The translations under genes and the position numbers were made by a program. A DNA stretch of 64,000 nt from Myrmaecium sp. VS I D KN 1 (taxonomy: Eukaryota > Ascomycota > Dothideomycetes > Valsariales > Valsariaceae), in assembly GCA_019775845.1 (NCBI GenBank), contig JADQAV010000002.1:1860001-1924000 (forward strand), in the 5' to 3' direction. Positions 1 through 64,000 of the stretch are shown here, piece after piece; within the stretch, counting starts at the first letter, position 1; each line of letters opens with the position of its first letter. The notes beneath the pieces are model-generated. The model did not search any database, was not told the DNA's origin, and was given only the letters and a program-made list of their open reading frames with translations.

Positions 1-20
1 ACACTGAATCAAGGGCGGTC

Positions 21-102
21 GGGGTGGTGGTGGTGGTGGTGGTCGTCGTCGTCGTGATGGTGATGATGGTGAAGATAGTGAATGTGGTGGTGGTGGTGGT
101 GC
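21..102. repeat. TGG/TGA/TCG trinucleotide microsatellite
   Basis: Runs of TGG (about 24-42 and 85-101) are separated by TCG and TGA triplets. They translate to poly-Val in one frame, but nothing supports coding. Confidence 0.9.
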
Positions 103-182
103 TCGGCGTATATCAATCAAGGTCCGGCCGTCCCGCTCCCACCTTTCTCTTCCCGCCCGATCCGCCCCTGCCCAGTTGCTTT

Positions 183-214
183 CTCCAGCTCTCCAGCTCT
201 CCAGCTCTCCAGCT
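183..214. repeat. Four perfect tandem copies of an 8-bp unit CTCCAGCT
   Basis: CTCCAGCT occurs at 183-190, 191-198, 199-206 and 207-214 without mismatch. It is a short minisatellite in a pyrimidine-rich promoter stretch. Confidence 0.95.
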
Positions 215-2200
215 CCTCCGGCTTTCCCCATACTTAAGGTAAAGTCGGCGCTGTTTTGCCAGCCCGGCCTCGTTCGTCATTGACCTCGTTCATCATCTCG
301 GACTTCCATTCAGTTCTCTTCGCGGTTCACCACGACCACCAACGTCGACCAAGAAGCCGTGACTAACCGACTACTCCTGTCCGTTACTACATACCTACCT
401 TATTTAACCATACCTTACTTTACCTTACCCTACCGTAACGTCGTTTGCGCCTGGACCGAGCCGGGATCCTCTTCCCACCTCATTCTTCCACCGCCCGCAC
501 CACACCGCTACCGTCGAATCCCTGGCTTGGCCTGGCCCGGCGGAGCGCCGCGATTCGTCGCATCCCACATTTGACGATCCTCCACCGCCTTCGTTTCTTG
601 CGTCTCGCCCAGCCTGGCTCGACACCCTCCACCGCGAGCCCATCTTCTCTCCTTCTTCCCCGTTTGCCTCCAAAGCGACATCAGCCGTGAACGTGCTGAG
701 TTTCACCACTCCTCCTCTTCTCCCGCGCACTTCACCGGCCGGGGCCTTCTCAGGCCTTCGACGCTCCTCCTCGGCTCCCCTTGGGAGAGCGTGCACTGTC
801 CGTACGGCACCCCGGATTCCCCCGCCATCCTCACGTCTTATCCTCCTCCCTCCGTCGTACTGTCGTCGGAACCCCTCCATTTGGATCCAATATCCCGTCG
901 TGCCGCCCTCCGGTCCTCTACATCCGCTCTGACAGAGCGTCGCTTGCTTCTGAAGCGAACTTCCTCTTTGCGAAGGCGACCGACTCGTTCCAGCACTCCC
1001 TTATCGTCATCCTGTGCCGCCGCCGTTGCCTTGTGCCGACCACACCTGACGCAGCTACCCGTCTCACAGCGTCGCCGTCGCCAATCGTTGTCTCGTCCAT
1101 CCTCCGCTGAGGCGCGCAATCTCCCGGTAGGCCGGTATGTTTAATTCGCTGTTTCTTTGCCCACGTTGCTCTAGTTTGTTTCGCGTCCGAGGAGTATCGA
1201 CGTTGTCGTCTCCACGGGCATCATCACCACTTGCGCCGCCTCGTTGTTTGTTCCTCGTCGTATGTCTGGGCTCGAGGGTTCCAAAAAAGCGTCGCGGCTG
1301 AGCCGGCAGTCTTGCGCATATGCTGCCCTGTTCGCATTGACTCCCTTCGCATAACCGGACTCCTCGCGTTTGTTTTCTTCTCGATCGGTGCTGACGAGGT
1401 TGGGTCAAGTTAGACGTCTATCCTTGCGACGCGAGACGACGTGCACTTAGTGCAGGCCGAATTCCACGTTCAATTGCTCGCGATTGTGCAACAGCCGTCA
1501 AACGCCATACCTCCAAGACTTCCACCCAGTGTCATCCACAAAAGGGGTTATTCTGTAGATTGCCAACGGCAACGTTACGAGCGACCGCTTTCTATCAATC
1601 ACATTGCGTGAAGGTACGAACCTGCGGACCAGAGTTGAGTGTTAGCCAGCTGTAGGTGTCCTCGTCCGTGGAATCCTTCTCTACCCCAATCTTGTGCTCA
1701 TGGTCCTGGGACCTTAGGCAGCGCTCAAATATAAGGGCTAGCGCCCCAGTTATCGACGCTGTTCTCAAACCATTCCAGCTGCTCGCCGTACACAGTACCG
1801 TGGAGGTCCCCCTCGAGGCAGTGCCGCACCACCACTCGAGTCGGTGTCCGTTTTCACCGAATTGCAAGGTTCGTCTTGCTTTATCCCCGCCTCACTATGC
1901 GGTATAACTGCTAACAGAGGTTTTCGGACAGGTCACGCCCAGTTTGCAACGGTAGCACTGTAATTAGCTAGTTATGCCAATATTCTGTAAGATTCTCCCT
2001 CTTTCCTATTGTCGTCATTTATTTCTGCTTCGCACGATTGGATCAGCACTTGTTGGGCTCTGATCGATTGTTTCCCGCGTGAGCCTTGGCCCATTGTTGA
2101 GGGCTTTGGCGGTGGCGAGAACTCGACAATAAGAGCAGGGACATTGGGCGGTTATCATACGCCTACTGGCTAGGTTTAACAGGAGCCGCGAAGCTGACGC

Positions 2201-2208
2201 TATATAAA
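2201..2208 (+). promoter_or_regulatory. TATA-box-like element before the bHLH gene
   Basis: The octamer TATATAAA lies 134 bp before the first in-frame ATG (2335) of the bHLH gene, a plausible distance for a fungal TATA box. It would be intronic or exonic instead if an upstream coding exon exists (see the finding on the open upstream frame). Confidence 0.45.
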
Positions 2209-2334
2209 GCCGAAGGAACTTTCACCACTTTCCCCTCCTTTGCTTATCTCAAATCGAAGCCGCATCTTGAAGTAGAGACCGCCGACGCAACGCTCGAAGA
2301 CGACGATTTGGACTTGTTCAACAGCGACGGAAAG

Positions 2335-3966
2335 ATGACGGGTCCTGAATCACCAATACCGTTCATCAAGGATGAGCCAGATGACCAGTTCAACCCTAAC
2401 AATTTTATGGGTCATCATGGCTTCGGCATGACACAACAGCTTAGCGGACATAGCATGGGTGGTATCAATCCTTCTGACCTCTCCACTGGTAGTAATTTCC
2501 TGAACGGATATGGGTCGCAAAATTTTCCTTCGAGCTTCACAGGGAACGCCGGCTTTTCCGACGATGAACTCGCTGATATAGTCAATTTCGATGACCAAAG
2601 CAAACAGCAGACCGCATTCCAAGGCTTTGGTGATCACAACAGCCTGCACCAGAACCAGGGCTTTTATCACGAGCCGATGCAAACAGGTGCCGCTGCATCG
2701 ATGAATAACGCTGGGAGCCACATGAACAGTTATTATTCCCATACCCCCGAAGGCGCTCCCATCCAGAGTCCGGCGGTGAACGGGTTCGACTTCTCACATT
2801 ACGCTTCACAGATGCATCAGGCCATGCGGCCTGGTATCCAGAGCCTTCCAAGCAATGCCGGACTTCAATCCGGAACATTTGCATCCCGGAAGATGCAGCG
2901 TCAACCTTCCGATTCACGCAGTCCTCTTACTCCGAAGACCCCGGCACTCGGTCCGGGTATCATTGATACCCCCGAGTCTGGTAGCTTCGGATCTCAACCG
3001 ATCATGACAAACTCTCTCGGCCATCGAAACCAGAAGAGCATGTCTAGCCAGTGGGAACACACTCCGGGTAGTTTCCAGTCTTGGGGGGAGTCCCCGTTGA
3101 ACTCGCCTCCAAGCGGGGCTATTCATTCCCAGATTGATCAAGTGCTCTCTCAGGGCAAGCACCAATCGTTGCCGGCCAAGGTCGATACTAGCCTCAGTGC
3201 CTCCGTCCCTAGTATCCAGCAAACTCAGGAGATCAAACGCCGTCGACGCCGTGAGTCGCATAACCTGGTTGAACGCCGTCGACGCGACAACATCAACGAG
3301 CGAATCCAGGATCTCAGCCGTCTTGTCCCCCAGCACAGACTAGAAGATGAGAAAGTTCGAAAGCATATCCATCAGAACGGACCGCTTTCTCCAAGCCTGC
3401 CAAACAGCGGCATGTCTCCTCCTCAAGCAACATCCTTATTGGCCGGTGGAACTGGGAGACGGGCTGCTGGCAATATCACTACTGGACTGCCCATTGAGGA
3501 GAAAGATAAAGGTCCGAACAAAGGGGATATTCTAAACGGTGCTGTCAGCTGGACCAGAGATCTCATGTGGATGTTAAATCGCAAGATTCAACAGTGCGAT
3601 GAGCTCAAGATGATGCTCGAGAACAACGGTGGCGACCTGAGCGCTTTTGATGAGACCGACGAAGAGAAGAGGATGCGTACCGAGCTTTTGGAGGCTTTCC
3701 AGAAGAACCATATCGATAACTTCCAGTATTCCCGTGCTCATGGTAGTGGCCTGCGTGTCCCCAAACATACCAATGTTGCTGGCGACCCTCTTAATCCAAT
3801 GTCACCACAGAGCCTTAGTCCCGGGATACAAAGCGGAGGTAGTGGGGCAAACTCTGGTGGCAACGGCCAGCCAAGCTTCTGGACGAACCCGCACAGCGGC
3901 AGCAGCGGTCGTGGATCGTTCAGCGCCATGAAGGAAGAGGATGGGTTCGGCATGGATATGAGCTAA
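2335..3966 (+). CDS. bHLH transcription factor, GlcD-gamma/Rtg3-like
   Basis: A 543-residue protein encoded in one exon. Residues ~298-330 form a basic region and helix 1 with the E-box signature ESHNLVERRRRDNINERI (His-Glu-Arg contacts). Helix 2 follows only at ~397-416 (KGDILNGAVSWTRDLMWMLN), so the loop is unusually long, Pro/Ser/Gly-rich and about 60 residues. This arrangement is known from the Aspergillus proteins called GlcD-gamma and resembles yeast Rtg3, a nuclear E-box-binding regulator. The rest is low-complexity Gln/Asn/Ser/Gly sequence with an acidic N-terminus (PFIKDEPDD). The first in-frame ATG is 2335, but the frame is open back to 2101 and the 13 codons before the ATG read like protein (EDDDLDLFNSDGK), so an upstream exon is possible. 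The family call is firm; the target genes are unknown from sequence. Confidence 0.88.
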   Translation: MTGPESPIPFIKDEPDDQFNPNNFMGHHGFGMTQQLSGHSMGGINPSDLSTGSNFLNGYGSQNFPSSFTGNAGFSDDELADIVNFDDQSKQQTAFQGFGDHNSLHQNQGFYHEPMQTGAAASMNNAGSHMNSYYSHTPEGAPIQSPAVNGFDFSHYASQMHQAMRPGIQSLPSNAGLQSGTFASRKMQRQPSDSRSPLTPKTPALGPGIIDTPESGSFGSQPIMTNSLGHRNQKSMSSQWEHTPGSFQSWGESPLNSPPSGAIHSQIDQVLSQGKHQSLPAKVDTSLSASVPSIQQTQEIKRRRRRESHNLVERRRRDNINERIQDLSRLVPQHRLEDEKVRKHIHQNGPLSPSLPNSGMSPPQATSLLAGGTGRRAAGNITTGLPIEEKDKGPNKGDILNGAVSWTRDLMWMLNRKIQQCDELKMMLENNGGDLSAFDETDEEKRMRTELLEAFQKNHIDNFQYSRAHGSGLRVPKHTNVAGDPLNPMSPQSLSPGIQSGGSGANSGGNGQPSFWTNPHSGSSGRGSFSAMKEEDGFGMDMS

Positions 3967-4809
3967 TGTCGACAATCGCAAAAGGCTTCCGCTTGCTCCG
4001 CCACAGCTTGTCCGCCAACTCGAGTTACCCGACATCTCCTTGATGATCTCCTTTAGCGAAACAAGATACCCCTCACTGTGGAATAGTCTCCGGACGGGTT
4101 CCGTACACTGGCTTCCGCATCCTATGCCCTCTTTGAGGTGCACTGGACGCATGTGGAATATGGCTAGCATTGGATTTCTTTTGTCAATCCCCTCAGGGAA
4201 ACTACGGTGTTTTGGGGTTGTTTGGTAACACGGAGAGTGTGCTTTGCTCCGGCTGTCTTGATGCCTAGTATTTCTGGTTTTGCATGTTCTGTTCCTGCAT
4301 ATTCCTGTTCCGGCATCTTTTTCTGTTACCCGAAGAGTCCCCCACTGCCGTCCCACCCTCGTCGCACCGCGGATCTGATTCAATTCACGCCGCTGGTCGG
4401 TGACATGTCGTTGGCTATGTGGCTATGAGGCCCATCGCACGGCCCTCCCTCGAGCATAACAACAAGGTCGGACGGGCTGGCCTGGTACAGCTGGTCTCTA
4501 CCAGCTCACCCACTTGGACCTGTGCTCCATGGCCTGTTGGCGCTCTCTACTGCCGGCATCGCGTATTTCCTGACGACACCGAATTCACGGTTATGGTCTC
4601 CATCTGTGGTCGGTGTCTCATGCAATACGTACGCTTGATGTTTGTTTGGCTGCATTTTAACTCCCATTTTTTCTTTTCCCCTTTCGTTCTTCTCATGCGT
4701 TTGATTTTCACTTCAGCTGGACATGGTCTCTGTGATCTAGCCCCCTCGATACCACACTTTACTCAACCATCTTAATACTACATTTCTTGACGTTCGGACA
4801 TGCGTCCTA

Positions 4810-4842
4810 TTTTATTTTATTTTATTTTTTTTTTTTTTTTTT
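4810..4842. repeat. TTTTA pentamer / poly-T tract
   Basis: Three TTTTA-like units run into about 18 consecutive T. It lies 0.85 kb past the bHLH stop in non-coding sequence. Confidence 0.9.
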
Positions 4843-6222
4843 CTATTTAGATCTTCACGAGAAACTGTTGCTTTTCTGGTGACCCGTTCCAGTGAATTGG
4901 TGGTGTTGAGCTTCGATGAGCACGCTTGTGCCGGCGGATCTGCGATGGCAACACAAAGCCAATAAGCAGTGGTGATGTGGCTGATTGAGAATGGTACCTA
5001 CATGGAGGGAGTACGTCTGTTTGGATGAACGCACGTTATGGTCACTGGTCAGAGAGGCAGTCGCTTAGGTACTACTATACAATGGCGGGCGCGATTCACG
5101 TCTCCCGAAGGGATCGGGGGGGCCTTCCAACTGATATACTCCCAGGCAAACGAAGTCTACATTATACTTTCTTGGAGACTTTGCCTTTCACGCGTTCGGC
5201 GTTCGATGCAGGATTAGGGACGGGTTTGCGACTTGACTCCTTCTACTTCTTGCTCCACATGCTATGGCGGGCGGGCGGAAAGTCGCACCTTTCCATACTT
5301 GTACTCCTAGTTCACTATACGGAGGTTGGTGGCGAGAACCTGAAAGTTGGTCGGCCGGCTGGTCGGTTCGAGCGAGGGGAGGTCGTGGAGGCGGGCGGAA
5401 ACGAAAGGGGGAGAGAGGCCGAGCCATGGGGCGACTTGGCGGGGAGCGGGGGGCGAAGAGCAGAGAAGATGCGATGTGGCCTCAACTTGAGATATATTCA
5501 GGGTCATCGCACGGAATAAAAGCGTGACATTCAAGTATTAACTACTAAGTTCTATACGGGCAAGCTCTGTACGTTGGCAGTCGATATACATATACTATAT
5601 TGACGGTGAATATGTACCTGTACAGTATATTATATTCCATGTACATACGTACCGTACATATGTGAGGCGCATGTTCAACCGGACTTGCGAGGGGGTTTGG
5701 GTGCAGTATGTTAATATGTTTTCTGTAGTAGTAGCTTATTACCTACTACACTACTATGTGAACTGTTGACTACTACTGCTCCCTACGGGGTGAGTGAGTT
5801 AAATACTAGAGTACAGTAAATGTGCCTTGCAGTTCCATGCTCCCCTATACCGATGCCTTACATGCTGCATCGCCTGTTCATCAGTCAAGGCCGGCCAATC
5901 ACAAACAGATTGGTTCGCACCGCCGCAACGGCATCGCATCCGCTGTCAGCTCTCGGTGGTCAGCCTGCGCGCGCTGAACTGCCCAGACTCTCCCATTTTC
6001 CATTTTCCCCCTCATCCCCCCTGCAGCGTCGTATCTACAGTACAAGCGCAACCTCCACTGCCCGTGGTGGCCATCAAGGCATTCATCGGCCGTCCTGTTT
6101 CGTCGGCGCGCACCGCCTGTCCGACCGTGCCAAGGGCCCCCAAGAGATCCGGCCGTGACGGTGAGTGGAGGAAGAAAGCTGGCTAGCTTCCACCTCCCTC
6201 GAACCAGCGCGATTGAATTGAA

Positions 6223-6240
6223 CCCCCCCCCCCCCCCCCC
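6223..6240. repeat. Homopolymer of 18 C
   Basis: Eighteen consecutive C occur in the probable leader of the gene at 6716. The exact length is uncertain in any assembly. Confidence 0.9.
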
Positions 6241-6715
6241 ACACCCCTGCTCGTCTGCCCGTCCGCCCTCGCCCTTTCACCTCGCGAGCGCAACGCAACC
6301 CGTAATTCAACGTTCACTCCCTCCACCCACTTCCACCACAACCACCAACTCCCCTCCTTCTCCCATCCGCCCACACCCATTGACACTACGCCTTGATCGT
6401 GAAGCACCTGAACCTCTCACGGCGTCGATCTTGCTGCCTATCACTCCAGTGCCTTCGTCGACGGTGCATTGCCTACCGTCTGGCGCAAGCACCACCTTGC
6501 ATCAACCCCCTTCGGCGATCTCGCTCGGACGGTCCATCCCTTCCGACAACCCTCTTCGCCGTCTGTCGTCGCCACAAGTCATCAGACAACCAGCTTTACG
6601 TTGGCAATTGCCATTCAAGGTTTGTCTCCCGCTCGACATGCCCTTTGCACCGCAACCGAAGCTGACTGTCCTCCAGTGCTTCCGTTAAGCATTTGTTTTC
6701 TACAATCTACCCAGC

Positions 6716-7921
6716 ATGGAACCCTGGCAATCTTGGGCTCTGTTCCTCGTGATCGGCGGGAGCTGTTACTACTACTACGCCCAGAACGCTGCACCCAAAA
6801 AGCGGACTGCTAGAGCGCACTCTGTGACGGAGGAGAAGCCTCAGCTCGTCGAGAAGGAAGCTCCGAGAGGCCGCAAGACGAAGAAGGCCGAAACCGGCGG
6901 TGCTCCCAGTGACACGGGCAGTGCAAATGAGAACAAGCGGGGCCGCAAGAAGAACAGGCAGGCGGAGGCTGCCACTGCTCCGGCCCCGGCCGTAGGAGCC
7001 TTCCAGGCTGCGGATGACGAGGACGTTGACGACAAGGAATGGGCCAAGCAGCTCGTTGCCAACAAGAAGGGCATGACGCTCGCTCCCCCTGCCCGCAACC
7101 AGTCCCACGGCAAGACTGTCAAGCAGTCCGCGGCGACTTCTGATTTCTCCGCTGCGTCCTCTACCGGCGCGGACGCGGATGATGATCTCTCCCCGGCTGT
7201 CTCGCCATCTCTCGGCGCCGGTAAAGGCCCCAGTGGCAAGGACGTTTCCGACATGCTCGACGCTCCTGGGGCTGGTCCTTCCGTTCTTCGCCTCACGGAA
7301 TCCACCAAGCCAACTCCTGCTAAGCAGTCAAAGAAGCAGGCCGCGGAGGTCACCAAGGAGACCAAGAAGCAACGCCAGAACCGCAAGAAGGCCGAGGAGG
7401 CCAAGCTCCAGCGAGAGCAAGATGAGAAGGAGCGTCAGGTGCTCCTGGAAAAGCAGCGTCGTGCGGCACGTGAGGCTCGCGGCGAGCCTGCTAAGAACGG
7501 TCTGCAGTCCGCGGCAGCTCCCTCCGCCAACGCCTGGGCTAGCAAGCCAGAAGCTACTGCTGCCGTGAATGAGACTGGTCTGTTGGACACTTTTGAGCCC
7601 TCAAACCAGACCACCGGCAACACGACCGTCGTTGCTCAGAACATCCCGGATGAAGAAGAGCAAATGAAGATGATCATGGAAGATGAGGGTTGGAACACGG
7701 TCCCCAAGGGCCGTAAGAACAAGAAGGTCACCTCGAGCGCCGCAGCGGAAAACAGCGCCGATGAAGCTGCTTCCGCCACGGAAGCTTTCGTGGAGACCAA
7801 GAAGCAGGCTGCGCCCTCTGCTGCCAAAGCCACCCCTTCCAACAACATCACCCCCTTGGTCTCCATCGGAAACCTCCAGCCTGCTAGCCACAAGCTGGAT
7901 TCTGACTGGGCTGTCGTCTGA
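6716..7921 (+). CDS. Conserved-type fungal protein of unknown function, N-terminal membrane anchor plus charged coiled coil
   Basis: A single-exon 401-residue protein I do not recognise. Residues ~6-22 (WALFLVIGGSCYYYY) form one hydrophobic segment right at the N-terminus, followed by basic residues (PKKRTAR). This suggests a signal-anchor with the bulk on one side of a membrane, most likely the ER with a cytosolic tail. The tail is Lys/Ala/Glu-rich and disordered. It has a charged helical stretch at ~205-255 (KKQRQNRKKAEEAKLQREQ and following), typical of RNA- or ribosome-proximal lysine-rich coils. Near residues ~318-337 is a motif EDEGWNTVPKGRKNKK, and the C-terminus is DSDWAVV; both are the most likely conserved blocks. 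Codon use is strongly biased to C/G third positions, as in highly expressed fungal genes. It is certainly a gene; function is not inferred beyond membrane association. Confidence 0.82.
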   Translation: MEPWQSWALFLVIGGSCYYYYAQNAAPKKRTARAHSVTEEKPQLVEKEAPRGRKTKKAETGGAPSDTGSANENKRGRKKNRQAEAATAPAPAVGAFQAADDEDVDDKEWAKQLVANKKGMTLAPPARNQSHGKTVKQSAATSDFSAASSTGADADDDLSPAVSPSLGAGKGPSGKDVSDMLDAPGAGPSVLRLTESTKPTPAKQSKKQAAEVTKETKKQRQNRKKAEEAKLQREQDEKERQVLLEKQRRAAREARGEPAKNGLQSAAAPSANAWASKPEATAAVNETGLLDTFEPSNQTTGNTTVVAQNIPDEEEQMKMIMEDEGWNTVPKGRKNKKVTSSAAAENSADEAASATEAFVETKKQAAPSAAKATPSNNITPLVSIGNLQPASHKLDSDWAVV

Positions 7922-9269
7922 GCGTCTTTCGCGTCTGTGCCTTATCTGTCATGATTTGGAGCCGCCGATATGATCAATCTTGGAATAGCCGAACGCCGCG
8001 CATACAGATTGATTGGTCAGTTATGCATTACAGCGGTTCCGGCGTTGTCTATGAATCTCGCCCCGTCGTTGTGAACCAGGGGAGATGTGACTTGTTTATG
8101 TACAACAGTGTTGTTGGGATTTTCATTTATCGATCTTACGTCAAGAGGGTGGGCTCGGTTCCTTGTGCGAGTGAAATCCCACTTCCCAAAAAAAACTCCG
8201 CGTTGCGGATAAAAGCGAGGGTCTGTCTGCATCGGGAGGATATGTGTTCTGCGGTTGTGGTTTTTCCATCCTATATTTCATCCTTCAGGTTGAGTGGTTC
8301 TTTCCTTCTGCTTGTTTCGACTGAGAAGTGCTGTCTTGCATGCGTACACGAAACAGATCGGCCACGCAGCTAGTTTATTCTGCCGTTTTGACATCTTTGG
8401 TGGTTTTATTTTTATTTTTATTTTTATTTTTTCTTTCTCTTATTTTATATCCTAAGATTTATTCAACGTCTGGGTGGTGCCGTCATCGAAGCCTGGGGAT
8501 GGATTGGTCATTTGTACCATAGCAATCACAACAGATATGGGAATCCAGACGATTACAGTGAGACCGACGTGTACATGCATTGATCGAGTTGTTTCTTTTC
8601 GCGTATAAGTGGGCCTGACAATCTTGAAAGGGATAATATTCAAGGTAGAGGCGTCAAGAAGGATCGCCGCTAATGGGGCTGTACGATCTTCTGGTTGATG
8701 GAGGAGGGGATATATTTAGAATTTTATATATAATCACAGGTCCGTACATGGCTGGGATGAGGAAGGGAGGATTCATCAATCAAGCGGACTGGGTAATCAA
8801 TAAGTACTTCGTGGCTGTTTGAAGGGTACTGTACAGTATGTGAAGAAAGAACCTTGCAATGTAGGGAGTCCGTTCTTGTCCGTTGTTGGTGATATTTAAG
8901 CGGACAACAGTGAAGAGAGAAGACGTCACTGGCGCGGCTGCGGCTGTTCCCACTTGGCCGTTTTCATCGCGCGTCGGGCAACCTGAGGCAGCCAGCACCC
9001 GGCCACCGACGCATTCGCCGCGAGCAGAGCACAAAGGCCACCTTTCGTTCGGCGACGATCAGCGAAGCTCAGCAACCGTTCAGCAGCACTCCGTTTGGCT
9101 CCTCCGCATCCCAGCAAATTCACCTCCCACCACATCCTCTCCGGTTCTGCACCGCCCGACTCGTTCGCTGTCTGTCCATTGCACCACCTCGCCCTGCTCC
9201 TCTCCACAGCTAGCTCGAGCTCCTCTCCTCCCTTTCTCGCCCGCATCGCATCGCATCGCAGCAGCAGCC
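7922..9269. other. Intergenic region, nothing recognised
   Basis: This holds the 3' flank of the 401-residue gene and the promoter/leader of the Erv29 gene. A (TTTTA)n tract lies at 8404-8432, and GCATC units (about 9243-9259) run up to the Erv29 ATG. No coding frame or RNA gene is supported. Confidence 0.6.
8404..8432. repeat. (TTTTA)n microsatellite
   Basis: About five TTTTA/TTTTTA units lie in the spacer between the 401-residue gene and the Erv29 gene. Confidence 0.9.
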
Positions 9270-10530
9270 ATGGCCCAGATACGCGGCACCGCGGGTTACC
9301 ATCTCGGCAACCAGAGCCCGTTCGGCGGCCCCAGCAGGACCGATGCCACCAACGATCCCAGTCCTCTCGACTCCATCCGCGAGCAGACGAGCAAAATCGA
9401 GGACTGGCTGGACACGCTCGCCGACCCGGTCAAGCCGTGAGTCTCCCTCCCCTCCACCCCCCTGAACCGTTTCTCCCCGCCGAGCACGAGCACCGGCAGG
9501 CTAGTCGAGGCTCTCCGAAGCAATTGGAGTTAAGGGCTGACACGTTGCGCGTACACACAACAGGTATCTCCCCGCGATCGGCCGGTTCCTGATCGTGGTC
9601 ACCTTCATCGAGGACGCGCTGCGTATCGTCACGCAATGGACTGACCAGCTCACATATCTGAAGGACTACCGGGGCAGTAAGCACATCCCCTCCCTGGGAT
9701 CAATTGCTCTCCTGCGGCTTCAAGGAAAGCATAGCTGACGCTTCCACCCTTCCTACCTGCAGTTCCCTGGGGCCTCACTCACCTCTTCCTCATCGTCAAC
9801 GTCATTGCTATGGTCTCCTGCTCATTCATGATCATCGTCCGCAAGCACTCCAACTACGCCGTCTGCGGCCTCATGGGCGTCGTCGTCCTTCAGGGAATCG
9901 GGTACGGGCTGGTGTTCGACCTCAACTTCTTCCTCCGGAACCTCTCCGTCATGGGCGGTCTCCTCATGGTCCTCTCCGACTCGTTCGCGAAGAAGAAGTT
10001 CGCCCCGGCCGGCCTCCCCCAGATCGACGAGAAGGACCGGAAGATGTACATTCAGCTGGCCGGCCGCGTGCTCCTGATCTTCCTGTTCGTCGGCTTCGTC
10101 TTCCGCGGCGACTGGAGCTTCTGGAGGGTCTTGGTCAGCGTGCTGGGTTTCATCGCTTGCGTCATGGTCGTGGTGGGCTTCAAGGCCAAGTTCAGCGCCA
10201 TCATGCTCGTTCTGATCCTGAGCATCTTCAACATCCTCGTCAACAACTTCTGGACTGTGAGTGTGACCCGGGAGAGAGCTTCAGCGCGGCTCTTGGGATG
10301 CATTGTGGATCAAATGCTAACATGGTTTTACCAGCTTCACCCGCACCACCCCCATAAGGACTTCGCCAAGTACGACTTCTTCCAGATCCTCTCGATTGTG
10401 TAAGTTCCAACTCAAACTTCTTCAAAGCTTCCAGGGTTCTAATATGATATATCGTAGTGGTGGTCTGCTCCTTCTTGTGAACATGGGCGCCGGCCAAATC
10501 AGCATCGACGAGAAGAAGAAGGTCTACTAG
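9270..10530 (+). CDS. erv29: Erv29/Surf4 family ER-Golgi cargo receptor
   Basis: Five exons (9270-9436, 9564-9676, 9763-10256, 10335-10399, 10458-10530) join in phase to 303 residues, the normal Surf4/Erv29 length. These proteins are polytopic COPII/COPI-cycling receptors that load soluble secretory cargo at the ER. Visible hallmarks are the block YLPAIGRFLIVVTFIEDALR at the first membrane segment, LMGVVVLQGIGYGLVFDLNF, and FFLRNLSVMGGLLMVLSDS. The C-terminal tail IDEKKKVY ends in a KKxx dilysine signal for COPI retrieval. The start ATG follows GCATC/GCAGCA repeats directly. All introns have GT..AG ends, and the joints restore known family sequence (for example DPVKP-YLPAIGRF across intron 1). 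A convergent dehydrogenase lies 453 bp downstream. Identification is secure. Confidence 0.96.
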
Positions 10531-10983
10531 TTTGGTGCGCCGAGATATACCGTGCGGGGCACCAGGGCCGGCATTGGCATGAAGAGAAGGCTATGAAGGG
10601 TAAAGGGAGAAGAAAAATGAAAGGAGGGCGATATGCGGCGTATCTCTTTAACCCATCACTATTGGTGTTCAGCGGTTGCAACAAAGGGCATTGTCATAAG
10701 GATGGGTGTGAGGGGGGAACATGGGCGTTTTCTGACCCCCGCAACCGGGTCGTCAGTGATGGTATATCGCCTGTTGATTCTGTAACCTCTCATCATCTTC
10801 ATTTATAGGGAATTTTGAAAGAATCCGAGGTACGATGTCTTTTTTCCTCTCGATACACGTTCGGACTACCATTTCTTCCCTCGTACAGTGTGAAAGCTAC
10901 ATTTACTACTACCAAGAGAAGGTCTTCCATGCTATTTTCCAGCCAAACGACGGCCGGTCCCTGGGAGGAAGAAAAGATTCCTT
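10531..10983. other. Convergent 3' spacer between Erv29 and dehydrogenase genes
   Basis: This is 453 bp of shared 3' flank. No gene or clear terminator motif was recognised. Confidence 0.6.
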
Positions 10984-11970
10984 CTACCACTTCTCGACGT
11001 AGGGACGGAGGTCGATCTCGAAAGTGAAGGCGCTCCGGGGCTGGGTGTGGAGGTGCCAATAGGTTTCGGCGATCTGGCCGTCCGGATAGGATTAGCAAAG
11101 AGCACACAACAACTAGAACAGCAGAAGCAGGGAGGAGAGGTGAACAGGGAAGGGAAAGAGAAGGAAAGAAGAGGCAGAGAAAGCGGAGACTCACGGCGTC
11201 GGCGCTCAGCTTTGCGTCCGGACCGGCGTCGGAAAGCCAGGCGGCGGTGGCGGGGGTGTCGATGACGCCGTCGACGACGGCGTGGCCGACGTGGACTCCG
11301 CGGGGGCCGAACTCCCGCGCGAGGCTCTGGGCGAGCGCGCGTTGGGCATTCTTGCCCGCGGCAAAGGAGGCCAGCTGGGCGCCGCCGCGGAGGGAGGCGG
11401 TCGCGCCGGTGAAGAGGAGGGTTGGAGGGTGCGGCGGGTTGGCATTATTCTCCTCAAGGCTTTTGAGGAGGAGGGGCAGGGTGGCTTGGGCGAAGAGGAA
11501 GGCGCCTCGGACGCTGACCTGCTGGCCTGCCTCGAACTCGGCCTCGGTCAGCTCGAGGAAGGGTTTCCGGACGGGTCGGCTGCTGGCGTTGAAGATGGCG
11601 GCCTGGAAGGGAAATGGGTTAACATGGGAACGAGGATGGATGCGGTTCCGTGATAATAAATATATATATAACAAATGATAGATGATGGATAAGGAGGACT
11701 CACCGCCGCGCCCACGCCGTCCCCAAACTCCCGCTTGATCTGGCCGACGGCGCGCTCGACGCTCCGGGCGTCGGCCACGTCCGCGCTGATCCCGACGGCC
11801 TGTCCGCCCGCGCCGTTGATCTCCCGGGCCAGCCCTTCGTAGCTGGCCGCCTGCCGGGCCAGGAGGACGACGGGGTAGGCGGCCGCGAACCGGCGGGCCA
11901 CCGCCGCGCCCGTGCCCGGGCCCACGCCCGCGACGATGGCGATGAGCTTCTGCTTCGGGGATGATGCCAT
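10984..11970 (-). CDS. Short-chain dehydrogenase/reductase-like protein with Phe in place of the catalytic Tyr
   Basis: Three exons read on the minus strand (11970-11704, 11602-11195, 11073-10984) join to 254 residues, a classical SDR length. The N-terminus carries a Rossmann motif in the variant form GVGPGTG (~residues 15-21), then the expected alternation of strands and helices (AAIFNASSRP at the usual NNAG position). The usual YxxxK dyad is replaced by FAAGK in AQLASFAAGKNAQRAL: the Lys is kept, the Tyr is Phe. I recall related bacterial and fungal proteins with GxGPGxG and the same Phe, so this looks like a subfamily trait rather than decay. The substrate is unknown, and activity could be altered or lost. 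Introns have canonical ends; the 3' exon encodes RPYVEKW at the C-terminus. Codon use is GC-rich and the reading frame intact. Confidence 0.85.
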
Positions 11971-12716
11971 TTTGCTTTGTGATGATTTTCACTTCGGTTA
12001 TCTATAGTTTTTCCTTTCTTCGTTCGATGTGGAGAGGGAAGAGGGGAGGTAGAGAAGGTGATTTAGTAGGAGTTAGGGATGGGAGAGTTGAGCGAGTAGA
12101 AGGTATATTATGTATCAAGTATGTAAGTGCTCACAGCCTCGGACGATGGGAGGAGAGCTACAGGAAGGGGAAATCAAAGGATGCGGCGGCGTGTAAAGAT
12201 CAATCAGTGCTTTCTCATCGCCCTCCTTTTATTATAGATTAATCGACAGCTGCATGCGCGCGGTTCGGATTCATAAACATATTTCTTTTTTTGATTTGTC
12301 AGGTCGGGAACCTCCGCCTGGAAACGCAAGATGTCGGACGGTTTGCACCATCGTCATCGTCACCATCATGGATTATCGATAACTAATGCCCGTCGGAGCG
12401 CGCGGCAGTGTCAGCATCACTTTACATTTCATCCACCAGAGAAGGTCTTCCTTATTCATAGCGAGTAGGGTTTTATATATATAGCTAGTAAAATACATTA
12501 TACGTCCAGCTACGCAACGGTAGAGTTATATTTGGCAGGGGAAGAGGAGAGAGCTGCGTTCATGGTTTATTTAATTACAGTGATATATCCGTTGAAATCC
12601 ACTCAGCAACGGTTCTACTATACACTTGAGGCTTCTGTGATAGACGTTCCGCGGCGATGCGGCTTCTCAAGGTGTTTGGCGGAGTTCTGAACGCCCTTCG
12701 GGGAACCAGACACCCC
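11971..12716. other. Spacer with the dehydrogenase promoter and kinase 3' flank
   Basis: The 5' flank of the minus-strand dehydrogenase gene and the 3' flank of the minus-strand kinase gene meet here. It is AT-richer, with TATATATA-type runs at 12474-12482. No gene is supported. Confidence 0.6.
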
Positions 12717-15151
12717 TCAGGACGCGCCGTACCATTCCACCTCGGACGCTTCCGGGGCGCCCTGCGCATCGCAAGTACAGAGCAACTTCTCGATATTCCT
12801 CCTGACTTGCTGGCACGACAGTCGTCGACCCTCATCCCCAGCCAGCATGCCCGTGATGCACGCCGCCACCTCGGGCCCCTCGCCGCCTATCGCGCCCGCG
12901 AAGGAAGCCGGAAGCTGGCCTCGCTTGACTTTATGGAGCGTCTCGTGCCGTTCCATCCCTGTTGAAATGTCAGTCGTGCACGCTTGGGGAACGGCATGGG
13001 AGAGCCAGGAAACTTACTCGTTTGGAACGGCCAGAGCAACTCGAAGAACACGACGCCGAGCGCGAAGACGTCCAGCTTCTCGCTTGCAAGCGCAGCCGCC
13101 GTCGGCGGGCGGTAGAACTCGGTCCCCACGGCGTGTCCAGGGGGTGCGGGTGCGGGCGCGTCGACGGCGCCCGGTTGGGCGATCGCGGTCACGAGGCCGA
13201 AGTCGCCGATGCGGACTTGGAGACACGCTGGCGTGCGGCTCGAGCACCGTCCGCAGTCGCCAAGCTCGATGCATCCCGGCGTCCGGTGAGTGGACGGGGT
13301 CAGGAATATGTTGCTGGGCTTCAGGTCGCGATGCACGACCCCTTGTTCGTGAAGATACTCGACGCCGTTGAGAAGGGCTTCGAGGATGCGGAGACTCGGC
13401 TTCGTATGGAAACAGTGGCGCGGGCGGAGCTGCTCTTCAAACCTCTGGGGACCGACGAAACCACTATAATTTTGCATGTCAGCATACCTGATCGTCCTTG
13501 CATCTCGAGGACTCGTCACTTACCGGGCAGGCCTGGGCGAAACCTCTTGCTGAGTCGAAATATAATCGGCCAATGTAAGAGGATGAAGGCTCATCTGGAT
13601 ATGGAGGGTCAAATGGTAACCATGCGGCGAAATCTGTGGTGAGGAAACCCGGCCTGTCGACTTCAGTGACGGCAGTGACTGGTGGCGTGAATGGTAAGCG
13701 GTTGGGCGTTTTGGCGGTTCCTTCACCGGAGGCTCTTCGAAATCCGTGTCCTCGAAATCGAAGATGTCCACTTCTTTGGATCCATCCGAGTCTTCTGCAG
13801 CTTGACCCGTCTGTTCCTTGCTGTCTTCGAAGATGATGCTGAATTCTTTCCGGCCTGGAGACGTATCGTCGAATGAAAGATCTTTAAGTTTACCTGGGGC
13901 TTGAATGTTATCCTCTCTTGACAAATGGGTCTGCGGAGGTCCAGTAATCAACAAGCGCTCTCTACTTACTCCGTGATCCGGCCGGTTGAGGGACCTCTGA
14001 CTCTTATCATCGACGAATTCCAGCCAGCCATTGTGGTACCGGACCAGGTTGGGATGTTCGAGGCGGGCAAACGTACGCAGCTCATTCAGAATCTTGTCGA
14101 CTTCGGCCTGGCCTCGTTCGTGGATCTTCTGCAGCCGTGCTGGGCTCAGCGGAATCTTCTTCACCGCATAGTGAACCCCGTCAAGCTTGTGCTCTGCTTG
14201 GAAAACTCGACCGTAACCGCCTTTACCAAGGAGGGAAATCTCTACGAAGTCCTTCTGGTACCGTGAGGTGTGTATGACTTGGTGTGGATCGATGAACGGC
14301 TCGAGCGATGTAGGTACACTCCTTGGTATGCTTGCGTACGTCCTGGGGGCGGGTGGAGAGGCTGGCCGAGCTGGGACGATGCTCTTTCGTATGTTGTTGG
14401 ACGAGTTTTGGCGGGACAAAACGAGACTGTTGTGGTTCCGTGAGGGCGAGGGCTGGCGAGACTGGTTCGGTGACAAGAAAGAGGTATGACGGAAGCTAGA
14501 AGCCAGCGCCGTCCGGCTGAGAATACGAGGGAGCGATGAAGGTGACTCGGTGCCCTCCTCGACGGCAAGGGGTGCTTGGTAGCCGCCGACATGCAGACTT
14601 GACAGGTGGTCAAGGCCTTGTATGTAGGCTTGCCGCTCTTCTCGTAATTCCTCACGTTCCAGACCGGCTGGGATAAGGCCGTGCGCTCCCAGCTGTGCTG
14701 CCATGAACTGATACTCTGAATCCGCATAGTGCTTCACTTCGGGATCGTCGGCGGTATAATAGCGGCCGGTGCGTGGAGATTCGACGGTATTGAAGTGGTT
14801 GACGGCAGTCCGTAAAGCCCGTTCTTCGAGGAGTGAATGCAGCAGTACGTCTTTACGGAAGTAGCTGTCGTGCGTGCTGGCTGACTTTGTAGGCGGCCTA
14901 GCGATCTCCGCATCCACAGGACTGGCGCCTAGAGAAATGCTCGCGGCAGCAGCGGCCAGGTCTGTCTCCAGATCTCTATCATCCTGGCCTTCTGACGCAA
15001 CAGAGCAACTGGTTGAAAGACCTTCGGAAACAGAAGTGCTGATGCGTATAGCTGGCGCTCCCCGCTCTGATGCCTCCTCGTCGACAACGGCAGAGTCCTC
15101 GCTCTCGCTTGACGAGGTTATATCATTGGGGGATCTGAAGAACGAAGACAT
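12717..15151 (-). CDS. ifkB: eIF2-alpha kinase, HRI/IfkB-like
   Basis: Three exons (15151-13524, 13463-13018, 12958-12717) join to 771 residues. After a disordered, Ser-rich N-terminus (~1-300) comes a protein kinase domain with the split layout typical of eIF2-alpha kinases. The Gly loop is LLGKGGYGRVF (~305), the ATP lysine is in YAVKKIPL, and a charged insert of roughly 150 residues separates the lobes. The catalytic loop is VVHRDLKPSNIF (~586) and the Mg loop IGDFGLVTAI (~629), followed by GTEFYRPP and DVFALGVVFFELLWPF. This kinase phosphorylates eIF2-alpha under stress and lowers general translation. There is no histidyl-tRNA-synthetase-like domain, so it is not Gcn2, and no signal peptide or membrane span, so it is not PERK. 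That leaves the HRI-like type (Aspergillus IfkB, fission yeast Hri1/2). A four-cysteine insert precedes the DFG loop. The gene symbol is by family resemblance. Confidence 0.9.
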
Positions 15152-15934
15152 ATTGGGTCTGAAATGAGAGGTTCGCAGCTGATGGGAGGATCGTAGAGGC
15201 CAGGGTCGGCTTCCGTGAACTTGGCCGCAATGAAGTCGTGCAGAGAGAAAATTGATGCAGCAAAGGAATGGATGTTTCTTTTAAAGGAGAGTGGTGCAGG
15301 AAAGTGAGAGCCGAGAAGAGAAGGACGTGAAACCAGCAGCCATCAGCGAGGGTAGAACGCCGATGGCGAGGTGAAGACGCTTAAGAGCTGTGAAGGAAGG
15401 CAAAGCAAAAGGAAGATGGACATATACACTCGTATGGTTACCTATACCTAGGTATATGTGACGCCGACCCTGTGACAGGCGTGCACTTGGGGCAAAGGGG
15501 TGGGGGGAAAAGGACAGGACGACAAGATCTCAGCCTTATGGGATGACACAGAGCAGGGCCAGCAGGGGAGCAGGGGAAGCTCGCCCGCGGGCCAATTTCT
15601 CGCTAGTTCCATCGGCTGGGGTAACAACGTTTTCCCGAGGCTCGTTGGAATGCAGTGGGTCCGGTTCTTGACGTTACGTTAAGATGTTACGTTCAAGCGT
15701 ATTGACATTGAGTATTGTATTGTCACGTAATGTTATGGGTCCACGTTCAGTATTGTGCTCTCAAAATTCCACGATGTAAGCTGCGCGCTTGATCTAATCT
15801 GATATGATGTTCCCGATCCTAGTCCTTAACTCCGCGCTATCTCCACCTCTGACCCTTCCGCTTGTTCATATTGCTGCATTCCCCATTCACACCTGGTGGG
15901 AATTCGCCGTAAGTTGAGGTGAGGCAGATTTGCG
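15152..15934. other. Divergent promoter region between the kinase and the 372-residue gene
   Basis: About 780 bp between two divergently transcribed genes. It holds a 14-bp perfect palindrome (15443-15456) and TTACGTT/ACGTTA-rich sequence at 15665-15745. No gene is supported. Confidence 0.6.
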
Positions 15935-17172
15935 ATGCCTCGCAAACTCCCATGGATTCACGGAGGCTCCAGCTCCCCGGCGGCCTCCAGCACCCCGAAA
16001 CCTGCCAAGCGCCCGCGACTTTTAACCCCAGACTTCGCGGTCGAGGAGAATACAACAGGAGTATCACCGCGCAAGGCCAGACGGCAAGGTACGCGCATGT
16101 CCCGGCTGACAGACTTGAACCCATCTCCCATTTTTGACATGTCCCAGGCCGCACGCCCTCGACCTCACCGCCGCCGGAGCCGCCAAAGATAGAGTAAGCG
16201 ACTTCTGCTCCGTGTGTGAACGGGCTCTAAGGTTGACCATCCCACCCATGTAGGTTCATGCAGGAAGGTCTGTCGGCAGATGACATCTGGATTATGGTCG
16301 AGGATGAGTTCCTCGAGACGGCCAAACTGTTCACCCAGCATCTCCACCATGCCGAATATCAACGCCTCAAGCGGCTCACCAACCTCGGGAAAGCGTCGGC
16401 GATCAATGACATCGCCGCCCCTGCCGCCGCCAACGCGACGGTGGAGGCCAGAGCAAAGACCCGTAGGGAGGCGATGCGTAAGTTCTCCAGCGAGCTGCCT
16501 TCCGCGAGCCGTACGCGCGACGGTTCTGATGCGGAGGACGAGGAACCGTGGATGAGAGATTCGCAGTTGGCGGGCCTCATGAACGCCCCGCGGGAGTCGT
16601 CGGCTTTATTGACAAAGGTCACCAAGGCGCGATCGAACACGCGCGCCGCAGCGGGTTACAGCAAAGCACGGGCGCGCTCACCATTGCCGCGGACGTCATC
16701 CTTAGAAACAATCTCGAGAGGCGGGACATCAAGAAAGATCCAACGCCCTACCTCTTCGGACACCGACAGTGACGATTTGGATGCTCCGGTCAGACGCTCG
16801 TCAAACCCTGCATCTTCCGCCAGATCCTCAGGTCCTGTATCGCCGTCGAGGAAGTCTGCACACTCGAGCAGCGCGATGCGCCGTCATTCCTCTAGCATGT
16901 CCAGACCACCGGATCGAACCTCTCGACCATCAGCAACATCGTCCGGGAACTCTTCGGTCTCTGAGATTAAATCGAAGTCTCGGGCCACCACAAGACCAGA
17001 TACGAACGATTCTACAGTACCATTCGACGCTTTTGATTTCCCCAAACGTTCAACGCTTTCGTCCGCGACAACGGCGCGGATGGTCCGACGCAAGGCAGAA
17101 AAGGAGAAGGAGGAGAAGGAGAAGAGACGCAGATCGATCATGTTGGATGAGATACCCACCTTTCTTGTTTGA
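15935..17172 (+). CDS. Fungal protein of unknown function, basic and serine-rich
   Basis: Three exons (15935-16088, 16148-16193, 16254-17172) join to 372 residues; the 46-bp middle exon restores phase exactly. I do not recognise the family. The most conserved-looking part is ~62-112, a helical block EFMQEGLSADDIWIMVEDEF followed by ETAKLFTQHLHHAEYQRLKR and a run of Ala-rich helix. The middle (~190-310) is Ser/Arg-rich and probably disordered, like many phosphoregulated nuclear proteins. The C-terminus is a short highly charged coil (RRKAEKEKEEKEKRRR) capped by SIMLDEIPTFLV. Clusters such as KPAKRPR could act as nuclear signals; that is inference. The gene converges with MSH5 across 483 bp. 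It is very likely a real gene because splice sites, phase and composition all agree. Confidence 0.8.
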
Positions 17173-17655
17173 AACCATTATCCTGAGTTTACAACCACAC
17201 GAGACCAATCTATACCGCTCGGGTTTTATAGTCGTTCCGCACTATACGCAATACCAAAGGCCGTACCTTACGTAGTGAAATGCTGAGATTCCATAATATG
17301 GACTTCACATACGATATCGTTTAGGAACTACCAATGTATAAAGGGAATATGCGTTATCTCCGTCTATTTGAGTAAGCTACCGAGTTTGCAGCCGCCCTTG
17401 CTTCAAAGTTTCTATTACAACTCCCAGACAGCAATGAGCTCTCCGTAAGAGAGCCTTAGTGGACTAGAGTTGGGAGGCCATTATTGTAAGTAGAAAATGA
17501 AAGGCAAGTTCTAAATCCTTGAGCTAGCAAGCAATTAATATTTCTGGTAGGTAGCTCATCATAGCAACTTTTCCTGCGCAACATTTTTACTAAATCGATA
17601 AAAGTTACCGGTAGGATCCTGTGGACAGTTTGGATATCATCATCTCTGACGCTCT
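17173..17655. other. Convergent 3' spacer before MSH5
   Basis: This is 483 bp of AT-rich 3' flank shared by two convergent genes. Nothing else was recognised. Confidence 0.6.
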
Positions 17656-20600
17656 TCAAGACGTCGATTCCGCAGTAGTAGTGGTATCACGCAGTATTTG
17701 GTCGAGCAAATTTCTCGCACTCTGGGGTGTGATATCCGCGGCAAGGAATTCACGAGCAATCCGTTCGGCTTCAAGAAGCTCTTCCTCCTCCTTCTTAGGC
17801 AGTGCGGAGCAAGCCTCTACGAGGTCTTCGCCTCTGGCAGCTAACAGAATAAGTTCTTCGGCCCGTTGTACAATAGCAGGTGGGATTCCGTTCATTGCCG
17901 CACAGATCGTACCGAAGCTGGACGTACTTCGCCCTTCCTTCAAAGTATACAGGTAGGTGATCTGGTCATTCAGTTCTTTGGCAGCTGTGTCGATGCGTAC
18001 GTCCATGTGACCAAAAGCCAGCTCCGGACGAGGAGCCAAGAAGCCATTCTCAAACAGCTCATGATAGTGCGTGGCGCCTATCACTTTGGGGCGGTCATCT
18101 TCAAGGCCGAGTAGGTGCTCGAAGATCGCGCAGGCAAGCCCTGCCCCATCACAAGACTCGGTTCCCCTTCCGAACTCGTCTATGATCAAGAGACTGCGGC
18201 GTGTGATCATGGACAGCGCCTGCGAAGCCTGCTCTAATTCGAGCATGAAAGAGCTTTGTGCCTTAGACACAGACTCTTTTACGGCAACGCAGGTGAGAAT
18301 TTTATCCGTTATGCCGATGGTTGCGCTCCTTGCCGGTACGAAGCATCCGACATGTGCCATATACACGATCAAAGCGACCTGCTTCAAATATACACTCTTG
18401 CCCGAGAAGTTGGCGCCTGTCATGATAAGCATACAAGGGCCGTTGTAGTCCTCCAAGGTGTTCGTGATCTCAGCTGGCTCTTCTGGTAATGGATTGCTTT
18501 CATCACTTTCGCTACTTTCGTGGGGATCGTGAGTTGCTTCAGCGTCACTTGTTCCTTTACCTCCAACGAGTAGTGTATCATTCGCGATATACGATGCAAC
18601 GGTGAGTTCTTGCAGAGGGTGTCTGGCACAAGTCAGTAAGAACAATAGTCATACATACGCCTCACGTATACCGGCCACTTCTAATCCGAATGACGTTTTC
18701 GTCTGTCATTGCAGGCTTGACGAGGTTATACTGAATTGCGCCTTGCGCCAGTGCTAGGAGGCTACAGCCAAAGTTAGCTGAGCGTGAAGCTCCCCATGAT
18801 ATGTCGCTACAGACCTATCTAGCTGCCCGCATACGTCAGACGCAGCAACCAGGCTGTCCTCGTAAGTAAGAGTAAATTGTGCCAGGTCATGGGCGATTTC
18901 GATTTCCCTGTCTAGAAACAAGTCAAATTGCAGTGGTTTCTGGATATTTCAAGGTTCTTACCGCAAATCAGACTGTAAATATCCCCAAAGTGGTCATCCA
19001 TCTCTTTCATTTCGTTATTCTTGTAATACGCTTTGCTCCTAGGCGGTAATGTTAGACTGGCCAAGTTGCAGATCTTTCCAGACGTACTCTGTGGTGAACA
19101 TCCTTTCCCAGGAACCATCAACGTCACCTTCGTAGACACCATCACCTGAAACGTCGTCGAGGGCCACCACGACAAGGAAGCCAATCTGTGGAAAGAACAC
19201 AACGTTCAGATCCATTTCTAGGCTGTAGGGTATCTTTCCAGTGATATAGCGAGCAACTTCACTTAGCAAGGGGCCAATGCCATCGTAGGTACGCTTGATA
19301 TTGTCGAGCTCTTCGTCGATTCCCGGCTTTACGACGGTGCGTCGCTCTTCAACCGATTTGTCGAAGTCAACCTGTCAACGTGAGAAAGTTGCGTTATCCT
19401 TAGCAATAGACGAACTCACAACCTGCTCAATCCTCGTTCCGAGTTCATTGAGCTGGACTACATTGGCCTTTTCTAGTAACTGAAGCAAATTTTAGCTAAT
19501 CCCCGTTACCCCTGAAGAATATCCGTATACTCTATCTCTTATTGGGAGGACATCCACATGAGCGAGCTCTTGGAGAGACGCCCGGATCCTTAGTACATGG
19601 AACACGAACTGCACGCGTGTCAATAATGCGAGAACCACAATAAGAGTAACCAGTCACAATATTCGTACCTTTTGTATGCTTATCCATATATTTTGGGAAA
19701 TACCTCTGCGGTTAGGATTACCAGCGTCGACTCCTCTTTTCAAGCTCGTGAGAACCGTTCTGATATTTTTGATACTCTTGAGGTTTTGAACAATCGTATT
19801 TAGTACAGAGGAGTTCTCCGGCTTCGTGAACACTCCGATTGCGTTTAAGCGTTCTCTGATGACTTCCAAGTTGATACTCGGCCGGAGGAAGTATTGCTTG
19901 AGTAGCTGCTTCCCTTGTGGCGTACGCGCAAGATGGTGGAACAAGCCATAGACTGAAAGCCCTTCCTTAGCTCCAGAGGATACTTTTATTGGCCCTTGGT
20001 TGTGAGCTTGTGGATGCCATTCAGACTGCATCACTTGTAGTAGGTCTAAGCTATCTCTATTGATGAACCTGAGCCCGGTCAGTTCAGAGAATTAAGAGCT
20101 GAACGATATCTGAACGAACATTGTTTCTCGGAGGCTGAACATCTGGACGACAGCTACCCGGAAAAATGAGGCTGCATCAGCATCCCCTGGCATGTAAGCT
20201 ACTGCTCGGCGGCGTTGCAAGTAAGCTAATACAGCGCCTGAACAGCCAACCTAGTGAATTAGTATAGCAACCTCATAGTAGGAGTCCATCAGCTCACAGT
20301 GAGGCGGCTTTCCATATCAACCCAGCTAGACAGTCTCAATAGCTGCCCTTGCCTTTCCGTGAAGCCACAGTCATCCCTTTCGGGATAGCCCTCATCCGTG
20401 GCAACTATATCTCCTGGGACCATGAAGCTGATGCGAGGGCCATCAGCGGAATCGAGATTCAGACCAATTAGTCTGCCCTTAGCAGCCTCATAGGCAAACT
20501 CGGACGATGGACGGACTTCTAAGTCATAAGGTAAACGGAATTGATCGCCTGCTCAAGCTTAGTTGGCGACAAGATAATCTTTCAATAAGATTGCAGAACA

Positions 20601-21140
20601 TACTCGATCCATCTGCAGCTGCACTTTTGTTTTTGTAATCTGTATCCAGTTTGTCCGCAAGAGCGTCGTTTACGCGAGCGGGCATGAGTACTATAGTCGG
20701 ATTGATGTAGAGTTTCACTGAGATAGGTCAATGTAGGCAATCAATACCCAAAGCAATGTCCTATGCTTACGCGAATCAATTATTTCGGGCCCTCCAAGTT
20801 TTGCATCTTCCATGAAAAATAGCTTCTCTTCCGAAGCCACGTAATAAGAGCACCCCACGGTACCTCTATCCCGCATATCAACGGCCATAACCACTTCATC
20901 CAGTGCATCGGCATCTTGATCATCTTCAGCATCGTTCCCATTGTCGGAACCAGACGGCGAATGCTGATGAGCAGCATTACCAGTCCCATTCGCCTGAGCA
21001 TGGCTGGTTTGGGACTGAGGTGTTGTCGGTTGCTGCGAAGACGATGTGGCGAGAGCTATTGAGCCTTGTCGACTTTGACCTAGGTTTACGCTGGCCTTGT
21101 CAAAGTGTGACAGCGGGCGTCGGGGGGCCTTATATGGCAT
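17656..21140 (-). CDS. MSH5: MutS homologue MSH5 (meiotic crossover factor)
   Basis: Twelve exons on the minus strand (21140-20771, 20717-20604, 20548-20298, 20250-20120, 20068-19669, 19608-19531, 19479-19420, 19371-19088, 19038-18962, 18911-18815, 18761-18672, 18622-17656) join without a break to 972 residues. MSH5 pairs with MSH4 as a clamp that stabilises Holliday junctions and promotes class I meiotic crossovers; it does not act in mismatch repair. The ATPase domain is clear: [19 protein letters not shown], Walker [10 protein letters not shown] (~719), [14 protein letters not shown], Walker [12 protein letters not shown] (~794), and GATHYHELF. The lever/clamp region [20 protein letters not shown] is specific to the MSH5 branch, and the mismatch-recognition N-terminal domain of MSH2/3/6 is absent. 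Walker A has Ala where Pro is usual. The ~110-residue Ser/Gln-rich N-terminal tail is less certain. Confidence 0.93.
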
Positions 21141-21760
21141 AGCGAAGGGAGAAAACGAAGAGTCCAGTGAGTGAAGTGAATTCCAATGAGGATCTGCTCA
21201 CTAGGCAAGATGTCGTAGGGTGGTATACGAGCAGAGAGTTGTAATTCGTTGGGCCTTGAGGTTTCAGCCTGAGAGATCGGGAGAGAAACCCCTACAAGCA
21301 AAACCCCTAGGCGCTTAATATTCAATCCTAAGGAAGTTCCACTTGTGGTAGACTTATTAAGAAGGGCATCTCGGGAAACTCACTAAGATGGAATGGAGTG
21401 AATCGGAATAGTCCAGCTCAACGGTACAGAAGGAACAGTAAGAAAAACATGACGCATGATTTATTTAGACAGTGAGGATCTTGAGAAGAAATTCAGGATG
21501 TTGAAACTATGTACTGCACCACCTGCTTTCCTTTGGCAGAGTTGAGTGTAATGTCTTGTGTAAGTTATAATATCCCTCGAGTCGAGGGGGCTCCGTCATT
21601 ATCGGACTCAGCCAAATGCTAAAGGGAGGATCCTAGAATACAGAGAACGCCAGCGATGCAACCCACTTACTAGTACAGCCCACCCAAGCAACTGCCATAA
21701 CAGTATCCTTTATACCCCCAACGCCGTATTTCCGTATGCATCATCATCAATCCGTTGAAC
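21141..21760. other. Spacer between MSH5 promoter and Hsp78 3' flank
   Basis: About 620 bp between tandem minus-strand genes. It is AT-rich, with CATCATCAT triplets just past the Hsp78 stop. No gene is supported. Confidence 0.6.
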
Positions 21761-24145
21761 TTACACAACTGTCACATTAAGCCCTTTATCACCTTCTTTG
21801 ACGGTGACCTTGACGTTGTCGCCGCCTTTAACCTCGCCCCGGATTATCTTGTCAGCAAGAGCATTGCCTATCTCCTTCGAGATCAATCGGTTCAATGGTC
21901 TAGCTCCGAACTTGGGATCGTAGCCACGTTCACACAGCCACTCCTTAGCATCATCCTGGACGTCCAGAGTAATACGGCGATCATCCAACCGGGCCTGCAG
22001 TTCGCGTAGCCGGATGTCAACAATATCGCGTAGAGCCGACCTTGAAAGCCGCCTGAAGATAATGAATTCATCGAGACGATTGAGGAATTCTGGTGGATAG
22101 TTGGCAGCCACAACATCCATAACCGCCTTCTTGATCTCTGGAGAAATCTCTCCATCGCTGTTAGAGCCCTGCTTTACTTTGTATGAGGTCAACGTGTCAT
22201 CTCCAACGATGATATCCGCTCCTAGGTTGGACGTGAGGACTATAATAGTGTTGCGGAAGTCAATCTTGTGACCCTGGGAATCTGTAAGGAAGCCTTCATC
22301 GAGGACTTGAAGAAGTAGGGTGGAGACATCGCGATGGGCCTTCTCAAACTCGTCAAACAAAAGAATCGCGTATGGCTTGCGCCTCACAGCTTCAGTAAGC
22401 TGGCCTGCATCTTCATAGCCAACGTACCCGGCAGGGGCGCCGATAAGCCGGGAGATTGAGTGCTTCTCCTGGAACTCCGACATGTCAAAACGGATTACCG
22501 CTTGCTCAGTAGAGAAGAGGAATTCTGCCATCTTCTTGCAGAGTTCTGTTTTGCCCACTCCGGTAGGGCCCAGGAACATGAAGCTTGCCAGCGGCCTGTT
22601 CTCACCGCTCAATCCAGCCCTCTGCATACGAACGGCATTGGCAACTGCCGCAAGAGCTTCATCCTGGCCACGAACGGACTTCCTCAATGTATCCTCCATG
22701 TGGATTAACTTCTCTACCTCGCCTGCCATGAGCTTGGAGACAGGGATACCGGTCGTTCGACTGACAACCGTAGCAATATCGTCCTGGGTAACACTGTCGT
22801 GGAGGAGAGAGTCGGGAGACTTCGGAACGCTGTCCGAGCCGTCCTGAGGAAGCTTCTTTTCCAGGCTTGGGATCGTAGCATAGCGGAGCTCACTTGCCCT
22901 AGCAAAATTGCCTTCTCTTTGCGCTTGCTCAAGCTCATTCCTAGCCTTCTCGAGATTTTCCTTCACGTTTTTGATCTCTTCAATTTCGGCACGCTCCTTC
23001 TCCCATTTCTCCATAAGTTTGCCAACCTCTTCTTGCTTCGTCTTCAAAGTGGCCTCGAGCTTTTCTCGCCTCTCTTTGCTAGCAACATCTGTCTCCTTCC
23101 GAAGTGACTCAAGCTCGATTTGAATTGTCATGATCTGGCGGTCTAGCTCCTGAATAGCATCAGGCTTGCTCTCTTGCTGAAGCCTCAGCGCGCTAGCGGC
23201 CTCATCGACAAGATCGATGGCTTTATCAGGGAGGAACCGATCAGTGATGTACCGATTGCTATACGTTGCCGCTGCTACCAAGGCACCATCTGTGATTCGG
23301 ACGCCATGATGGACTTCGTAGCGTTCCTTGATACCGCGAAGGATAGAGATGGTATCCTGGACACTCGGTTCTCCAACAATGATCGGCTGGAATCTTCGTG
23401 CAAGCGCCACATCCTTCTCGATTTGCCTATATTCATTCAAGGTTGTAGCACCGCAGCATTGGAGTTCGCCACGAGCAAGAGCCGGTTTTAGGAGATTACT
23501 CGCATCAATGCTGCCTTCAGCCTTCCCTAGGCCTAGCAGAGTGTGTAGTTCGTCAATGAACAGGATGACGCCTCCTTGAGCTTCTTCCACCTCTTTCAGA
23601 ACTTTCTTTAACCGCTCCTCAAAATCTCCTCGGAATTTTGCGCCGGCTATCAGCTGGCCTAAGTCAAGGGCGATGACTCTTTTATCTTTGATGGACTCTG
23701 GTACATCGCCCCGAACTATTCTTTGCGCCAGGCCTTCTAGGATGGCCGTCTTGCCCGTACCTGCGGACCCAATAAGGACAGGGTTATTCTTCGTACGCCT
23801 CGAGAGAATTTGGATCGTTCGATGTATTTCGGCATCTCGCCCGATGACGGGATCGAGCTTTCCGTCCTTTGCGCGCTGTGTAAGGTCGACTCCGTATTCC
23901 TCCAAAGCAGGTTTCTCGGGCTCTCCACTCATGTTCATGCGGTGAGTTCCCCCTGGAGGATGTGGTCGGCCATTAGAATAAGGCCGTGACGCTATTATCG
24001 GGCGCAGTACCGTCTGAACGGATCTCGGCGTGAAGAAGGCTGGACGGCTTGCAATGGCAGCAGCTCTCAGAGCTGTAGGGCGGGCCGCCGCTGCTAGTCG
24101 TCGTGTCGAAATTCTTGCTTGTGAGGATAACATATTGGGTATCAT
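21761..24145 (-). CDS. hsp78: Mitochondrial Hsp78, ClpB-type disaggregase
   Basis: A single-exon 794-residue protein. Residues 1-~60 are Arg/Ala/Ser-rich without acids, a matrix-targeting presequence. The ClpB N-terminal substrate domain is missing, as in all Hsp78 proteins. NBD1 follows with Walker A GSAGTGKT (~126) and Walker [13 protein letters not shown]. The coiled-coil middle domain spans ~390-480. NBD2 has Walker A GPTGVGKT (~526), the pore-loop segment [20 protein letters not shown], and Walker [11 protein letters not shown]. The C-terminus has the expected [15 protein letters not shown] sensor 2 block. Hsp78 cooperates with mtHsp70 to rescue aggregated matrix proteins after heat stress. 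Met5 is an alternative start. The gene is divergent from eEF1B across 367 bp that contain AGGGG stress elements and a repeated AGCTTCC motif. Identification is secure. Confidence 0.97.
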
Positions 24146-24512
24146 GTGAAATGGTGGACGTGGTATAACTTCGTATTAGATCGAGCTTCCCCAGAGGAGG
24201 GGGAGGCCTGTTAGCTATATAGCTTCCTCCGGACGTTGCCGCACTCACGCCAAAGCTTCCCGCCGCGAGTCATGGAGGCTTCTGGGGCTTTCGAAGCAAG
24301 CTTCCCGATTAGTCAAGGCGGTGAGAGGGGCGATCCAGCTCGCTAACGGGAAGCTAGAACCTAGCAATTTTCTGCAGCCCAAGCGTGCCACATCTTTTCT
24401 TCCCCTCATATCTTCAAATACCCTCCAACAAACTCCCAAATACCCCTCCTTCGATCCATCCGGCTGTTCAAGTATCACATTTCTGTCTCTATACCGCATC
24501 AAATCACTCACA
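24146..24512. promoter_or_regulatory. Bidirectional Hsp78 / eEF1B promoter
   Basis: This is a 367-bp divergent spacer. Within it are AGGGG (STRE-type) pentamers on the plus strand at 24198-24202 and 24326-24330, and six copies of AGCTTCC or its complement. No perfect heat-shock element (alternating TTC/GAA with 2-bp gaps) was found. A pyrimidine-rich stretch at 24385-24505 precedes the eEF1B ATG, as in many highly expressed fungal translation genes. Confidence 0.55.
24184..24355. promoter_or_regulatory. Cluster of AGCTTCC motifs
   Basis: AGCTTCC occurs at 24184-24190, 24221-24227, 24254-24260 and 24299-24305, a one-mismatch-per-end variant (GGCTTCT) at 24277-24283, and the complement GGAAGCT at 24349-24355. 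A given heptamer is expected about once per 8 kb per orientation pair, so the clustering is striking. The binding factor is unknown. Confidence 0.5.
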
Positions 24513-25551
24513 ATGGGTTTCACCGACTTCGTCTCCGACGCTGGCCTCACTCGTACGTCAGAGCCTTCGGTGGTGGGGCAGCAAACGGCGACAGAATCTT
24601 ACTGACTCTTCTCTGCAGTTCTTGACAGCTGGGTCAAGTCCCGTTCTTACATCGTTGGGTAAGCCCGCTTCCCCAGCATTCTATTCGTCCCCTTCTATAC
24701 CCCGCGTTTCTGCTTTCATGATGAGAAGAAATTGGTCCGTGTTTAAGAGGCGGCTTAAGACCCCGCTGCTTGACTACAAAACAATAGCGCTTGACGCAAC
24801 TCTGATCTTTCCACTTCGCAAACCATTATTCCACTTCACTTCTGCCGGTCCGGTTGGGATACATTAGCTAACATGCGAAAAGCTACGCCCCTTCCCAGGC
24901 CGATGTCAAGGTTTTCCAGCAGCTGAAGGGCGAGCCCGATGTCTCGAAGTACCCCCACGCCTACCGTTGGTACAAGCACATCGCCACCTACGAGCCTGAG
25001 TTCTCCACGCTCCCTGGTGACCCGACCAAGGCCGCTACCGCCTACGGCCCCGAGTCCAGCGAGCTCCCGGTCAACCCCGCCAAGGCCCCCGAAAAGGCTG
25101 AGGACGATGACGACGTGGACCTCTTCGGCTCTGATGACGAGGAGGAGGATGCTGAGGCCGTCAGGATTAGGGAGGAGCGTCTTGCTGAGTACAGGAAGAA
25201 GAAGGAGGGCAAGACCAAGCCTGCTGCCAAGTCTCTCGTCACCCTTGACGTGAAGCCCTGGGGTAAGTTCTTCCAATCAAGCTCTGGGGTCTTGTCATGT
25301 TGATGCTAACTGTTTTACCAGATGATGAGACTCCTATGAAGGAGCTCGAGGAGAGCGTTCGCAGCATCCAGAAGGACGGTCTCGTCTGGGGTGCTTCCCA
25401 GCTCGTCCCCATCGGTTACGGTATCAAGAAGCTTCAGATCAACCTCGTCGTTGAGGACGAGAAGGTTTCCACAGATGAGCTCCAGCAGCAGATTGAGGAG
25501 TTCGAGGACTACGTTCAGTCCACCGATATTGCTGCTATGCAGAAGTTGTAG
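24513..25551 (+). CDS. EFB1: Translation elongation factor eEF1B subunit (EF-1 beta)
   Basis: Four exons (24513-24552, 24619-24658, 24883-25262, 25322-25551) join to 229 residues, normal for the family. eEF1B is the guanine-nucleotide exchange factor that reloads eEF1A with GTP during translation elongation. The N-terminus ([20 protein letters not shown]) is the GST-like anchor. The centre has the acidic motif [19 protein letters not shown]. The C-terminal GEF domain contains [39 protein letters not shown] and ends DIAAMQKL, matching the family end. Codon bias is strong. Intron 2 (24659-24882, 224 nt) is much longer than its neighbours and carries an apparent U18 snoRNA. The gene is divergent from Hsp78. 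Identification is secure. Confidence 0.97.
24713..24810 (+). ncRNA. SNR18: Intronic C/D box snoRNA, U18/snR18 type
   Basis: Inside eEF1B intron 2 a perfect C box ATGATGA (24718-24724) and a perfect D box CTGA (24802-24805) stand 77 nt apart. Between them, 24732-24744 reads TTGGTCCGTGTTT. This is perfectly complementary to the universally conserved large-subunit rRNA stretch AAACACGGACCAA, which is the target of U18 in animals and snR18 in yeast (25S A649/C650, as I recall it). It is followed by AAGA, a degenerate D' box, so the fifth base upstream falls on the expected adenine. Budding yeast snR18 also sits in the intron of EFB1, the same host gene. No good terminal stem is visible next to the boxes, so the ends are approximate. 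Confidence 0.85.
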
Positions 25552-25976
25552 AGGACTGATACCTTTTGTCTTTTTTTGAGACAGGCACGTCTCGGTTCCG
25601 CACATGTTTAGGTAAAAATGTGCGGTGGCCTGCTTTGGGCTTTGGTGGGATGGTTTGCAGGCAACGGTTTATGGAATGATGTCTCATGAGCGCTCCAACG
25701 TACAAAATTTAGATCAATGGCAAAATCAGTTCATTGATAATACCAATCACGAATATATTTGAACACATCGCACCAGCCTCTGCCAGTGACCTGAATAAGA
25801 AGTACCCCAAGGAATTATTGGCGTCTATAACGGACTTGTGGTGATAGCAGTGAGGTTTCCTTGGCACATACATGCGGCTACATCACGACCGTGCGCTTGA
25901 CCTCACCCTCGCCTTTCGAACATAACGTCCATCTAAACTCCTCACCCAACCGTTTACCAGACCGACAGTGACAGTC
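25552..25976. other. Spacer between eEF1B and EMC5
   Basis: This is 425 bp holding the eEF1B 3' flank and EMC5 promoter. Nothing specific was recognised. Confidence 0.6.
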
Positions 25977-26621
25977 ATGGGTGCCCTCTCACTTTCCTTG
26001 AATGCTGTCGGACTCATCCTCCTGTCGCATGCGTAAGCTTCTTGCCGCCCCTCTTCTCATGCACGCCTGAAGTCTACCCTTCTGAACCATTCACCCCACT
26101 GACACCCGCTTCATTCGCGGATTTCCAGCGTCTACTCGGCCCACGAATATACCGCCCTGCTCACCCTTAGCGGACGGCATGTGCCCCTCGAGACCGGCGG
26201 CGCCGGCATCCCCACCGTGAGCGCCATCAACGCGCACCCTCATCCCGCCCTCCCGCTCGACATCGTCCTCGAGACGCTCGTGGCCGTCCTGCTTCTCTGC
26301 ACCGGCATCGTGGCTGGCTCGCCCTCGCTGAAGCCCATCCGGTGGCGAGAGTGGGCCGGCAAGCTGGAGAGGGAAGGTCCCCCGGCAGGCGGGCGGAAGA
26401 AGGGCGACCTAGGCTCCACACGGAATCCGTTCAGGCTTCTGGAGGACCGGCAGGGATTTCTGGATATCCGGGTGAGTTGGACCGCCTTTCACCTTCTTCG
26501 TTCCGCACAGCGGACCAACCGGCTATAATCCGCTTTAGAGGGACTCCTGCTAACCTGGTGGACGTTTCAGGCTAGGAGGAAGGAGTTTGCGGATTGGGTG
26601 AGAGCAGGAGGGAAAGCGTGA
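25977..26621 (+). CDS. EMC5: ER membrane complex subunit 5 (EMC5/MMgT family)
   Basis: Three exons (25977-26032, 26129-26471, 26571-26621) join to 149 residues. EMC5 is a small two-span subunit at the core of the ER membrane protein complex, which inserts transmembrane helices; animal homologues were first called MMgT. Residues ~3-20 (ALSLSLNAVGLILLSHA) are the first membrane span, followed by AVYSAHEYTALL. The second span is near ~55-75 (DIVLETLVAVLLLCTGIVAG), with the diagnostic PLDIVLE before it. The C-terminal half is basic and cytosolic (PIRWREWAGKLE, then NPFRLLEDRQGFLDIR). Intron ends are canonical and phases match. It is a confident family assignment by motif order and size. Confidence 0.9.
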
Positions 26622-26981
26622 AATTGGCTTCCATGCTCCTTCTCCACATTGTCAAGACTATATGCTATTGAAGCAAGTTTCTCAATTATATGAGGCGTGT
26701 ATGTCAAAGATTGGGTATAACTACTGCTTTCTTAATGGTCTCGCTAATCCTTATCAGACGCCTTCGTCCCATTTTGAACCCAACGACCTAAAAAGAATAT
26801 ATGACAGAATGACCAAATCCTTCCGATGATACACCGTGCGCCTTTCTTCTCGGACTGACTCTCTAGTTTCCATGTCTGATAATCGTGATTTCGTCAATCA
26901 TCAACCCTGGGATCCTCCAACCTCTGCATGGGGAGTCGGGCAAGTTCGACACGGAAACGTTTCCTATCTTCCCTGCTCTGC
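26622..26981. other. Convergent 3' spacer between EMC5 and the DUF5519 gene
   Basis: This is 360 bp of AT-rich 3' flank. Nothing was recognised. Confidence 0.6.
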
Positions 26982-27851
26982 TCATGAGATCTCGCAGTCG
27001 CTCGCCAATACGTTGTCCGCTTTCTCTATGGTCTTTCTGGTCGAACTCCAACAGGGCGCATGCCCGTCGCCTTCCTTGACTGGCACATTCCCTCTGTCTA
27101 GCTGATCGCATTCAGGACACCCGATGTTGATGCCACTCACCCACCATACCGCCGCCATGACAATGTGCACGAGGGTTTCTACATCGCTCTCATCTCGCGG
27201 TGCGTAGACCATTACGAACTCCTTTGGTACGAACCTCCTGAAAACCCCTCCTCTTGCTAAAGGGTGCCGCTGTCCCCACCCCCGTTCTACAACCAGCTTG
27301 ATATCCGCTGGGTGTAGGCACATGTGCATGCTGCCATCCGATGGGTGCAGATGGCAGATTTCACCGCCACAGGTGCGTGTGATCGGGGCCGTGGAAAACA
27401 AGCCCATGCCATGCTTCTCGAAACATGAGGTTCCAGTCTTGATGCGGTTCTTGGAACGGACGGCCAATTCCTGCAGCCTTAGCGAGAGGCGAGCGTACAG
27501 GGGGTTCGGTGGGTCAAGAGTGACCTTCTGATCAATTTGGCGCTGTGGGGCAATGCCAGCGACGGACGGTCGCGGCCCTTGCCGTGGGGGGACGCTAGTT
27601 GGGGAGAGGAAACCAGTATGAGGGCGGAAGTGTGACGGAACATTGGGGTACGTGTATGGATTCCGGAGGGCGAAGAAAGAAAGCAGCTTAACACGCATGT
27701 ACCCGGTTGGAGTAGCTGGCGTACCGCCTGGACCAAGAGAGAGGTACGCATAGTAATCGCGATAGAAGTAATAGGAGAGAGCGGCGAGGAGGAGAACGAG
27801 GATTGTCACGGACGGTGGAGATATTGGCGGATCGGAGGTGAGTGAAATCAT
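26982..27851 (-). CDS. DUF5519 / luciferase-domain-like fungal membrane protein
   Basis: A single-exon 289-residue protein. Residues ~12-30 (SPPSVTILVLLLAALSYYFY) form one membrane span. The block YLSLGPGGTPATPTGYMR that follows is the signature start of the fungal proteins annotated as luciferase-domain or DUF5519. The C-terminal domain shows EICHLHPSDGSMHMCLHPAD, IKLVVERGWGQRHPLARGG and FVMVYAPRDESDVETLVHIV, the other conserved blocks. The name comes from a remote resemblance to bacterial luciferase-like folds; there is no evidence of luminescence, and the biochemical role is unknown to me. The last ~40 residues after AAVWWVSG do not look conserved, so the 3' end could include an unrecognised intron. 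The spacer upstream to Sas10 is 1.5 kb. Confidence 0.78.
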   Translation of the reverse strand: MISLTSDPPISPPSVTILVLLLAALSYYFYRDYYAYLSLGPGGTPATPTGYMRVKLLSFFALRNPYTYPNVPSHFRPHTGFLSPTSVPPRQGPRPSVAGIAPQRQIDQKVTLDPPNPLYARLSLRLQELAVRSKNRIKTGTSCFEKHGMGLFSTAPITRTCGGEICHLHPSDGSMHMCLHPADIKLVVERGWGQRHPLARGGVFRRFVPKEFVMVYAPRDESDVETLVHIVMAAVWWVSGINIGCPECDQLDRGNVPVKEGDGHAPCWSSTRKTIEKADNVLASDCEIS

Positions 27852-29408
27852 GCTGGCCTGGAACGATTAGCTGAACAGCTTCAAGGAGTGGGAGCATGCA
27901 GCCACATACGTTGCACAACGGTGAAGGAAAGGTCGAAGAATATATGGGAGAAAGGTCGCCACCGAGACAGCGGATCTACCGGATTCCTCGCAACAGTCCG
28001 TTGATTCCTGTCCCGGTCCGAGGAAGGTGAGGATCTGTCGGCAACAGGAGGTCGAGACGTTTGCGGCTTGAGCTTTAATGTAGGCCTGCTCTTCTCTCAA
28101 TGCGTTGTTGCCGGCGAATTATGCTCTTCAAACGCTGGTGCTCTCGCCAGGCTCGATATCTTCTATGTCTTCCGTTAGACAACGATGCACTTATGATTTC
28201 CCACCCAGACGGTAGCCGTACCCTCTGGCACCGGCGAGCAATTGACGAAGGGTGCGGTGTCTCCTAGGTCGCAACAGAGGCATGCAACTTGGGGAATTGA
28301 GGGAGTTGTAGTAGGATTGACAGGTGTATAGGTCGCAGGGAAATGATTGGAGCCAGCGGCGGCCGTGTACAGCGAACAATTTCCTCGTCCTAGGTATGGT
28401 GCAGTTGAGGAGCGTTAGAAAAAATACTGGGGTGCGTAATTCGGATGGATCGCGAAGTGGAGTGGTCGAGCACGGGAGGGGCCCTGCAACGTCACAGTTG
28501 CGAAGCAGCCACTGGAGGTACCCGGTAGCCTCGCGCCTTCCTGCCGTCGCCATTCTGGACGGCCGGGGCGCGACTCCACCGCCGCCTCTGACGGCACCCC
28601 GCAGGCGGAAGTGATAGGCGACCGACCTCTAGCCGGAGACGAGCTGTTCCTCAAGCTACCCAAACCCGCCCCAAAACTGGCTAACCTACCCGAACGTCCC
28701 CCGCCTTCCGTCCCTTTCCTTGGACCTCACTGCCTTGCATTTCTGGTCCTGGATACGTACCCAGGTGTAGTAGCTACCTATAGAACGGCTGGCAGTACAT
28801 GTTGAAGTTAAGGTTACCTACTACTACCCACCCCCACACGGATGAAATCCCATCTTCAACTTGGAATGCCATCCGGACCTTAAGGCGACGGCACCATCTC
28901 CCTTTCTACCTACTAGTTAGTAGCCTTGGTACGTAGGCAGAGTGAAGACTACTACCGTACTCTGTACCTGGTGACCTCGTCGCAACTGGAGCCAGTCACA
29001 AGCGAGGAGTGATATCCTACAAGATGAGTAACCTACTACGAAAAGGCAGTCCGCCTGTTTGCCCAAACATGCATGGGAGCGCATCGACGATCCTTCTTAC
29101 AGTAGAGTCACTTATCACTTCCCCGAGGGGTCCAAGGTACAGGATGCAGTGCCGCGCCGTGCAGTGCCTCGCAGCGCAGTGCCAATGCACCAGTCTGCTC
29201 AGGACAACTCGTCCAGCTGAGAGACTCGACGTCTTCCGACCGGGACTTCAAATGTGCGGTGCACGTGAGTACAAGAAATATCACAGGAGGCATGTGCAAA
29301 GTGGAGAGCGAGACTGGTCTGGTGGTGGTGGTGGAAACCCAGGTGGAACCCGTACAATGATTGAATGCATAATCCACTCGCAATGACTTCTACTGCTCCC
29401 CCTCATCT
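27852..29408. other. Intergenic region, no gene recognised
   Basis: About 1.56 kb between the DUF5519 start and the Sas10 stop. The part 28740-28990 is dense in TACCTACTAC-like repeats on both strands, common in promoters of this genome. Short open frames on both strands at 28190-28810 have no family resemblance and unnatural composition. No RNA gene was found. Confidence 0.55.
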
Positions 29409-31408
29409 CTACAGCTTCGTGCTCTTCACGAGACCCTTCTTGATACCGGTCAACTCTCCCTTGTATCCACCCCGGCCCTCGCCGCCGCTGTACACCTGCC
29501 TGATACTCTTGAGCTTCTTCTTCTTCTCGTCGTACTTCTTCCTCTTCTTCACCCTCGGGTTCCTCACGTCCTTCTTCCGATGCGGCGTCAGACCCTTGTT
29601 TTTCTCGATCGCGTAGGTGATTGCACGCTTGCCATCCGTGCCCACCGTCTCCGTCTCGACGACACGTCCGCCTTCCCGTGCAGCTTTGGCGTACGCCTCG
29701 GCCGCCTCCTGCTTCTCCGCCTTCTTCTTCTTGCTGCGAGCCGCGACCATATCGTAGTAGTCATCGCTGTCGCTGCCGTCCTGCTCGGCGCGGATCTCTC
29801 GTGCTTGCCGGCGATCCTCCTCGTCGCTCTCGCCGCCGAGCTCCTCCCGGGTATCAGCCTGCTTCTTGCCCCGTTTCTCTGCTTCGGCCATCAACCTTGC
29901 CTGACGGTCTCTCAGCCGCTCCTTATGGGGAATGTCGGTATCACCGCCGTAATCGCGTGCAGAGGCACCACGCTTGTTAGCTTTCTGGGCAATCTGCGAA
30001 GTGTAGAAACGTAAACTCTTCTTCCTCCGAGCCTTCTCTGCCAACTCTTGCGCCGTCAGCTCGGTCTCTTCACCGATGTCAGAGTCGTCTCCGGCAGCAG
30101 CGGCGGCCGGCTTATTTGATCGAGCATTCACGGCGCGTTTGGCACCAGCTGTGTTGGCAAGGGATGAGAGCGCCGAAAGTTCCTCCTCCATCCTAGCCAA
30201 CTTCTCTGCGCGACGCGCCTCCGCCTCCGCCTGAGCAGCTTCGGCTGCACGCTGCGCCTTGGACTTCTTTTTCCGAGATTCCTTCTTGCCTCCATCCTGC
30301 TCAACCATAGTCGCACCCTCAAAATCGTCCGGTGAAACGTCCGACTCCTCTTGAGCCACGTCAAAACCGGCTGAAGCAGCCATATTTTCGGTGATGTCGA
30401 GGTCTTTCACCTTTGACCACAGCCGCCGACATTCCACAAGACGCGCCATGACAGGATGATCCCGCAGTTCCAACGGGGACATGGCAAGACGGGCAGATCC
30501 GCTAGTCTTATCCGAGGAAGTCAGAAGGGCAAAATACATGGCCAATGAAGCCATGTATGCGGAGAGTGCCTGATATTTGATAACCGCCATCGGAGTTACG
30601 GATGTGCTTGTGCTCTTTCGGTGCTTCGTTAGGTGCTCAGCCGCTGTCGCTGCGAGTGACAGCTGGTCGTGCAGCGGTTGAAGATCGAGGAACTCCTTGG
30701 CAAGGTGGTCGAACTCCGGATATCTACTCTTCAGTAGTTTCTGCCGCTCCTCGACTCCCATGCTTTCCTTAATTTCCAGCTGTGGCAGAACCTTCGTCAC
30801 AACATCACCAGCTTCCCTATCTTGTTGACCGACTTCAGCATCATCCGCCGCCCACTCCGCCTCATCAAACCCAAAATCAGCTTCTGTCATGTTCTGCAGC
30901 TGCTTCTTCTGTATTCGCAAGGCTTCAGCCTCCTCGTCCAGCGCGTCCTGCTCAGTCTCGATGGCGTCGGCGTTGTAGTAGTCCTTCTTTGAGGGGCCCC
31001 AGCCGCCCAAGTCCTCCTCCTCCTCGTCCTCCGCGCCTTTGGTGGTTCGACCGGATGTTTCGTCGTCGCTCTCGGAGGCATCTTCGCTATCTTCATCCTC
31101 GTGCCCGTCAAGGTCCGGTTGGGCGAGGACTTCTTCGTCGGAGGGTTGGAGAAATTCATCTGTGGACTCGTATGTGAGACGGTAGGCCGGAGGTGAGGTA
31201 ATAATCTGGAGCACGAACCTTCCTCTCTTGCTTTTCGCATTCGCTTTGCCGCCGGGCCTTCCTCGAGCAGGATTTTGTCGCGGTTCATGTGGAATTCATC
31301 TTCAGAGTCTGCCACATCCGCATATGTACTGATGCGCAACTTGGAGCTCCCCTTGCCCTGGTTCTTGGAGCCGTAAGCGTCGCCCGTAGCCTTTCTCTTC
31401 TTCGCCAT
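29409..31408 (-). CDS. SAS10: Sas10/Utp3 small-subunit processome protein
   Basis: Two exons (31408-31219 and 31159-29409) join to 646 residues; the 59-bp intron uses donor GTTCGT and acceptor CAG. Sas10/Utp3 is a nucleolar U3 snoRNP-associated factor needed for early 18S rRNA processing. Hallmarks are LGGWGPSKKDYYNAD, MTEADFGFDEAEW and the Sas10/Utp3/C1D domain around YPEFDHLAKEFLDLQPLHDQ. Next come Lys/Glu-rich coils. The C-terminal Sas10 domain includes KRAITYAIEKNKGLTPHRKK, RNPRVKKRKKYDEKKKKLKS and RQVYSGGEGRGGYKGELTGI. Basic clusters fit nucleolar location. It is divergent from the sphingolipid reductase gene across 265 bp containing an AACCCTAA box. Identification is secure. Confidence 0.95.
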
Positions 31409-31544
31409 TGTGAACCGTGTTATATGGCAGAAATGCGACGGGTTATAGTCGAGGCTCCAAAGTAGCTTGGGGCGGCTCGAAACTCCGGGAAGACAAAAAT
31501 CTCCAAGCCCCATCGGCCGCTCGGCGCGGGATGCTCCGGCGGTG

Positions 31545-31552
31545 AACCCTAA
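31545..31552 (+). promoter_or_regulatory. AACCCTAA (Tbf1-type) box in the Sas10/KSR divergent promoter
   Basis: The octamer AACCCTAA lies 137 bp from the Sas10 ATG and 122 bp from the KSR ATG. In many ascomycetes this telomere-like sequence is bound by Tbf1 at ribosome-related and snoRNA genes, which fits Sas10. A single copy makes this suggestive only. Confidence 0.4.
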
Positions 31553-31673
31553 CATTATCGATAAAGGAAAGCTCGGCCTTGTGCCCGGCTGACCCTGGAA
31601 AACAATCCATCGCGTGCTGGTTCACGGACGAAGGATTTCCGAGCCAATTCGCCAACGCAAGCTGGATTTCCTC

Positions 31674-32878
31674 ATGGCTCAGGGGCTCTTCTGGGCGTCT
31701 GTCCTCTTCGTCGTCTTTCTTGCCACCTTCGGACTCGACAAAATGGGCATCATCTCGAGCAAGAATCATTTCCCGGTCGATGGGAGGGTAAGTTCTGAAG
31801 TGCAAGCACTCCACAACCACCCAACGTTTGTTCCTGACGCCAATCACAGACGATTTTGATCACAGGAGGCTCCCAAGGCATGGGTAGGGCCCTGGGCAAG
31901 CTCCTAGCTTCCAAGGGCGCGAACGTCGTCATCGTAGCGAGAGACAGGAAAAAGCTTGAGGCTGCTCTCGAGTATATCTCGGTAGGTTCACGAATTTCCT
32001 TACGGCTCCCACCCATGGAACCTGGGCTCATGAGTTTCTTGCAGGTTGCAGCTTTGAGGCCTTCCCAGCGCTTCCACTACATCTCTGCCGACGTGACATC
32101 TGCTGAAGAGAACGAGCGCATCCTTGCGGAAACCGCTGCCTGGAATGATGGGCAGCCTCCAGACATCGTCTGGGCCAATGCTGGCATGTCGATACCCGCC
32201 CTCTTTCTCGACACCTCCATTGCCACGCTTCGCCAGCAGATGGACATCAATTATTTTGCGGCAGCCTACCTGGCGCATTCAACCCTCGCTACATGGCTGA
32301 AGCCTTCTCCGAGTACTCCGGCCAATTCTCTAGCCCCGCGGCACTTCATCATCACTTCCTCCGTGGCCGGGTTTGTCAACTTCGCTGGATACTCTCCTTA
32401 CGCCCCCTCCAAAGCCGCCTTACGCTCGCTGGCTGACGGTCTTCGCAGCGAACTCAACCTGTACAATGGCGCGCGTCGGGCCTCGGATGCGACCCCTGCG
32501 ACTGTGCCACCAGCTGACGTTCAGATCCATGCCGTCTTTCCCGGCACCATCACAACCCCCGGATATGAGATGGAGAACCTGACCAAGCATCCTGTGACTA
32601 AACAAATAGAGGAGGCGGATCCAGTGCAGACGGAGGACGAGGTTGCTATCGCGGCGGTCAAGGGTTTAGAGCGGGGAGGTTACCTTATCACAACGCAGTG
32701 GCTAGGCATGTTGATGAAGGGAGGTGCGATGAGCGGCAGCCCACGCACGAACCTGCTATGGGATACGCTGCTCGCGTGGGTGACAGCTGTGGCGTGGCTG
32801 TTCATTGCGCCCGATATGGAGTCGAAGGTGTGGAAGTGGGGAAAGGAGAACGGCATTGGCAAGCCAGTCAAGCAGTAA
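31674..32878 (+). CDS. ksrA: 3-ketodihydrosphingosine reductase (Tsc10/KsrA)
   Basis: Three exons (31674-31787, 31850-31981, 32045-32878) join to 359 residues. The enzyme uses NADPH to reduce 3-ketosphinganine to sphinganine, the second step of sphingolipid synthesis, on the cytosolic face of the ER. An N-terminal membrane segment (LFWASVLFVVFLATFGL) precedes the Rossmann motif TGGSQGMGRALG (~42). IVWANAGMS is the NAG element, the catalytic Ser lies in FIITSSVAGFVNFAGYSPY, and the Tyr-Lys pair is in YAPSKAALRSLADGLRSEL. The C-terminus has a hydrophobic stretch (TLLAWVTAVAWLFIA) and a basic tail, as in other fungal KSRs. The start was chosen at MAQGLFW because upstream in-frame codons give an unrelated charged extension. 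Identification is confident. Confidence 0.93.
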
Positions 32879-33295
32879 TGCTCGGGATGACACGTCGGAA
32901 GTCAGGCTATGCGGTTACACTGCAAGATACCTGGAGCGTCTCGCTTTGTCGTACTGACGGTTAGTTTGTAGAAGAGTGCAATAAGATATAGGCCAAGATA
33001 TGTTCGGACGCATGTTGTGTATTGCCTCTTTGGGTATCAAAATCGATTCGACCAACACATAATAAGCATTGCGGAGGGTAAAAGATGCCGGAATAGCAAA
33101 ATCTGGAATCTATTTTTCTCGGGGTTAACACCCCTGAACAGGGCCGTTCAGACGTAAGGCAAGGCACCTTCACCCAATCCGAAGTTGAAGGTAGCCACAA
33201 ATTTTCAATGTACAGAACGGAGATACACCCCCTCTAGACATCAGAGTAAACAAACACGGTCTTTTGTGGCCATTATTCCGTCTTTACGACTCCGT
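32879..33295. other. Convergent 3' spacer between KSR and BCAT
   Basis: This is 417 bp of 3' flank for two convergent genes. Nothing else was seen. Confidence 0.6.
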
Positions 33296-34721
33296 TTAAA
33301 TCAGAACGCTATCATATGGTTAGTTACTAGTAACCCAGCGATATACGATAAGTACTTCAGACAACATACCCCCAAGGATGAGGTTCATCACCGTACTGGA
33401 TACCCTCGATCCAGTCCTTCATTCTCTGTGCAACAGGGCCTGCCTCCTTGCCCTGCTGAAGGCCACAGTCGATAAGTCGGCCCTTCCAGCTGATCTTGCG
33501 GACCGGGCTGACAATAGCGGCGGTACCAGAGCCAAAGACCTCCAGCATGCGGCCTTCGTCGGCGGCGTCGGCGAGCTCCTTCATGGTGAACTTGCGCTCG
33601 GAGATCTTCCATCCCTCGGGGACCAGTCTCTCGCGGGCGAGAGCCAAGATGGAGTCGCGGGTGACGCCCTCGAGGATGGTGCCGTCGAGGGGCGCGGTCA
33701 GGAGCTCATATTGACCGGTCTCCTTGTTCTTGATGGCGGCAAACAGGTTCATGGTGCCCGCTTCAGTGACGTACTCCTCCTCGCCGAATAGCCAGAGATT
33801 CTGGTGGAAGCCACGGCTGGCGGCCTGCATCTGGGGGACAATGCAGGGCGCATAGTTTGCTCCAAGCTTCTTGTCACCAACACCACCGGGCCAAGCGCGC
33901 ACGGCATAGTCCGTAGCTTCAAGGGAGACGGCCTTGAATCCGGTGGGGTAGTAGGGACCGACGGGGGAGGCAATGACGAAGAGGAGGGCAGAGCCGGGCG
34001 GGCCGACACCGAGTGTCTTCTGCGTACCGATCATGGTGGGTCGGATGTAGAGGGAGTAGCCACGGGCACTGCGAGATGAGGGTAAGTACATGGACTGGTA
34101 GTCTTGCGACACTTTGTAACGTACGAAGGAATGAATCTCTCGTCCAGCTTCACGAACTTGGTGATGAGCTCGGTGAGCGCCTTGCTATCGAAGGTAGGGA
34201 GTGCGATTCTGGCGGAGGACTTGTTCAAGCGCGCCATATTCTTATCCGGCCTGAACAACCTGATGTTGCCGCTAGGATCCTTGTATGCCTTCATGCCCTC
34301 AAAACACTCGAAAGCATAATGGAACACACACGTAGCGGGATCAAGACTGAGGTTCTGGTAGGGAGTAATCCTCGGCTCTAGCCATCCCTCCGAGGCAGTC
34401 CATTCGATGGAGAGCATGTGATCTTGGTGGTGTTAGCCGGAATCGTGCGAGTTTCGAGGAGATCCTACCGGTGAAGTTGCGGCCGAAGATAAGCTCCTCG
34501 GAGGGACGGAGATCTTTGGGTGTCGTAGTCTTCGTTATAGACAGCTTGGAGGGGTCAAGCGCCTCGAGCGTGGGCGACTCCGTTTGGGCACTGTAGGCTC
34601 GTCGGCATTGTTGCGCGGAGAGAGGAGCAAGGCGGGAAAAAGTCGAGAGCCTCGAACAGAGGAAAGCAGCCCTTCGCGGAAGCATTGTGAGGGCGTGGGA
34701 GCGGGACCGGAGTGCCTGCAA
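33296..34721 (-). CDS. BAT1: Branched-chain amino acid aminotransferase, mitochondrial
   Basis: Four exons (34721-34469, 34422-34125, 34068-33370, 33308-33296) join to 420 residues. This PLP fold-type IV enzyme interconverts Leu/Ile/Val and their 2-oxoacids. Residues 1-~45 are Arg/Ser/Leu-rich without acids, a mitochondrial presequence; Met13 (34685) is an alternative start. Clear blocks are [44 protein letters not shown] and [15 protein letters not shown]. The last holds the PLP lysine of the KLGANY motif. [13 protein letters not shown] and [14 protein letters not shown] follow. The last exon is only 13 nt. It is supported by an ideal 61-bp intron (GTATGT, CTAAC, TAG) and gives HPWGVLI; reading through the donor gives HPWGYVV and a stop at 33357. 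Identification is secure, the last three residues less so. Confidence 0.93.
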
Positions 34722-35275
34722 TCTGGGAGAGGCACTTGAAAAGGAGGACTGAAAGTTGAAGGGAAAGAGAAGGGCAGGTGAGGAAGATGAGGAGTTAAGG
34801 ACGCGGGTTATCAGCAGTGGGAGGGTGTGAGTCGCACGAGGTACTCCCGTCGGTACCGCCGCGGCCTGGTCTCCGGAGTCTCAGACGAGCTGCGGCGTTT
34901 CGGAGTTGGACCGGAGTTGTGCAAGGCCAGACTCGGGACCAGGGACTCTCAAAGCCTCAGGCCATCAACCACTGGTCGACCAACCACGCTCCCCGAGCGG
35001 CAAAGGACTTGAGCATTGAGCTTGTTGACCCCACGGCGCCGCGAGAGCGATAACGAGGGTGACAGCTGCTGGCGTCCGCACTCCCTCTCCTACTACGTCG
35101 CCGGACAATACGCCTCCCGCTGAAGCCTCGCCGAGAGCCGCTTCGAAATGACTGATAGCACCCCAGAATATACGCCCTCGCCATTGGACCGGACAAACTG
35201 CAACAGCTCCTGACGCCCTGATCCAGGTGCTCACGAAGTCCCCGACCACTGCTGTGGACCGTACAAGCAGCAGAC
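34722..35275. promoter_or_regulatory. Divergent promoter region BCAT / Scy1-like
   Basis: This is 554 bp between two divergent starts. No TATA box or canonical Leu3/Gcn4 site was noticed. It is rich in short CGG/CCG words near 34840-35110. Confidence 0.45.
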
Positions 35276-38199
35276 ATGTTTTCGTCGGCGCTTAAATCGT
35301 TCACCTCGAACATCAACTCGAACTACACCCTTGCGCCCAAGCCCACTTCAGTCTCCGGCCCGTGGAAGATTTACGACGCAAAGAAAAAGTCCACAGGGAA
35401 GGCTGCCTCGGTCTTCGTCTTTGATAAGAAATGTCTCGACAACCAGGGTGGCGCGTTAGGTGGGAAGACAAGCGGCTCTTCGTTGAAAAGAGCGCAGGAA
35501 GAGGTGCTTGAAAGACTCAGGAAGGAAGCGAGTTCACTTGCCCGTTTGAGGCACCCGAGCGTATTGGAATTGGCTGAGCCCGTGGAAGAGACTCGCAATG
35601 GTGGTCTCATGTTCGCCACAGAGCCCGTAACGGCTTCACTCGCGTATCTTCTGCAGGAGAAGGATGCGCAAGAGAGCGCTGGCGGATCCGGGGGGAGAAG
35701 CAGCAGATACATGGTTGAAGATGAAGAGGGCAAAGGAAAACGACGAAGAGAGATCGAGATCGATGAACTCGAGATTCAGAAGGGGCTCATACAGATTGCT
35801 AAAGGTCTCGAATTTCTTCATGAGAGCGCCGGGCTGGTCCATGGGAATCTGACCCCGGAATCCATATTCGTAAATGCAAAGGTAGGCACCTTTTCCGCAT
35901 CATGTCCTTTATCGCTAACCCCCACCGCAGTCTGATTGGAAGATCGCAGGACTTGGATTCTGTAGTCCAGCTGAAGGCTCGAATATCCCGACATCTGTGA
36001 CCCCCATATCGCTCTCGGAAGTCCTTAACCACGACCCGCGATTACCTCGCTTTGTCCAACTGAATCTTGATTATGCATCTCCAGATTTTGTGATGGACAA
36101 CAATATTACTACTGCAGCAGATATGTTTTCACTGGGGCTCCTGATTGTGGCATTGTACAACTCGCCTCACAGGAGCCCCGTTGAAACTCACGGCAGCCTC
36201 TCTACATATAAGAGAATCTTCGCTTCAGCTGCGACTGCGCCTACTACAAACAATCAATTTCTTTCCTCCAGACCATTGCCTCGCGAGGTCGTGTCAGGTT
36301 TACTTCCGAGACTCATCACGCGGAGGCCGGCGCAGAGATTGAATGCGCGCGAATTCCAGCAGACTACTTTCTTTGACAACATTCTTGTCTCAACCATCCG
36401 ATTCCTGGATTCGCTGCCTGCCAAAACTCCAAATGAAAAATCACAATTCTTAAGAGGCTTGCCTCGCATACTTAACCAATTTCCGAAATCGGTGCTGGAG
36501 AAGAAGGTGCTTCCAGCGCTCTTGGAGGAATTGAAAGATCGGGATCTACTTTCCCTCGTCCTGCAGAATGTCTTCAAGATTATTACCACGATCCCGTCCG
36601 GAAAGCGCGTCTTTCCTGAAAAGGTCATCCCCAGGTTGCGGGAAACTTTCGTAACTGGGTCTAGTGGCAGCAAGGAGAAGGTCCATGAGCGTGACAGTGC
36701 GAAAGAAGCAGGCCTCATTGTAGTCCTGGAGAATATGCGCGTTATCACGGAGAATTCTTCCGGGAAAGAGTTCAAAGACGGTACGCATCCCCCTTTCCTC
36801 GACTTGGATCGCTGTATTTGCTCACATCCGATCCAGACATCCTTCCCATCATTCAGCATGGGCTCGAATCTCCTACGCATTCGCTCGTCGATGCCTCCCT
36901 GCGAACTTTGCCAATAATTTTGCCGGTTCTCGACTTTTCGACTGTGAAGCATGATCTTTTCCCCGTAATTGCTACTGTTTTTAGCAAAACTAGTAGCATG
37001 GGCATAAAGATCCGTGGCTTAGAAGCTCTCAAATCTTTGTGTGGTGGAGACACGCCTGATGGCCTGAAGAGTGATGGGCTCGATGGTGTAGCCAAGCCAG
37101 CCAAGCAGTCGAATCCGGTGATCCTCGACAAGTATACCATACAGGAGAAGGTCGTTCCCTTGTTGCGAGCAATCAAGACTAAGGAGCCAGCTGTAATGGT
37201 GGGTATAATTCTCACCAGCTTTTGTGATCGATTGGCTAATTACACATTCAGATGGCCTCACTTGAGGTTTTCAAAGAAGTTGGTAAAATAGCGGATTCGG
37301 AGTTCCTGGCGACAGATGTTCTCCCTGTTCTCTGGAACATGGCCCTTGGTCCGCTGTTGAACCTGCAGCAGTTCCAAGCGTTCATGACACTCATCAAATC
37401 TCTGTCAGCACGAATCGAACAAGAGCAGACTCGGAAATTGCAGGAGTTGTCAACAACGAGTGCACCGGCGAGTGCACGCACAAGCGACATGATGGGATTT
37501 GGTTCTGTAGCAGGATCCAACGGAGCATCTGGCGCTAGCGGCGACGAAGTGGATTTCGAAAGTCTGGTTACAGGACGCTCATCTGCGGCATCCCCTGCGG
37601 GAAATGCGGTCGACGATCCGTGGGCACCTGCTTCATCCACAACGCTTCCTTCCCGTCCTTCCCAGCCGCGTGCTGTTTCTGCTGCGCAAAGCCCTCAGAC
37701 TGCGACCTTCTCTTGGTCCACAATCAAGCCCGCGACTTCCTCGCCCATGTCTACCATCCTCACCCCCAACGCTCCCACTTCTCGCACGATCACTCCGGAT
37801 CACTCACTCAGCAGCTTCGCCCCGCTTACGCCTTCCAATCCAACCAGCTCATCAACAATGGGTCAGCCGCTGCAGCCAACACGACCGAGCCTTTTAACAC
37901 AGTCTTCACAGCAGAGCTCTTCACTCTGGACATCTCCGCCGTCCATACCGCCTCCTCCGTCACAATCCCAGACTGCGAACTATTCTGCGTTTAATACAAC
38001 ACAGCCTGCCAGCTCACCGTTCTCAAACTTCAGTATCGCTCCTCCACCTAGTGCGAACACCCCCGTCTTGAGACAAACGAGCGTGAACACCAACGGCGGC
38101 ATGGGAAGAGGGTTGGGTATGTCTGGTGGTCTGCAGCAGCCGCCGCTGATACCGCAGAGCCAAAAGCAAGGGATGGACAAGTACGAAAGTCTGCTGTAG
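35276..38199 (+). CDS. Scy1-like (SCYL2 group) pseudokinase with HEAT repeats
   Basis: Four exons (35276-35881, 35931-36780, 36837-37198, 37252-38199) join to 921 residues. SCY1-like proteins are non-catalytic kinase-fold adaptors in Golgi/endosome clathrin and coatomer traffic. The kinase domain (~30-330) lacks a glycine loop. The catalytic loop reads LVHGNLTPESIFVNAK, with HGN in place of HRD, and the Mg loop is IAGLGF instead of DFG, so it should be inactive. Then come helical HEAT-like repeats (~350-720: FLRGLPRILNQFPKSVLEKK, VLPALLEELKDRDLLSLVLQ, SLVDASLRTLPIILPVL and more). A disordered Ser/Thr/Pro/Gln tail (~730-910) with NPF-like and phenylalanine motifs could bind adaptors. Splice phases are exact. 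The subgroup assignment is inference from domain order. Confidence 0.9.
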
Positions 38200-39473
38200 C
38201 GATCTTTTGTTTGGAATCAGATGTAGTTTAGCCAGCTGTGAACTCGGAGAGGTCTCACTTTCGGATGCGTTGCTGCTGCTGCTGCGTGCGAGGGGAGTGT
38301 TCGACGGACGACGACGCATGGCCGTCGATCGCGGTGCTGCAGCGACCCAGCATGCATCGCCCCTGGCCCGTCGCCGCCACATAAGGCGGACAATGGCGAT
38401 GGACTGTCGTGGTGATCGGTGGTTCTAGGAGGCAGGGGTAGGTACGGGATGCAGTGGCATGGCCGGGGCGGCCTGATTGGGCGCGGATGGACTACATCTA
38501 CATAATTCGCTGCAGCTGTCGCGGACCGGCCAGCTGTCGTCCCCGCATCAGCTTGCGGAGGTACAGCTCAGCATCTCTCCGTATGGATCGATGAATCGCA
38601 AGGCGAACGGTTTGCGTGGCTGTGAGGTGGTCTTCCCCGTCATCGGCGCAATCCGTCTTTCTGTATTAATTCACGACATGATCCAGTTCCACCCATCGTA
38701 GCGTAGTGATCCCCTCTGCCCATATCTTCTACCTCTCTGTCTGCCTACCCATCATCACCTTGTTCGAACGTGAGCTACTAAGGTAGTCGATAACTTACTT
38801 ACTGCGAATTCTGCGTCCTCCGCTCTATACCGGACGACCGTCATCCTTCTAGAGCTGACTGAGGGCCGGATCTACCGTCTCGTAAGGTACCTATAGTAGT
38901 TCCCAACCGGCTCTCCTATAACGGACCAGGAGTTACAGACACGGACTGACGGCGAGCTTGCGATCGGTACATGTAGATCAATATCGAGATAAGGTACTAC
39001 GATATCACAAGTCCGCTACTCCTGTTTAGAGGCACCGTGTGGAACGCCGGGGCAGCTTCCGGATATCGGTTGCCGGGGTCACCTCACCCTGGACACCCGT
39101 GGACCCTCCCCGCTCGCCCCGACAAACAAAACGGCCCCGGCCGGCAGGCGCCCTAGCGACGACAGTCCGGACGATCGCCTTTGGAGCTGCCGACCTGATG
39201 CGATTCATGTGTTGTGCCATCTTCTCGCCGGCTGAACAGTAATTCACACCTTCGCTATCAATCTCTCTCGCTCTCTCTTTCTCTCTTTCATCTTGTCCCC
39301 GTCTATCCTTTGTCTATCTCTCTCAGCTCTCTCTCACACACATTCTTCGTTCATTCACTATCTTCGATATCCTTCTCCTTCTCATTCTCTTCTCCGCATT
39401 CCTGACCTCCCCACGCCCGGCCAATCCCTGTCCTAACAGTGGTCGTGCGCATTCCAGTGCCAGCTCGGCAAAG
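38200..39473. other. Intergenic region with the LIM gene leader
   Basis: A CTGCTG microsatellite-like run lies near 38270-38285. Sequence at 38750-39010 is rich in TAC/GTA words. A CT-rich tract at 39258-39400 is probably the transcription start region of the LIM gene. No gene is supported. Confidence 0.6.
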
Positions 39474-42212
39474 ATGCACCTGCACCGGTCAAGGAGCAAG
39501 GACAAGACACATCACACGCCCGGCCCCAGCTACATGACGTCCGAGCAAATGTGTCAGTATTCATACCCACTTCTGGAACCTACTCGCGCCCCATTGACAC
39601 GCACGAGCAGCCGAATACCTCAATGACCTCCGCCACAACCGCGTAGCCCGTCCAACGGGAGCACGGCCACCGCCGAGTAATTTTCGTTCCAAGGTACACG
39701 TCGAGACGGATATAACAGCTGCCTCCGCGCCTCCTCCCGTCGACCCTACACCGTCCCCACCACCCCCCGAGCTACCTGCCCGAAGTGCAAGCGCCATGTC
39801 TCACCGTCGCGCAAACTCCTCTCCGACAAATCGCAATTCCATGATCGGCGACGTCGGCCGTCCATTGGTAAAAGATCCGCTGCGGAGAGAAGTCTCGCGA
39901 TACTCCATGATCAGCAATGGCACTGCCGACAGCACCACTTCCAGACCCAGTAGCGGGCTAGGATATAGGGAGAGTGGGCATCGTTGGGTGGAGAAGCAGG
40001 AAGCCGCCTCGATTCGTCATGCAATGGAAGAGCTGGACCTGCAGGAAGAGGCGAAGATCTTCAACGCTGCGCGAGACGAGGCTGCCGAGTTGGTCTGGAA
40101 GCATCAGAACCCCCATGCTGCATACAGGAACCCGGATGCGCCGTACAGATACACGGGGCACCTGGAGAAAGGGGCGCATGCTCGAAGTCAGAGCTGGGAT
40201 AAAAGTTCGCTTGAAAGTCTCCCACGAACCAGTCCAAGGAACAGCCAGCGATATTCTTTCGCGGGACTTCCCACGCCAGCGGAAAGCCCAGAAAGTGAGC
40301 GAGAGGAAAAGCCCAGTCAACCACCACCCGCCGCGCCAAAGACCAAGATATATGACGAGCGGGAGCGGAACCGATCCGGCCGCAAAGTATCCGGGGAATC
40401 CAAGGCGATTGATCATACTGTCTCCTCTAAAATCTCTGGCGATTACCGAAGAACCAGCGGGCCAAAGGTCAGAAGACATACCAGCGGCGGCCTTTTCAAA
40501 AATCCCAACGACCAGATCTACGAAGAACCGGAGGAGGAAAGCGCGACGCCGAAGCCAGAGCCGCCCAAGACTCCTGTGCCGGTTTCGGCGCCGATCTCAG
40601 CCAGACGCAACCCATTTTCGCGCCTTCAATCTGTTAAGCAGAACCTCGAAAGGGCTAGCGGCGAGTCGCTCACTAATAAAAGATATGACAGATTTGAGAT
40701 CCATAAGAACCCCCCCACGCAATCCCGCAATCCGGAGTATACGTCCAACACACCAACCCCTGAGAAGCCGAAAGAGGGGGACGAAAATTCGCCAGTGGCC
40801 GCAGCTGTTAAGATCAAGGATGGCAAAGAGGTTAGAAGCGATGAAATTCGTGCTGCGACCAGCATGCGGTTGAAGGACCGAAGCTCTAAGCTGCCTACTC
40901 CGAGCATGGTCAGCGACAGCCCAGGAAGGCCCATTGTGAGCTTTCAGCAAGATTGGAAGCCGAAGGCGATTGAGCTCAAGGAAGAGGTGTCGCAGCGACC
41001 AGGTTCGCGGGACTCTTCCCCGCCGAAAATCAGCCCTTACGTGACCAGTAAAGCTGCCTCCGCCCCTGTGGTCCCTACCATCAACGTTCCGGATTCGCCG
41101 GACTTGAAAAACTCCAAGTCCGAATCCGTCAGCTCGAAACCCAGTTCACGTGCTCCAATTCCCACCATCAGCGTTGGTGCTGTCTCGGATTCACCGAGGG
41201 CAGGTGTTCAGGGCAACCCTCGCACCAGTAGTAAACCACCAATCCCTACGATAAATGCGCCGTCGATTGCGATCAATTCCGCTCCGCCCGTGCCTACGAT
41301 CAACGCACCAGGCTCTTCCGCCAAATCGACGGGAAGGCCGCTTCCAACGCCATCGAAAACCAGCCCCGGTGCGTTTGCTCGCTCATCCACTCTTTCCAAA
41401 CCTCACATCACGCCCACTGTGGTTCGGACAGGCGCTCTGTGCAGCCAGTGTGCCCTTCCAATCTCTGGCCGCATCGTATCTGCTGCAGGCCACCGATTCC
41501 ATCCCGATTGCTTCCGGTGCCACCACTGCAACGAGGCCCTAGAATGCGTGGCCTTTTATCCGGAGCCAGATAGCAAGCGTGAGGAACGTATCGACCGCAT
41601 TCGCCGCCGTCAAAACGGTGAGCACGTCGAGGATATCCCCGGCTGCTCGGAAGCAGACGATGGCGACGAAAGCGTGCGCTTCTATTGCCACTTGGACTAC
41701 CACGAATTCTTCTCGCCACGATGTAAGAGCTGCAAGACCCCCATTGAAGGTGAGGTCGTGGTGGCTTGCGGGGCAGAATGGCATGTCGGGCACTTCTTTT
41801 GCGCTCAGTGTGGTGACGTAAGTTGCAGTTAAACCCACCACAGCGGTGATCTCTACTAACCGGTTCCTCTACAGCCGTTTGACAAGGACACCCCGTTCGT
41901 GGAGAAGGATGGCTACGCTTGGTGCGTGGACTGCCACACCAACCGCTACAGCACCAAGTGCAAGAAGTGCCGCAAGCCCGTCACGGACACGGTGGTCAAG
42001 GCGCTGGGGGCCGAGTGGCACGTCGACTGTTTCTGTTGCACGGTACGTCGGTCCCGAAGGAAGCCTACGTTAAGACCGACACCTTTACTAACCGTCCTCT
42101 GCTCGAATTCTAGGAATGCGGAAGCAACTTCGATGACGGCCGGTACTTTCTCCGCGGCGTCAGCAAGGAACCCGTCTGCGTGAGATGCGAGGAGCGGAGG
42201 CTGAAGGCATGA
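39474..42212 (+). CDS. Paxillin-like LIM protein (Pxl1 type)
   Basis: Four exons (39474-39552, 39611-41817, 41875-42042, 42114-42212) join to 850 residues. The first two thirds are disordered and Ser/Pro-rich, with one helical block ~145-205 (HRWVEKQEAASIRHAMEELD, then EEAKIFNAARDEAAELVW). The C-terminus carries three LIM zinc-binding domains. LIM1 starts CSQCALPISGRIVSAAGHRF, LIM2 CKSCKTPIEGEVVVACGAEW and LIM3 CKKCRKPVTDTVVKALGAEW, each with the HxxCFxC/HFFCAQC centre. LIM1 has a long charged insert (SKREERIDRIRRRQNGEH and on) between its two fingers. There is no RhoGAP domain, which separates it from Lrg1. Fission and budding yeast Pxl1 act at the contractile ring and polarity sites with Rho signalling, so a similar role is likely. 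The start and 58-bp first intron fit well. Confidence 0.88.
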
Positions 42213-43445
42213 AGACTCCCTGTTCCCCCAAAATCCGGGGTCGTAACGGGAATGCTCTTAGGCTCCCGAAAATCCCAACGCCTCCAACAGTGAGATTCCT
42301 TCCTTTCGGTGTCCGTTTCTTTATTCTAGCTCCGTGTCTTATCAAGCCATGTGGTTTTTGGAATAGATCCTGGTCGTTCTGCGCTCCAGGAGGTCTCGTC
42401 CTCGTCCTTCTCTCCTCCCTTCCTTCCGCTCGTCCCGTCCTCTTCTCCCTTGTCCAGCGCGCTCTTTTCACGACGAGTAACGAACATTAGAGATCCTTCC
42501 CTGTATTTCCTTTTCTACTCTTGCACGCTCGTTGCAGTAATCTTGGATCCTTGCATCTCTTAGGCGTTCCTCTTTCTCTCTCTCTCTCTTGTACCGCCTC
42601 ACTACACCGATCGCGCGCCCGGGGTTTTTGTTTTTTCCCTTTGTGTCATCCGGTCATCTTGGTGTTTCTCGGCGATCGACATAGCATAGCATAGCATAGT
42701 ATAGCATCCACATGTAGCATACACTACCACGACCACCGCAGATCACAAAGCAACTGTAAATTGCTGACGTCGGATTCAAAGGGGTTTAGATTGGTCTCGT
42801 GCTTCCTCAGGCCGCTCCAGCGGCCGCTGGTAGATGTATGTAGATAACATCAAGAAGGCCCATGCGCTACTGTACATGTTGATTCTGTTTCCAGACAAGA
42901 TCCACCCACCTCTCACACACATACAAATACATACATTGCCATGCCTCCAACAACACGACGTAACACGTAACCAGATGGTGTTATACAAAGCCTGAAAAGC
43001 CATGGCATGTCGCGTGGAAAATGCATCGAAGACAGACAGTCTCCTAGAAAACAAACGCCGCCGCGCCGTCTTGTGGATGAAGAAGAAGATGATGATGATA
43101 ACGACGCGACCCCAACGCAACAAAGGTGAGAATCCCTGCCCCGATCTTTTCATGCGGAAAATGCTGCTAACGGAGGGGAAAAACGCCAGACGCTGCTCGC
43201 TCAATGCTACTCGCAAAGCCCAGTGGAAACCACCATGGGAATGCACCATGAAAGGCACAGGGTGGGGCAAAGGAGAAAAGGATTTCGAGGGAAGATCGCA
43301 AGAAAAAAAGAAAAAGCAGTGGGAGAGGTCGAGTGACCGCGTAAAGGTTGGAGGCCAGGGTGGATGAGGAGCTTCGGTCGGCGGGAACAGCTCCGCATTT
43401 CCTCTATGCGGTTGAGCATATGGCGAGTAGTGAAGTTGCCGTCTT
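42213..43445. other. Convergent spacer, LIM gene and aquaglyceroporin 3' flanks
   Basis: About 1.2 kb. It holds (CT)n near 42571-42590, ATAGC repeats at 42681-42707 and GATGAT runs near 43078-43095. A 231-codon minus-strand frame (42776-43471) overlaps the aquaglyceroporin end, is Phe/Ser/Arg-rich with no family and is not called. Confidence 0.6.
42681..42707. repeat. (ATAGC)n pentamer repeat
   Basis: Five ATAGC-like units, one interrupted by a G-to-T change, lie in non-coding sequence. Confidence 0.9.
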
Positions 43446-45443
43446 TTATCGCTGGGGCCTTGCCCGGCCATACCTGACCGGCTCCACCGTCTTCCTCTTG
43501 GCTTGTTTCATCTTCTGCGCCGCCTTCCTCTCTAATGCGGCCGTCAATTCTTGCACGTCGATATGATCGAGGTGAGCGTGGCCGCCCCTGAGCAGATTCC
43601 TGACGTCGGACCTGCTCGGCAACGGGAAGTTGACAGGACTTTCGCCGCCCTGGAAGATGAAGATGTCATACAGTGCCGCACCGGCCAAGGCGCCGGAAAT
43701 GTTGCCGGCCCAGGGACCCCAAATCCACCAACCGTTGTCGAACGTCGACTTACCGTAACCGACGATCAGGCAGACGAGACGAGGTCCGAGGTCACGAGCT
43801 GGGTTGAACATGGCGTTGACGTTGTAACTGAACGATGTAGTGAGGCAGACGCTGAAGAGGCCAACGATGAGCGGCGACAGACCCTGGCCGGGCGGGACAT
43901 TGTTGTCATCTCCCAAAGCAAGGACGACGCATTGATTGATGACGGATCCGACAAATTCGGACCAAAAGGCAGTGTTGTTCGAAATGAAAGTTGCCGGGAT
44001 ACTGTAGAACGCTTTGCCGGTGGTGCCAGGAGTCAGGTCTGGATCCATGTGCATGATGGCGTCCTTATAGAGTAGCCACGCAAGACCGCCAGCGCAGAAA
44101 GATGCAAAGATTTGTACGAAGACGTAACTGATGCAGCGGCGCCATGGGAGGCCTCGAAAAGCGGCAAATGCAATAGTCACGGCGGGATTTAGACACGCGC
44201 CTGATATGCCGCCACCCACGTAGATGCCCACCATAGTTGCGAAGCCCCAGCCCCAGCACTCTGTCTCAAAGTTGCCGTATTGTCCATTGGACGTCACTGC
44301 GGACAGATTCGTTGCGAGACCGAGGAACACGGTGATGAACGTCTGTCCTATCATTTCAGCATTTACTCGAACTGATGATGACACACGGTCTGTGTCCGTA
44401 TACCTACCGCCAAAAACTCTGCAAACTGGTCGGGGAACTGCGCACGGATTGCAGCTAGACGGTTCTGAAAGTACTTGACTTCTTCTTCTGCCTCTTCCTC
44501 TTCTTCCTCCTCCTGCTGAGTTTCACCTCTCCATTCCTTTCGTTCATCCTCGGCCCTCTCACGATCCTCTTTGGTGTACCCTTCTTCTAAGTGGTTCCCT
44601 TCTCTAAAACCGGCTTGATCTCCATGCGAATGCTGAGGTGCCCCGTCCTCCTCTTTCAGATGATTACCTTCTCGAAAGCCGGCCTGCTCCCCATGCGAGC
44701 GCCGCATTGATAGATCGTCATCTTTCAAATGATTTCCTTCCCTGAACCCGGCTTGTTCAGTGTTGCCTTCCCGTTCTCTTCTGGGATACCCTCCCGAAGC
44801 CTGTGAGCGTTCTTCCCAGGATCGTTGAGGAGCCATAGCAACAGGTACGGCTGCAACCTGTCCTGGTGCACCTTGTGGCATGGAGGCTTGCAGCGGTATA
44901 TTCCCTCCCACGGATTCGATGTCTGGACCAGTCGCATATTGCTGTTGTTCAGGCAGGCCTAAACCCCAAAGCATAGGTCTTCGCATCTGGTGCGGTAGGG
45001 GTTTGGCAAGGCCATATACCGGCCGCTGCTGCCCTCCGTACCAGGGATTGAGAGCATAGTAATTGGGATCGACATGGACGCCTCTGTAACCAACCGGCGT
45101 ATGCTCATTCTTTCGCCCTCGAGGCCTTTCTTTAGCCTCCTCTTTTGCTGTTTCATATCTGGACACAGCATCCTGAGCGGCACTCATGCGGGAGTAGAGC
45201 CTGTCACTGGGATCGGATGCTGACCCCAGAGCTCTCTGCTTTCTCGAGACAGGCCCATCCCCCAGAGAAGGGAACTGTGTGAGCGAATCTGGTCGCGATA
45301 CTTGACGCTGCGATCCACTGCCATCTGCATTCTCAACCTCGGCCACGGACGATTTACTCGAGTGGTCGCCTGCAGACAAGTTCAGCACATGGATGACAAT
45401 GTGGATACATTTCGGGGCCAGGCTTACGGTCGTCTTCTGTCAT
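43446..45443 (-). CDS. Aquaglyceroporin with long N-terminal tail (Yfl054c-like MIP)
   Basis: Three exons (45443-45428, 45369-44408, 44342-43446) join to 624 residues. MIP channels pass water and glycerol across membranes. The six-span domain begins at ~320: FAEFLATFITVFLGLATNLS, then ISGACLNPAVTIAFAAFRGL (first NPA), and MFNPARDLGPRLVCLIVGYG (second NPA, followed by Arg-Asp as in glycerol channels). A cytosolic tail of ~70 residues ends PVRYGRARPQR. The N-terminal ~320 residues are disordered and hold three copies of QAGFREGNHL plus an acidic run (QQEEEEEEEAEEEVKYFQNR). Exon 1 is only 16 nt (MTEDD); it was chosen because it supplies the only ATG in phase and a GTAAGC donor. Intron 2 ends were chosen to restore the conserved FAEFLATF; a nested in-frame alternative adds three residues. 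The long tail resembles the Yfl054c branch. Confidence 0.88.
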
Positions 45444-46916
45444 ATCGCAACCCTAAGCCTGTATCAAAGGGATTGCCTAAACAGGCAATTCGTACATAAG
45501 ATCAGATGGGTAAGGGAGCGAGGTCGAATCCTCAGGTTTCCGACAGACAGGCGGAAGGAGGCGGAGACGGAGGAAGATCGAAAAGATATGGTAAGAGGAG
45601 TGGCCGCGTGATTGCAGGGTGAAGCGAATGGTGTGCAAGGTGAATTGACTGGTGAGGGAGATTGAGGTTGAGGTCGGTTAAGGTCAGGATAACCTAACAG
45701 GGTCCGTTTCGGGCAGGGCAGGCACGACGACGAGTCTTCCCCAGGGCGTGGGGAAGGATTCGAGGCACGCAACTGGCCGGGGGTGCGGTTTCGGGACTTT
45801 TTAAAGAGCGGGCAGCGGGCAGCGGGCAGTGGACAGCGGGAGGACAAGGGGCTGAAGATTCTCGAACTGCTAGGGGTTGAAACTCAGATCCGGGGAAGGG
45901 TTCAAGCCATCCGCACGCTAACGAGGGTCCGGGACCTGCGCTCTTCAGTGCTTGGTTAGTACGGATAGGCAAGGTAGCATTTACCTAGTACCTTGCCTAG
46001 TTACCCGGTGGAGAAGTGCGAGATTTAAAGGTACGTCACCGCTCGTCAATCCTCTCCCAGCACTTTGCATGCAAGATGATGCCGAATTGGGACTGCAAAC
46101 AGATGTTTGTGATCTGACGAAACCACAATTTCTGACGCACCCTGGTCTTTTCTGGCCTGTCGGCCTTGTTTTCCAAGGCTCCAAAGCTCTTGCCAAGCAA
46201 AGCAAGCTCGTCTCTCCCTGCTGCACACCGCGCGTCGCATGCGCGTTGACGGTCACCAACTTGCTTACGAGGATGAAGTCGTGGACGATGCGTATGAGGT
46301 ATGTGTGTGCGAAAATGAACGTGCGTGGTCCGTATCCAATGGAGTCACTCTGCTCCATTGCCATGCAAATGGTCCAGCATGCGCGGGCACGCGAGGAGGT
46401 TACCCGATCCACAATGACGGACTGGCTTCTTGCTAACGCGCACAGCCAACAGCCAACAGCTGCCAACCCGATCATAGCTTGCTCCTGTGAATGCTACTAG
46501 TACAGTATATGCTCACACGGTGCGGTACCTAGGAGCAGTACGAGGCCGATCTGCAGAGGCCTGGAGATCACCCGGTCGCATTAGATCTGACGCCACGCTC
46601 AGCAGTCCATCCTCTCTCCACATCCCGGCTCCCGGGTGGGCAACTGCCATTCGTTGTGTGTACTCCAGCTGCGCAAATTGATGTGGTCATAATGATAATC
46701 CCGGCGGTGGAGAGGAGACGTCGTGCAGGTGCGCGGCGGTGCAAGTCCCTGGGTGGGGCCCAGTGCGGCAAGATGAGTCGGGATGGCCGCCAGCTCAGAT
46801 CTGCTCCTCCGCGGACTCAACCCAATTGGTCCAGCTACCGACCGGTGGCCCCCCTCGACTCCCAAGTCCCAACTCCATCTCGGGGCCTGGCTTCCTCACA
46901 AGGCTCTTCCGTAGCG
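45444..46916. other. Divergent spacer aquaglyceroporin / Trs65, no gene recognised
   Basis: About 1.47 kb. It contains GGGCAGC repeats (45808-45840) and CAGCCAA repeats near 46443-46460. A 182-codon plus-strand frame at 45952-46500 starts without ATG context and has no family; it is not called. Confidence 0.6.
45808..45840. repeat. GGGCAGC short tandem repeat
   Basis: Four imperfect copies of a 7-bp GGGCAGC/GGACAGC unit lie upstream of the aquaglyceroporin gene. Confidence 0.85.
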
Positions 46917-48835
46917 ATGGCGTCAACAGATGAAGGCCCTCCCCCAAGGACAAGCGAGGAATTCGTTGAGAGCTCGGTACTGGAGGCCATCGTTCCCGCA
47001 AGCAGCCGCCTCGACATCCATCAGGTTCTCAGCACGCTCTCCGATGGCGCGACGGAAGACCCCAACTCCTCCGTCTTGCCTGGGATCACGCAGAGACAAT
47101 ACCTCTTCTTTGGTATGTCGACTATGCCACCATCACCGTCAGCACAGGACCTGTGGCTTATCTTCGGCGTGCAGATGAGAAGGTCCAAGTCTATGTGATC
47201 CTGAGAACGCCGCAACTTGACCAAAATACGCTGGATTCGTACCTGTCACGGCTGGCAATAAGCCTTGATGCCTATGTGGTTAGCAGCGCCCCTCCAGCCG
47301 GTGAAGATCATAATGCTCGTGCCCAGCCGCCCAAAGAGCTGCTGTACTCTGAATCCATCCAGGACACCTATAAGCCCGAGCTGGTTACCTGGGCCCCTGA
47401 CGGTGCAGCCCCCGGAGCCTCGCACAATTTCGTCATATGGAAACTGGACGTCTTCTTGCGTAAGTGTTTCATTGATTTTTCGCCCAGATCTTTCATTGAC
47501 CTGAAACAGCTCGGCCGAGACAGCGATTGCCTAAAGCGGCGGTGTACTTCACTCCTGGCGCATCTCTGAAGCCGCCAGAGAAAATCCAAAGCGATGTGGT
47601 TGAGGAAGAGTACCTGCCTAGCCACGTCCCAACCGCTATCAACCTGCTACAGTCCTTTTCAAATGACCCTGGCCTTAACGGCGTGCAGCCTCGTCTTTCC
47701 GCTCTGAGGGTTACGAAAGTTGCACCGAATGCTCCGGTCGCGAAAGAGCTGATGAGACCTATACGAAATGGGCCTCGCCGACTCTTTCGGGCCGCGCCAG
47801 CCATTCTATGGAGGGTGCGCTACCTGAAGTGGCAGCCAACCGAAACAGAGAACTCCATCTTGGCTTTGCTTGACCTTGAGGCGAGTTCGTTTGCAGGTTG
47901 CAGGGTTTCTATCAACGATGTGCAAATGGCCCTACATCGCGGGCGCGTTGAAGCAATGCATGGACCTGACGGAGTAGACTTTCCCTTGATCCTCAAACCA
48001 GGTGATCATACCACGCTCATATATAAGCTCAGCCCTCTCACCGTGGACGACAAAGCCCTGCCTTCAATCCAGAGTTCGTATCCTTCTGAAGTGAGACTGC
48101 TCGCTCACGCCCTCGTAGCCGAGGACTGCACGGCCGATCTCGCAGTCGAATGGAGGAGTACAGTAGACTTTGCCGGGCCATCGGAACTAGGAAGGAATCG
48201 GGCATCAAGTCAGCTTAGAGTATCAACTGGATCTGATCTCCAGCTTGCAACAGCTCCGGGCCCGGACTTTTTCGTCTCCCAAAGAGACAGTATCCGCGCT
48301 CATTTTCCAGATGAGACCACATTCAGCTTGACAATATCAGGCCCGGACCAGGTTCGCGTAGGGCAGGTCTTTCAATGGGACCTGTTCATCGTGAATCGGT
48401 CTGAACAACCACGACGACTATCTATTACATTGCTTCCAAGGCGGAAGAGGGCAGAAAGTAGGCACAAGACCAATCCGTCTACAGGGTCGATCGATGCACG
48501 AAGAGAGGATGAAGTTGCAAACGCCGTTGTCGACGACAACATTGTGTATGCGAAGCAGAAGAACGCCAGGCATGAGCCGGCCGACCTGGTGTGCTTGAGC
48601 ACTGATATCAGAATTGGGTAACTGCCATCAACTCGACAATGTTTTCGCGATAACTTGAAGCCTAACAGATGTTCGCAGTCCGCTCGCGCCGTTGGCGTGC
48701 TATACGGCGGAGATCAAACTCTTGGCCCTGTCGCCGGGGGTGCTGAGCGCTGATGTGTTGCGCGTTGTCGATCTTGGTACGCAAGAAGCGACGGACATCA
48801 GGGATTTGCCGAGCGTGGTGGTCCTGGGACAATGA
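46917..48835 (+). CDS. TRS65: TRAPPII complex subunit Trs65
   Basis: Four exons (46917-47112, 47175-47459, 47510-48617, 48679-48835) join to 581 residues. Trs65 is a fungal-specific subunit of TRAPPII, the Golgi tether that acts as exchange factor for Ypt31/Rab11. The joints restore the conserved start SEEFVESSVLEAIVPASSRL, RQYLFFDEKVQVYVILRTPQ (intron 1 removed) and VFLPRPRQRLPKAAVYFTPG (intron 2 removed). The C-terminal immunoglobulin-like domain shows VRVGQVFQWDLFIVNRSEQP, a polar Lys/Arg-rich insert, and PLAPLACYTAEIKLLALSPG followed by LRVVDLGTQEATDIRDLPSV, the strongest family block. An upstream in-frame extension back to 46656 has no such resemblance, so ATG 46917 is preferred. Tandem with the Mpv17 gene. 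Confidence 0.88.
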
Positions 48836-49398
48836 TGGTCGGCTAAAAAAGAGGCGGCGTGGTTGGATGGATGATGGGAAAGATATGAATGGAGAAATAA
48901 ATACATGGCGTCGAATATTCCCTTGAAGTCTCAAAAGAACACAGTCACATGTAAGCCTGCAGCTTTATATACTAGTAAATACTCGACAGCGTCTGGTTCA
49001 CTGCGTGCTGCGTGTATAAGATTACAGGTGCCGCACCACCGCGTCATGCCCGAAACCGGCCGAGAGAGTCCTGAATCCCGTCATCCCCCCATCCCCCCAT
49101 CGCCCCCATCCGGGGGTCTCGACAGGCGCCAACGCCGAATACCCTCGCGCACCGCCGCCTCCTTCACTTTCTCACCTTAACTCACCGTTCCTCTATCACG
49201 CCTTTCACAGCATCACCCGCTCTCCCGTCTACTCATCCTCGCTCGCATCCCGCCGACGCAGGAAGTCCTGTCCAGTCGTCACGCCGCAGTGCTGCCTTGC
49301 GCAAGGGGGACTCTCAGCTCAGACAGTGCGCTATCGCCGCTTCGGGGCGGGTTCACCTGTAAACGTCATAGGAGCAACCTCCATTCCCCCCATCCATC
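48836..49398. other. Spacer between Trs65 and the Mpv17-family gene
   Basis: This is 563 bp with a C-rich run (49086-49112). Nothing else was recognised. Confidence 0.6.
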
Positions 49399-50566
49399 AT
49401 GATCGAGGGCCAACGGCGACGGCTCCTCCGAGCTCTCAATAGCCGCTACCTCTATGGAAAAATTGTACGCCCTCAATACCACCACCACCTTTTCTGCACA
49501 TCTCTCTTCACCATTCTCGTTTCTAACCCCCATCCTTCGTGAAACAGCCTCTCCTTCACGCCTTCATCTTCCTCGTGCAAATGGCGGCAGTTACCATCCT
49601 CACGCGCAAGTTCAATTCCTACTATGCCAACCGGCCAGGTGAGTGCCCAAGTGCTTTCTTTACAAGTCGACGGTGCTAATCATGCGCCCAGTGCTCACCA
49701 CGATGATCACGAATGCCGTACGTACCCTTATCGCCCGGTGACTTCATCTCATCGCACCGCTTGATCCAGCCATCACGACCATTCATGAGACACTGCAACT
49801 GACACATGTGTTGATGTGCAGATCCTCGGTGGCATCGCTGACACCGTCGCACAATCGCTCACCTCCATCAAAGAGCGCGCGGCTCGGAAACCGGGAGGCT
49901 TGGACAAAGACGATTTCTTCGCCATCGAGATCCAAGAGCTCGACAGGAGACAGAACCTCTATCCCGGCGAGCTTATCCCAGACTCGGCCAAACTACCGCC
50001 CCCGTTCGACTTCGAACGGTTGACGCGCTTCATGGCGTACGGCTTCCTGATGGCGCCCATCCAGCATAGATGGTTCTCTTTCCTAAGCAGGACCTTCCCG
50101 GTCTCCAAGAGCTCGAGCTTGATGCCGGCGTTGAAGAGAGTCGCATTCGATCAGCTTCTATTTGCCCCAGTCGGTACGTGCAATTTTACTTCGCCCCCCG
50201 GTATGTGTGTGGTGTTGCGCGCGACGGCGTGTGCTGATATTCTTTGACTTTCCAAAGGTCTTGGCATCTTCTTCACCTTCATGACGGTAGCCGAGGGAGG
50301 CGGCAGGCGCGCGGTCCTGCGCAAATTCCAGGACGTCTACGTGCCTGCCCTCAAGGCGAATTACATGGTGTGGCCGGCGGTGCAATTGATCAACTTCAAG
50401 CTTATGCCGATTCAATTTCAAATTGTATGTCGTCACAATCCCTCCCCGCAGTATCATGAGGTAATCGGAGGTGACGCTAACGGTCCTACTACAGCCTTTC
50501 GTCTCTACCGTCGGTATCGCCTGGACCGCCTACCTCTCTCTTACCAACTCAGCCGACGAGGTTTGA
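49399..50566 (+). CDS. Mpv17/PMP22 family membrane protein
   Basis: Six exons (49399-49464, 49548-49638, 49692-49717, 49822-50173, 50258-50424, 50495-50566) join to 257 residues. Family members are four-span proteins of the inner mitochondrial membrane (Sym1/MPV17) or peroxisome (PMP22). Conserved blocks are SYYANRPVLTTMITNAILGG then IADTVAQSLT, the DFERLTRFMAYGFLMAPIQH core, HRWFSFLSRTFP, KRVAFDQLLFAPVGLGIFFT, and FQDVYVPALKANYMVWPAVQ with LINFKLMPIQFQIPFVSTVG. The motif W-P-x-Q-x-x-N-F near the C-terminus is the family signature. A ~35-residue polar loop (ERAARKPGGLDKDDFFAI and on) in the first half is longer than in Sym1. Exon 3 is a 26-nt microexon. Which organelle it serves is not decidable here. 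Confidence 0.9.
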
Positions 50567-51229
50567 TGCTCAGGACGTATCCCCTCCGCTCGCCTTCCTG
50601 TGCCGACCGTGGCATTTGTTTCTACGTTTCGGGCATCTAGACGGTCTCGGCGTCACCCTTATTTCGTGATAATGCGCTAGTTAGCGCATCTTGCAGGTTT
50701 TCTCTCCTGCAGATGGATGTGTACCCTGCGGAGAAATTGCTACGCTTCTCTTCCATATGCCTCAAGGCTGGCTGGACTTTTTGTGCATATTGCATGGCGT
50801 TCTTCTCCAGGAGTTGGTTTTCGGTGCGCTGTTCTCCAAGGGTTTGCGTTCGTTATCCAGTCTCCTCTTTTTCCACTGGAAATACCTCCTTACCCTATAT
50901 CCCTTCGCTTCGTGTTTCTACTCTCTGGAGCTTTTCGTATGATTTTATCGATTTCCACCCCCTCGAGGTTCTCGGGCGTCGTTGAGATTGCTACAGAGGC
51001 GCAATGATGGACAGCACTTGCTCTTTTTGTTTTCTTCTCTCTTCTCTGCTCCGATCCCTGCGCATTTTTCACCGGTTTTTTTTCCCTCGTAGAGGTAGTA
51101 CTATATGTATTCTCGGATGAGCAAACCCGCTTCTTTCATACAAACACGTCACAGGCATCGTCTTTTTTGCGTGTGCAAGTCTCGAGGAGAGGCGGCGTCA
51201 GATGAGGTCCAAGCCCCGATCCATCCTTT

Positions 51230-51272
51230 ACCTCTTTGTCTTTTCTACCTCTTTGTCTTTTCTACCTCTTTT
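51230..51272. repeat. 17-bp tandem repeat, 2.5 copies
   Basis: The unit ACCTCTTTGTCTTTTCT occurs at 51230-51246 and 51247-51263, with a partial third copy to 51272. Confidence 0.9.
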
Positions 51273-51552
51273 CGAGGCTACGGCACCAGCGAATGTGGTG
51301 CACTGCTAACGCGACTGACTGTTTGTCGTCTTCCTGTGGCTGAGCGCGCTGCGTGATGGCCGAGCTGGCCTTCTTTAGATGCGGTTTGGTAGGACGGGAG
51401 AGATACGAGGGAAAGAATACTAAACATGTATCACACGACGGTCCCTGGCTTAGTGAGCAGGACACCAAAGAGAGAGAAGAGAGATAGATCTGGGAGGATC
51501 TAGGGATCTAAGAATAGATGGCGTAGGCGAGAAGGAAGAGTTGGGGGGGGGG

Positions 51553-51592
51553 GGGGAGGAGTTGCTTCGCCNNGGGGAGGAGTTGCTTCGCC
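51553..51592. other. Assembly gap (2 N) flanked by a 19-bp duplication
   Basis: Two N at 51572-51573 separate identical 19-bp copies of GGGGAGGAGTTGCTTCGCC (51553-51571 and 51574-51592), just after a run of G. This is most simply a contig-joining artefact rather than a biological repeat. Confidence 0.9.
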
Positions 51593-52683
51593 ACGTGTTG
51601 GTGAAAGGAAGGAAAAAGGACGGAAGAGAGGGGCGAAAGAGGAAGGGAAGAGGTATGTATAGTAACTGCCTTATAATAGAGATTCCAGATACTGGTGGAG
51701 AATTATCATGAAGCACGGCGGGGATCTGAGTTCAATGGTCCGTATTGCTCTTCTCGAGATAGTGCTCGATAATAGAGGTTTATATGGGATGATATATACA
51801 GTAGTACTTACTCCGCCACGCTTTCCCTAGCCCTTGGAAGTGCACATCGTGTTCCATCGACGTGATAAGTGTCTTTCATGCGCGACCTAGTCGGTTTTTT
51901 CGCATCGCATGAACGGGTGGTGGGTATGTCGGGTAGTATCCATTCACCCTCGTGCTCAATTCCTCCCTCGCTATTTTTAGCAACCGGGAGCAAGCATAGC
52001 AACCAACCCTTCCTCGCGCGCACATACCTCTAGTGTATGTACACACACACCACCGACACACCACGGTGCACACACACACAACCCGCCACCGACATGCTCT
52101 CGATTCTTTTCCTCCGGGCAGAGGAAGAATGAAAAACAAAAAGAATCCGGCACGTGAGCCGGATGACAGGGAGAACTGAAAATGCTTCGAACCACTTCTG
52201 GCTCACATGATCTTGCGGAGAAAGAAGAGTGCCGCCACTATAGGGCAGGAAAGCATCCGCCCGGGGAGGGGAGAAGCGCACGGGCAGTCCGTCCGCTCAC
52301 GGGCCGACTGGGCCTTAAAAGTTCAAGTCGGAGGCGATCGATGATGTCTCACGCACAGCTGAATTGTGGACGATAAAGAGGCACAGTAGTAGGCACTGGT
52401 GTACATACGATGAAGAATGGGTTGGTGGATTACTTGTTTGTTTGTTTTCGCTTTGCTTGCTGAAGAAAGGGACAGACGGAGGGCTTCTTTTTTTACCCCA
52501 ACGTGAGGCTCAAACCGAAGTGAAGTTGCTCGTTCACTACTTTGGAGAAAAAGAGATCCCCGAATACGCTCACGACAACCCAGCACCACCTCCCCACAAT
52601 CTCCTAAAAAAAAACTGTTCCCGTCCGTCCTTATGGTCCGGAGTATTGTATGTAGAAGTCGAGTACCTCCGTAGATGAGAGAA

Positions 52684-52704
52684 GATGATGATGATGATGA
52701 CGAC
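52684..52704. repeat. (GAT)n/(GAC) microsatellite
   Basis: About five GAT units pass into GAC units in non-coding sequence. Confidence 0.85.
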
Positions 52705-53722
52705 GCCGCCCTTCACCCTGACCAAACTCGACGGTGGTTTGAACAAAATCGACAGCCCGAGACATGTTGGCCCCAGGGGGGTTGGCGGTTTGAAGCCCCC
52801 TTTCGACTCCCCTGGTCGCTTTCCCTCCCACCTCCTCCCTCTTTCTCCCTCGTTTTCCTTCCGATTCACTAATGCATGCAGGGAAGCATTGCTCACTTCC
52901 GACTGCAAGCAGGGGAGGGGAGAGGTCGATCGCCAGTCCTCCTCCTTCCCCTCCCACAAACAACCCCCCGGTCGTCCCGGCCACCTCCTTTTGTTTACTG
53001 TTTGCTGTTTGCTGCCGGCTGACATGTTGTTTTGTTCCACACCAGCCTTCCTCATCATGGGGGGGGGGCTTCCGCTCCGCCTCTCGGCTAGCCCCCCCGC
53101 ATGTTGTACCACTCATCACGAACTCTTTAGTCACTAGCCTGAGCGACACGGCCTGAAAAGAAAGGGAGCGCGGATGGAGAGAAGGGAATCGAATGGAATG
53201 GTCAGGATTCCTTCCGCTAGTCAGCTGTCATCATCTTCAACCGCCGTTGTCGTCCTCTATTCTCGTCGTCGCCCGTCGCCCGTCGCAACGCCGCGCCGCG
53301 GCCCCCCCCCTTCGCCAAGCAGGCATGAACACGAGAACGAAGAAAGAAAAAAAGGTGGAGAGGCCGGCACTGACAATAAATGGGATGGCAAGACGCGAGT
53401 GTGCGGCTGGGGGGAAATCCCCGAGGAGGTCCAAACACGCCCGACCCAGGGGGCGCTAAGGGGCCACCGCAGGCCATCGAAAGGCGCCCCCTCGCCTCCC
53501 GGCTGGCGTGGGCGGGCATGTGCGGGCGTGAGCGGGCAGGCGTGATTGGGCCGGTTGGGGCGCAGGCTGCAGTAGCGACGTTAGCGAACCGGCCCCTAAC
53601 GCCGCCGGGGCAGGCCGGGGAGGCTGGACTTTGGGGATCCCAGTCCCCGTCCGATCCTGCATCCGGATGGTCGACGGCGTGGGTGAGAGTAGCCAGCTGT
53701 GGTAGCGATGCGGCTACGGGGA

Positions 53723-53729
53723 TATAAAA
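53723..53729 (+). promoter_or_regulatory. TATA box of the GPI-protein gene
   Basis: TATAAAA lies 241 bp before the ATG at 53970 and is followed by the pyrimidine-rich stretch typical of fungal transcription starts. It suggests a strong or regulated promoter. Confidence 0.6.
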
Positions 53730-53969
53730 ACACTCTCCCCCTTTTCCCGTTGCCCTGCCAGAACCGTTTTCCCTCTCCCTCCTCCTCCTGCTCCAATATC
53801 ATCAGCCGTCATCCATCCTTTCCTGTCGATCGCTTCTCAAGAGTCTGTCGCTTGTGGATTCCTCACCTCAATCGCTTGGTCACCTTCAGCCTCGCCATCT
53901 CTTCCCCGGTGCTCGTAACCACACCTCAACACCTCTCTCAAAACACTCTTAAACCACACGCACGCCAAA

Positions 53970-54551
53970 ATGCGTTTCTCCACCGTCCTCTCCGCCGTGG
54001 CCTTCTCGGCCGTCGCCCTCGCTCAGGAGTCCAACTCCTCCTCCGCCGCCGTGGTCGCCGTCAGCGGCTCTGCCTCCAGCAGCGTTGACGCACACCCTCA
54101 AACCACTTTCCTCACCCAGACCAACTCCCTCGGCGTGGTAACGGGCCAGCCCACCCAGCCTGCGGTCGTCACCTCGGAGGCCAGCAACCCGACCCTCATC
54201 ACCGCTCAGCCCACGCTCGCCACCATCCCTGCCGGCCTCAGCCCCGGCACCCACACCATCTACTACGGCAACACCACCTCCTTCCTCGTCTCCGTCGGCT
54301 CCAGCACCACCAAGGTCATCGGCGCCACCACCGTGGCTACCTCTACCAAGACCGGAAGCAAGGGTGCTTCCGCCAGTGCGAGCGGCTCCAGCAGCGCCAG
54401 CGGTTCCAGCGCGGAGGAGAGCAGCGGCGCCTCCTCGACCGCGTCTGCCAGCGGGTCCGCCGCTTCCACCGGCGCGGCGGCACGGAGCACCGCCGGCCTT
54501 GCCTCCGGCGCTCTCTTGGGCGCGGCCGGCCTGATCGCTGCTTTCTTGTGA
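53970..54551 (+). CDS. Secreted serine-rich GPI-anchored cell-wall/plasma-membrane protein
   Basis: A single-exon 193-residue protein. Residues 1-18 (MRFSTVLSAVAFSAVALA) are a signal peptide with cleavage after ALA, followed by QESNSSS with N-glycosylation potential. The middle (~20-120) is Thr/Val/Pro-rich without Cys (HPQTTFLTQTNSLGVVTGQP, TQPAVVTSEASN). Residues ~125-170 are almost only Ser/Ala/Gly/Thr, a mucin-like O-mannosylated stalk. The C-terminus STAGLASGALLGAAGLIAAF is a hydrophobic GPI-attachment signal with a small-residue omega site before it. Such proteins are common in ascomycete walls and usually vary between species; I do not recognise a named family. C-ending codons dominate strongly, which with the TATA box suggests high expression. 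Confidence 0.88.
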   Translation: MRFSTVLSAVAFSAVALAQESNSSSAAVVAVSGSASSSVDAHPQTTFLTQTNSLGVVTGQPTQPAVVTSEASNPTLITAQPTLATIPAGLSPGTHTIYYGNTTSFLVSVGSSTTKVIGATTVATSTKTGSKGASASASGSSSASGSSAEESSGASSTASASGSAASTGAAARSTAGLASGALLGAAGLIAAFL

Positions 54552-55848
54552 GCAATCAGCGAAGCTGGGGGAAGGTAGAGGGCGTTCGTTCGGAGAGACT
54601 TGTCGTAGAGATATGGAAGAGAGAAGACAAAAAGAGAAGATTGTAGGAGGTGAAGAAGGCATACATCTTCTCCGATGCAGGCTTCACAACGGAAACGATA
54701 TAATTTATATATACCCCGCTTCCGGTGTGAATGCGGTAGGACGCAAAAGCAGGACGGATTGAGGTTGTTGCGGTCCATACCTTTCTATTGGTCCTTTTCC
54801 TTTTTTCTTCTTCTTCTCCAAGCCCCCTTTTTCTAATTAGCATCAGCGCTTCTTCATTATATTTTTATATTCCTCTTCTTTGAATATCACGCATTCAATC
54901 CCAAGAACATCCTTTTCCCTTGATGTTATGGTTCCGTGTGCGGTCTCGTTGATCCTGCTGTATTTTATTGCATTGCATCGCTTCGCGATAGGAATGAGGA
55001 AGTTGAAGGCGAAAAGAAAGTCTGTCGAAAAATAGAACGTCTTTCAATCTCATCAGCATCAGATCTCCATCGAAGAAGAACGTATCACCTACCAGCAGCA
55101 TGTTCATATCGCAACGTGCCCTGAACAACCCCCATTGGCAGAAGCTTTGCTTCTGGTCTCCGCTCTCCATCTACGATATCGTGCTCAGTCAGTAGTATTC
55201 CTCCGCACATTCCATTGTATAACACCTAGACATGGATCGTGGATTGGACATCCAGTGGTGGAGTGGGTGCGTGCGTGCGTGAGTGCGTGCCCGCGAACTA
55301 AGGAGCTCGTGCTCGCGAGCAAGCGGCACACACCGCCAGCAGTTGATCCCAACTTCGATTGTCGCTCGCGTAGATGTATGGACGGACGTTCGGCTCTGGG
55401 GACCATACATACGCAGTAGCCGTGCGTGGATGCGTGCGTGTGTGTTCATCTCTCTCCTCTTCTCATCGGTATGTGTGTGTGTGTACGTGTGTGTACGTGT
55501 GTGTTGTGTATTGTGCAACATAAATGTGCGGAATCTTCTTCATTGCCCGGAATCGGCTGCGGAACTGCTTCGTTCTGAACAGCGTTGTTTTTGGTTACAT
55601 TTGATCGATACGCTCTGTCCCACTCCGCCACACACACAGGTCGGCTTATGAAGAAGAATGGATGAGGTCGCTGAAGCTAGATAAGTCGATCATGTCTTTC
55701 TGAGACTACATCATCAATCCGTCACCATCGTCAAGACTAAGCTTGGGTATCATATAGCAAAACACAAACCCGACGTCTTGTAATACATGCCACGCCGTTC
55801 ACAACCTCCCCTTCCCATGTCACATGCCGAGAGACCTCCGTAGACCAC
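54552..55848. other. Intergenic region with TG-rich microsatellites
   Basis: About 1.3 kb between convergent genes. There is no gene; GTGC/GTGT repeats are listed separately. Confidence 0.6.
55258..55506. repeat. Broken TGCG/TG microsatellite region
   Basis: GTGCGTGCGTGC-type units (55267-55290, 55423-55443) and GTGTGT runs with GTAC interruptions (55468-55506) are spread over 250 bp. Confidence 0.85.
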
Positions 55849-57548
55849 TCATCGATCTTCGTTCCTGCCGGTCCTGCGCTGCCTGGTCTTCTTGACCGGC
55901 TGTGCTGTGTCCTCATCCTCTTCCTCTTTGCCCTTGACCAGGTCCTCCGTCAACCCCCACTCCTCAAGATCGTACCAGTCCTCCCCATCGCTCAGCTCAC
56001 CCACGTGCCCGTCTGCCTTGGCCCAACTAAAGACGGTTTGTCGCATGCGGTCGGCTCGCAGCATGCCGAGGTACAGGTCCACCGATGCGCGCGCGATTTC
56101 TTCTTGCTTCTGCACGAGCGCTTGCAGTGCAAGACGTGTGTCCTCGGCCTCCGCGGGCGGCAGTCCGAAGTCGCGGTCCGGTATGACGGAAAGTGGGAAG
56201 CTGAAGAATGGATGTATCGGCGGAAGAGAATCCGTGGGTGACCCGGGCGGACTTGGCGATCTTGCGTTCGCTCGCGCGCGAGTCGTCATGCGGTGAGACC
56301 CGGGTTGTGACGCAGTGTCCGAGCCCTCCTCCGTTTCCTGCTCAGTTTCGTGACGGGTCGCACTGGCCTCATCCCCGTGCCTGTTTTCAGGCGCTTCCCG
56401 TAGCACACCGCCGTCCTGGGATGCTCCGGCGTGTGAAGGTTTCTGATGCGCGGGTCCATTTGCTGGTTCAGCCCTTCCCTGCATGCCAACACTATCTGTT
56501 CCATTTGCCATTATTATATCTTCAACGTCGTTGCGATGCTCCTCTACGCTCTTGCCTGAAGCCGCATCTATTTGCGCAAGAACACCGTTCTCGTGAACCT
56601 CTTCCGGCGCCCCTAGTGAAGCCGTTGATGCCATCACGGGACTTCTTCGCTGGCCCTCATCTGGCGGGAGCTGGTCTAGGAATCTGCTCTCTCGGCCATT
56701 TATGCTACCATTGACACTTCCATTGTCGGAGGTTATTGATGGAACCGCTACGGACGGGTTGGTACGCTCAGCCACATTGAGGATGTATTTATCCAGTTCG
56801 GTTTCCATCGCCCCGCAGGGTACCCAAGTATCGTCGCCGCGGAATCTCGTGAGCAGATTCTTTGCTTTCCACAGGAAGATCTGCTCCTTGCGCGAGATAG
56901 CGCAAGCTTCATCCGTCAAGCGCGTCAGGTGCTTGGACCTGTATGGGACAGAAAGTGAAGGATGGGTTGGCAGCTCGGCCGCCGACGTTAGCGGAGCCAA
57001 AATCTCTAGAGGACAAGACGGTCAGCTGGAAGCAGACACGAGGCCAGGCAGGGACTTACGCTCTAGGTGTATGTCTGCATACGGATCTTCTTCTAGCGGT
57101 GTCGTATACCCCTCCTCATCATCTTCCTGCTCATCTTCATCATCTTGTTCGACGATGTCTCCATCTATATCAAGCTTTGGTGGATTACGGTGGATTATAT
57201 ATCTCTGGTAACCGGCATGTTCAATTTTCTGCCAAGAGGAAGGATGTCAATAGGTGGCCATTTCCATAGACGCGTAGGTGTATTGTACCCTCTTATAAGC
57301 CGGAGGCTCTTCTGCGGTAACAAGAGCCTGGTCATGCGCCGGTTTTGCCTTGCGCTTCAGTCGATGCATGCGCCCGCCGAGACGCGTCTCAGAATCGTCA
57401 GAGTCGGAAGCTATAGAGACCAACATCAGCAAAGCCTACCAGAGCTGTATGATCACGGAAAAACCATACACTCCTGGTCCTTGCGCATCAACGCCCTCTT
57501 CATCCCGAAGATAGTCTCATAGACAGCATGCTGTAGGTTGGCCATCAT
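55849..57548 (-). CDS. RXT2: RXT2-like subunit of the Rpd3L histone deacetylase complex
   Basis: Four exons (57548-57470, 57410-57289, 57228-57060, 57005-55849) join to 508 residues. The N-terminal RXT2 domain is recognisable: AVYETIFGMKRALMRKDQE, MHRLKRKAKPAHDQ, then AYKRKIEHAGYQRYIIHRNP followed by PKLDIDGDIVEQ, an acidic run, YADIHLEQILAPLTSAAELP and THPSLSVPYRSKHLTRLTDE. In yeast Rxt2 is a stable part of the large Rpd3 deacetylase complex that represses stress and meiotic genes. The centre (~230-400) is disordered, and the C-terminal ~100 residues are helical (DTRLALQALVQKQEEIARAS) and end in an acidic then basic tail (TAQPVKKTRQRRTGRNEDR). Two consecutive ATG codons open the frame (57548 and 57545). 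The first intron (donor GTATGG) is the least certain joint. Confidence 0.78.
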
Positions 57549-58448
57549 GTAGCAGGTTCCAGCGCACACCGCTGGAGCTCAAGGTAACCCCGACGATGGA
57601 GAGCCGAATAAAGATAGCGGGCGTAACTGGGCCGATTCGAAACGGACGCCTCCGGCTATGTAATAGTGAGAGGGAAAGCTGGATGCGCTTAAGGGGAGCG
57701 GATCGCGTTGTTTGAGGATAGATGCGTTACTGCGACCGCCAGGGACATTGAACTTAGTGGTGCCGAACAGCGATCGGGGCCGTTGCGATAACCCCGGCGA
57801 TGGTTTGCATTGTTTGCACGGCCTTCGGTTATCACTTATCGAACCCGAATGTTACATTACCGAGTATTATGGAAACGTTACCTACAATTGCTTACGATGA
57901 CTAAGCTCCATTCACCGTCTTCGACACGACCGGAGGAGATACATCCAGGTAAACAGTCAGCCTAATAATAATCGTGCTAAACAGGATTACGAAAACTCCT
58001 GGGTAAATAGCACTCCAGCAACTCCACTTATGGTATAGTGGCTTACTCACGGTCAACGTCCTGAAGATTTGGTACGAACTATACTCGATTATCTCTGAAC
58101 CCTGTTGCAGATCATATATACAAGAATGTCTTCGAACGGCAATTAAATTGTATGTAGTAACATATGTGGTGCAACGCTGGGAGGACGATCCCGCGCGAAC
58201 TCTGAAGAGAATTACCCAATTTGCTGTGCAACTGAAGGGGTATTTGCAGGGGGTATTTAGTTGCAACAGTATCTCAAAAACCTGACATCCAAAGCGGAGG
58301 AATTAAAGCTGAGTAAAATGCGCATCAGTCTAGAGGGAGAACACCCCGGACTCTGAGACGACCGGAAACAAAAGAAATAGAACAAGAGGAAGATCTCAGG
58401 ATGCTGCAGCAGAAGCACTCCCTAGAAGCCCGCCGTCATGACGGATGA
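57549..58448. other. Spacer between RXT2 promoter and the coiled-coil gene 3' flank
   Basis: This is 900 bp between tandem minus-strand genes. The right half (57900-58440) is AT-richer 3' flank. No gene is supported. Confidence 0.6.
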
Positions 58449-61400
58449 TCAAACCGGGAGCCCAGGGCCAAACGGCTCAAAGTTATGGGTCCTGTCATCT
58501 GGGTCGTCATCAACCGTGCTTTCTTCGTCATCGTAGAATCCGTGGGTACTGAAGTTACCGTCTTCAGCGTCCTGATCGTAAGATGATTTCCTAAGGAGTG
58601 GGGGAGTAGACGGTGATGCCTTGGACAGTTTGTCCTGTTGACGAGGTGTGAGCAACGGGTCCATTGCATCGGACTGGGACTGCGTCGTCTTGCGCAAGTT
58701 TGATGTGGGAGGTGTCATCAGACCCGAAAGAAAGCCTTGCCTAGATTGCGGGGCCTTCGAAGGCGTCTGGCTCCTTGGGGCAGCAGCACTTGAGTTCCGA
58801 GAAAGGCTGCTGGAAGGATTATCACGGCTCTTACGCCAACTCCCAAATGCCGCGGCTATCTGTACGGCCTTGGGGGACGCAAAGTTCGAAAGGCTCGCAA
58901 GGGTAGGGAAACCTTGGGTACCTGTCAGATGGCGCTGTTTTTCCTGCTGTTCCATTTGCAAGTTTGCACGAATGCGAATGGCGGTATCGCGAACAGCGTC
59001 ACGATCAAATTCTGGTTGCGAAAGGGTATTGACCAGATCCGTAAGCTCATCGAGACGGACACCAAGGAGCTCTCGCAGCCACCCAATTTCCGTGTCGCGT
59101 TCCTTGAGCTTAGACGGGCCATCCTTGTCAACCTGCGATAACTGTTCTTCGAGGTCCTCGATTCGACTTTCTCGCTCATGGAGCTGCTCTTGCAACACGA
59201 CAATGGACTCTCTGAGTGCTTGAGGCGATACCTTTTCAGGCATAGAGCTGACTGCAGACTGGTTTGTGGACTTCGCCGACTGGGCAGCTTGAGCTGCAGC
59301 ACGAGCAGCGGCCTTGGCAACCTCGACTTTGTCCTCCAGGTGTAGGATACGATCTTGATAATGCTCAAGTTTAGCATCGGCCAGGCTAAGACGCTCGTTC
59401 AGGTAGAAAACCGAGCGCTGCTTATCTTCCTTCGCGACCTCTAAGTCTCTGGCGTGAGCATAATTGAGTTCCTCGATACGTCGTTCGAAGCTTTTTTGCT
59501 GCTCAAGTAGGGCGGTGTTCTTCAATAGAAGCGCCTCTTCAACAGCATGCTTTTTCGCGTCAGAAGCCTCTTCCAATTGGAGCTCATGTCTAGCCTTCGC
59601 GGTGTCTGCCTCCATTCGAACATTATCCAGCTCGGCCCGAACGCGGGAGATCTCGCTCTCCAGATCTGCACGCACGATATTGACGTGGTTATTCGCTGCT
59701 TCGATATCCGCTTCTAGGAGCACGCGTGTACGTTGAACCTCAACACGTCCTGCCTCCCTAGCCTCCCGAAATTCGCGCTCATATCTTTCGGCAACCTTCT
59801 GGGCCTCGCGATTTTCTTGACGCAGAGTAGTAACCAATTCTTCAAGCTTTTCCTTGGCATGCTGAGTTTGCTCGAGATTAACTCGAAGCCTTACACTTTC
59901 ACGCTCCAGGGCTTCTAGACGATCGAGTTCTCTTTCTAGGCGTTCTCGAGTCCTAACTTCTGCTTCCATCCTGGCAAGGAGGACTTCATACTTCTTCTTG
60001 CCTTCTTCATCCACCTGTTGCCACTTAGACTTTTCCAGGGCAGCTTGTCCTACAGCCGTCGCCATGTCTTGCTGGAGCTTATCAAATTTACCACGCATCT
60101 GCTCACGAATTCGCATAGCTTCCTCACTCTGCACTCGCAACGCCTCAAGAGATCTCTTGAGTTCTTCCTTCTCTTCGATGGCCCGTTTGACATCCTGCCT
60201 CCACTTGTTGCTTGAGAGTCGGTATTCCGCAAGGGTCTCTTCCAAAGCATTGTTTTCACTAGACAGAGAAGAGACAGTATTGCGAAGATCATCACTCACA
60301 CTTTCGAGAGCAGTGTTCTTCAACAAGAGGGCCTCGTTCTCCGAGGTAATGAGTGATATTCGTTTTTGCAAGTCTTCCTCAGAACTCTGGTAAGCGACCA
60401 GTTTATACCGGAGCTCTTTGCACTGTTCACTCAGTGCATGCGAACGCTGAGATTCATCGGATTCTTTCTCGCGAACGAGGCCTAGTTCTTCTTCCACCAA
60501 CTTCAACAGCTTCCGGGCATCAGCTTCCTGCCTCTCTGCGGCCTTTCTAGCGCCAATTTCATCGTCGAGCTGTTGTCTGGCCTCCTTAAGTGACTTTTCG
60601 AGATCCGCGATGCGATCTTGGTTTTCCTCCGTCCGGCCGTTCTGTCGATTCTGGATCATTGCCATATTCTGGCGTGCGAGAGCTTCTTCCATGACTTCAC
60701 GGAAGTCATCAAGCTGCACACTCACCGAAGCGTTCCTAGCAATCGAAGCCTTCATGTCGCCGAGTGCCTGATAAAATTCAGTCATATCGAAGGTAGGCAT
60801 GGCCGAGCCCGCGGGCGGAGTGAATTGGTAACTAGCCAAAGCCTCAGTGACAATGCTCCTAATCTTATCAAATTTCCAGTCTTTTCTCGGCGACTTATGG
60901 CGAAACCGATTTTCCACCGTAGCTTCAGCGCCATCGTCCTCGTCATCAGCATCGCTGTCCCGACCTTCGTTGGAGAAACTTCTTCTTGTCTCGAAGCGGC
61001 TTCTGTGAGCCATAGTGTTGAGTGCATCCCGAATCATGTGCAAATTCTTCTCAAGTGGACCGAGCCGACTTTGAAGCGCTCCATCGATTAACCGATCGAC
61101 ATGACGGTCAAAGAAGCGGCTTCTGGAGCGGAGTTGCTGTTCCTGATCTGAAGCAATGGCATCGTCCCATTCACTGACAGGAACATTGTCCCCATCGTTA
61201 AGTCGATGTACCGGGGATTCAAACGACATTCCCGCTCTGCCATCGCTGAAAGGGTCCTGCAGTATAGACGCAGAGTCGTCCCCAGGATGAGCGGATGTGG
61301 CTAATGTACGACGGGAACTAGGGCTCGGAGCATCGCTTCGAAATTGAGACATGGGCTGCAAGTTGGCCCGGTTATACCCTGTCATAACATGGTTGCGCTG

Positions 61401-64000
61401 ATGAGACTGCTCCCAATACTGGGTGTCTCTTTCGACGCCGAAGTCCGAGCCTCTCTCGTCCATATGCCTCATCACGGCATCAATTTCAGTGAAAGTGGGC
61501 TGTGCATACGAGTCGTAGCTATCATCTTCACTGTCTGGATAGGGCGCGCGCTTGTCGGTTTCTAGTGCTGTCTTGAAAGACCCGTCATCACTGGGTCGGA
61601 AAGTAGTTGCTGGACTTCGGCTGAAATGGCGAGGGGGATCTGGCTCGACAGAATTATGATCAACAGAAGGTTGAGTAACATGAATTCCAAGATTTAGACG
61701 AGAACCATCTCCTGATTTGATCTCGGACGGCTGTGCAGTAGCGGGCAACAACCCTGAGGCATGCTTGGTCCCCGGAGCTTTACTCTCCTCCTCAGTGGCT
61801 GGCGCATCGCCTATATCAGTTACAGATGTATCCGCCTGGGATTGAGCAGCCATGGTAGTGGTGGGTGTCGGTGTGAGATCGCGGTCTTCCTCGCTTGCTA
61901 AGTCCATATCATTGGGATTCTGCTGTATCCCAACAGAAGCATGATTCTTGGCCGTTTCGGGGAGCTCGATGGTGCTGCTTGTATCTTCATCACCAACCTG
62001 CGTGGTTACAGGAGCAAAGTTCTCCTTTTCTTCTGGTAGGGGCACTCTGTTCGCTTCGTTGTCCTTTTTGATAGATTGGATGTTGGTGGATTCTCCAAGA
62101 GGTTGCGCAGGGCTTGCAAAAACCGGCACCGAGTCGCCAGCGCTATCAAAATAGCGAGCTCTCTTCTGTCGAAAATCATTCCGGTCAACTTCCCGTTCTT
62201 CTTGATTGGTAGCAGGAGATTGCTGGGTCTGATCCGGCCTAACAATCGGGACCGCCTTTGACTTCCTTGCAGGTTTCAAGATATCACTGGACGCTACTTT
62301 GATGTCCCCGAATATGCTTGACGGAAGTAAGCTACCTGAGCCAGCAGAATCGGTGGAACTGGGTTGAAACGGTTGTGCATCTGGCTTAAAAGATGGCATC
62401 TGAGACGAGAACGTAAAGTCGGTCACCGGCACAGACGGGAGTCCACTTCCTCCAGGCTGGAAACTTGGCGCTGCAACGTTCAAATTCTTACCAAGGCCTT
62501 TGAGTGGCTCGGCCTGTTGGGACGATGTGTTATTTCCGGAGCTGAAAAGGTTTGCCCCACCTTGAAAACTGAACGCGGAAGAGAAGTTCCCAGGACTGAA
62601 GGAGGCGTTAGGATTGAACTTGAACTCCTTTGCCTCGACGTTGAATTTTGGAACAGATGATTTAGAGCCATGTGAGCTATGGTTCGCAGTCTTCGAGTCT
62701 TTCCAAAGGTCACTTACGTGACCCGACCCTTGTGTTTGCTTGCTTGCTTCGTTCGGGGAATGGATAGATCTTCTCCCTTCGACGCTTGGGTTTGTCACAT
62801 CAGACAGGTTTGTCTTCGTACTATCACTTGATTCCTCGCGTAGGGTCTCTGGCGGAGGCAAACTGTAACCTAATGGACTGGCCCTTTGAGGCTGAGTGAG
62901 GGAATGTGTTCTGTTGTGAGGCTGTGGCTGGTGTAGGACGTGCGGCGTGGACTTAAGCTCCTCCCAGTGAGCTTCATCTTGCTGGGTTGTCAATGGTCTT
63001 GTCTGCTGGGTGACCGGACTCTGTACACTGAACCGGGAAGAAGTGCTGAATTCACCTCCTTCTTCCAGCTGCCGGTCAATTGCCTCTTCCAGGTGGTATT
63101 CTCCATCACGGACTTCGCGCTCAAGGTTCTGGCTAATGTTATGGCGTTGATCTCGTGGCGAGGGTGCGGCAAGATCAGGAGCAAATTCGCCATTCCTATC
63201 AGGACCAGACCCAGTCTCATCTTCCTCACCATCGACCTCCGGAACTTCGGCAAGCGTAGACGACGGTCTTGTGTGGATTAGATGCGGTTGCGGCTGCGAC
63301 TGCTGTTGCTGAATCAACAGCTGCTGTTGTTGCTGCATATGTAGCAGGAGTGCATCCTTTTGTGGGAAGGAGAACGGTTGGTTTGGACCAAACCCAAACG
63401 GCGAAAGCGGGGATGTGATATCAGCAAGGTCGTGGCGACTTGTTGTCAACGCAGGCGAACCACCGCGCGGCGCTCCGACTTGGGGAAAGTATTGCTGTGG
63501 AGACCACCCCGCAATACTGGGAGAGGTGCCCTGGAGGGGTGCAAGCCCTACGGGGGAGGCGAATGTGGACGGACGCTGCATATGTAGGCTACCACGTGAA
63601 TTACCAAAAGGCATAGGCGATGCAATGGATCGACTCGACACGTGACCCGGTGATGGTCCGGGTGGAAACCCTGGCATGATGCTACCATGTCGACCATGGC
63701 TGCCTGCAGAGGAAGTTGGAAGTGGCGGGGAAAACGGTAGGCCTGGATGCTGCGACGAAGGTTGACGGGACATGGGAGTGCTTTCTTCCTCGTCGCCTAA
63801 GCTAACACCCAAGGCACGCAGTTTCTGCTCTGTCAGGTAATTGACGTACTCTTGCCAAAGGCTCATGTCGGGCACGCGAACAACGGCTTTCATAGAATCA
63901 TCCGTCTTCGTGTCTTCGACGTCGGGAAAGATAGGCCGGCTCCATACCATCTCGCCTTCATAACCTCCTATGTTATATCCAGCATCTTCGAAGTTGCGCA
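58449..64000 (-). CDS. Very large coiled-coil protein of unknown function, 5' end outside the window
   Basis: An open frame of at least 1849 codons with no intron needed. It continues in frame past MVWSRPIF (63950) to the window edge (NFEDAGYNIGGYEGE precedes it), so the true start is off-window. The first ~950 residues are disordered and Ser/Pro/Gln-rich, with a poly-Gln patch (~205-220) and FG-like spacing (FSSAFSFQGGANLFSSGN, FTFSSQMPSFKPDAQPF). A short folded region (KFDKIRSIVTEALASYQFTP) precedes a continuous coiled coil at ~1100-1620. The conserved-looking C-terminal block is EIGWLRELLGVRLDELTDLV, then PEFDRDAVRDTAIRIRANLQ and QIAAAFGSWRKSR. The tail is Ser-rich and acidic. Related Pezizomycotina proteins are variously labelled involucrin-repeat or myosin-like, which says nothing about role. 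A scaffold at septa, spindle poles or polarity sites is a guess. Confidence 0.85.
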   Translation of the reverse strand, partial: RNFEDAGYNIGGYEGEMVWSRPIFPDVEDTKTDDSMKAVVRVPDMSLWQEYVNYLTEQKLRALGVSLGDEEESTPMSRQPSSQHPGLPFSPPLPTSSAGSHGRHGSIMPGFPPGPSPGHVSSRSIASPMPFGNSRGSLHMQRPSTFASPVGLAPLQGTSPSIAGWSPQQYFPQVGAPRGGSPALTTSRHDLADITSPLSPFGFGPNQPFSFPQKDALLLHMQQQQQLLIQQQQSQPQPHLIHTRPSSTLAEVPEVDGEEDETGSGPDRNGEFAPDLAAPSPRDQRHNISQNLEREVRDGEYHLEEAIDRQLEEGGEFSTSSRFSVQSPVTQQTRPLTTQQDEAHWEELKSTPHVLHQPQPHNRTHSLTQPQRASPLGYSLPPPETLREESSDSTKTNLSDVTNPSVEGRRSIHSPNEASKQTQGSGHVSDLWKDSKTANHSSHGSKSSVPKFNVEAKEFKFNPNASFSPGNFSSAFSFQGGANLFSSGNNTSSQQAEPLKGLGKNLNVAAPSFQPGGSGLPSVPVTDFTFSSQMPSFKPDAQPFQPSSTDSAGSGSLLPSSIFGDIKVASSDILKPARKSKAVPIVRPDQTQQSPATNQEEREVDRNDFRQKRARYFDSAGDSVPVFASPAQPLGESTNIQSIKKDNEANRVPLPEEKENFAPVTTQVGDEDTSSTIELPETAKNHASVGIQQNPNDMDLASEEDRDLTPTPTTTMAAQSQADTSVTDIGDAPATEEESKAPGTKHASGLLPATAQPSEIKSGDGSRLNLGIHVTQPSVDHNSVEPDPPRHFSRSPATTFRPSDDGSFKTALETDKRAPYPDSEDDSYDSYAQPTFTEIDAVMRHMDERGSDFGVERDTQYWEQSHQRNHVMTGYNRANLQPMSQFRSDAPSPSSRRTLATSAHPGDDSASILQDPFSDGRAGMSFESPVHRLNDGDNVPVSEWDDAIASDQEQQLRSRSRFFDRHVDRLIDGALQSRLGPLEKNLHMIRDALNTMAHRSRFETRRSFSNEGRDSDADDEDDGAEATVENRFRHKSPRKDWKFDKIRSIVTEALASYQFTPPAGSAMPTFDMTEFYQALGDMKASIARNASVSVQLDDFREVMEEALARQNMAMIQNRQNGRTEENQDRIADLEKSLKEARQQLDDEIGARKAAERQEADARKLLKLVEEELGLVREKESDESQRSHALSEQCKELRYKLVAYQSSEEDLQKRISLITSENEALLLKNTALESVSDDLRNTVSSLSSENNALEETLAEYRLSSNKWRQDVKRAIEEKEELKRSLEALRVQSEEAMRIREQMRGKFDKLQQDMATAVGQAALEKSKWQQVDEEGKKKYEVLLARMEAEVRTRERLERELDRLEALERESVRLRVNLEQTQHAKEKLEELVTTLRQENREAQKVAERYEREFREAREAGRVEVQRTRVLLEADIEAANNHVNIVRADLESEISRVRAELDNVRMEADTAKARHELQLEEASDAKKHAVEEALLLKNTALLEQQKSFERRIEELNYAHARDLEVAKEDKQRSVFYLNERLSLADAKLEHYQDRILHLEDKVEVAKAAARAAAQAAQSAKSTNQSAVSSMPEKVSPQALRESIVVLQEQLHERESRIEDLEEQLSQVDKDGPSKLKERDTEIGWLRELLGVRLDELTDLVNTLSQPEFDRDAVRDTAIRIRANLQMEQQEKQRHLTGTQGFPTLASLSNFASPKAVQIAAAFGSWRKSRDNPSSSLSRNSSAAAPRSQTPSKAPQSRQGFLSGLMTPPTSNLRKTTQSQSDAMDPLLTPRQQDKLSKASPSTPPLLRKSSYDQDAEDGNFSTHGFYDDEESTVDDDPDDRTHNFEPFGPGLPV

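Follow-up and report, generated by a model that had tools for sequence, protein, structure and literature searches.

A predicted U18-type box C/D snoRNA in an eEF1B intron of Myrmaecium sp. and its second copy in NOC4

Described U18 snoRNAs and the eEF1B host gene

The U18 family and its residence in the eEF1B gene of yeast are already known: S. cerevisiae TEF5/EFB1 hosts snR18 and TEF4 hosts snR38 (PMC2705663), and C. albicans EFB1 hosts snR18 as well (PMC2926782). In yeast, U18 directs methylation of two neighbouring bases by means of an unusual C'/D' motif, its D' box being AUGA, and an accessory guide is located between its D' and C' boxes (PMC5389607). Among filamentous ascomycetes, N. 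crassa encodes two intronic U18s of 89 nt each with a D' guide, CD46A and CD46B, for which the source table gives the evidence codes N and R, taken here to denote northern blot and reverse transcription (PMC2780460). T. rubrum encodes the intronic U18 TRnc_1157 of 95 nt, which was sequenced as cDNA (PMC3890542), and an intronic U18 of F. graminearum falls on deletion of the debranching enzyme (PMC9606315). The accessible portions of the literature searched contain no statement on U18 in eEF1B or NOC4 of Pezizomycotina, which is weak evidence of novelty. Human SNORD18, represented by Rfam family RF00093, is located in a ribosomal protein gene, RPL4. To this background the locus described here adds a matched intron position, a second copy in NOC4 and a parallel in the gene for eEF1B-gamma.

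The window, i.e. the whole stretch of 64,000 nt from contig JADQAV010000002.1 of Myrmaecium sp. VS I D KN 1 that was analysed, contains an eEF1B (eEF1B-alpha/beta) gene on the plus strand (24513..25551, numbered within the window). Its four exons (24513-24552, 24619-24658, 24883-25262 and 25322-25551), the borders of which were set by eye, encode a spliced product of 229 aa, which matches Pfam EF1_GNE (E 6.6e-35) and EF-1_beta_acid as well as EF-1-beta chains in the PDB. Intron 1 (24553-24618) comprises 66 nt and intron 3 (25263-25321) 59 nt, whereas intron 2 (24659-24882), with GT...AG borders and in phase 2 within a Gly codon, comprises 224 nt. Direct reading thus agrees with the sequence-only reading that intron 2 is far longer than the other two (3.4-3.8x). 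A 794-aa ClpB/Hsp78-like ORF, named by eye, lies head to head with eEF1B on the minus strand of the window (21761-24145).

We consider it likely that eEF1B intron 2 gives rise to a functional U18-family box C/D snoRNA (snR18/SNORD18), which would guide LSU methylation at the equivalents of yeast A649 and C650, that its location in eEF1B goes back to the ancestor shared by Pezizomycotina and Saccharomycotina, and that a copy in NOC4 supplies the same guide. The observed basis consists of the anatomy of the element, its paralog, the identity of the host gene and the position of the intron, from which expression, processing, methylation and common descent are predicted.

Anatomy of the intron 2 element and its copy in NOC4

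On the sense strand of eEF1B intron 2, a C box, a guide and a D box follow one another in order. The predicted snoRNA (24713..24810, plus strand, ends approximate) has a C box of the form RUGAUGA near its 5' end (ATGATGA, 24718..24724), a 13-nt D' guide (TTGGTCCGTGTTT, 24732..24744) complementary to LSU AAACACGGACCAA, and a CUGA D box near its 3' end (CTGA, 24802..24805), all three at exactly the positions that had been proposed from sequence. Three further features lie between guide and D box, namely a degenerate D' box (AAGA, 24745..24748), a candidate accessory guide (GCGGCTTAAGACC, 24750..24762) and a C'-like TTGACTA (24770..24776), whose assignment we infer; neither the degenerate D' box, nor the accessory block, nor the copy in NOC4 had been noticed in the sequence-only reading. 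C and D boxes span 88 nt. The intron has 59 nt ahead of the C box and 77 nt behind the D box; in N. crassa, the distance from the 5' splice site to an intronic snoRNA is mainly 41-60 nt (PMC2780460).

By base-composition estimates, the 13-mer guide has a probability of ~3e-6 of occurring on the sense strand of intron 2. In the 25.7-Mb genome as a whole the 13-mer alone is not rare, with 0.67 occurrences expected and two found (the same pattern read backwards occurs once), whereas the combination of the full guide with a C box 2-14 nt ahead of it is expected at ~0.0009 sites and was likewise found at two. A loose pattern of C box plus short guide matches seven places in the genome, two with the full guide (eEF1B and NOC4) and five without it. 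Scanning viral contigs for the LSU target and the U18 core yielded no match, and a looser U18 pattern retrieved 58 stretches there, none of which combined a C box with the full guide.

The Rfam SNORD18 model (RF00093) had been suggested as a check of the U18 assignment. It does match the element, scoring 25.4 bits over 24713-24759 (E 0.017 in a search of 501 bases, E 0.205 in one of the whole genome), but both this copy and the one in NOC4 (29.9 bits, genome-wide E 0.015) remain below the gathering score of 41, which is a detection threshold and not a biological feature. At gathering thresholds, an Rfam scan of the whole window returned no match. Below-cut-off matches to RF00093 were also obtained in 10 of 14 prokaryote controls, and the third match in the Myrmaecium genome (19.9 bits, E 4.6) lacks the full guide, because the latter occurs at two places only. 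With human SNORD18 and its family the element shares the C box and guide block; it differs in its host, which in human is a ribosomal protein gene, and in scoring below the family cut-off.

The second place in the assembly with the full guide is an intron of NOC4 (G000:C2:461099-461374, minus strand; 276 nt, splice sites set by eye). This copy is located on the sense strand of the intron between the main NOC4-coding exon and the next exon, and the preceding exon matches Noc4 in the PDB (E 7e-164). It contains the same C box, the same guide, the same block GCGGCTTAAGACCCCG including an identical candidate accessory guide, a C'-like TTGATTA and a D box, with a C to D span of 89 nt, and its D' box reads ATGA instead of AAGA. 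Alignment of the two introns scores 93, and none of 1000 dinucleotide shuffles exceeded 32. Over the section that runs from the C box to C', the two copies agree in 54 of 60 columns, whereas identity did not exceed 61% in 300 random pairs. Identity of the 50-nt flanks (30/58 and 31/57, i.e. 52% and 54%) falls between the random-pair median (48%) and the 95% point (55%).

A chance resemblance within an ordinary long intron would accord with the sub-threshold Rfam score, with its genome-wide E of 0.2, and with the number of occurrences expected for the 13-mer alone. It would leave the low expectation for C box plus guide (0.0009) and a second copy of the same anatomy, aligning far beyond all shuffles, to coincidence, and we regard its probability as negligible. 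Alternatively, the eEF1B element could be a decaying U18 relic whose work is now done by the NOC4 copy. Its D' box, AAGA as opposed to ATGA, and its lower RF00093 score (25.4 vs 29.9 bits) point in this direction; however, it retains intact C and D boxes, the complete 13-nt guide and an intact shared block, its similarity to the paralog is high (54/60 columns), and C'/D' motifs vary considerably among active snoRNAs (PMC5389607). We therefore consider decay improbable and favor a working snoRNA at both loci.

Terminal stems are often present in box C/D snoRNAs, and in some intronic ones they are weak or external. No stem joining C and D was better than those of shuffled sequences in either the eEF1B copy (137/500 shuffles as good) or the NOC4 copy (148/500), in line with the earlier impression that a flanking stem is not evident. 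The distal GCG/CGC pairing that had been put forward to assist processing was rejected, as 137 of 500 shuffles were as good. A structured intron was rejected likewise, as intron 2 as a whole folds worse than most shuffles (195/200 fold at least as well, z +1.78). In addition, a second guide had been suspected before the D box (GACGCAACT); it is not found at the D box of the NOC4 copy and has no convincing LSU target, and was dropped as a functional candidate. Of the D-side sequence, CGCAACTCTG is common to both copies and sits upstream of the D box in the NOC4 copy, and the longest exact complements of D-side segments to the 15 eukaryotic LSU contigs described below measure 10 nt. Between C' and D of the NOC4 copy (L006, minus strand), though not beside its D box, CAATTCGCA is complementary to the 9-nt TGCGAATTG present in 8 of these 15 contigs.

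LSU target and accessory pairing

The D' guide is complementary at 13 of 13 positions to LSU AAACACGGACC in each of 15 eukaryotic LSU contigs, which derive from a scan of genome contigs and none of which was recognised by eye as ascomycete. The target is also present in fungal LSU sequences printed in PMC12287172 and PMC4995647, one of these passages ending a base short; all LSU sequences with the target were selected by a pattern containing it. The 15 contigs (L008-L022) occur inside 15 bacterial genome records and represent apparent contamination. In the Myrmaecium assembly itself, a 26-base pattern for the LSU target gave no match with up to 3 mismatches, and the 5.8S rRNA model gave a sub-threshold match (24.5 bits vs 42; G000:C60:27059-27152), so the organism's own rDNA seems to be absent from the assembly.

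Counted from the D' box, which begins at 24745, T24740 is the fifth base of the guide and G24739 the sixth. In yeast numbering, T24740 would face the LSU base that we take to be equivalent to yeast A649, and G24739 the equivalent of C650. In the proposed course of events, the eEF1B pre-mRNA would be spliced, the lariat debranched and the linear intron trimmed by exonucleases to an RNP with an RNA of roughly 90-100 nt, held together by Snu13, Nop56, Nop58 and Nop1 on the C/D and C'/D' motifs. The D' guide would then pair with AAACACGGACCAA of the LSU, and fibrillarin would methylate the A and probably also the C next to it, the counterparts of yeast A649/C650. The NOC4 intron would supply the same guide from a second locus.

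Furthermore, the block common to both copies could act as a U18 accessory guide and perhaps assist by pairing just 5' of the LSU target. The 13-nt accessory block was delimited within a shared block of 16 nt with the yeast LSU already in view. In the printed S. unisporus LSU passage it pairs best immediately 5' of the target, forming 10 Watson-Crick pairs and one G-U over its 13 positions; permuted blocks were as good in 30 of 100000 cases at that place and in 110 of 5000 anywhere in the passage. In the I. orientalis LSU and one basidiomycete LSU, as far as these are printed, the best place for the block is not beside the target, and an 8-nt exact complement to the accessory segment was found in one of the 15 eukaryotic contigs (L014), not within 70 nt before the target. 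The LSU region that faces the block varies between species. In an artificial construct, extra pairing was without effect on U18 methylation (PMC5389607). If the block does function as an accessory guide, GGTCTTAAGCCGC is predicted just before CCGTCTTGAAACACGGACC in the organism's own LSU. As far as sequence comparison goes, the proposed U18-type identity is supported by the anatomy of the element and its NOC4 paralog, and less strongly by the accessory block.

Intron position, the snR38 parallel and descent

Primers that remove the yeast EFB1 intron read ...K-S-Y-I-E-GG and T-(T-A-V-S-Q-A) (PMC2705663, Table 3), i.e. K-S-Y-I-E-G(GG|T)-T-A-V-S-Q-A when joined, which places that intron in phase 2 of a Gly codon provided that the primer ends coincide exactly with the exon borders. 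In Myrmaecium sp., exon 2 of eEF1B ends S-Y-I-V-GG and exon 3 begins C-(Y-A-P-S-Q-A-D), so that intron 2 lies in the same Gly codon and in the same phase as the yeast intron inferred from these primers. The sequence-only reading had proposed the same host gene as in budding yeast, and the shared intron site strengthens this proposal.

S. cerevisiae snR18 and the element resemble each other in host gene, intron codon and phase, D' guide and predicted LSU target; between D' and C', yeast snR18 has an accessory guide and the element a candidate for one. They differ in the D' box (AUGA in yeast, AAGA here), in the C' motif (AUGAGUGA in yeast, C'-like TTGACTA here), in the second copy in NOC4 here and in intron length, the yeast EFB1 intron measuring 366 nt and the one described here being shorter. 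N. crassa CD46A and CD46B, compared by their published description, provide a likeness in that two intronic U18 copies exist in a filamentous ascomycete, and T. rubrum TRnc_1157, compared in the same way, is likewise an intronic U18.

snoRNAs are known to change hosts over evolution. That a filamentous fungus and baker's yeast both have U18 in one gene, in introns that agree in codon and phase, suggests retention of the host intron since their common ancestor, and the eEF1B-U18 arrangement is probably very old because it shares its intron site with the copy of baker's yeast. An ancestral U18 within the intron would offer an explanation of why the EFB1 intron was spared during intron loss in yeast. 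Furthermore, with a further copy in NOC4, a gene for nucleolar ribosome assembly, it becomes possible to test whether supply is shared or one host is being replaced by the other.

The mobility of snoRNAs within genomes (PMC3511168, discussed in PMC8476143), together with the second U18 copy in NOC4, could also be taken to mean that U18 entered the eEF1B site on separate occasions in Pezizomycotina and in Saccharomycotina and that the shared host reflects convergence. Such convergence would have had to reach the same codon and phase, and to be accompanied by an snR38-type match in eEF1B-gamma, as in yeast TEF4; we consider it very improbable and retain inheritance from a common ancestor as the preferred reading.

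The eEF1B-gamma gene of Myrmaecium sp., identified by its EF1G domain and a PDB match to EF-1-gamma, contains this snR38-type match with the C box AAGATGA (G000:C8:1233628-1233698, L093, minus strand) in an intron after ...LAIAVY. The intron of yeast TEF4, the host gene of snR38, follows ...ALAIQFY according to the primers listed in PMC2705663. An Mrp/Ind1-type gene for an Fe-S carrier has a second snR38-type match in one of its introns (G000:C57:464357-464442, L090, minus strand). By the snoR38 model, which also gave below-cut-off matches in 4 of 14 prokaryote controls, the eEF1B-gamma copy scores 27.9 bits and the Mrp/Ind1-type-gene copy 44.6 bits against a cut-off of 45. The lower score and the AAGATGA C box of the eEF1B-gamma copy would fit decay of the copies in eEF1B genes, as weighed above for U18; by the Afu_328 model, however, the order is reversed, with 34.5 bits for the eEF1B-gamma copy, again under the cut-off, and 31.7 bits for the other.

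Both eEF1B subunit genes thus carry the snoRNA type of their yeast counterpart, and each type has a second copy elsewhere whose fit to the Rfam model (U18 or snoR38) is better, with the exception of Afu_328, by which the eEF1B-gamma copy is the better one. With two cases, this parallel is suggestive only. Tentatively, and as a possibility that we rate as rather less probable than its contrary, the eEF1B subunit genes may form an ancient pair of snoRNA hosts in Ascomycota, with U18 in alpha and snR38 in gamma, each of which gained a second, better-Rfam-fitting copy in this lineage (in NOC4 and in the Mrp/Ind1-type gene, respectively), so that host switching or dual supply would here be caught in the act.
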